Shown: one piece after another, positions 1 through 32,105 of the stretch
Numbering within the stretch: the stretch's first letter is position 1
How the letters are laid out: each line of letters starts with the position of its first letter
DNA from: Candidatus Kaiserbacteria bacterium CG10_big_fil_rev_8_21_14_0_10_45_20
GTDB lineage: Bacteria > Patescibacteriota > Minisyncoccia > Phycocordibacterales > Phycocordibacteraceae
DNA: 32,105 nucleotides
Direction of reading: 5' to 3'
NCBI GenBank assembly: GCA_002773335.1
Contig: PFBH01000016.1
Location: 12,503 to 44,607, forward strand
Position numbers and translations under genes: made by a program
The notes under the pieces: generated by a model
What the model saw: only the letters and a program-made list of their open reading frames with translations
The model's database searches: none
What the model was told of the DNA's origin: nothing

Positions 1-2237
1 CCATTATCAATTTCAAAGATCAGCTCGTCATGAATTTGTAGTACAAGTGCAACTTTAGATTTAAAATCTTTTTCTATAAGCGCATCAACTTTTGCCATTG
101 CAATTTTGATAACGTCTGCCTGTGTTCCCTGCATAGGAGCATTAATTGCCATTCTTTCGGCAGAGGCCCGTATTTGTGGCAGGTGTGAGCGAATTCCGGG
201 GAAGAACCGCTTTCTTCCAAATAAGGTAGTAACATACCCAATACGAGACGCCTCAGCTTTTACCTTTGTGAGGTACGATGCAAGTCCCGGGTACAATTCA
301 AAATACCGGTTCAGGTAACTTTGTGCCTCAGTACGATTAGTACCCAATGTTTCTTTGAGTGCGTTTACCCCCATTCCATACAAAATGCCAAAGTTAATAA
401 CCTTTGCGCTCCTCCTCATTTCGTACGTTACCTTTTCAAGGGGTACTCCAAAAACTTCTGAGGCAACGGAGCTGTGTACATCTTCTCCGTCTTTAAATAC
501 TTTTTTTAATTTTTCGTCACCAGACAGTATCGCCGCAAGACGGAGCTCTATTTGAGAGTAGTCTAACGCAAGGAGCATTTTACCCTTAGGGGCAATAAAC
601 GCCTTCCGTATACGCCGTCCCAGCTCGCTTTTAATGGGGATATTTTGGAGGTTTGGTTCTCGTGAAGAGAGGCGCCCTGTTGTCGTTCCAGTTTGAACAA
701 ATGTGGTGTGCAACCTGCTGTTTGCGTCTAACAAGGACGGTATCGCGTCAATGTATGTTGATAAGAGTTTTTGAAGTTCGCGGTATGCCAAAATGCTTTC
801 AATAATTTTGTGTTCGCCTTTTAACTTCACCAGCTCAGATTCTTTCGTAGAAAATTGGCCAGTGGCTGTCTTTTTTTGCCGCTTCCCCTGCAACCCTAAC
901 TTCTCAAAGAGAATGGCTCCGAGTTGCTTTGGTGAGTTGATGTTAAATTCTTCACACGCATAAGAAAATATTTCTTTTGAGAGGACGTCGAGCTCGGCAT
1001 GATACTCTTTTGAAAGTTTTTTTAAATACTCTCTATCAATTTGAACCCCTTCAGCGTTGAGCTTTTTAATAATAGGAATGAGCGGTTTTTCAATGTCGCA
1101 ATACACCGTCTCAAGGTTTTCGTCAGCGACCTTCTTGAGTAACTTTTTGTGCGCATCTTCCAACGACTTGCTTCCTGTAGCATGCAATATGTCATCTAAA
1201 GATGGGTTTGTTGTTTCAGAGCTGGTAAGCCACAGCATCACCGACGCTTCGGCGAGCATGGTTTCATCAATATCTATCGCCTCTGTTTCTGAAGCATCTT
1301 TTGGAGCACTGCTTGCGACACCTGCTTTACCTCCTAGAGTATCAACGCGCGAAATAAGCGAACGGAATCCCAAAGACGATAGTAGCGCGACTGCTTTTTT
1401 ACGGTCAAAATCTTTTTTCCAGTTGGCTTCTTCTTTTTCAAAAGTAACAGGTGCGTCCATTCTGATGGTTGCAAGCACCTTTGAAAACTCTGCCTCTTCT
1501 TTTCCGTCCAGCAACAAACGAGTGACTCTCTCGGTAATACCGAGCTCTTTTTTTACCTTCTCGCTGTCTTTTTCAAGAGCACGGTACATCTTCTCTATCG
1601 TGCCGTAGTGAGAGATGAGCGTCGTTGCGGTTTTATCGCCAATTCCTTTTATTCCAATAATGTTATCTGATGGATCGCCACGAAGGCCTTTGTAGTCAGG
1701 GAGCGCGGTTGGTGAAAATCCATACCTCTCTTGCACTGCTGTTTCGTTGTACAGCACCGTGTCAGACAACCCCTTTCGTAACGTTAGCACCTGCACATCG
1801 TCTCCCTGAACCAACTGGAGTGTATCCATATCTCCCGAGGCAATAATGACACGGAACTTCTTTGCCAACTGTTTTGATAGCGTGCCAATTACGTCGTCGG
1901 CTTCAAACCCCGGAACTTCGTAAATGGGTATATGGAACGCCTCAAACACTTCACGTGATGTGCCCAACTGCTCAACAAGAGCATCTTCGGTTTTACTCCG
2001 CGTCCCCTTATATTCTTTATACGCGTCGTGGCGGTGTGTTGGTCCGGGGAGGTCATACGCGGCAACCATATAATCAGGCGACAGCTCTCTTGCCAGTTTT
2101 ATTAACATTGCCGACAAGCCGTACAGTGCCCCCGCCGGATCTCCCGAAGGTGTGCTCAGTTCGGGGAGCGCGTGATACGCTCGATGGATAATCGCGTGAG
2201 CGTCAATGAGGACAATGGTTGGTTTTTTTGTTGCCAT
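1..2237 (-). CDS. polA: DNA polymerase I, 3' end truncated by window edge
   Basis: Reverse translation from ATG at 2237 gives MATKKPTIVLIDAHAIIHRAYHALPEL...PDYMVAAYDLPGPTHRHDAYKEYKGTR (5'-3' exonuclease domain). The window edge gives AERMAINAPMQGTQADVIKIAMAKV...LQIHDELIFEID (polymerase motif C). Absent from the ORF track because it has no stop in the window. Confidence 0.95.
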   Translation of the reverse strand, partial: MATKKPTIVLIDAHAIIHRAYHALPELSTPSGDPAGALYGLSAMLIKLARELSPDYMVAAYDLPGPTHRHDAYKEYKGTRSKTEDALVEQLGTSREVFEAFHIPIYEVPGFEADDVIGTLSKQLAKKFRVIIASGDMDTLQLVQGDDVQVLTLRKGLSDTVLYNETAVQERYGFSPTALPDYKGLRGDPSDNIIGIKGIGDKTATTLISHYGTIEKMYRALEKDSEKVKKELGITERVTRLLLDGKEEAEFSKVLATIRMDAPVTFEKEEANWKKDFDRKKAVALLSSLGFRSLISRVDTLGGKAGVASSAPKDASETEAIDIDETMLAEASVMLWLTSSETTNPSLDDILHATGSKSLEDAHKKLLKKVADENLETVYCDIEKPLIPIIKKLNAEGVQIDREYLKKLSKEYHAELDVLSKEIFSYACEEFNINSPKQLGAILFEKLGLQGKRQKKTATGQFSTKESELVKLKGEHKIIESILAYRELQKLLSTYIDAIPSLLDANSRLHTTFVQTGTTTGRLSSREPNLQNIPIKSELGRRIRKAFIAPKGKMLLALDYSQIELRLAAILSGDEKLKKVFKDGEDVHSSVASEVFGVPLEKVTYEMRRSAKVINFGILYGMGVNALKETLGTNRTEAQSYLNRYFELYPGLASYLTKVKAEASRIGYVTTLFGRKRFFPGIRSHLPQIRASAERMAINAPMQGTQADVIKIAMAKVDALIEKDFKSKVALVLQIHDELIFEIDN

Positions 2238-2240
2238 ATA

Positions 2241-2669
2241 TTACTTCTTCTCCAAAATCTCTCGTGTGTTTTCGTCAACAACGTCAAACTGAAGCGTGGT
2301 GGCGCACTGCTCAGCATGAGTAACTATATTTTCCGGCCACTCTATTAAAATAAGGTTATCGGGATTTTGTATGTACTCACTAAAATTAATTGTCTCTGAC
2401 TCTCCTTCAGAAAGTCGGTATGCGTCAATGTGAACCAGCGTTTTAAACCTGCTGTGATCTATTGGGTACGTTTGCAAGATAACAAACGTCGGACTTGTTA
2501 TACCTTCTTTTACACCAAGCTCTTTTGCCACCCGTTGTACAAATGTTGTTTTCCCCGAACCTAAATCCCCCGAGAGTCCCACGCAGTACGCGCCGCGAGC
2601 AGTGTTGGTTGAGAGGCTTTCAACAAACTTCTTGGCAAATGTATCTAATTGATCCAGAGAGATGTTCAT
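2241..2669 (-). CDS. tsaE: tRNA threonylcarbamoyladenosine biosynthesis ATPase TsaE
   Basis: Walker A GLSGDLGSGKTTFVQ, SPTFVILQTYP and HIDAYRL, typical of TsaE. Confidence 0.93.
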   Translation of the reverse strand: MNISLDQLDTFAKKFVESLSTNTARGAYCVGLSGDLGSGKTTFVQRVAKELGVKEGITSPTFVILQTYPIDHSRFKTLVHIDAYRLSEGESETINFSEYIQNPDNLILIEWPENIVTHAEQCATTLQFDVVDENTREILEKK

Positions 2670-2744
2670 ACCTCTATGGTATCAAAATCCGCTATTGTTT
2701 AACACTAAAAGCAAAGTGTCCAAAAATGAGGTACTATTTTGAGA

Positions 2745-4406
2745 ATGGACATACAAGATGATGCAACACGAGACCTGGAAGACCTTAAGAGAAGAGAGGA
2801 AGAAGAGCTCGCCTCTTTACTGTCTCAAAAGTACGGCATTGAGTACATTGACCTTACGCGTGTTTCTATAAACACTGACGCGCTCCGTTTAGTATCCGAA
2901 GAGAAGGCACGCGGAGCCGAGTGCGCCGCGTTTGATGTTGTTGGGAAACGCGTGTCCTTGGCAGTACGCTCACCACAACACCCAAAACTTCCGTCGGTAC
3001 TGAAAGACTTAGAAGAAAATCACTATGAAGTAAGGCAGTTTATGGTTTCGCGCGCATCTCTCTCTCGCGCGTGGGAACGGTACGCAGACCTTTCTTTTGC
3101 TATTGAGTCTAAATCTGGCGTTTTTGATATTTCGTCTGAAGAGCTCAAAAAAACTATTGAGGAGTTTGATGGTGTGCCGAGCATTGCTAAGGCAATAGAA
3201 GAGGTGTCGTTATTAAAAAAGGCTTTTCGCATATCCCGCATTCTTGAAGTTGTTCTCGGTGGGGCGCTCTCAATAAACGCATCTGATGTTCATATTGAAC
3301 CAGAAGAAGAGAGCGTCCGTTTGCGATTTCGTTTAGACGGTGTTCTTCAAGATGTTGCCACTTTTGATGCAGAAACGCATACGCTCCTTTTGTCACGTCT
3401 TAAACTGCTATCAGGTCTTCTGTTAAATATCCACGACCGCTCACAAGATGGCCGTTTTTCTATTGAACTTGGCGAGACTGAAATAGAGATAAGAACATCA
3501 GTAATCCCGGGGACATACGGAGAGAGCGTTGTGATGCGTGTACTCAACCCAGAGGCAATCGCGGTGCCATTCTCTGAATTGGGGATGGAGCCAATGCTTG
3601 AAAAATTAGTGAAAGAAGAAATCACAAAACCAAACGGAATGCTTTTAACAACAGGACCTACCGGATCAGGAAAGACAACAACGCTCTACGCGTGTTTGCG
3701 AGAGATACACTCTCCCCAAATCAAAATTATTACCATTGAAGACCCTGTTGAATACCACCTGAAAGGCGTTGTACAAACACAAGTTGAAAAAAACTACACA
3801 TTTATCGGTGCTCTACGATCAGCCTTACGGCAAGACCCAGACGTTATTATGATTGGAGAGATCAGAGAAGCAGACGTTGCTCGCACCGCGATTGACGCTG
3901 CACTTACCGGACACTTTGTGTTCTCAACACTACACACCAACAACGCGGCTGGGGCCTTCCCCCGCCTTGCTGATTTTGATATTGATCTAAAGGTTGTCGG
4001 CTCTGCAGTATCCGTAGTATTAGCGCAACGCCTTGTGAGAAAGCTGTGCCCGAAATGTAGAAAAGAAACTCCTCTAGAGGGAGAAAAAAAGACGCTTATA
4101 GAAAAGGTTGTTGCAGGAATAAGAAATAAAGACGTTATCCCCCAAAATTCTTCAGTTGTCTTTGAACCGGTTGGTTGCGAGGCGTGCAATATGACGGGCT
4201 ACAAAGGTCGGATTGGTGTATTTGAAGGAATTGTCGTAGATAGTGAAATTGACGCATTTGTGCGCAACAACCCGTCTGAAAATGATATTCAAGAAATTCA
4301 AAAGAAACGGGACATTCTCACAATGCCCGAGGACGGGGTGGTAAAAATCCTCAACGGCATCACCTCTCTTGAAGAGGTGGAGCGAGTTATTGATATTGCT
4401 CCATAA
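2745..4406 (+). CDS. GspE/PilB-family type II secretion / type IV pilus assembly ATPase
   Basis: GPTGSGKTTTLYACL (Walker A), IKIITIEDPVEYHL, RSALRQDPDVIMIGEIREADVARTAIDAALTGHFVFSTLHTN, CxxC pairs (CPKC, CEAC). ATG at 2745 preferred over TTG at 2739. Confidence 0.93.
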   Translation: MDIQDDATRDLEDLKRREEEELASLLSQKYGIEYIDLTRVSINTDALRLVSEEKARGAECAAFDVVGKRVSLAVRSPQHPKLPSVLKDLEENHYEVRQFMVSRASLSRAWERYADLSFAIESKSGVFDISSEELKKTIEEFDGVPSIAKAIEEVSLLKKAFRISRILEVVLGGALSINASDVHIEPEEESVRLRFRLDGVLQDVATFDAETHTLLLSRLKLLSGLLLNIHDRSQDGRFSIELGETEIEIRTSVIPGTYGESVVMRVLNPEAIAVPFSELGMEPMLEKLVKEEITKPNGMLLTTGPTGSGKTTTLYACLREIHSPQIKIITIEDPVEYHLKGVVQTQVEKNYTFIGALRSALRQDPDVIMIGEIREADVARTAIDAALTGHFVFSTLHTNNAAGAFPRLADFDIDLKVVGSAVSVVLAQRLVRKLCPKCRKETPLEGEKKTLIEKVVAGIRNKDVIPQNSSVVFEPVGCEACNMTGYKGRIGVFEGIVVDSEIDAFVRNNPSENDIQEIQKKRDILTMPEDGVVKILNGITSLEEVERVIDIAP

Positions 4407-4415
4407 TAAAATAAA

Positions 4416-4587
4416 AAACCGAACCACTCTAAGCAACACTCTGCTAGGAGAAAGTGGAACATGGATGAGGATAGAACCAGTAACCCTCAAACAAGTTGAG
4501 GAACCAGTCCGTCCTTACCACGAAGCCACAGCGTTGCTTAGATGGGTTCGGTTTCTTTCAAAAGAACAGCCCTTTTCAGGGCTTTTG
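4416..4587 (+). ncRNA. Candidate structured intergenic RNA, class unknown: long closing stem followed by a terminator-like hairpin
   Basis: 5' arm AAACCGAACCACTCTAAGCAAC (4416-4437) pairs with GTTGCTTAGATGGGTTCGGTTT (4533-4554): about 20 bp with one 2x2 mismatch. An internal hairpin CCTCAA-ACAAG-TTGAGG lies in between. AGCCC-TTTTCA-GGGCTTTT follows. No convincing CDS. Confidence 0.55.
4568..4587 (+). terminator. Rho-independent-like hairpin
   Basis: AGCCCTTTTCAGGGCTTTTG; short stem plus weak T-tract downstream of the RNA candidate. Confidence 0.5.
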
Positions 4588-4665
4588 CTATACTAGCATA
4601 CTGATATCTTTTTGTCAAGCCCTTATCTTGAACCATGGAGTATGAGAATAAAGCATAGTTCAAAA

Positions 4666-4700
4666 CCTAACGACTAATGGCTAAGTACTAATAACTGGCA
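4666..4700. repeat. Heptad array (ACTAANN orientation, i.e. TTAGTNN on the minus strand), about 5 units
   Basis: CCTAACG ACTAATG GCTAAGT ACTAATA ACTGGCA, strict 7-bp period, immediately upstream of ruvB. Confidence 0.8.
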
Positions 4701-4721
4701 AATTTCCGTTATACTGTTTCT

Positions 4722-5726
4722 ATGGATACCGCACCAAACGAACCTACCGAAGAGAGAGTTGCTCCAGAGGCGTCTCTTGACCAAACGCTTCGCCCAAGCA
4801 CGTGGGAAGAGTACGTCGGACAAGAAAACCTCAAAGAAAATTTGCGCGTTCTCATTACCGCGGCAAAAGAGCGGTCACACGCTCCTGAGCACACACTTCT
4901 GTATGGCTCTCCTGGTTTGGGAAAGACAACGCTCGCCCACCTTATAGCAAAAGAGCTTGGCACTAACCTAAAATCAACAGCAGGTCCTGTTATTGAACGA
5001 GTCGGTGACCTTGCCGCCATTCTTACCAACCTGACCCCTGGTGACATTCTTTTTATTGACGAAATCCACCGCCTCAATAAAACCATTGAGGAAGTTCTTT
5101 ACCCTGCTATGGAAGCAGGGAAGCTCGATATTATCATTGGAAAGGGTCCGTCGGCGCGCACTATAGAGCTTGGGCTTCCTCCTTTTACGCTTATTGGAGC
5201 CACAACACGGATCGCGCTCATCTCGTCACCTCTTCGTTCACGTTTCTCTGGTGGTGTTTTTCAGTTAGAATTTTACTCTGAAGAAGATATTGAGAAAATT
5301 TTACAACGATCTGCTTCTATTTTGGGTATACAGCTCGAACCCGAAGCAGCAAAAGAGGTTGCGAAACGGTCACGAAGAACCCCTCGTACAGCAAATTATC
5401 TGCTCAAGCGATGTCGCGACGTTGCTCAGTTAGACCGAACCCCGGTCACTGCTGAGGTTGCCCAAAAAGCACTCTCAATGATTGGCGTTGACGAGGCCGG
5501 TTTAACTTCTTCTGACCGACGACTCCTTGAAACACTGGTTGATAAATTTAGGGGGGGTCCTATTGGACTTAAAACTCTCGCGGCTGCAACCATGGAGGAA
5601 GAAGAAACAATAGAGGGCGTGTATGAACCGTACCTAATGCAAGAAGGTTTTTTGGAACGCACTCCACGCGGACGCGTTGCAACCCCACGAGCGTTTGAGC
5701 ATCTGAAAAAGAGTATTCGGTATTGA
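4722..5726 (+). CDS. ruvB: Holliday junction branch migration DNA helicase RuvB
   Basis: LRPSTWEEYVGQENLKENLRVLI, LLYGSPGLGKTTLAHLIA, ILFIDEIHRL, LIGATTRIALISSPLRSRF. Confidence 0.97.
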   Translation: MDTAPNEPTEERVAPEASLDQTLRPSTWEEYVGQENLKENLRVLITAAKERSHAPEHTLLYGSPGLGKTTLAHLIAKELGTNLKSTAGPVIERVGDLAAILTNLTPGDILFIDEIHRLNKTIEEVLYPAMEAGKLDIIIGKGPSARTIELGLPPFTLIGATTRIALISSPLRSRFSGGVFQLEFYSEEDIEKILQRSASILGIQLEPEAAKEVAKRSRRTPRTANYLLKRCRDVAQLDRTPVTAEVAQKALSMIGVDEAGLTSSDRRLLETLVDKFRGGPIGLKTLAAATMEEEETIEGVYEPYLMQEGFLERTPRGRVATPRAFEHLKKSIRY

Positions 5727-5747
5727 GTATTCGGTATACAGTATATG
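5713..5747. repeat. Heptad array (GTATNNN, i.e. reverse complement of TACTNNA family), 5 units
   Basis: GTATTCG GTATTGA GTATTCG GTATACA GTATATG; overlaps the last codons and stop of ruvB. Confidence 0.85.
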
Positions 5748-5748
5748 T

Positions 5749-6113
5749 ATGGTTATTCATCATTTCAGCCAGTTGGTTGCGTGGCAGAGGGCGCACGTCT
5801 TGGTGCTACTTGTATACAAACATACCCGCACACTCCCTGATGGAGAGAAGTTTGGTTTAACTAGTCAAATGAGGCGCGCTTCTGTTTCAGAGACATCTAA
5901 CATTGCGGAAGGGTTTGGAAGGAGGACTGCTACTGATAAGAATAGTTTTTATACAATGGCAAAACATCGCTTTCGGAGTTAGAAAACCAGTTATACATTG
6001 CTCGAGACCTTGGATATTTGGAGAAAAAACTACATACCGAAATTCAAAGTATGGTTGAGGAAATTCACCGCCTGATAGGTGGCCTAATGAAATCCTCAAC
6101 AACAAAATCATAG
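5749..6113 (+). pseudogene. Four-helix-bundle protein (23S rRNA intervening-sequence / S23 family), frameshifted
   Basis: Frame 1: MVIHHFSQLVAWQRAHVLVLLVYKHTRTLPDGEKFGLTSQMRRASVSETSNIAEGFGRRTATDKNSFYTMAK. It continues in another frame as SLSELENQLYIARDLGYLEKKLHTEIQSMVEEIHRLIGGLMKSSTTKS*. A 1-nt loss around GCAAAACATCG breaks the ORF. Confidence 0.88.
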
Positions 6114-6129
6114 TCGCCTACTCCTCACA

Positions 6130-6157
6130 TACTAAATACTCTATACTGTATACTCAC
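6130..6157. repeat. Heptad array TACTNNA, 4 units, inverted relative to 5713-5747
   Basis: TACTAAA TACTCTA TACTGTA TACTCAC, ending 4 nt before the ruvC ATG. Confidence 0.85.
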
Positions 6158-6161
6158 CTAT

Positions 6162-6638
6162 ATGTCTTCAGTTCTTGCAATAGACCCTGGATATGATCGC
6201 TTAGGGCTCGCTGTGTTTGAGGGAGATGAGGTACGTCACTCTGAGTGCTTTTCTCCTACTGAAAAAGAATTTGGACTACGGCTTCTTGCAATCAACAAAA
6301 GAGTTTCAGAGGTCATAGACACATTTTCTCCTGATGCTGTTGCCATTGAAACTCTCTTTTTCACTAAGAACCAAAAAACAGCAATGCGTGTCGCTGAAGC
6401 GCGAGGGGTTATTATCTTAGCGGTACTACAGGCACACATCCCCCTCTTTGAATATTCGCCACAAGAAGTAAAAATAGCAGTAACAGGAATTGGTAATGCA
6501 TCAAAAGATGCGGTAATGCGGATGGTCCCACGCCTTATAAAATTACCTGCTGGAAACAGGAAAGACGACGAGTTTGACGCCATTGCTCTTGGATACGCGC
6601 ATCAGGCAAATAAACGGCTCAACAGAGCGGGTTTGTAA
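6162..6638 (+). CDS. ruvC: Crossover junction endodeoxyribonuclease RuvC
   Basis: VLAIDPGYDRLGLAVFE, VAIETLFFTKNQKTAMRVAEARGVIILA, DDEFDAIALGYAH. Confidence 0.95.
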   Translation: MSSVLAIDPGYDRLGLAVFEGDEVRHSECFSPTEKEFGLRLLAINKRVSEVIDTFSPDAVAIETLFFTKNQKTAMRVAEARGVIILAVLQAHIPLFEYSPQEVKIAVTGIGNASKDAVMRMVPRLIKLPAGNRKDDEFDAIALGYAHQANKRLNRAGL

Positions 6639-6768
6639 GGCATTTTGTTATCCCCAACTATATCCACACAAGGAAACCCTCTCTCTTGCTAATTCTTAAA
6701 TTTTTGATAAAAATAGTGCGTCTGAATCTACGAAGCTTCAGATGTTGTTTAAAAATAAATAAATAAAC

Positions 6769-6945
6769 ATGGGTACAAACACATACGCAGATGAGCTCCT
6801 TCTTGACATCGATGAGGAGGTAGAAGAATCTGATGTTGATGATGAAATAGAGTCTCTCTTTGACGAAGATGAAGACGACTCTGACGAAATGGAGGACGGA
6901 GAGGATGATGACATGGGAGGATTAAACGACGACGAAGATATGTAA
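6769..6945 (+). CDS. Small, extremely acidic hypothetical protein (58 aa)
   Basis: ATG...TAA: MGTNTYADELLLDIDEEVEESDVDDEIESLFDEDEDDSDEMEDGEDDDMGGLNDDEDM. Below the ORF-track cutoff; followed directly by a perfect terminator palindrome. Confidence 0.7.
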   Translation: MGTNTYADELLLDIDEEVEESDVDDEIESLFDEDEDDSDEMEDGEDDDMGGLNDDEDM

Positions 6946-6979
6946 TTAAAAAACCCGCAGCTGCGGGTTTTTTAATTAC
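6942..6979. terminator. Bidirectional terminator between the acidic ORF and tyrS
   Basis: Perfect palindrome GTAATTAAAAAACCCGCAG/CTGCGGGTTTTTTAATTAC (38 nt); overlaps both stop codons. Confidence 0.9.
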
Positions 6980-8174
6980 ATACTATTTTTACAAAACGGT
7001 GCTTCCCAACACGAAGTATTGCGCCCGCATCAATAGTTTGGTTAGCACCAGTTATTTTTTGATCAGACCCAGTGATTTTTATTGCTCCGGCCTCCAACAG
7101 TCGCCTCCCTTCAGTTTTAGACGCAACAACTCCGGATACAACGAGCGCATCTATAAGAGACTCGCCTTGACTGAGGGTACACTCGACCACGTTATCTGGC
7201 ACACCGCCTTTAGAGAACGTGTTTTCAAAATTATTTTTGGCGTTCTCTGCCTCCCTTTCTCCGTGGTACATACGCACCAATTCTGTAGCGAGAGAAAGTT
7301 TTGCGTCGCGCGGATGCGCAGAGAGTAAGACGGACACATCATCCATCGGAACACGTGTAAGCAATCTAAAGTATTTTTCAATTAACTCATCCTTTACAGA
7401 CATAACCTTTCCAAACATTTCACTTGGCTCGTCTTTAAACGCAATGATGTTCCTCCAGCTAGAGCTCATTTTTCTGCCGTCCAATCCTTCTATTGGAAAT
7501 TCGGTCATAACAACACCTTGTGGAGGTTGGTTGTAGTGCTCTTGTAGTGTTCGTCCTGCAAGTAAATTAAAACGTTGATCAACACCGCCAATCTCAACAT
7601 CAGCCTTCACCGCCACAGAGTCATACCCCTGCATAAGCGGGTACAGTGTTTCTCGAAGTGAGACGCGAGTCCCCGCATCAAGGCGACGTCTGATGTTGTC
7701 GCGTGCTATAAACTCTGCAACAGAAAACTGGTTTGCAAGCTCTCCCAGCTCTGAAAACGACAGTTTGTTGAGCCACTCTGAATTAAAACGCCTTTCAAAC
7801 GAGTCGCCGAGCAGTGTGGATGCTTGGGTAAAATACGTTTCTGCATTTTTCTTTACTTCTTCTTGAGAAAGCATTGGGCGTTCACTCTGTTTATCTGAGG
7901 TGTCGCCTATCACTCCTGTAGCATCACCTACAATCAAAATCGCTTGGTGTCCAAGGTCTTGGAAATCTTTCAGTTTGAGGAGTGGGACTGATCTACCAAG
8001 GTGAAGGTTGGGGCTGGTTGGGTCAATACCGAGCTTCACTCGAAGCTGTTTACCACTCATTAGTAACTCTTTGAGGGCTTTATTTCCTGGAATAACCTCG
8101 GCAACACCGCGTGACAACAGCTCGTCGACTCTTTTCTCGTCTGTGATTATTGGTGGTTTTTTCCCAAACAACAT
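6972..8174 (-). CDS. tyrS: Tyrosyl-tRNA synthetase
   Basis: GIDPTSPNLHLGRSVPLLKLKDFQDLGHQAILIVGDATGVIGD, GRKMSSS, C-terminal S4-like domain. Confidence 0.94.
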   Translation of the reverse strand: MLFGKKPPIITDEKRVDELLSRGVAEVIPGNKALKELLMSGKQLRVKLGIDPTSPNLHLGRSVPLLKLKDFQDLGHQAILIVGDATGVIGDTSDKQSERPMLSQEEVKKNAETYFTQASTLLGDSFERRFNSEWLNKLSFSELGELANQFSVAEFIARDNIRRRLDAGTRVSLRETLYPLMQGYDSVAVKADVEIGGVDQRFNLLAGRTLQEHYNQPPQGVVMTEFPIEGLDGRKMSSSWRNIIAFKDEPSEMFGKVMSVKDELIEKYFRLLTRVPMDDVSVLLSAHPRDAKLSLATELVRMYHGEREAENAKNNFENTFSKGGVPDNVVECTLSQGESLIDALVVSGVVASKTEGRRLLEAGAIKITGSDQKITGANQTIDAGAILRVGKHRFVKIVCN

Positions 8175-8232
8175 ACATCAACTTTATCACATTTGTGCCA
8201 CACACCTCCCTTGTCTGCTATGATTGAACAAT

Positions 8233-10335
8233 ATGGCAAAGAGCCACATAATACGCGACATTCTGCTTGTGTTTTTTATTATTGGCCTCGTGGCGGGGGG
8301 TTCAATTTTTATTTGGGCGGCAACGTTCAAAATACCTGATATCCAGTCTCTCCACGACAGAAAAATCTCTCAGTCCGCAAAAATATACGATCGTACCGGA
8401 GAGGTGCTCTTGTACGACCTCCATAAAGACGTAGATCGCACCATCGTCCCGATTGACGAGATTTCCTTACATATTCGTAATGCAGCAGTTGCAATCGAAG
8501 ACTCTACCTTTTATGAACATATCGGTGTACGCCCAATTGCGACACTGCGAGCTGTGTTTTTGCAACCTCTGCGTGGGAGAGGTGTTCAGGGTGGGTCAAC
8601 TATCACACAGCAGGTGGTAAAAAACTCGGTACTTACCAGCGAGCGCACCATCTCTCGAAAACTTATCGAGTGGGTTATTGCCCTTCGGTTGGAGCAAGAG
8701 CTCAACAAAGAAGAAATTCTAGAGCTGTACTTAAATGAATCACCGTACGGTGGAACAATCTACGGAGTTGAAGAGGCATCACAATCCTTTTTTGGCAAAA
8801 GCGCCGAAGACGTTTCTTTGGCAGAAGCCGCGTACTTAGCGGCGCTCCCACAAGCGCCAACATACTACTCGCCGTATGGAAACAACCGCAGTGCGCTCGA
8901 GACTCGCAAAAATTTAGTGCTTTCTCGTATGTACGAATTAGACTTTATAACTAATGAGCAGTACCAACAGGCACGTGAAGAAGTTGTTGAGTTTAAAAAT
9001 CAAGTTGTGTCCGGTATACGAGCTCCACATTTTGTGTTTTTTGTTCGAGAGCAACTTGAACGCGAGTATGGCTTGCGCGCACTTGAAGAGTCCGGTTGGA
9101 GAATCATCACCACAATAGATGTCGACCTTCAAGAAATAGGAGAGCGGGTAGTAAAAGAGTACGCCACGACAAACACCACTGACTTTAACGCCGAGAACGC
9201 CGCGCTGGTGGCCATAGATCCAAAATCAGGGGACATTCTCACCATGGTTGGGTCTCGCGACTACTTTGATACCGAGATCGACGGAAACTTTAATATCGCC
9301 CTCGCAAAGAGGCAGCCGGGTTCAGCTTTTAAGCCGTTTGTGTACGCGCAAGCAATTCGCGAAGGGTACACGCCAGAGACCGTTGTGTTTGACGTACAGA
9401 CGCAGTTTTCAACCACCTGCGCAGTTGATAACTTTTCAAACGAAAACCCCTGCTACTCTCCGGGGAATTATGACCTTACCTTTCGGGGGCCGATGACATT
9501 TCGTGATGCTCTCGCCCAATCCGTCAACGTCCCTGCAGTGAAGATTTTGTATTTAGTTGGAATACAAGATGCTATCCGATTGGCTCGTTCGATGGGAATT
9601 ACCGCACTCGAGGGGGTCGAAAGATACGGCTTAACACTGGTGTTGGGCGGTGGAGAGGTTTCTCTTCTGGATCTGGTGTCATCGTACGGCGTATTTGCCG
9701 CAGAAGGCGTTCGGTACGACTACAGGTCTGTGCTCCGCATAGAAGAAAGCGACGGCAGTGTTGTTCGTGAGTACTCGACGACACAAAATAGAGTGCTCGA
9801 TGCAAATGTTGCAAATACCATTTCAGATATGCTGTCAGATAATGAGGCTCGTGCGCCGGCATTCGGAACTAACTCCCCTCTCTATTTTGCAAACAACCAC
9901 GTCGCATCCAAAACAGGTACCACTAACGACTCACGAGACGCTTGGATAGTTGGCTACTCACCAAACATCGCTGTAGGTGCTTGGGCGGGCAACAACGACA
10001 ATAGTCCGATGGTTAAATCCGTTGCTGGGTTTATTATCGCCCCTCTGTGGCGCTCGTTTATGGAGGAAGCACTCGAAAAATTTCCAAAAACACCGTTCCC
10101 TGAGCCGAGGTCAACAGTAACCGAGGCAGACAAACCTGTTTTGCGTGGAGTGTGGACAGGCTCAGGTAACACTATTGATATACATTCAATCTTATACTGG
10201 GTAGATAAAGACAACCCCCGTGGCCCCCGCCCAGAAGACCCCAGTCAAGACGCACAGTACGCATCTTGGGAGTACTCTGTAAGACTATGGGCAAGCAAAA
10301 ACGGTTTTTTACCGACAGAAGAACCCCAACTGTAG
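8233..10335 (+). CDS. Class A penicillin-binding protein (glycosyltransferase/transpeptidase)
   Basis: AAVAIEDSTFYEHIGV, RGVQGGSTITQQVVKN, RQPGSAFKPFVYAQAI, AQSVNVPAVK, SKTGTTNDSRDAWIVGYSP. ATG at 8233 preferred over TTG at 8224. Confidence 0.95.
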   Translation: MAKSHIIRDILLVFFIIGLVAGGSIFIWAATFKIPDIQSLHDRKISQSAKIYDRTGEVLLYDLHKDVDRTIVPIDEISLHIRNAAVAIEDSTFYEHIGVRPIATLRAVFLQPLRGRGVQGGSTITQQVVKNSVLTSERTISRKLIEWVIALRLEQELNKEEILELYLNESPYGGTIYGVEEASQSFFGKSAEDVSLAEAAYLAALPQAPTYYSPYGNNRSALETRKNLVLSRMYELDFITNEQYQQAREEVVEFKNQVVSGIRAPHFVFFVREQLEREYGLRALEESGWRIITTIDVDLQEIGERVVKEYATTNTTDFNAENAALVAIDPKSGDILTMVGSRDYFDTEIDGNFNIALAKRQPGSAFKPFVYAQAIREGYTPETVVFDVQTQFSTTCAVDNFSNENPCYSPGNYDLTFRGPMTFRDALAQSVNVPAVKILYLVGIQDAIRLARSMGITALEGVERYGLTLVLGGGEVSLLDLVSSYGVFAAEGVRYDYRSVLRIEESDGSVVREYSTTQNRVLDANVANTISDMLSDNEARAPAFGTNSPLYFANNHVASKTGTTNDSRDAWIVGYSPNIAVGAWAGNNDNSPMVKSVAGFIIAPLWRSFMEEALEKFPKTPFPEPRSTVTEADKPVLRGVWTGSGNTIDIHSILYWVDKDNPRGPRPEDPSQDAQYASWEYSVRLWASKNGFLPTEEPQL

Positions 10336-10336
10336 A

Positions 10337-10600
10337 CTACCGAACGTCCCGAATAGTGTCTTTCAGTTTCGGAAGTTTTGTATATAAAGCCGACAGTATC
10401 CTACCTCTATTAAGCGCCAAGGTATTTTTTATTACAGATGTTGTTTTTACGTGCGCCACATTTTGTTTTATATACACATCTTTCTTTGCAATAGAAACAC
10501 CGAGTTCGTCTGCAACAACATCAACCACTGCCTTTTTAACAGCATCATCAGGTGGAGTTAAATTTTGAAAACGAGTGAGAAAATCTCCTATTCTTTTCAT
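10337..10600 (-). CDS. Small protein resembling DUF721/DciA-type proteins
   Basis: 87 aa; VYIKQNVAHVKTTSVIKNTLALNRGRILSALYTKLPKLKDTIRDVR resembles the DUF721 C-terminal pattern; located downstream of dnaA-dnaN. Confidence 0.4.
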   Translation of the reverse strand: MKRIGDFLTRFQNLTPPDDAVKKAVVDVVADELGVSIAKKDVYIKQNVAHVKTTSVIKNTLALNRGRILSALYTKLPKLKDTIRDVR

Positions 10601-10666
10601 AATTTCATCGTGCTTATTTTCCTTTCTTTGTCTCTCTTTTAAGTCTGGTCGCTCAACACTCCATCA

Positions 10667-11767
10667 CTACTTATTCATAGGCATCACTAGACACATAAAA
10701 CCGCTATTGGGAGACTCTTCAATAACCACAGGTTTTCCTTCTCCTGCAATCTTAAACACAACACTATCTGAAGACAAAACAGAGAGCGCGTCAGTGATAT
10801 ACCGTATATTAAAATTCATACTGACATCCTCCCCCTCCATCACTGCGTCTACTGCCTCTTGAGTCTCCCCCACTTGTGTGTTTGTTGCCCCCAACAAGAG
10901 TTGCTTTTTTGACGGTGTGTTTTGTATTTCTACACGACCAAACGAGTCACTAAAAACGGAAACTTTTCTGAACGCTCGCACAGCGTCTTCTGTAAGCATT
11001 GTTGTTGTCGCCACGAACGCCGTTGGAATAATTGCCTTATACTCAGGAAACGCTCCATCGATAGTTCTTGATGTTATTTGTGCACCACCCGAAATAAACG
11101 TACACTGGTTTTCACCAACGCGAATCTCTGTTGTGTCTCCTTCAGAAATAACTCGCAGTATGTCCTGAACGTTTCTTGCGGGTATAAGCACAGGATCAAT
11201 TGCTTGTTTTGTTTTAACAGGAACCCATGCCTCAGCGAGACGAAAAGAGTCAGTTGCAGCAGTGATTAGCACACCCTCTTGAAGAGTAAGGTATATACTC
11301 GACAACTCTGGTCGCATCCCCGAAGAAGATGCTGCGAAAGAAACAGTTTTTAAAGCTTTTGTTACCTCTTTTGTTGGTACAGAAACAGCAACACCCTGCC
11401 CTTCTTTTACATACGAAAGTGTTGGGAATTCTGAAACATCGAGAGTTTTTAACTTTGCATCACCATGATCTCCACCAACAACCAACACATTATCTTTTTC
11501 AAATAGCGTTATTTTTGTATCAGTTGACGTTGCTATTGTTTGGGAAAAAATTTGCGCAGGAACAGCAACCGAACCCTCTTCTAGTATTTTTGCTTTTACA
11601 GGAATTTCAACCGACACGTCGAGATTTGTTGCGCGAACAATTACATGCTCGTTTTGAGCACTAACAACAACACAACCAAGAACAGGTAACGAGAGGTTCT
11701 TATTACTAACCTTAGACGCAGAGCTTATTGCTCTATCAATATCTTCTTTTAATATTTCTAGTTTCAT
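10667..11767 (-). CDS. dnaN: DNA polymerase III beta subunit (sliding clamp)
   Basis: MKLEILKEDIDRAISSASKVSNKNLSLPVLGCVVV, SMNFNIRYITDAL, C-terminal CLVMPMNK. Confidence 0.96.
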   Translation of the reverse strand: MKLEILKEDIDRAISSASKVSNKNLSLPVLGCVVVSAQNEHVIVRATNLDVSVEIPVKAKILEEGSVAVPAQIFSQTIATSTDTKITLFEKDNVLVVGGDHGDAKLKTLDVSEFPTLSYVKEGQGVAVSVPTKEVTKALKTVSFAASSSGMRPELSSIYLTLQEGVLITAATDSFRLAEAWVPVKTKQAIDPVLIPARNVQDILRVISEGDTTEIRVGENQCTFISGGAQITSRTIDGAFPEYKAIIPTAFVATTTMLTEDAVRAFRKVSVFSDSFGRVEIQNTPSKKQLLLGATNTQVGETQEAVDAVMEGEDVSMNFNIRYITDALSVLSSDSVVFKIAGEGKPVVIEESPNSGFMCLVMPMNK

Positions 11768-11866
11768 ATATAAACTTCTTTATTATTATACTGTGTGAAT
11801 ATGTGTAGAAGTGTATTTAACTCTTTGTTTAATTGGCGCCACACTAAGAGGTTAAGTGTCTTTCTT

Positions 11867-11942
11867 TGTGGGTAACGGTATACAGAACTGTTTATAACTA
11901 TAAAGCGATGTGTACCGAACAGTATCCCCATTTTTACCCACA
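11867..11942. promoter_or_regulatory. Pair of inverted DnaA-box-like 9-mers TTACCCACA in the dnaA-dnaN spacer
   Basis: TGTGGGTAA at 11867-11875 and TTACCCACA at 11934-11942, each one mismatch from TTATCCACA, flanking TTTATAACTATAAAG. Confidence 0.4.
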
Positions 11943-11977
11943 AGATGTTTTGAATGTTTTTCATACGTTTTCAACAG

Positions 11978-13324
11978 CTATTTCAACATAGTTCTAATGT
12001 CTGCTATCTGCGTTTTAAGGTCTTCATTTTCAACGAGGTCTTTTTTAACCTTTTCACAAGCGTGAATGACTGTAGTGTGGTCCCTTCCTCCAAACACAGA
12101 CCCTATTGCGGGGTATGAGAGGTTAAAGTCCTCTCTAAGGACGTACATAATAATTTGTCTCGGACGAACAATCTCTCTCCTCCGTGTTTTTGCATACATT
12201 GAAGCCTCGTCAACGCCATAAAACTCAGCAACCCTTGCAATAATGTTTTTTGTTGAAACTGAACGTTTTGGTTTTGTTGTTGATTTTATGACATCACGAA
12301 TCATTTCATCAGTGACACTCCCCCGCAACTGCATTTGACATAAAATAGTGTTCAACACCCCCTCAATTTCTCGAATGTTACCTGGCGCAGCTAAAGAGAG
12401 TGTCTCCACGATCTCGTCAGACAAGGTGAGGCCTATAGAAGCCCCTTTTGCTTTAATAATTGCCATTCTAGACTCGTGATCTGGTTCATTGATTGCAACA
12501 GTCATTCCGGCAACAAAACGCGACTGGAGGCGGTCTGTGATGTCTGGGATGAAGTTAGGGTGCCTATCTGAAGAACAGATCAGCTGTTTGTTGTTGTCGT
12601 GAAGGGTGTTAAAAAGGTGGAAAAATTCTTCTTGAAGGGTGTTCTTTTTAGAGAAAAACTGGATGTCGTCAATAATGAGCACGTCGTGTGATCTGTACTT
12701 TTCTTTAAACATTGGAACGGTGCGTGCGTTTATTGCGTTCATAAAATCAAAACCAAAGCGCTCAGCGGTAAGGTAAAAGACTTTTTTACCGGCAAACGCT
12801 TTTTTAATGTGATTACCTACTGACTGAATGAGGTGAGTTTTGCCTCGTCCGGTTTCTCCGTATAAAAAAAGTGGGTTGTATGCAATCCCAGGACTCTTTG
12901 AAACCGCTTGCGCTGCAGAAAAAGCGAGCTCGTTGAATGGACCAACAACAAAAGAGTCAAAGGTGTAGCGCGGGTTTAAATTGTCTGAGCGGTTTACGTA
13001 GTAATCAGCCAAAGGAAGCTCAGAGTTTGTATTTTCTTGTGGAGCTATTTTTTCTGAGCCCCGTTTTGGCTCTTGTTTTGAAACAGTGTACTCAATACTG
13101 CGGACGGTATCCACAGAATCCCGTATTGTTTTTAAAATTAACTTGCCAAAACGTTCCGACAGCCACTCTTTCGTGAGTTGGTTAGGGACCCCAACATACA
13201 CAACCCCTCCCTCAACCCTGACAATGTGTGTTTCTCCAAACCACATTTTAAAACTAGCGGGAGAGATAGAGAGCTCTATGTTTGTGAGTGTGTTTTCCCA
13301 AAGTTGTTTTGTGTCTAGTTCCAT
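11978..13324 (-). CDS. dnaA: Chromosomal replication initiator DnaA
   Basis: NPRYTFDSFVVGPFNELAFSAAQAV, LFLYGETGRGKTHLIQSVGNHI, VLIIDDIQFFSKK, GGRDHTTVIHACEKV. MELDTKQLWENTL start at 13324 preferred over the track start at 13441. Confidence 0.96.
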   Translation of the reverse strand: MELDTKQLWENTLTNIELSISPASFKMWFGETHIVRVEGGVVYVGVPNQLTKEWLSERFGKLILKTIRDSVDTVRSIEYTVSKQEPKRGSEKIAPQENTNSELPLADYYVNRSDNLNPRYTFDSFVVGPFNELAFSAAQAVSKSPGIAYNPLFLYGETGRGKTHLIQSVGNHIKKAFAGKKVFYLTAERFGFDFMNAINARTVPMFKEKYRSHDVLIIDDIQFFSKKNTLQEEFFHLFNTLHDNNKQLICSSDRHPNFIPDITDRLQSRFVAGMTVAINEPDHESRMAIIKAKGASIGLTLSDEIVETLSLAAPGNIREIEGVLNTILCQMQLRGSVTDEMIRDVIKSTTKPKRSVSTKNIIARVAEFYGVDEASMYAKTRRREIVRPRQIIMYVLREDFNLSYPAIGSVFGGRDHTTVIHACEKVKKDLVENEDLKTQIADIRTMLK

Positions 13325-13421
13325 ATAGATAGTCTGCCTCTGATTTGCTATTATACCCCTAGCAGTCAAAACACAGAACTTGCTGAAGAAAGAAAGATAT
13401 GTTAGTAAACTGTGAGTAGCC

Positions 13422-13430
13422 TGTGGATAA
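13422..13430. promoter_or_regulatory. Exact consensus DnaA box (TGTGGATAA)
   Basis: CCTGTGGATAATAC between divergent dnaA and rpmH. Confidence 0.55.
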
Positions 13431-13445
13431 TACTTAATCAATACT

Positions 13446-13586
13446 ATGTCAACAAAAAGAACATATCAACCAAAAGTGAGAAAACGAAAGACAACGCACG
13501 GCTTTTTGGTTCGATCAAAAACAACATCAGGAAAGAAAATCCTTTTAAATAGACGTCGAAAAGGTCGAGCAAAGCTGACAGTATAG
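13446..13586 (+). CDS. rpmH: 50S ribosomal protein L34
   Basis: [46 protein letters not shown]; 46 aa, missed by ORF-track length cutoff. Confidence 0.96.
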
Positions 13587-13915
13587 TGCGCTTGGATCTA
13601 ATGTTGCCAAAACAAAAGAGGATTAGAAAAGAAGACTTCCCTCAGAAGAAGCCCCTTGCTCGGGGCGCTTTTTCGTGGGGAACGGTTTCGCTATTTTCCG
13701 GAGAGAGTTTTGCTGTTGCAGTGATTGTGTCGAAAAAGGTCTTTAAGACGGCAGTGATGCGTAACAAGGCACGTCGTCGAGTGTATATGGCGGTAAAAAA
13801 GGTGGGTGCGGAGCCAGATGCGCGTCTACTGGTGTACCCTAACAGGGGATTTTTTGATACCTCGTTTCGTTCGATGCAAGAAGATATACGTACTTTTTTA
13901 TCAAAAAATACCTAG
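13586..13915 (+). CDS. rnpA: Ribonuclease P protein component
   Basis: Follows rpmH with 1-nt overlap (taGtg); FAVAVIVSKKVFKTAVMRNKARRRVYMAVKKV. Confidence 0.9.
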   Translation: MRLDLMLPKQKRIRKEDFPQKKPLARGAFSWGTVSLFSGESFAVAVIVSKKVFKTAVMRNKARRRVYMAVKKVGAEPDARLLVYPNRGFFDTSFRSMQEDIRTFLSKNT

Positions 13916-13957
13916 GGTATCCTTGGCACAGTAGTAAATACGGGCTACAATAACGCG

Positions 13958-14701
13958 ATGATTTCAAATCTTTTTTCTACATTTATTTATCAGCCAATAT
14001 ACAACGCCCTCGTTTTTTTGGTTGGCGTGGTGCCTGGAGGAGATGTTGGTATAGCAATTATTATACTTACCATTCTTATCAAGCTCATTCTCTTCCCTCT
14101 TTCTAAAAAGGCAATACAGACACAGATTGTAATGCGCGAGATAGACCCCGAATTAAAGCAGCTCCGTGAAGATTTTAAAGATAACAAAGAAGAGTTGGCG
14201 CGGAAAACAATGGCTCTTTTTAAAGATAAAAAAATAAACCCATTTGCGAGTATTTTTCTTATTTTAATCCAGCTCCCTATTATTTTTGGTCTGTACTTCG
14301 TTTTCTTTAACGAAGGAAAGGATGGGGGGTTTGATGGGTCTCTTTTGTACAACTTTATCTCTATTCCTGAAGTTTTTTCGTTCTCATTCATGGGCATTAT
14401 TGAATTGACCGGTAAAAGTATTGTCTTGGCGCTCATCGTGGCGATAACGCAGTACTATATTGCGCGACTTATGTCGCCAAAGGCACCTGAAACCAAAGGC
14501 ACTTCTTTGAAAGATGACTTTCAGCGTTCTATGCACCTTCAGATGCGCTACGTCTTTCCCGTTATTATTGGTCTGGTTGCGTACTTTATATCAGCGGCGG
14601 TTGCGCTTTACCTTGCGGTGTCTAACCTTTTTGCTCTCGGGCAAGAGATTATGGTTAAACGGATGCGAGACAGGTCAATAGAAAAACCAGAAGCTCTTTA
14701 A
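13958..14701 (+). CDS. yidC: Membrane protein insertase YidC/Oxa1 family
   Basis: DVGIAIIILTILIKLILFPLSKKAIQTQIVMREIDPELKQLREDFKDNKEELARKTMALFKDKKINPFASIFLILIQLPIIFGLY. Confidence 0.94.
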   Translation: MISNLFSTFIYQPIYNALVFLVGVVPGGDVGIAIIILTILIKLILFPLSKKAIQTQIVMREIDPELKQLREDFKDNKEELARKTMALFKDKKINPFASIFLILIQLPIIFGLYFVFFNEGKDGGFDGSLLYNFISIPEVFSFSFMGIIELTGKSIVLALIVAITQYYIARLMSPKAPETKGTSLKDDFQRSMHLQMRYVFPVIIGLVAYFISAAVALYLAVSNLFALGQEIMVKRMRDRSIEKPEAL

Positions 14702-14714
14702 AAAAGTGATGTGT

Positions 14715-14750
14715 GTACTAAAAAAACCGCAGTTGCGGTTTTTTTAGTAC
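14715..14750. terminator. Bidirectional terminator
   Basis: GTACTAAAAAAACCGCA-GT-TGCGGTTTTTTTAGTAC, 17-bp perfect stem between convergent yidC and the 14762-15979 ORF. Confidence 0.92.
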
Positions 14751-14761
14751 ACCGAGTGCAA

Positions 14762-15979
14762 CTATTCTGTTATCTGAAAGCCCCAAAACGATAGGTCGTT
14801 TTTATTAATAAAGGTCAGGTACGAGCCGTCTTCGCTTACGCGCGGTTGCCACACATCAATTGCAACACCGTACTCGTCTGCTATATGTAATAGCTCTTTC
14901 GTTTCGCCTGATGTGGTGTCAAAAAGCCAAAGTGTATCGGCAAAAGAAACCTTTCCCTGTAGCCAATCCTCCGGATAGTTGCCCTGCTGGTATGAATTAG
15001 GAACTCCGCATAGCACTGAAACGTTTTCTGGTGGAAGCCACACACACTTAGTGGCAATCGATGAAAACGGCACTCCAGTTGTTTCTCCTGTTTGGGTATT
15101 GAGTACTTCAAGAAAAGAAAAGTTTTGTCGCCCTGCGCTATACAGTATTAATTCGCCTGAAGGGTTGGGGTTAGCCATAAGTCCGGAAATACCCCCGAGT
15201 ATTTTTACAAGGTTTCCATTAGATATTCTATACAAAAACCCTTGCAGGTTTGAAGCCGGCGTTGTTTGAATAAACACACTTGTTTGTGTCTGTAGAGGAA
15301 CCCACGACCTCAAAGCCGAAGTGAAAATTGTCCTTTCTGTTCCCCCGTTCGGAGGTATAGAGGTTACAGTAGACCCCCCTTCATCTGTTGCGGAGACCGT
15401 TACCAGCGTAGATCCGTTTGTATCAAGCGATACATAGTCCCACACTCCCAAAAATACTCCCGTAACAGATTGCGTAGTGGTGGCGGTAGGGAGTTGGAGG
15501 TAGAAGTGTTCAATCTCTCCACCAGAGAAGAGTCGGATAATCGCTTCGTCTCTATTTATCCACAATATTTCTTGTACGCCCGGAATCGTGGTGTTTGAAA
15601 TTCTTCGCACAGTTAACCCGTCAGAGAATGTTTCGTACAGGTGTCCTGTTTCTCGCTCCATATAGTTGATGGCAATTCTCTCTTCTTCGTCTTCAGAAAA
15701 TAGAAATGGAGCACCGCCAGACGTTGGTTTTTCAGAAATCATACGCAGACGAGGCACTGGACGCGTATCAACAATTGGGTCGGTGTCCTCACTAGTGCTC
15801 CCTCCCCCTCCTTGATTGTCTGAACTATTTCCAAAGGGAAAAATTGCATCAAAAATATTTCCGGAACGTGGACCATCCGAAGATCCCCCATTGTTGCCAA
15901 GAGAAGAGAAGAATATAACCATTGCCATTATGGCGATTCCGATAACTGAGATTCCTGTTATGAGTATTATTCGTTTCAT
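14762..15979 (-). CDS. Membrane-anchored hypothetical protein, T4SS-cluster associated
   Basis: N-terminal TM anchor MKRIILITGISVIGIAIMAMVIFF, then a Ser/Thr/Gly-rich linker and a long extracytoplasmic domain; possible beta-propeller-like repeats (weak). Confidence 0.7.
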   Translation of the reverse strand: MKRIILITGISVIGIAIMAMVIFFSSLGNNGGSSDGPRSGNIFDAIFPFGNSSDNQGGGGSTSEDTDPIVDTRPVPRLRMISEKPTSGGAPFLFSEDEEERIAINYMERETGHLYETFSDGLTVRRISNTTIPGVQEILWINRDEAIIRLFSGGEIEHFYLQLPTATTTQSVTGVFLGVWDYVSLDTNGSTLVTVSATDEGGSTVTSIPPNGGTERTIFTSALRSWVPLQTQTSVFIQTTPASNLQGFLYRISNGNLVKILGGISGLMANPNPSGELILYSAGRQNFSFLEVLNTQTGETTGVPFSSIATKCVWLPPENVSVLCGVPNSYQQGNYPEDWLQGKVSFADTLWLFDTTSGETKELLHIADEYGVAIDVWQPRVSEDGSYLTFINKNDLSFWGFQITE

Positions 15980-15985
15980 AATTAT

Positions 15986-16462
15986 TTATATACCATCAGT
16001 AAAACCAGGATTGGAAAATGGATCAGTGGTTCCGCTTTGCACGGGGTTTGTTGTTGTGTCAAACGGATCTCCTGTTGGCTCAGCGGACGACCCACTGTTT
16101 AAGTTTCTAAACAAATCCAAATTTAATAGATTTGGGTTAATAATCTCTAAAAACAACCAAGAGAGGAGTAAGAGGATCAATCCGGTAATGGCGCTTTGAA
16201 TCTGTGTTCGCGCGTCAGATTTTTGCGAAAGGGCGTCTGATGTCATATAGGTAAAACCGCTTCTCACCAACATAAGCACAGCAAGTATCGCACCCATAGC
16301 AATGGCAAAATTAAAAAGAGAGTTGAGATACGAAGAAAGTGTCGCCCCTTCGCTCGTATCGAGGTTTGGAATTGGTGCCAAGCCAACAAAATCGGCAAAT
16401 GCCTGTGGGGCAAACAAAAAGACAACTGCGATTGCTGTGCCGATAAAGAAAAATAGTTTCAT
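15986..16462 (-). CDS. VirB2/TrbC-like pilin subunit
   Basis: Signal peptide, then two hydrophobic helices: LNSLFNFAIAMGAILAVLMLVRSGFTYMTSDALSQKSDARTQIQSAITGLILLLLSWLFLEIINPNLL. Confidence 0.65.
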   Translation of the reverse strand: MKLFFFIGTAIAVVFLFAPQAFADFVGLAPIPNLDTSEGATLSSYLNSLFNFAIAMGAILAVLMLVRSGFTYMTSDALSQKSDARTQIQSAITGLILLLLSWLFLEIINPNLLNLDLFRNLNSGSSAEPTGDPFDTTTNPVQSGTTDPFSNPGFTDGI

Positions 16463-16464
16463 AC

Positions 16465-17433
16465 TTAGAATGTTAACAGAAAAGAGCTCTTAACTCGGTT
16501 AAAAAGTGCCTGAAACTGTGAGACCGAAAGTTCGATAGTAAAATACCCCCTCCCCTCGCCAGTCTTTCGGAAGGTGATGGTTCGTGGGTCTTCCGGAGAC
16601 GCCTCAACAACCCGTCCGTTTGCTCGCCACTCATACTGCAAAGCGGTGGCACCCGACAGGGATAACGGGTACGCAGAGACGGTAACCTCTTCACCTGAAA
16701 GCACGAGTTCGTCGTTAATTGCTCTGTCAAAACGTGTGCCCAAGAGAGGTGCATTTTCGTAAAAAAGGACAGAAGGCTCAACGGGGGTTATGGTAATAGA
16801 CTTTTCTGCCGTTATGTCGCCTTCTCTGGTTGTAACGGTGACACCAACTGAAAATTGGTTTTTAAATTGTGGAGATGAAAATGTAAAAACATTTTTTCCG
16901 TACCCAACTAACGACGGCGTGCTTGAACGATTTATTTTCCACGAGTACACAAGATCGTTTGCAGAGACCCGAGTGCCGGAAGTGCGAACAATGTGGGGCA
17001 CCGCAACGGCAACAATGGTGCTGTCGGCGTTCGGAAGTGGCCGGTTAGAAACAAACGGAATATGGGCAGTATCTGCCTCCCACACAATATCTACGTCGGC
17101 AGGTTGTATGGCTACTGTTTTTTGACCCTTTACGACCCCGTTTTCAGTTACTGTGAGCGATACAGATGTTCTTGAGCCTAAGGGGCCAACCTCAACTGTT
17201 ATATTTTTTACTCCTACGCCTTGATCAACAGTGCGTCCATTGACACTCCACGAGTAATGAACGCCTTCTGGATTTTGCGCAAAGTAAGACGAACGCACCT
17301 GAACCACTTGCCCTGGCACAGGAGACGTTGGCACCACCTCAACGGTAAGAGGGTCTTCAAGTACCGGAAAAGTCACCGCTACTGTTGGGAGTGGCGCGAG
17401 TAAAAAAACAAGCAGTACTAAAGGAAATAACAT
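16465..17433 (-). CDS. Secreted protein with Ig/PKD-like repeats
   Basis: Signal peptide MLFPLVLLVFLLAPLPTVAVT; repeated VEVVPTSPVPGQVVQVRS...YSWSVNGRTVDQG / YSWKINRSS / YEWRANGRVVE pattern. Confidence 0.6.
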   Translation of the reverse strand: MLFPLVLLVFLLAPLPTVAVTFPVLEDPLTVEVVPTSPVPGQVVQVRSSYFAQNPEGVHYSWSVNGRTVDQGVGVKNITVEVGPLGSRTSVSLTVTENGVVKGQKTVAIQPADVDIVWEADTAHIPFVSNRPLPNADSTIVAVAVPHIVRTSGTRVSANDLVYSWKINRSSTPSLVGYGKNVFTFSSPQFKNQFSVGVTVTTREGDITAEKSITITPVEPSVLFYENAPLLGTRFDRAINDELVLSGEEVTVSAYPLSLSGATALQYEWRANGRVVEASPEDPRTITFRKTGEGRGYFTIELSVSQFQALFNRVKSSFLLTF

Positions 17434-17501
17434 ACCAAATAACTCTTACCATTATACGGCATCGTTAAAGACACCCCCTTCTTTTCCACGCACAGCCTGA
17501 C

Positions 17502-19322
17502 CTACTCCGCACCCTTCGAAGTGCCCTCTCTTCCACGCTTTCCAATCGCCAGTAACTGCGATGGATCAGAGGTAATAATCTGGTCTTCCGTGTACGAAGC
17601 AATAATCTTTATCGCAACGTGTTTTAGCCCTGCAAAGAATATCCCCTCTCCAACGCCAGACTCAAGTAGTAAGTACTTTTCTTCGTCGGTAAGGTTAAAT
17701 GTTTTTTGTACGTTATCAATTGATGACGGAGACTGTTTTAACAGCAACTGGATGGAAGAGTTGGTGATCATTGGAAGACCGTACGGACTTTTTAGAAAGT
17801 CATCAACGTCTTGAGTGATGGTGGCAACACCAAGGTAGTACTTTCTGCCTCTCTTTGCCATAGAGTAAAGGAAAGATGCGGTGTCTTCTGATTTCATCAT
17901 CCACCACGCCTCGTCAATAATAAGGAGTCGTTTTCTGAGATCTTTTCGGACCGCATTCCAAATAAAGTGAGTAACAATGTACATAGCGACTGGCTTTAGT
18001 TCGTCTTCCATATCTCGCACAGAGAAGGCAACAAACTTTTTGTTGATATCAACGTTTGTTGGGCGGTTGATAAATCCTGCCCACGTACCTTTTGTGTATT
18101 TAGAAAGCCTCTGTACCAAGGATTCTGAACCCTCCATACCCGCAAGCACCATTTCAAAGTCAGATAATAGTGGCGGAGTCATATTTGAAAAGTCTGACTG
18201 CCCGGTAATGTCTTTGAGTGCGTACGTTTCGGTAATTGCCCTGTCTACAATGGCGTCTTCTTCGGGAGTAAGACCACCTAACATAAGACGAAACAATCCC
18301 ACCAAGTTCACAATGTTTGATCGTAAGATATCTGCTGGCGATTCGTCCTCTCGTGGTGTCGGTAAATCAAACGGATTGATGTGGTTTTCTGACGAAAGGG
18401 CAATGTTAAAAAAGCGCCCCCCCACTGCGTTTGCAAGATACTCGTACTCTGATTCTGGGTCAATAACAATCACCTCTGTGTCAAACATAAGTGAACGCAA
18501 AATTTCCAGCTTTGTTGCGTACGATTTTCCCGACCCTGATTTTGCAAATGTCACCGAGTTATAGTTTTCAAGTGAAAAACGGTCAAAAAGCACCAATGAA
18601 GAGTTGTGCCGGTTTATGCCAAATAGAATGCCTTTGTCTGATGTAAGGTCAAAAGAAAGAAATGGGAACAGAGAAGAGAGTGGAGACGAGTTTAGCTTAG
18701 AGTGTACCTGGAGCATATCCTTTCCGGTTGGAATGACACTCTTAAAGCCCTGCTCTTGTTGAAAGAGTGCCGGCTTCACATACACCAACTTTGCATCCAG
18801 AATTGAGCGTATTTCTGCCTCTGCCTTGTCTAGTTCGTCTGAGTCATCTCCGTACACGGTAATGTAGAGACCAACATCAAAAATCCTTTCTTGCGCCTGT
18901 TGCAGTTTGTCGCGAAGGTCTTCAATGTCGCGGTACGCGGTGTCTAACACCGGGTCTCTGACCAACCCCTTCTCTTCTCGGTCCATCACCTGACTTTGAA
19001 CCTCAGCGACCTTTTTTTGGAATGTACGAAGCACCTGCGCTGTGTCTATGGGGTGCACAAAAATAGAAACATCAAACACTTTATCCAAGTTGATAATAGG
19101 AGCAAACCACGAATCATTTAAAAAGCGCGGGTAAGAGATAACGTAAAATGTTCGGGCAAGCTTGTCGCCCAGATTCATCTCTCTCGGTGTGATTTTGAGT
19201 GCTGAGGGTGCAATAATATCCGCAAAATCTAATTTTGCGGCATCGTAAATATCTTTCGGAAGAAATGGTGTTAATTCAGGATCTTTCTTTTTTCCTCCTT
19301 TTATAAAATCGAGTAGTCCCAT
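17502..19322 (-). CDS. VirB4-family type IV secretion ATPase
   Basis: SVTFAKSGSGKSYATKLEILRSLMFDTEVIVIDPESEYEYL (Walker A/B region), RLLIIDEAWWMMKSEDTASFLYSMAKRGRKYYLGVATITQDVDDFL. Confidence 0.92.
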   Translation of the reverse strand: MGLLDFIKGGKKKDPELTPFLPKDIYDAAKLDFADIIAPSALKITPREMNLGDKLARTFYVISYPRFLNDSWFAPIINLDKVFDVSIFVHPIDTAQVLRTFQKKVAEVQSQVMDREEKGLVRDPVLDTAYRDIEDLRDKLQQAQERIFDVGLYITVYGDDSDELDKAEAEIRSILDAKLVYVKPALFQQEQGFKSVIPTGKDMLQVHSKLNSSPLSSLFPFLSFDLTSDKGILFGINRHNSSLVLFDRFSLENYNSVTFAKSGSGKSYATKLEILRSLMFDTEVIVIDPESEYEYLANAVGGRFFNIALSSENHINPFDLPTPREDESPADILRSNIVNLVGLFRLMLGGLTPEEDAIVDRAITETYALKDITGQSDFSNMTPPLLSDFEMVLAGMEGSESLVQRLSKYTKGTWAGFINRPTNVDINKKFVAFSVRDMEDELKPVAMYIVTHFIWNAVRKDLRKRLLIIDEAWWMMKSEDTASFLYSMAKRGRKYYLGVATITQDVDDFLKSPYGLPMITNSSIQLLLKQSPSSIDNVQKTFNLTDEEKYLLLESGVGEGIFFAGLKHVAIKIIASYTEDQIITSDPSQLLAIGKRGREGTSKGAE

Positions 19323-19429
19323 ACCAAAACAGTGCTTAGTTGTTAGTGCTTAGTTATTAGATAAGACACGTACGATAATAATAACATCAGAAAAACAGTG
19401 CTTAGTTGTTAGTGTTTAGTCGTTAGTAA
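19323..19429. repeat. TTAGTNN heptad arrays plus a spacer, copy A of a direct repeat upstream of virB4
   Basis: ACCAAAACAGTGC (TTAGTTG TTAGTGC TTAGTTA TTAGATA) AGACACGTACGATAATAATAACATCAGAAAAACAGTGC (TTAGTTG TTAGTGT TTAGTCG TTAGTAA). Confidence 0.9.
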
Positions 19430-19555
19430 GAAAAAGCACTAGGGAGTTAGGGTACTCTGTTTTTAGCAAAATGAGAGACGTCGGACGTCTCTCATTAATA
19501 CTTATTTTAAACCAATGTGTTTTTCTAAGCACTAATGACTAATATCTAATGACTG
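19402..19555. mobile_element. MITE-like element, copy 1: inverted heptad arrays around a central palindrome, no ORF
   Basis: Left TTAGTNN x4 (19402-19429); core GCACTAGGGAGTTAGGGTACTCTG...AATGAGAGACGTCGGACGTCTCTCATT...CAATGTGTTTTTC; right inverted heptads TCTAAGC ACTAATG ACTAATA TCTAATG (19524-19551). Second copy in inverse orientation at 25152-25283. Confidence 0.7.
19470..19496. repeat. Perfect palindromic hairpin, 13-bp stem
   Basis: AATGAGAGACGTC-G-GACGTCTCTCATT. Confidence 0.9.
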
Positions 19556-19568
19556 GTTTTTTTAACTT

Positions 19569-20210
19569 CTATCTATCAAGGGTGATTGGTTTTTCTAGTT
19601 CGCCAGGGTTGAACTGTTTGTACAAAAGTTCAATCGCCTCTTCGGTGCCAAGGGGTACAGTGCGAACGCCACAGCGTACCAACCCCTGCTCTACGACACT
19701 CATACGCTGTTCAAGTTGTGTACGGTGTTCTTCAAAGCCAATGTCTTTATCTTTTGCTCCAAGCTCTGATTTACCCAAGAAGGTTTTTTCTACTGTTTTT
19801 CTGATATTTACCGCCGGAGGGTTGTATGGGACCACTACAAAAAAGTGTTTTGACATAATGTTGGCGCGGTCGGTAAATGTTTTAATAAAGTCAATATATT
19901 CTTGCACCTGAATTTTCATTAAATCTTCTGTTTGGGCGGTGAGACGTTCTTCAAGAAGCGCTATGTACGGCCTAATATCAAGCCGACGTGATTGCACAAA
20001 AAACTGTACGCTAAAGTCTAGCGAGTTAAGAAAGTTTTGAAATTGTGACAGTATTGCCATTTGCTCGTCTTGTGATTTAAGAGCAAAGTTAACGCTAGAG
20101 GCGAGCATCGTGCCTACGAGTGTATCGTCTTTGAGCACCATTACCCCACCGCGCACCTCTTTAATGGGGACAAAATCTTGTGCCGCTTTTGTTTTTTGTG
20201 TTTCAGCCAT
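19569..20210 (-). CDS. TraC-like domain protein (T4SS-associated)
   Basis: MAETQKTKAAQDFVPIKEVRGGVMVLKDDTLVGTMLASSVNFALKSQDEQMAILSQFQNFLNSLDFSVQFFVQSRRLDI. The track's upstream start at 20261 would be encoded by repeat DNA, so it was rejected. Confidence 0.7.
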   Translation of the reverse strand: MAETQKTKAAQDFVPIKEVRGGVMVLKDDTLVGTMLASSVNFALKSQDEQMAILSQFQNFLNSLDFSVQFFVQSRRLDIRPYIALLEERLTAQTEDLMKIQVQEYIDFIKTFTDRANIMSKHFFVVVPYNPPAVNIRKTVEKTFLGKSELGAKDKDIGFEEHRTQLEQRMSVVEQGLVRCGVRTVPLGTEEAIELLYKQFNPGELEKPITLDR

Positions 20211-20289
20211 ACCAAAACAGTGCTTAGTTATTAGATAAGACACGTACGATAATAATAACATCAGAAAAACAGTGCTTAGTCGTTAGCTA
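20211..20289. repeat. TTAGTNN heptad arrays plus spacer, copy B of the direct repeat, upstream of the TraC-like gene
   Basis: ACCAAAACAGTGC (TTAGTTA TTAGATA) AGACACGTACGATAATAATAACATCAGAAAAACAGTGC (TTAGTCG TTAGCTA): same as copy A minus whole heptads. Confidence 0.9.
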
Positions 20290-20326
20290 AAAACATAGCT
20301 CACAGTTTTGGGTTTTCTCTTCTGCA

Positions 20327-20410
20327 TACTAAATACTGTATACAGAATACTGAATACTGAATACTCTGTCCCCTAATGGCTAAAGCCTAACAACCTAATT
20401 TTTCCTAATT
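20327..20410. repeat. Adjacent TACTNNA (6 units) and CCTAANN-like (about 4-5 units) heptad arrays without an ORF
   Basis: TACTAAA TACTGTA TACAGAA TACTGAA TACTGAA TACTCTG (20327-20368), then CCTAATG GCTAAAG CCTAACA ACCTAAT ... CCTAATT. Confidence 0.8.
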
Positions 20411-20413
20411 CTC

Positions 20414-20848
20414 CTAGCTTCTGTCTCCTTTTCTTTCGTACATACTTTCTTTTATATCAAGGCTCCATGCGAGGTCTTTAATTTTGTTTGAAGTCGTCGC
20501 GGGGACGTATTTTGCCGGATCGTCGTGATCTTGAATTTGTGAAACCAGCCCCTCTTTTATCGGCTGTGTCTTTCCTTTGTCCCAAATGTATAGTTTGTCT
20601 TTTGTAAAGTACTCGGCGGCTGATTGCATAACGTTTATAAACGGACGATCATTTACCTTATAAAATGCTAACGCAAGCCCGAGGAGAGCGACAGGCCCTC
20701 CGACAAGGACTGCCAAAAAGAGTGGCAATACCAGCCACATTGCAACCAAAAAACCGATGCCTCCCGCAAGGTAGACAAACTGACCTACGGTAAGCGGGCC
20801 AAAAATTTTATCTTCTACTTCAATAAATTGTGGGACTTGGAAACGCAT
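20414..20848 (-). CDS. PrgI family protein (T4SS-associated inner membrane protein)
   Basis: MRFQVPQFIEVEDKIFGPLTVGQFVYLAGGIGFLVAMWLVLPLFLAVLVGGPVALLGLALAFYKVNDRPFI. Confidence 0.8.
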   Translation of the reverse strand: MRFQVPQFIEVEDKIFGPLTVGQFVYLAGGIGFLVAMWLVLPLFLAVLVGGPVALLGLALAFYKVNDRPFINVMQSAAEYFTKDKLYIWDKGKTQPIKEGLVSQIQDHDDPAKYVPATTSNKIKDLAWSLDIKESMYERKGDRS

Positions 20849-20861
20849 ACGAAGACAGTTT

Positions 20862-20889
20862 TTAGTTATTAGTGCTTAGTTATTAGATC
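20862..20889. repeat. TTAGTNN heptad array, 4 units (left flank of intact S23 ORF)
   Basis: TTAGTTA TTAGTGC TTAGTTA TTAGATC; overlaps the 3' end and stop of the S23 ORF. Confidence 0.85.
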
Positions 20890-21231
20890 AGACGCTATCA
20901 TTGAGTTTAACATTTTCATAATCTCAGATAATAAATCTATACATTCAGTATACTCCTCATTTTTAATGAAGTGTAACTCTTTTGCAATTTCTAGCTGTGT
21001 TTCAAGTTCTCCGCCAGATCCGTACGCTATATGAAGGAAGTTTTTAAATTCTTTCACTCCGGATCGATAGCTACCCTCAGCTATGTTTGAGGGTATTGAG
21101 ACGGCAGAGCGTCTTATTTGTGACGTGAGCCCAAACATCTCTGATTGTGGGAAGTGGTCAGTAACGGCGTAGACCTTTACTGCCAACATTTTTGATTTCT
21201 GCCACACTATTAGGTTTTTATATGAAGCCAT
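20869..21231 (-). CDS. Four-helix-bundle protein (23S rRNA intervening-sequence / S23 family), intact
   Basis: MASYKNLIVWQKSKMLAVKVYAVTDHFPQSEMFGLTSQIRRSAVSIPSNIAEGSYRSGVKEFKNFLHIAYGSGGELETQLEIAKELHFI: family hallmarks FGLTSQ(I/M)RR, SI/SNIAEG, ELETQL. Start at 21231 preferred. Confidence 0.93.
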   Translation of the reverse strand: MASYKNLIVWQKSKMLAVKVYAVTDHFPQSEMFGLTSQIRRSAVSIPSNIAEGSYRSGVKEFKNFLHIAYGSGGELETQLEIAKELHFIKNEEYTECIDLLSEIMKMLNSMIASDLITKH

Positions 21232-21240
21232 TTCTCTTTT

Positions 21241-21275
21241 TCTAAGCACTAATGACTAACAACTAAGCACTAGCT
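21241..21275. repeat. Inverted heptad array (ACTAANN), 5 units (right flank of intact S23 ORF)
   Basis: TCTAAGC ACTAATG ACTAACA ACTAAGC ACTAGCT; abuts the stop codon of the neighbouring ORF. Confidence 0.85.
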
Positions 21276-21802
21276 TACTCTGGCGGTTCTCGGTATGGGT
21301 CAATTCCGGGGTATCTTTTGTTACTCTCTTCAGAAGGAAGGGACACTTTCTCAGGAGGAGTATGGGTACTTGTGGTTAATTTATCAAGCGACGAAGCTGA
21401 AGAAGGAGTTGTTGCCTCTAACTCTACAGCATCGCCTACTTTGCCACCTTCTTCTTTTTCGTCTTCATCTTCGTACAGTAGCCCTTCTTTGTCTAAACGT
21501 GCCCATTCTCGCAGTTCGCCAAAAATTCGGTCGTTCACCTCTTTCAGTATTTCGTTGCGCTTTATCTCGGGCATACTTGGCAACGCTTCTTTTATCAGTG
21601 ATGGAAATTGGTCAAGGTTTGCAATTTCAAGCGCAACAGTGTTTATCGCAATACTTAGTTGCCCTGCTTCATCAAGGTGAAGAGAGAATTTTTTTCGTAT
21701 GTTTGCAAACATCTCATCCAACTCTTCAGAGGTAATAAAGTCTTGAATGTATTCAGGGGCTTTTTGATATGCTTCTTGTATCTGTTCTTTTGTGGCCAAC
21801 AT
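21275..21802 (-). CDS. Hypothetical acidic protein, T4SS-cluster associated
   Basis: 175-aa ORF in operon orientation; MLATKEQIQEAYQKAPEYIQDFITSEELDEMFANIRKKFSLHLDEAGQLSIAINTVALEI. Confidence 0.75.
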   Translation of the reverse strand: MLATKEQIQEAYQKAPEYIQDFITSEELDEMFANIRKKFSLHLDEAGQLSIAINTVALEIANLDQFPSLIKEALPSMPEIKRNEILKEVNDRIFGELREWARLDKEGLLYEDEDEKEEGGKVGDAVELEATTPSSASSLDKLTTSTHTPPEKVSLPSEESNKRYPGIDPYREPPE

Positions 21803-21813
21803 AGTCTTTATTA

Positions 21814-24297
21814 TTAGTTGTCATTGTCCTCCTCGTTGTCTGTTTTACTAGGGCGTTGGCGGGGCTGTCTCGTGGTGCGTGGTGCTTCGCCGACAATACC
21901 AGAAGGACTAGTCTTTATTTCATTTTGTACTTTTACCACGATAGGGTCTTTTGCAATGTCTTCAGGTAGTGTTTCTTGAGGGTGGTTTTGTTGTATTCCG
22001 GCGCGCACAGCAGCTTCATCACCTACTTTTATTTGGTTGCGTAACTCCTCGTAGCGTATATCATCAATTTTTCCTGTATCAGTTCCAGATTTCTCATACC
22101 CGTTTTTAAGAGCAGTATATTCTTTTGAGGAAAGCGCAGTAACAAGTTTTCTATTTTCAATGCGCTCTCGTTTTTGATCTTTTATTTCTAACGCTAGTGC
22201 TTTCGACGCTGCTTCTGCAGACTTCTCTTCACCCTGTACTATTTTTTGTAAGAGAGATTTTATTTCTGCTGTGTCGTCTTGAGGTTTAGTTTCAGCAAGA
22301 GGTTCCTGCGTTGAGACCCCTGTTTCTTGCTCAACTTTATTTAATGCTTCATTTATACGAGCGTCACCCTCAAGGGTTTGCGGTGCTGCCTTGTCTGTAT
22401 CCAACCTTGGTCCGACACCACCATCCATATACGGTTCATTTTCGGTTGAACCAGCGCCTCCTTTTTGAACTTCTGTATCAGCACTTTGTCCATCAGCAAG
22501 CATATCTTGATGTTTCTTTCTTGCTGCGAAGAATATGTTCTCTCGTTCTTTTTGTGTTTTGGCATTATCAAATTCCTCTTTCACTGTTTTATAATCTGCC
22601 ATTTGAAGCCGTCGACTCAATTTTTGTAATTCTTTACTGTCGAAGTCATAAGATTTTTCTTCAAACTCGAATGGTTTTTTGTAGTAATCTCTTGCTTTGG
22701 TGTTGAATACAGGCTTCGCAGCTATTTCTGAAGCGGCTTTTTCACCTATCGTACTTAAAGGAAGTGTGGCTGCGCCATAAAGACCTCCCAACGTTTTTCT
22801 TCCAAACTCGGCCCCTGCCTTACCACCAACTGCTCCCCCAACACTTTCGCCAACAGCACCCACTCCTCTACCAACCAACCGGTTTACCGAGCCTAATCCT
22901 GAAAGGCTCCAGTCTCGTAGTCGATTTACTCCACCATATATAGGATTAAAGCTTTTTGCTTGTTGGCTGAGATTTCGAGCAATTACTAATGATGCCCACA
23001 TAAAACCAATTGAGACAGCAAAGAGTGCAAGCACGCCAATCGCCTCGTTAACGTCTGCAAAATTTTGTGAAGCCAAAGAACTTAATGTCCCAGATCCTGT
23101 TATTTCAGACAGAGAAGCGATAACTGTCATAGCAATACCTACAAACAAAAAGAAGACTGGTGCAAAAATGGACTGACTAATCAAAGCGTCCCACCACTCC
23201 TTGCCTAAATTAGACACAAAAGGAAGTCCTGTCCACCGCAATATCCCTATCGGAGAGGTAATTAACAGAATGGTAAGAACGACAAAACGAGCAATTAGTA
23301 AGAAGGTAACAGTAAAAAAGACATACGCTGTTATACTAAAAAGTACAATAGCGAGTACGGCAATCAAAAATCCAGTGAGTGTAGGGTCTTCAGACCTAAG
23401 TCCGTCAGGGCTTATAACTGAACTTAATCGTGTTTCTTCCATAAAAACCGCACCAAGACCAGCCACTCCACTTTGAGAGAAGTTTATTGATTCAGGCGCA
23501 ACAGATTCATATGCATTATCGGCTGATTTTTGTATACCTGCCTCGTACACCTCTCCTGCAATAAAGTTTGAAGCGTCAACAATAATGCCAGCAAAAAAGA
23601 AGCTAAAGTTAACCAGCAATGCTGCGACTAATATTTTTACTATCAACTGACTTGCTTTTGCCTCTACAATATTTAAAATCATTGCGATTGACGCCCATAC
23701 AAGCCCGCCAATAAACGCAATGTTTGCTATATCACGAAGTGCCGTCCATGCACTTACCACCGCAACAGACATTATTCCGCCCCTTCCTACAAACTCAGAC
23801 ATTCGTAGTACGAAATTGTTTATAACAAACTCCATTAAGGTACCAGCTAGTCCCAAAATCCATATAGATAATTGAAGTATCCATAAAACAATAGCAAAAA
23901 GCCCTTCTATTATTTTTTGCCCTAACCAGCTACCCTGCGCTTCGCGTTCAAGGTGTGAGCCGTAATCATCTGAGCCTCCGTCGTCGTCATGAGTACACCT
24001 GCTGTCTGAACTAAGTAAACCGACAAGATTTAAAGAACATCTAAAATACATAGGCGGGCCATCGGAGAATTCTACTCTGACCCAAATAATTTGATCTATA
24101 TTAAGCCCTGGTGGGTTAAAGGTAGTATGAACAGGAACTATGTCTGATATTTCTCCATAAGTGGTAGTACCATTTTCGGCACTAACAAAAGAAGGAAACA
24201 AGAAAACGAACGCCAAAATAAATACAAAAAGTACCCTCAGAATTTCAACCAATTGAGGTGGTTTTTTTATCACTAAAAGTTTCCCAACGAAGGGCAT
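21814..24297 (-). CDS. VirB6/TrbL-like polytopic membrane protein with long charged C-terminal tail
   Basis: Signal peptide and multiple TM segments (about residues 130-450), then a Gly-rich amphipathic stretch and a roughly 300-aa charged tail. Confidence 0.65.
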   Translation of the reverse strand: MPFVGKLLVIKKPPQLVEILRVLFVFILAFVFLFPSFVSAENGTTTYGEISDIVPVHTTFNPPGLNIDQIIWVRVEFSDGPPMYFRCSLNLVGLLSSDSRCTHDDDGGSDDYGSHLEREAQGSWLGQKIIEGLFAIVLWILQLSIWILGLAGTLMEFVINNFVLRMSEFVGRGGIMSVAVVSAWTALRDIANIAFIGGLVWASIAMILNIVEAKASQLIVKILVAALLVNFSFFFAGIIVDASNFIAGEVYEAGIQKSADNAYESVAPESINFSQSGVAGLGAVFMEETRLSSVISPDGLRSEDPTLTGFLIAVLAIVLFSITAYVFFTVTFLLIARFVVLTILLITSPIGILRWTGLPFVSNLGKEWWDALISQSIFAPVFFLFVGIAMTVIASLSEITGSGTLSSLASQNFADVNEAIGVLALFAVSIGFMWASLVIARNLSQQAKSFNPIYGGVNRLRDWSLSGLGSVNRLVGRGVGAVGESVGGAVGGKAGAEFGRKTLGGLYGAATLPLSTIGEKAASEIAAKPVFNTKARDYYKKPFEFEEKSYDFDSKELQKLSRRLQMADYKTVKEEFDNAKTQKERENIFFAARKKHQDMLADGQSADTEVQKGGAGSTENEPYMDGGVGPRLDTDKAAPQTLEGDARINEALNKVEQETGVSTQEPLAETKPQDDTAEIKSLLQKIVQGEEKSAEAASKALALEIKDQKRERIENRKLVTALSSKEYTALKNGYEKSGTDTGKIDDIRYEELRNQIKVGDEAAVRAGIQQNHPQETLPEDIAKDPIVVKVQNEIKTSPSGIVGEAPRTTRQPRQRPSKTDNEEDNDN

Positions 24298-24361
24298 AAT
24301 TTTAGTATAACCTAGAAAATAGTATAGAAATTAAGAAACAAAGAAGATGAGTGGTATATTA

Positions 24362-25048
24362 TTAAAAATTTGCTGCAAGTCTTCTCTCTGTGTTTATTAG
24401 ACCAAGTCTCTGTAGTTCTCTGTTGGCAAAATTAAATGCAATCTCTGCAGCTCTCTCTGCTGATTCACCTCGGGATAGCGCCTCTCTATAGCGTCTTTCT
24501 ATAATCGATTCAAGTCGCGAACAAGCTTGGTTAATTGCAGGAATATCAATACCCATACTAGTATAAATGTTGGAATAAATTGAACCACCTGCACCTCTAT
24601 TAACATTTGAAGCAGTTCCATTAAATAGATTATCAAGATCTTCCCTTGTTCCGTTGCGTCCCCTCCGCGCATCACGAATCAATGCTATGTATGCTAAGAC
24701 TTCTCTGTAACTATCCTCTACTAAGCGAGAAGTAGAACTACAGCCCCGTAGCTTTTCTTGTATTGCCTCTAGTTCGTTTTCTCCAAGTAAGTGCAGCTGG
24801 TTTATTGGTTGTTGAGCGCCCAACATCTGGACCCTCCCAAAACCTCCACGTGCAAGAGTGATAAGTTCTTCTACTGGGAGCAATGGTTCACTCTCTCTAC
24901 AAACAGATTCTTCGTAAGACGGAAAGGAGTTGCCTTGTGCTTCGGCTGTGCCGACCGCTGGAGAGGTGGCTACGAGGGCACCAGCTAAAGACTTCGCGAC
25001 TAAACCGCGTCGGCTTTTACGTCTTTCTGGCTTACTTTCAATACCCAT
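24362..25048 (-). CDS. Hypothetical exported protein with Tat-like N-terminus
   Basis: MGIESKPERRKSRRGLVAKSLAGALVATSPAVGTAEAQG; start at 25048 (internal to the track ORF) preferred. Confidence 0.65.
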   Translation of the reverse strand: MGIESKPERRKSRRGLVAKSLAGALVATSPAVGTAEAQGNSFPSYEESVCRESEPLLPVEELITLARGGFGRVQMLGAQQPINQLHLLGENELEAIQEKLRGCSSTSRLVEDSYREVLAYIALIRDARRGRNGTREDLDNLFNGTASNVNRGAGGSIYSNIYTSMGIDIPAINQACSRLESIIERRYREALSRGESAERAAEIAFNFANRELQRLGLINTERRLAANF

Positions 25049-25052
25049 ATAC

Positions 25053-25066
25053 AAGCTAATTAGCTT
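25053..25066. promoter_or_regulatory. Perfect 14-bp palindrome directly upstream of the 25048 start
   Basis: AAGCTAATTAGCTT, 4 nt upstream of the ATG. Confidence 0.4.
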
Positions 25067-25151
25067 ATAAAGCGCTACTAAATTCAACATACCACCTTGC
25101 AAAAGAGGTGTCCAGTGTCAATAGAAAGAGTGTGGATAAGGGAGAAGCTGG

Positions 25152-25283
25152 CTAGTTATTAGTCATTAGTGCTTAGAAAAACACATTGATCTAAAATAAA
25201 TATTAATGAGAGGCGTCGGGCGTCTCTCATTTTGCTAAAAGCAGAGTACTCTAACTCCCTAGTGCCTTTTCTACTAAACACTG
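25152..25283. mobile_element. MITE-like element, copy 2 (inverse orientation to 19402-19555)
   Basis: Reverse complement reads CAGTGTTTAG...GGCACTAGGGAGTTAGAGTACTCTGCTTTTAGCAAAATGAGAGACGCCCGACGCCTCTCATTAATATTTATTTTAGATCAATGTGTTTTTCTAAGCACTAATGACTAATAACTAG, near-identical to copy 1. Confidence 0.75.
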
Positions 25284-25285
25284 TT

Positions 25286-26794
25286 CTACTGTGGTGCTGA
25301 AATACACGAATCGAGAGATGCGTTTATAATGCCCATCATATTTTGTAGATTTGCCCTGTCAGCTTGGACTGAAAGTATGTCTGTGTTAGTGCCGTGTATC
25401 CCCTGCTGGATAAACGAGTCATAAATTTCAACAGTTGATTCAAACTCTTGCAGTGTTTGTGCACGGAGCGTATCTGTTCGCAGTTCGATAAGAACGTTAA
25501 GTGAGTCTTCTGAATTTTCAAGCAGTGCCAAGTATCGGGAGCGGTTTGTTTCAATTATCTGTTTTATTATCGCTATTAAGTCTGTTGCAACAACCCCTTC
25601 CATACCAATACCTTTCAGGGTCGCCTCGCCTTCTGTTGAAATTGGAGTGTCACATTGAGCAAACAAAGTAAGAGTTGTTTCAAAATTATCCAATTCGTCC
25701 AATGTTTCGTTTAGCGTAGCTCTGTACGTTTCTTGAAAATCAATTGAGCGATCAAGATCGTTTCCGATGACGTTTCCTACCGCTGTTCGTGCGTTTACGT
25801 TTGACTCTTCAACGAGTCTTTCAAGAAATGACCCCTGCCCCCCGGACCGCTGTGAAAGACCGCGCAATCCCTGTGCTCCGGTAATAACTTGTTGCGAAAG
25901 CTGAGCCAAAAGCGCGTTGATAATCTCGTCAATTTCGTCTGCAAGCTCTAGTTGTTTGAGGCCCGAGCCAAGGTGGTTAGAGAGCGTGTCGTTTACAATA
26001 GATCCCGGTGTGGTGATTTCGTAGCGGAGACACTCTCCCGGCTCTCCGGTAATAGGGTCTTTTTCGTACTCAACACATTGCCGTGGAGAAAGAAATCCCT
26101 GACCAAAATTTAAAAGACTTAACTGTTCTCCCTGCCTTGACGCGATACGCGCCTCAAGTTGCCCAGAAGAAACGAGGTATGCTCCGTATGGGTTATTTTG
26201 AATGTTTGTTGCAACACGAAACCATCCCGGCCACCCCCCTTCACTAAACGCTCCTGACAAAAACCGTTCCGAGTTTCCAACAACATCGTCCAGAGAACAG
26301 CGGATTCTCTCTTGAAACGGTTGACGGTTGACGGTAAGTGCCAGGCGCACATCAAGAGAAAACGGGCTACACAAAAAGCCAAGCTCTGTGCCTTGGATAA
26401 ACTCTAGTGACGTTTCGTCTGCGATCTCTCCCAAGTATCGGTTCAGGTCGGTTACAAATGATGGACCTCCCTCAAACCCGCCATTAATCCAGTTAACGAT
26501 ACTTTGCGTTGTTGCGGTAATGATTCCCTGACGTATTGCGACAACAAGCCCGTCAAGCACACAGTCTTTAATATTTTGCGTCTCAAGTTTGAGATTGGCC
26601 GACGCGTCATTTACTTGAACCGCAGACGCAATACCAACAGTACTTGTGACCGCAGTGGTAACAGCTGTTTTAACAGCGCCCCCAGCCTCAGCCGCGCCAC
26701 ATCCAAAAATACCTCCGAGCGATATTGCCTGCGCGCTATGCACCGGAATGACTAAGAGAAGCATTATTGAAAGAGAAATTAATATTTTTTTCAT
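25286..26794 (-). CDS. Secreted hypothetical protein, T4SS-cluster associated
   Basis: Signal peptide MKKILISLSIMLLLVIPVHSAQA, 502 aa, several Cys, predicted helical. Confidence 0.75.
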   Translation of the reverse strand: MKKILISLSIMLLLVIPVHSAQAISLGGIFGCGAAEAGGAVKTAVTTAVTSTVGIASAVQVNDASANLKLETQNIKDCVLDGLVVAIRQGIITATTQSIVNWINGGFEGGPSFVTDLNRYLGEIADETSLEFIQGTELGFLCSPFSLDVRLALTVNRQPFQERIRCSLDDVVGNSERFLSGAFSEGGWPGWFRVATNIQNNPYGAYLVSSGQLEARIASRQGEQLSLLNFGQGFLSPRQCVEYEKDPITGEPGECLRYEITTPGSIVNDTLSNHLGSGLKQLELADEIDEIINALLAQLSQQVITGAQGLRGLSQRSGGQGSFLERLVEESNVNARTAVGNVIGNDLDRSIDFQETYRATLNETLDELDNFETTLTLFAQCDTPISTEGEATLKGIGMEGVVATDLIAIIKQIIETNRSRYLALLENSEDSLNVLIELRTDTLRAQTLQEFESTVEIYDSFIQQGIHGTNTDILSVQADRANLQNMMGIINASLDSCISAPQ

Positions 26795-27624
26795 ACGCGT
26801 TTTTTAAGGGCTGAAGTAAATGTAAATAAACTGTTTAGTGCTTCTTGAAGTGATGACTCTGCGTCAGAAAATTTTCCGACTAAAATGAGGGCGTCTACCG
26901 AGTCGCCACCCCACGCGCTCATTTGTTCTACCGCTAACGCTATTTTGGACATACTGTTTACCAAATCCAAATGTTCTTCCACCACCTCTTCGGGGACAGC
27001 GGTGTTTAACAGTATATTTTTTATAGATGTGTATGTTAACGCGACAGACTTTAGTTTTTTGAGTTCCGAAGAGCTGTTTTCACTCATTGCTCGGGCAAAA
27101 GTATTCAGTTCGTACTCTGTAACAGTGTTTGCACTTCTAAAGGCTTTGTTGATAGCCTCTTCGTACGCGCGTATAGAGTATCCGCTTTCTATGGTGAGCG
27201 AGCTTTGTGTGTATGTTGTCGCGGATGGAAATTTGTCAATTTGATGTGAGGCAATCTCGCTCAGTTTAGCGTTTGCAACACTTGCGTTGATACTCTCTTC
27301 CCCCTTCAACTCTGAGTACGTTACAAACAGTTCGCGAGCAAGTGCCTCAGAAGAGGCAAGGCCTCGTGGAGCCGTGTACGGGCCTTCTTCTGCTGAAGCG
27401 GTGTTTGTATTTTTTGTAATGCCGATTTTTAGCAGTTCTTCTCGCCAGTCTTCAAGAGCATTGTTATTGGCAGTTTGTATTGGTGCCTCCGGTACCGAGA
27501 TTATCTTTCCTGTTGCCTGATTTTCAGAAAGAGAGTCATGGGAAAGAAACAGAGCACCAGCCATTATCAGGGCGGCTAACACTCCCGCAATAATAACAAC
27601 ACTCGCACTGTTTCTACGTTCCAT
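26791..27624 (-). CDS. Membrane-anchored hypothetical protein
   Basis: N-terminal TM SASVVIIAGVLAALIMAGALFL; 4-nt overlap with the following ORF. Confidence 0.75.
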   Translation of the reverse strand: MERRNSASVVIIAGVLAALIMAGALFLSHDSLSENQATGKIISVPEAPIQTANNNALEDWREELLKIGITKNTNTASAEEGPYTAPRGLASSEALARELFVTYSELKGEESINASVANAKLSEIASHQIDKFPSATTYTQSSLTIESGYSIRAYEEAINKAFRSANTVTEYELNTFARAMSENSSSELKKLKSVALTYTSIKNILLNTAVPEEVVEEHLDLVNSMSKIALAVEQMSAWGGDSVDALILVGKFSDAESSLQEALNSLFTFTSALKKRV

Positions 27625-27680
27625 TTGATTACAGTATACAACTGAATCTGACAGGTTTTTTACTATGGTAAGGTAAGTGT

Positions 27681-28031
27681 GTGAAAAGAATTACTATCGC
27701 TCTTCTTGTTATTGGCATACTCGTTACCCCTTATACTGTTTCGGCGTTCTCGTTTGGTGGGAAAATTGTCTCTCCTCCTGTTGTGTGTGACACGGGAGTG
27801 CTTTTCTTTATAAAGGGGTTTCCATATACAGGTCCAATTATGTGGACTCCCGGCACCACAAAACCCAATTTGGTAAATATGAGCGTGCCTCCGGTATTTG
27901 GTCAATGCGTACTTGGAAGGCTGGCACCAACCTTTCATATCTGCACCGTTGCGGGCGCTCCTGTTGGCGGTGGGTTTACCATAGCCCCCATTCCAGGGTA
28001 TGGATCTTCTGTCCCAGGGTGTTTTTTCTAA
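27681..28031 (+). CDS. Small secreted hypothetical protein with four Cys in the mature part
   Basis: Signal peptide MKRITIALLVIGILVTPYTVSAFS, Gly/Pro-rich mature part; opposite strand to the T4SS-like genes; GTG start. Confidence 0.65.
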   Translation: MKRITIALLVIGILVTPYTVSAFSFGGKIVSPPVVCDTGVLFFIKGFPYTGPIMWTPGTTKPNLVNMSVPPVFGQCVLGRLAPTFHICTVAGAPVGGGFTIAPIPGYGSSVPGCFF

Positions 28032-28037
28032 ATCGCT

Positions 28038-28856
28038 CTATTGTCCCGCTTTTCGGTTGAGTTCGTGAACCAGACGAAACCATTTTTCTAGAGGAACATC
28101 TTCTGCGCGCACCATTTCAGGAAGCTTCAGTTTTTCAAAAACTTCTTTTAAATCTTCTTTTTTACCAAAACCACTTAAGTTACCAAGCAGTGTTTTTCTT
28201 TTTTGTGCAAACCCCGCTTTTATTACTTTAAAAAACCGGCCCTCTTCTTTTGCGTTCTTCAAATTTTTGCTTGAGATATTGCTAATGGCAAGAATAGCCG
28301 AGTCTACCGATGGTGGTGGGTTAAAGCTCCCTGCTTTTACTGTTTTTACGTATTTTGGATCACCGTACGCTTTTACCGATAATGAGAGTATGCTTTCTTT
28401 TTTTGAGCGCGCGATTCTTTCGGCAACCTCTTTTTGCACCAACAGCGCGATTATCTCTGGCTTTGGGTTTGAGCTTAAAAACAGCTTTAGCAGTTCGCCG
28501 GTGATGTAGTACGGAATGTTTGCGGCAACAGAGTACGGAGCGCGTATTTCAAATTCAGAAGATGCCAGTACCGTACGCGCGTCCCCTTCTATAAGAACGA
28601 GTTGCCCGTTTTTTATCTCTGCTTCAAACATTTTTTGAAGCACCTCAACCATTCCAGAGTCTTTTTCTATTGCAGTAACGTTTGCGCCAAGGTCTAATAA
28701 CTGTTTTGTCAGGATTCCTTTTCCCGGACCAATTTCTAAAATATTTTTTTTATTGGCGGCGCCTCCCGCTTCGGCAACACTCTTGGCGATTGCCGTTGAG
28801 GTCAAAAGGTGTTGCCCGAGGTGTGCCCCCCGCCTCTTTTTTGTAGTTTTTTTCAT
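28038..28856 (-). CDS. rsmA: 16S rRNA dimethyladenosine transferase RsmA/KsgA
   Basis: LGQHLLTS, ILEIGPGKGILTKQLLDLGANVTAIEKD, VAANIPYYITGELL, VQKEVAERI, FNPPPSVDSAILAI. Confidence 0.94.
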   Translation of the reverse strand: MKKTTKKRRGAHLGQHLLTSTAIAKSVAEAGGAANKKNILEIGPGKGILTKQLLDLGANVTAIEKDSGMVEVLQKMFEAEIKNGQLVLIEGDARTVLASSEFEIRAPYSVAANIPYYITGELLKLFLSSNPKPEIIALLVQKEVAERIARSKKESILSLSVKAYGDPKYVKTVKAGSFNPPPSVDSAILAISNISSKNLKNAKEEGRFFKVIKAGFAQKRKTLLGNLSGFGKKEDLKEVFEKLKLPEMVRAEDVPLEKWFRLVHELNRKAGQ

Positions 28857-28916
28857 ACGTATTGAAATCTCGTGTGTAACGATACCTCTTCTCTCTATTC
28901 TACTACCTTCTTGAGG

Positions 28917-31900
28917 TCACTCTATGATGATGCCGTCGTTGTCGTACGCGTCAGGTTCTCGCTGGTCTTGCCACAAAGGAAACGCTACAGTCTGAGTTAG
29001 CGCAGGGTCTATCTCCATAATAAACTCTGACGGCGTTTGGATTGAACGAGTTCCAAAAATTCGTCGCGAGAGCGCGTACGAGAGGTACGCAATTTTTCGA
29101 GCTCTCGTTATTGCGACGTAAAAAAGTCTGCGCTCTTCTTCTGTGTCTACGTCACTGCCGTCGCGCTCGTGCGGGAAGAGTCCTTCTTCCAAACCAACGA
29201 TAAACACTACGGGAAACTCTAGCCCTTTTGAGGCATGAACGGTCATTAATTTTACTCCCGGTCTGTCTTCCTTTTTTACAGGGAGCTCGTCTTGGTCAGA
29301 CTGCAACGCGGATTCTTCTAGTAGCTTTTGGATACCCTCACCTTGTGGAAGCGCGTCATACTTGGACGCAACCGAGACCAACTCTTTTAAGTTTTCCAGT
29401 CTCTCTTCGTTCTCTCCCTTTCCTTGTTCGTAGTGGGCTTTCATACCGCTGTCATCAAGGAGCTTCTTTATTACCTCAGAGGGTTTTTCTGTTTTAATGC
29501 GCTCTCCGAGTTTTTGTATGAGTACGCGAAAGGCATGCACTTTTGCTCGGATTGCCGGAGAGAGAGCGTGATCTTGCCCGCTCAACACTTTTGCCACGGT
29601 TACCTTTCCAATGCCACGCGCCGGAGTGTTAATGACGCGAGCAAGGTCAGTAGAGCTCTCAGGATTTTCAGCAAGGCGGAGGTACGAGAGGACGTCTTTA
29701 ATTTCTTTTCTCTCAAAGAAACGTGTTCCAAGCACTTGGTATGGAACGCCACTCTTTAGAAATGCCTCTTCAAGCGCGCGTGATTGAAAGTTGGCGCGAT
29801 AGAGCACGGCAATGTCTTCTGCCACAAAACCGCTATCGATCAGGTTTTTACACTCTGCGGTGACAAACCGCGCCTCCTCCTCTTCTGACACCAACCCCGC
29901 GATTTTAATTGCCTCTCCGTCGTCGTTTTCGGTAATCAGAACCTTGTCTTTCCTCCGTACGTTTTTTGCAATAGCATCGTTTGCCACCTGCAGAATGTTT
30001 TTTGTGGAACGGTAATTGCGAGATAGTAAGACTGTTGTTGTACCGGGAAAATCGTTTTCAAAATTTAAAATGTGTTCAATTGATGCTCCACGCCAGCTAT
30101 AGATGCAGTTGTGCGTAGTAATACCGTTTGCGATAAAGTTGTGCGTGCTTTCAACATCAATGTCGTATACAGGCGACTCTTTTGAATCAATTGTTTCAAC
30201 ACTTTTGACCACGTCATATGCTCCATTTTCTGAAAAAAGAGCCATACCGGGCACCAGTGATTCGGCAGGCATAAATCGAAGCGAGTTGGATGTTCGCGTT
30301 AAATCTTCTTTTTTGCCGAGTCGGGCGTTTTGCACCACTTCTGTTTCGGGTAGAGTTTCTTGTATTTTTTTTACGAGAGCGAGCACCTCTGCGTAGTCTT
30401 TGTTACACGTTTCCATTCGCCAACTTGCAGACCCCTTTTTTGCACTCCGGATTGAAAAACCAGCTACTTTCAATGCATTTTTCCCAGCTGAATCACGTCC
30501 CACCATCGCAATGCGGTGCATAGGGCGCGCTCCTCGTCTGTCACCACAGAGCGTTACTGTTACCGAACGACGTACCCCCGTTTCTGACTGCGCTCTATGG
30601 TGCGGGTATTCTCTATATATGTTTTTATCTCGCATAAGTCGTAGCGCACCCCGCTCTGTGTCAAAAGATTTGAACAGCGCGTCAAGTACCTCCTGGTCGT
30701 GGACATACCCGTTTGTACTTATCCCTTTGCGTGCGACAAAAGGAAGCGTCGGGATACCGTAGCGCAAAGAGAGCGAGTATTCGTGCACGCGCGCTTCTTG
30801 AGGGGTGTTAAACACCCCAACAATCCATGCCGCGTCCGCATGTTCATGAACGCACCGTTGTTTAAAACCGACTCTCGCCTTTGCGCTTTTGGTATACACC
30901 TGACTGGTCCCCAGTCTCCAGCCAACACCTTTTTTATACATAAGGTAGGTAAAGTGATATTGTGGCGCGATGCCAAGTCGGTAGTCGGCAAAATGTATAT
31001 GCTGAGGAGTGCTGACGAGAGTTTTCCCAGATTCTGTCGCAATGCGAATTAGGTGTTTTCGGTGTACTCGTGTGCGTGTTTTAGTTACCGTCGCGGGTCG
31101 CATATCACCACTTCCATAGTTTGAAAGCACCACATCTCCCTCTTTGACTTTTTCAATTGGTTTCTGTGATCCGTTTGCCATCGTGACACGTGTTCCTTTT
31201 ACAAGACATTGGTCCGCGTCGCCAACAACACAGATATTTTTTTGTTTCTCGGCGAGGGTGCGAACGATTTCATACTGCACGTAGTTTGTGTCTTGGTACT
31301 CGTCAACATGAATGTGCGTCCACGCCTTTTGAAAGTACTCTCGTATATCAGAATGCTTTGTAAGGAGACGGTACGCGGTAAGCAGGATGTCATCAAAATC
31401 AAGTGCGTTCTCTTTCTTGAGTATTGCTTCGTACTTTTCCCATACTTCGGCAATTGCCTCGTCTATATACGAAGAGGCTCCTTCTGAACGAAACTCTTCT
31501 GAGCCACGCGCAAAGCCCTTGTGCCTTCCCATTACCGCAAGCACACGCGAAGGCTCAAGCTCTTTTGGATCAAATCCCGCAGACTCTATCGCCTTTTTGA
31601 CTGCTCGCAGTGAATCAGACCTATCAAATATTGAGAAACGCTTTGGGAGTCCCGCCTGCGTATGGAAAGTTTTTATAATGTGGAGAGAGAGACCATGAAA
31701 CGTGGCGGCAAACGGTTTAGGTGCGTGTGTACCAAGTGGCGAAAGGGCCCACTCACTGTTGAGTGCCCTTGCTATCCTCTCTTGCACTTCTTTTGCGGCC
31801 TTGTTGGTAAACGTTACCGCTAAAATATTTTCTGGTGCAACGCCAGATTTTATGAGTGCAACGATTCGCTCTACGATAACGCGCGTTTTTCCCGCGCCAG

Positions 31901-31973
31901 CTCCGGCCAAAATCAAAAGAGGTCCGTCTTTGTGAGACACGGCCTTTTGTTGCTCTGGGTTGAGTTCAGACAT
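28917..31973 (-). CDS. UvrD/PcrA-family superfamily 1 helicase interrupted by an intein
   Basis: LNPEQQKAVSHKDGPLLILAGAGAGKTRVIVERI, VDEYQDTNYVQYEI, VVGDADQ|...|CIYSWRGASIEHIL, LLSRNYRST, VKLMTVHASKGLEFPVVFIVGLEEGLFPH, EERRLFYVAITRA. Confidence 0.95.
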   Translation of the reverse strand: MSELNPEQQKAVSHKDGPLLILAGAGAGKTRVIVERIVALIKSGVAPENILAVTFTNKAAKEVQERIARALNSEWALSPLGTHAPKPFAATFHGLSLHIIKTFHTQAGLPKRFSIFDRSDSLRAVKKAIESAGFDPKELEPSRVLAVMGRHKGFARGSEEFRSEGASSYIDEAIAEVWEKYEAILKKENALDFDDILLTAYRLLTKHSDIREYFQKAWTHIHVDEYQDTNYVQYEIVRTLAEKQKNICVVGDADQCLVKGTRVTMANGSQKPIEKVKEGDVVLSNYGSGDMRPATVTKTRTRVHRKHLIRIATESGKTLVSTPQHIHFADYRLGIAPQYHFTYLMYKKGVGWRLGTSQVYTKSAKARVGFKQRCVHEHADAAWIVGVFNTPQEARVHEYSLSLRYGIPTLPFVARKGISTNGYVHDQEVLDALFKSFDTERGALRLMRDKNIYREYPHHRAQSETGVRRSVTVTLCGDRRGARPMHRIAMVGRDSAGKNALKVAGFSIRSAKKGSASWRMETCNKDYAEVLALVKKIQETLPETEVVQNARLGKKEDLTRTSNSLRFMPAESLVPGMALFSENGAYDVVKSVETIDSKESPVYDIDVESTHNFIANGITTHNCIYSWRGASIEHILNFENDFPGTTTVLLSRNYRSTKNILQVANDAIAKNVRRKDKVLITENDDGEAIKIAGLVSEEEEARFVTAECKNLIDSGFVAEDIAVLYRANFQSRALEEAFLKSGVPYQVLGTRFFERKEIKDVLSYLRLAENPESSTDLARVINTPARGIGKVTVAKVLSGQDHALSPAIRAKVHAFRVLIQKLGERIKTEKPSEVIKKLLDDSGMKAHYEQGKGENEERLENLKELVSVASKYDALPQGEGIQKLLEESALQSDQDELPVKKEDRPGVKLMTVHASKGLEFPVVFIVGLEEGLFPHERDGSDVDTEEERRLFYVAITRARKIAYLSYALSRRIFGTRSIQTPSEFIMEIDPALTQTVAFPLWQDQREPDAYDNDGIIIE
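30108..31208 (-). other. In-frame intein (367 aa, C1 to N367) in the UvrD/PcrA helicase, inserted at GDADQ^CIYSWRG
   Basis: Starts CLVKGTRVTMANGSQKPIEKVKEGDVVLSN (block A); GKTLVSTPQHIHF (block B TxxH); ends YDIDVESTHNFIANGITTHN with +1 Cys (blocks F/G). Removal restores a GDADQCIYSWRGA helicase motif. Confidence 0.95.
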
Positions 31974-32026
31974 CGTACGTTAGATTTTAGCAGGATTAGG
32001 CTCTGGGTGTTAGTTTAAAACATACC

Positions 32027-32105
32027 TCATATATCATAGATCAAATATCATAGCTTCATATTTTATAGCCCGTACACAATATTTCATAGCTCATACAGCA
32101 TATTT
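32027..32105. repeat. TCATANN-like heptad array, about 11 units, running off the window
   Basis: TCATATA TCATAGA TCAAATA TCATAGC TTCATAT TTTATAG CCCGTAC ACAATAT TTCATAG CTCATAC AGCATAT TT. Confidence 0.7.

What the first reader, a model, noticed from the sequence alone, without database searches (positions are those of the whole stretch)
4416..4587. Unassigned structured RNA candidate between gspE and ruvB
A roughly 20-bp closing stem with only a 2x2 internal mismatch spans 139 nt. It encloses a 6-bp hairpin (CCTCAA/TTGAGG) and short possible helices (GTGG/CCAC, GGATG/CGTCC), followed by a terminator-like hairpin. The rod-like layout with internal bulges is reminiscent of 6S RNA, but I cannot match conserved 6S sequence or any named riboswitch or ribozyme.
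Basis: partly seen in the sequence, partly recalled or inferred. Interest (0 to 1): 0.6.

Follow-up and report, generated by a model that had tools for sequence, protein, structure and literature searches.

The report
New conserved 6S-like bacterial RNA
Between two genes of a tiny-genome bacterium lies a small RNA gene, made from the strand opposite to the one first read, that nearly every sampled member of its bacterial order carries at the same spot; its folded shape suggests that it works like 6S RNA, a switch that blocks RNA polymerase, though no known RNA family matches it.

Summary
The structure is real, but the RNA is made from the minus strand and extends beyond the given coordinates: promoter TTGACA-17-TAGTAT with an extended TGC (4618-4590), predicted start ~4583, 5' leader hairpin, then a rod (4557-4413) whose closing stem runs straight into a U-run at the pilB (gspE) stop codon. 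Homologs in the genus seeded a covariance model that finds the RNA in 255 of 297 genomes (149 of 165 genera) of the order. It sits between convergent pilB and divergent ruvB in 86 of 87 long loci; the exception is cut by a contig end. Covariation is massive (32 of 41 pairs with changes on both sides; score 0.494 vs 0.194 shuffled). No Rfam 15 family matches. By elimination it is not tmRNA or RNase P RNA (found elsewhere in the genome) nor SRP RNA (the Ffh RNA-binding domain is missing from all 41 genomes searched). Its layout (long closing stem, variable 5' bubble, covarying arm, conserved 3'-bubble hairpin) has the topology of Bacillus-type 6S-1 RNA and of RF00013 6S RNAs in other classes of the phylum, an RNA undetected in this order. 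Best reading: a sequence-divergent 6S-type RNA-polymerase-binding RNA. Binding is untested and no expression data were available.

The parts
4613..4618 (-). -35 element TTGACA of the RNA's promoter
   Evidence: exact TTGACA is the best-fitting hexamer in 74 of 97 homologs
4590..4598 (-). extended -10 element TGC-TAGTAT, spacer 17
   Evidence: TG of the extended -10 in 78 of 97 homologs, spacer 16 or 17 in 91 of 97
4568..4583 (-). predicted transcription start (~4583) and 5' leader hairpin (AGCCCT/AGGGCT); a small hairpin recurs here in the genus, and leader length varies elsewhere in the order
   Evidence: the start site is inferred from the -10
4531..4557 (-). closing stem, 5' strand, with the sequence-conserved segment CTAAGCAAC (CTCTAAGCAA in most of the order)
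   Evidence: covariation: 23 of 26 pairs of this helix with changes on both sides, 93.7% of cells paired
4413..4439 (-). closing stem, 3' strand (GTTGCTTAGAG...GGTTCGG...)
4402..4418 (-). U-run TTTTTTATTTTATT after the closing stem: intrinsic terminator, overlapping the pilB stop codon
   Evidence: T-rich run after the stem in all seven genus members first aligned
4516..4530 (-). 5' side between closing stem and core (5'-bubble region); holds GTGG of the middle helix (4529-4526)
   Evidence: the middle helix is supported by the own-versus-swapped flank test
4504..4515 (-). conserved core, 5' strand AGGA-C-GGACTGG
4481..4503 (-). apical hairpin, variable in sequence and length
4468..4480 (-). 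conserved core, 3' strand CTGGTTC-TA-TCCT
4440..4457 (-). CCAC of the middle helix (4457-4454) and 3'-bubble region; in most of the order this region forms a hairpin CUUUU...AAAAG next to the closing stem, small in this species
   Evidence: hairpin z mean -2.0, 77% of 86 sequences below -1
2739..4406 (+). flanking gene pilB/gspE-type ATPase, convergent with the RNA
4722..5726 (+). flanking gene ruvB, divergent from the RNA

Best explanation
A stand-alone, trans-acting small RNA gene on the minus strand, about 175 nt, transcribed from its own extended -10 sigma70-type promoter and ended by the closing stem plus U-run. It is a lineage-specific family, near-universal in one order of tiny-genome bacteria (almost certainly Patescibacteria/CPR). 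Most likely it does the job of 6S RNA: the closing stem and arm mimic melted promoter DNA, the 5' bubble acts as the pseudo-template, RNA polymerase holoenzyme is sequestered, and synthesis of a short product RNA beginning near GUUGCUUAGAG, copied from the conserved CUCUAAGCAAC strand, would open the closing stem and release the enzyme. Shown here: gene, strand, conservation, structure, context, absence of RF00013 hits. Inferred: transcription itself, RNA-polymerase binding, product-RNA synthesis.
For: Structure and covariation. Promoter recurs in homologs. Near-universal in the order: 255 of 297 genomes, 149 of 165 genera, 0 hits outside the class in a phylum sample of 380 genomes. Fixed context pilB><RNA<>ruvB, 86 of 87 long loci. 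Topology closing stem / 5' bubble / arm / 3'-bubble hairpin / closing stem, which is the topology folded for RF00013 hits of other classes of the phylum and described for B. subtilis 6S-1, where the 3'-bubble hairpin already forms in the free RNA (PMC8876501). Elimination: tmRNA and RNase P RNA lie elsewhere; SRP is excluded because the Ffh RNA-binding domain is absent from all 41 genomes searched while 14 of 14 controls ring and both SRP RNA models find nothing. RF00013 6S occurs in other classes of the phylum but not in the members of this order searched. The first base before the conserved UUGCUUAGAG strand is a purine in 73 of 82 sequences, compatible with a product-RNA start.
Against: RF00013 does not match any of 13 family members tested, even at E<=10, and the family model does not match RF00013 loci (best E 0.71 at 9.7 bits). 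The closing-stem sequence and the AGGAC...CUAUCCU core are more conserved in sequence than I would expect of 6S RNAs (own knowledge). Many members have a 5'-bubble hairpin, so the template strand is not plainly open. RF00013 loci of the phylum whose neighbours I read lie beside an M50-type protease, not ruvB, so synteny does not show orthology. The -10-like UAUUAA in the 3' bubble is off by one or two bases and is explained equally well by the hairpin. No expression or binding data.
Confidence: 0.6

Rival explanations
1. A new housekeeping or regulatory ncRNA class unrelated to 6S: it binds some other protein or RNP through the sequence-conserved core and closing stem.
For: Strong sequence conservation of CUCUAAGCAA, AGGAC and CUAUCCU, no similarity to RF00013, conserved U-G/G-U wobbles in the core.
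Against: The architecture follows the 6S layout element by element, and 6S is the universal-type RNA left unassigned in this order.
Confidence: 0.28
2. A cis-acting element: antisense or transcription-interference regulator of ruvB and/or terminator between pilB and ruvB.
For: Absolute synteny with ruvB and pilB; in most genus members the -35 element overlaps the ruvB start codon (ATGTCAAG read on the other strand); the closing stem overlaps the pilB end.
Against: A terminator or antisense unit does not need a covarying arm, core and 3' hairpin; one genome carries two tandem copies with compensated closing stems.
Confidence: 0.07
3. A divergent form of another known housekeeping RNA (SRP, tmRNA, RNase P).
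For: Near-universal, similar size to small SRP RNAs.
Against: tmRNA and RNase P RNA are found elsewhere in the genome; the Ffh M domain and SRP RNA are undetected; the apical loop, the most conserved part of SRP RNA, is the least conserved part here.
Confidence: 0.02
4. A plus-strand RNA or riboswitch-like leader of ruvB.
For: The stem also folds on the plus strand, and the model rings on both strands because of it.
Against: Own locus scores 117.1 bits on minus and 37.1 on plus; promoter and U-run are on minus in the homologs.
Confidence: 0.03

Closest known systems
6S-1 RNA of Bacillus subtilis and Firmicutes-type 6S (Rfam RF00013 clan of structures; PMC8876501)
   Same: Closing stem, 5' bubble, apical arm with bulges, 3'-bubble hairpin already present in the free RNA, predicted length about 175 nt, own promoter, single or few copies (tandem copies in some genomes).
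   Different: No detectable sequence or covariance-model similarity; much stronger sequence conservation of closing stem and core; an optional 5'-bubble hairpin; own synteny (pilB/ruvB).
RF00013 6S RNAs of other classes of the same phylum (L153-L162)
   Same: Same topology, size 143-161 nt against 140-182 nt.
   Different: Different sequence and, in the loci whose neighbours were read, different context (beside an M50-type protease); not detected in this order.
Ms1 RNA of Actinobacteria (PMC9130861)
   Same: Lineage-specific RNA found where canonical 6S is not detected, defined largely by conserved synteny.
   Different: Ms1 binds core RNA polymerase without the primary sigma factor; no sequence comparison was run here.

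Membership tests
6S RNA (RF00013, SsrS) | Match to the Rfam covariance model at gathering score | tested here: not met
6S RNA (RF00013, SsrS) | Rod of about 150-200 nt: long closing stem, internal bubble, apical arm | tested here: met
6S RNA (RF00013, SsrS) | 3'-bubble hairpin next to the closing stem (6S-1 type) | tested here: met
   mean z -2.0 over 86 sequences; small in the window's own species
6S RNA (RF00013, SsrS) | Open 5' bubble that can serve as template | tested here: inconclusive
   28% of 89 members show a significantly structured 5' region, the rest do not; in the genus the unpaired 5' side is short
6S RNA (RF00013, SsrS) | -10-like element in the 3' bubble and purine start of a product RNA | tested here: inconclusive
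   UAUUAAAAG and a purine before UUGCUUAGAG, but explained equally by the hairpin
6S RNA (RF00013, SsrS) | Binding of RNA polymerase holoenzyme and product-RNA synthesis | not testable with these tools
   needs biochemistry or RNA-seq
6S RNA (RF00013, SsrS) | Own sigma70-type promoter and stand-alone transcript | tested here: met
   (promoter by sequence only; transcription not observed)
SRP RNA (RF00169, RF01854) | Model match and presence of the partner protein Ffh | tested here: not met
tmRNA (RF00023) | Model match at this locus | tested here: not met
   the genome's tmRNA is at L247:15289-15679
RNase P RNA (RF00010) | Model match at this locus | tested here: not met
   the genome's RNase P RNA candidate is on contig C21
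Ms1 RNA | Binding of core RNA polymerase; Actinobacterial synteny (HAD hydrolase/oxidoreductase) | not testable with these tools
   binding not testable; context here is pilB/ruvB, not that of Ms1 (PMC9130861)

The most novel reading that the evidence does not exclude
The RNA is a categorically new, near-universal RNA of a large order of CPR-type bacteria, with its own protein partner, not a 6S analogue.
Probability: 0.28. Interest if true: 0.8.

Novelty: new variant of a known kind. Interest (0 to 1): 0.68.

Why it matters
It is an RNA family absent from Rfam 15 yet present in about 86% of the sampled genomes of a whole order of ultra-small bacteria, at one fixed locus. If it is a 6S RNA, it shows that this lineage kept RNA-based control of RNA polymerase with almost complete sequence turnover, and it gives a test case for what 6S function really requires. 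If it is not, it is a new housekeeping-type RNA in organisms for which hardly any functional RNA biology is known. The literature library held no paper with both '6S RNA' and candidate phyla radiation, Parcubacteria or Saccharibacteria, and one unrelated paper for Patescibacteria.

Tried and rejected
Rfam at gathering and at E<=10 on the window and on 13 homologous loci: nothing at the RNA. A pattern scan of named genomes used a spacer one base too long and returned only chance matches in unrelated phyla; it is not used, so no organism names are available. tmRNA was missed by ARAGORN but found by Rfam, so the ARAGORN negative was dropped. Regular-expression searches for Ffh/FtsY and SRP RNA found nothing; the Pfam search is the evidence used. 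Wehner et al. 2014 (PMC4615782), the main 6S survey, is not held. A weak second match in G348 (L152) has neither neighbour gene and is taken as chance.

Full report
Observation. The stem-loop described is present. Folding 4416-4587 gives -65.7 kcal/mol, z -6.3 against dinucleotide shuffles, 0 of 200 shuffles as good. Rfam 15 has no match at gathering score in the whole window nor any sensible match at E<=10 over 4350-4700.

Strand and gene. A promoter scan found TTGACA-17-TAGTAT with TG before the -10 on the minus strand, 4618-4590. Seven genus members aligned all have, on the RNA strand, a TTGACA promoter with an extended -10, a small leader hairpin, the rod, and a T-rich run directly after the closing stem. 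Predicted lengths from start to U-run are 164-181 nt. In most of them the -35 box overlaps the ruvB start codon (ATGTCAAG). Over 97 homologs of the order, the best-fitting -35 is exactly TTGACA in 74, TG precedes the -10 in 78, and the spacer is 16 or 17 in 91 (the best fit was chosen within 110 nt, which favours good scores somewhat). The family model scores the window's locus 117.1 bits on minus and 37.1 on plus; the plus-strand score is the echo of a palindromic stem. The RNA therefore runs from about 4583 to about 4408 on the minus strand, convergent with pilB and divergent from ruvB.

Structure. In the genus, 14 of 46 predicted pairs have compensatory changes. In 31 diverse members (A5), 92.4% of cells form standard pairs (shuffled mean 76.2%), 32 of 41 pairs show changes on both sides (21.3 +/- 1.9), and the covariation score is 0.494 (0.194 +/- 0.011, 0 of 500; 0.156 or less in slid controls). 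The middle helix between the core and the bubble, which that structure did not include, was tested by swapping flanks between sequences: own flanks pair at -7.1 kcal/mol on average, swapped flanks at -4.4 +/- 0.2, 0 of 200 as low. The 3'-bubble hairpin is significant (mean z -2.0; 77% of 86 below -1), while the 5' region is structured in only 28% of 89. The layout is: closing stem of about 25 bp with the sequence-conserved segment CUCUAAGCAA/UUGCUUAGAG; 5' bubble with an optional hairpin; middle helix; core AGGA-C-GUUCUGG / CUGGAGC-UA-UCCU with two conserved wobble pairs; variable apical hairpin; 3'-bubble hairpin CUUUU...AAAAG; closing stem.

Distribution and context. Model R2 hits 255 of 297 genomes of the order, 149 of 165 genera. 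In a phylum-wide sample of 380 genomes, all 18 genomes with hits were in the order except two class members; none lay outside the class, which also serves as a specificity control. Although the model knows nothing of neighbours, 86 of 87 real long loci carry pilB and ruvB homologs on either side of the RNA; the one exception is cut by a contig end. Most genomes have one copy, once the opposite-strand echo is set aside; G143 carries two tandem copies whose closing stems differ by compensated changes.

What it is not. Rfam over the rest of the genome finds tRNAs, rRNAs, tmRNA and a LOOT RNA, but no SRP RNA and no 6S. RNase P RNA is on contig C21 (below its gathering score but E 9e-29). SRP RNA models RF00169 and RF01854 find nothing in 79 and 41 genomes of the order, and the Ffh M domain PF02978, which binds SRP RNA, is absent from all 41 genomes searched while ringing in 14 of 14 controls. 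An SRP RNA is therefore not expected. RF00013 6S finds nothing in the own genome or in the members of this order and class listed in the phylum sample, but hits 19 of 240 genomes in other classes of the phylum, 3 over the cut-off. In the loci whose neighbours I read it lies beside an M50-type protease (protein recognised by eye).

How it may work. The folded RF00013 RNAs of sister classes have the same element order as the new family: closing stem, 5' bubble, arm, 3'-bubble hairpin, closing stem. In B. subtilis 6S-1, a 3'-bubble hairpin already forms in the free RNA, the 5' bubble and the adjoining strand of the stem are the template for short product RNAs, and a -35-like region lies in the apical arm (PMC8876501). 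By analogy, the product RNA here would start near the strand complementary to CUCUAAGCAAC, i.e. G/AUUGCUUAGAG; the base before UUGCUUAGAG is a purine in 73 of 82. This would make the strongly conserved closing-stem segment the initially transcribed sequence. This last paragraph is inference.

Membership. By covariance model it is not a member of RF00013. In architecture, size, stand-alone promoter and elimination of other universal RNAs it works like a 6S RNA candidate. I put 0.6 on a 6S-type function, about 0.28 on an unrelated new RNA class, and more than 0.95 on its being a real conserved ncRNA gene on the minus strand.

Noticed in passing
41 genomes of the order (G000-G040): The Ffh M domain (PF02978) and, in 79 and 41 genomes respectively, SRP RNA (RF00169, RF01854) are undetected, so the SRP pathway seems to be missing from this whole lineage.
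   Followed up: partly
L153-L162: RF00013 6S RNAs occur in other classes of the phylum (19 of 240 genomes, 3 over cut-off), in some loci beside an M50-type protease; most score below the Rfam cut-off.
   Followed up: partly
L250:4209-4331 (G000:C3:103209-103331): LOOT RNA (RF03000), a known RNA of unknown function as far as I recall, in the same genome.
   Followed up: no
L120:1501-1682 and 1701-1882 (G143): Two tandem copies of the new RNA with nearly identical cores but different, compensated closing stems and 5' hairpins.
   Followed up: partly
L242:11344-14684 (G000:C19): The 23S rRNA gene spans 3341 bases for a 2925-position model, so it probably holds an insertion.
   Followed up: no
window 4659-4696: A 38-base stretch upstream of ruvB recurs at 85% identity on contig C3 (L008), in a spacer of about 100 bases between promoter and ruvB that most other genus members lack.
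   Followed up: no
window 5749-5982: A 77-aa ORF that looks like a four-helix-bundle protein of the 23S rRNA intervening-sequence type (recognised by eye, not tested).
   Followed up: no
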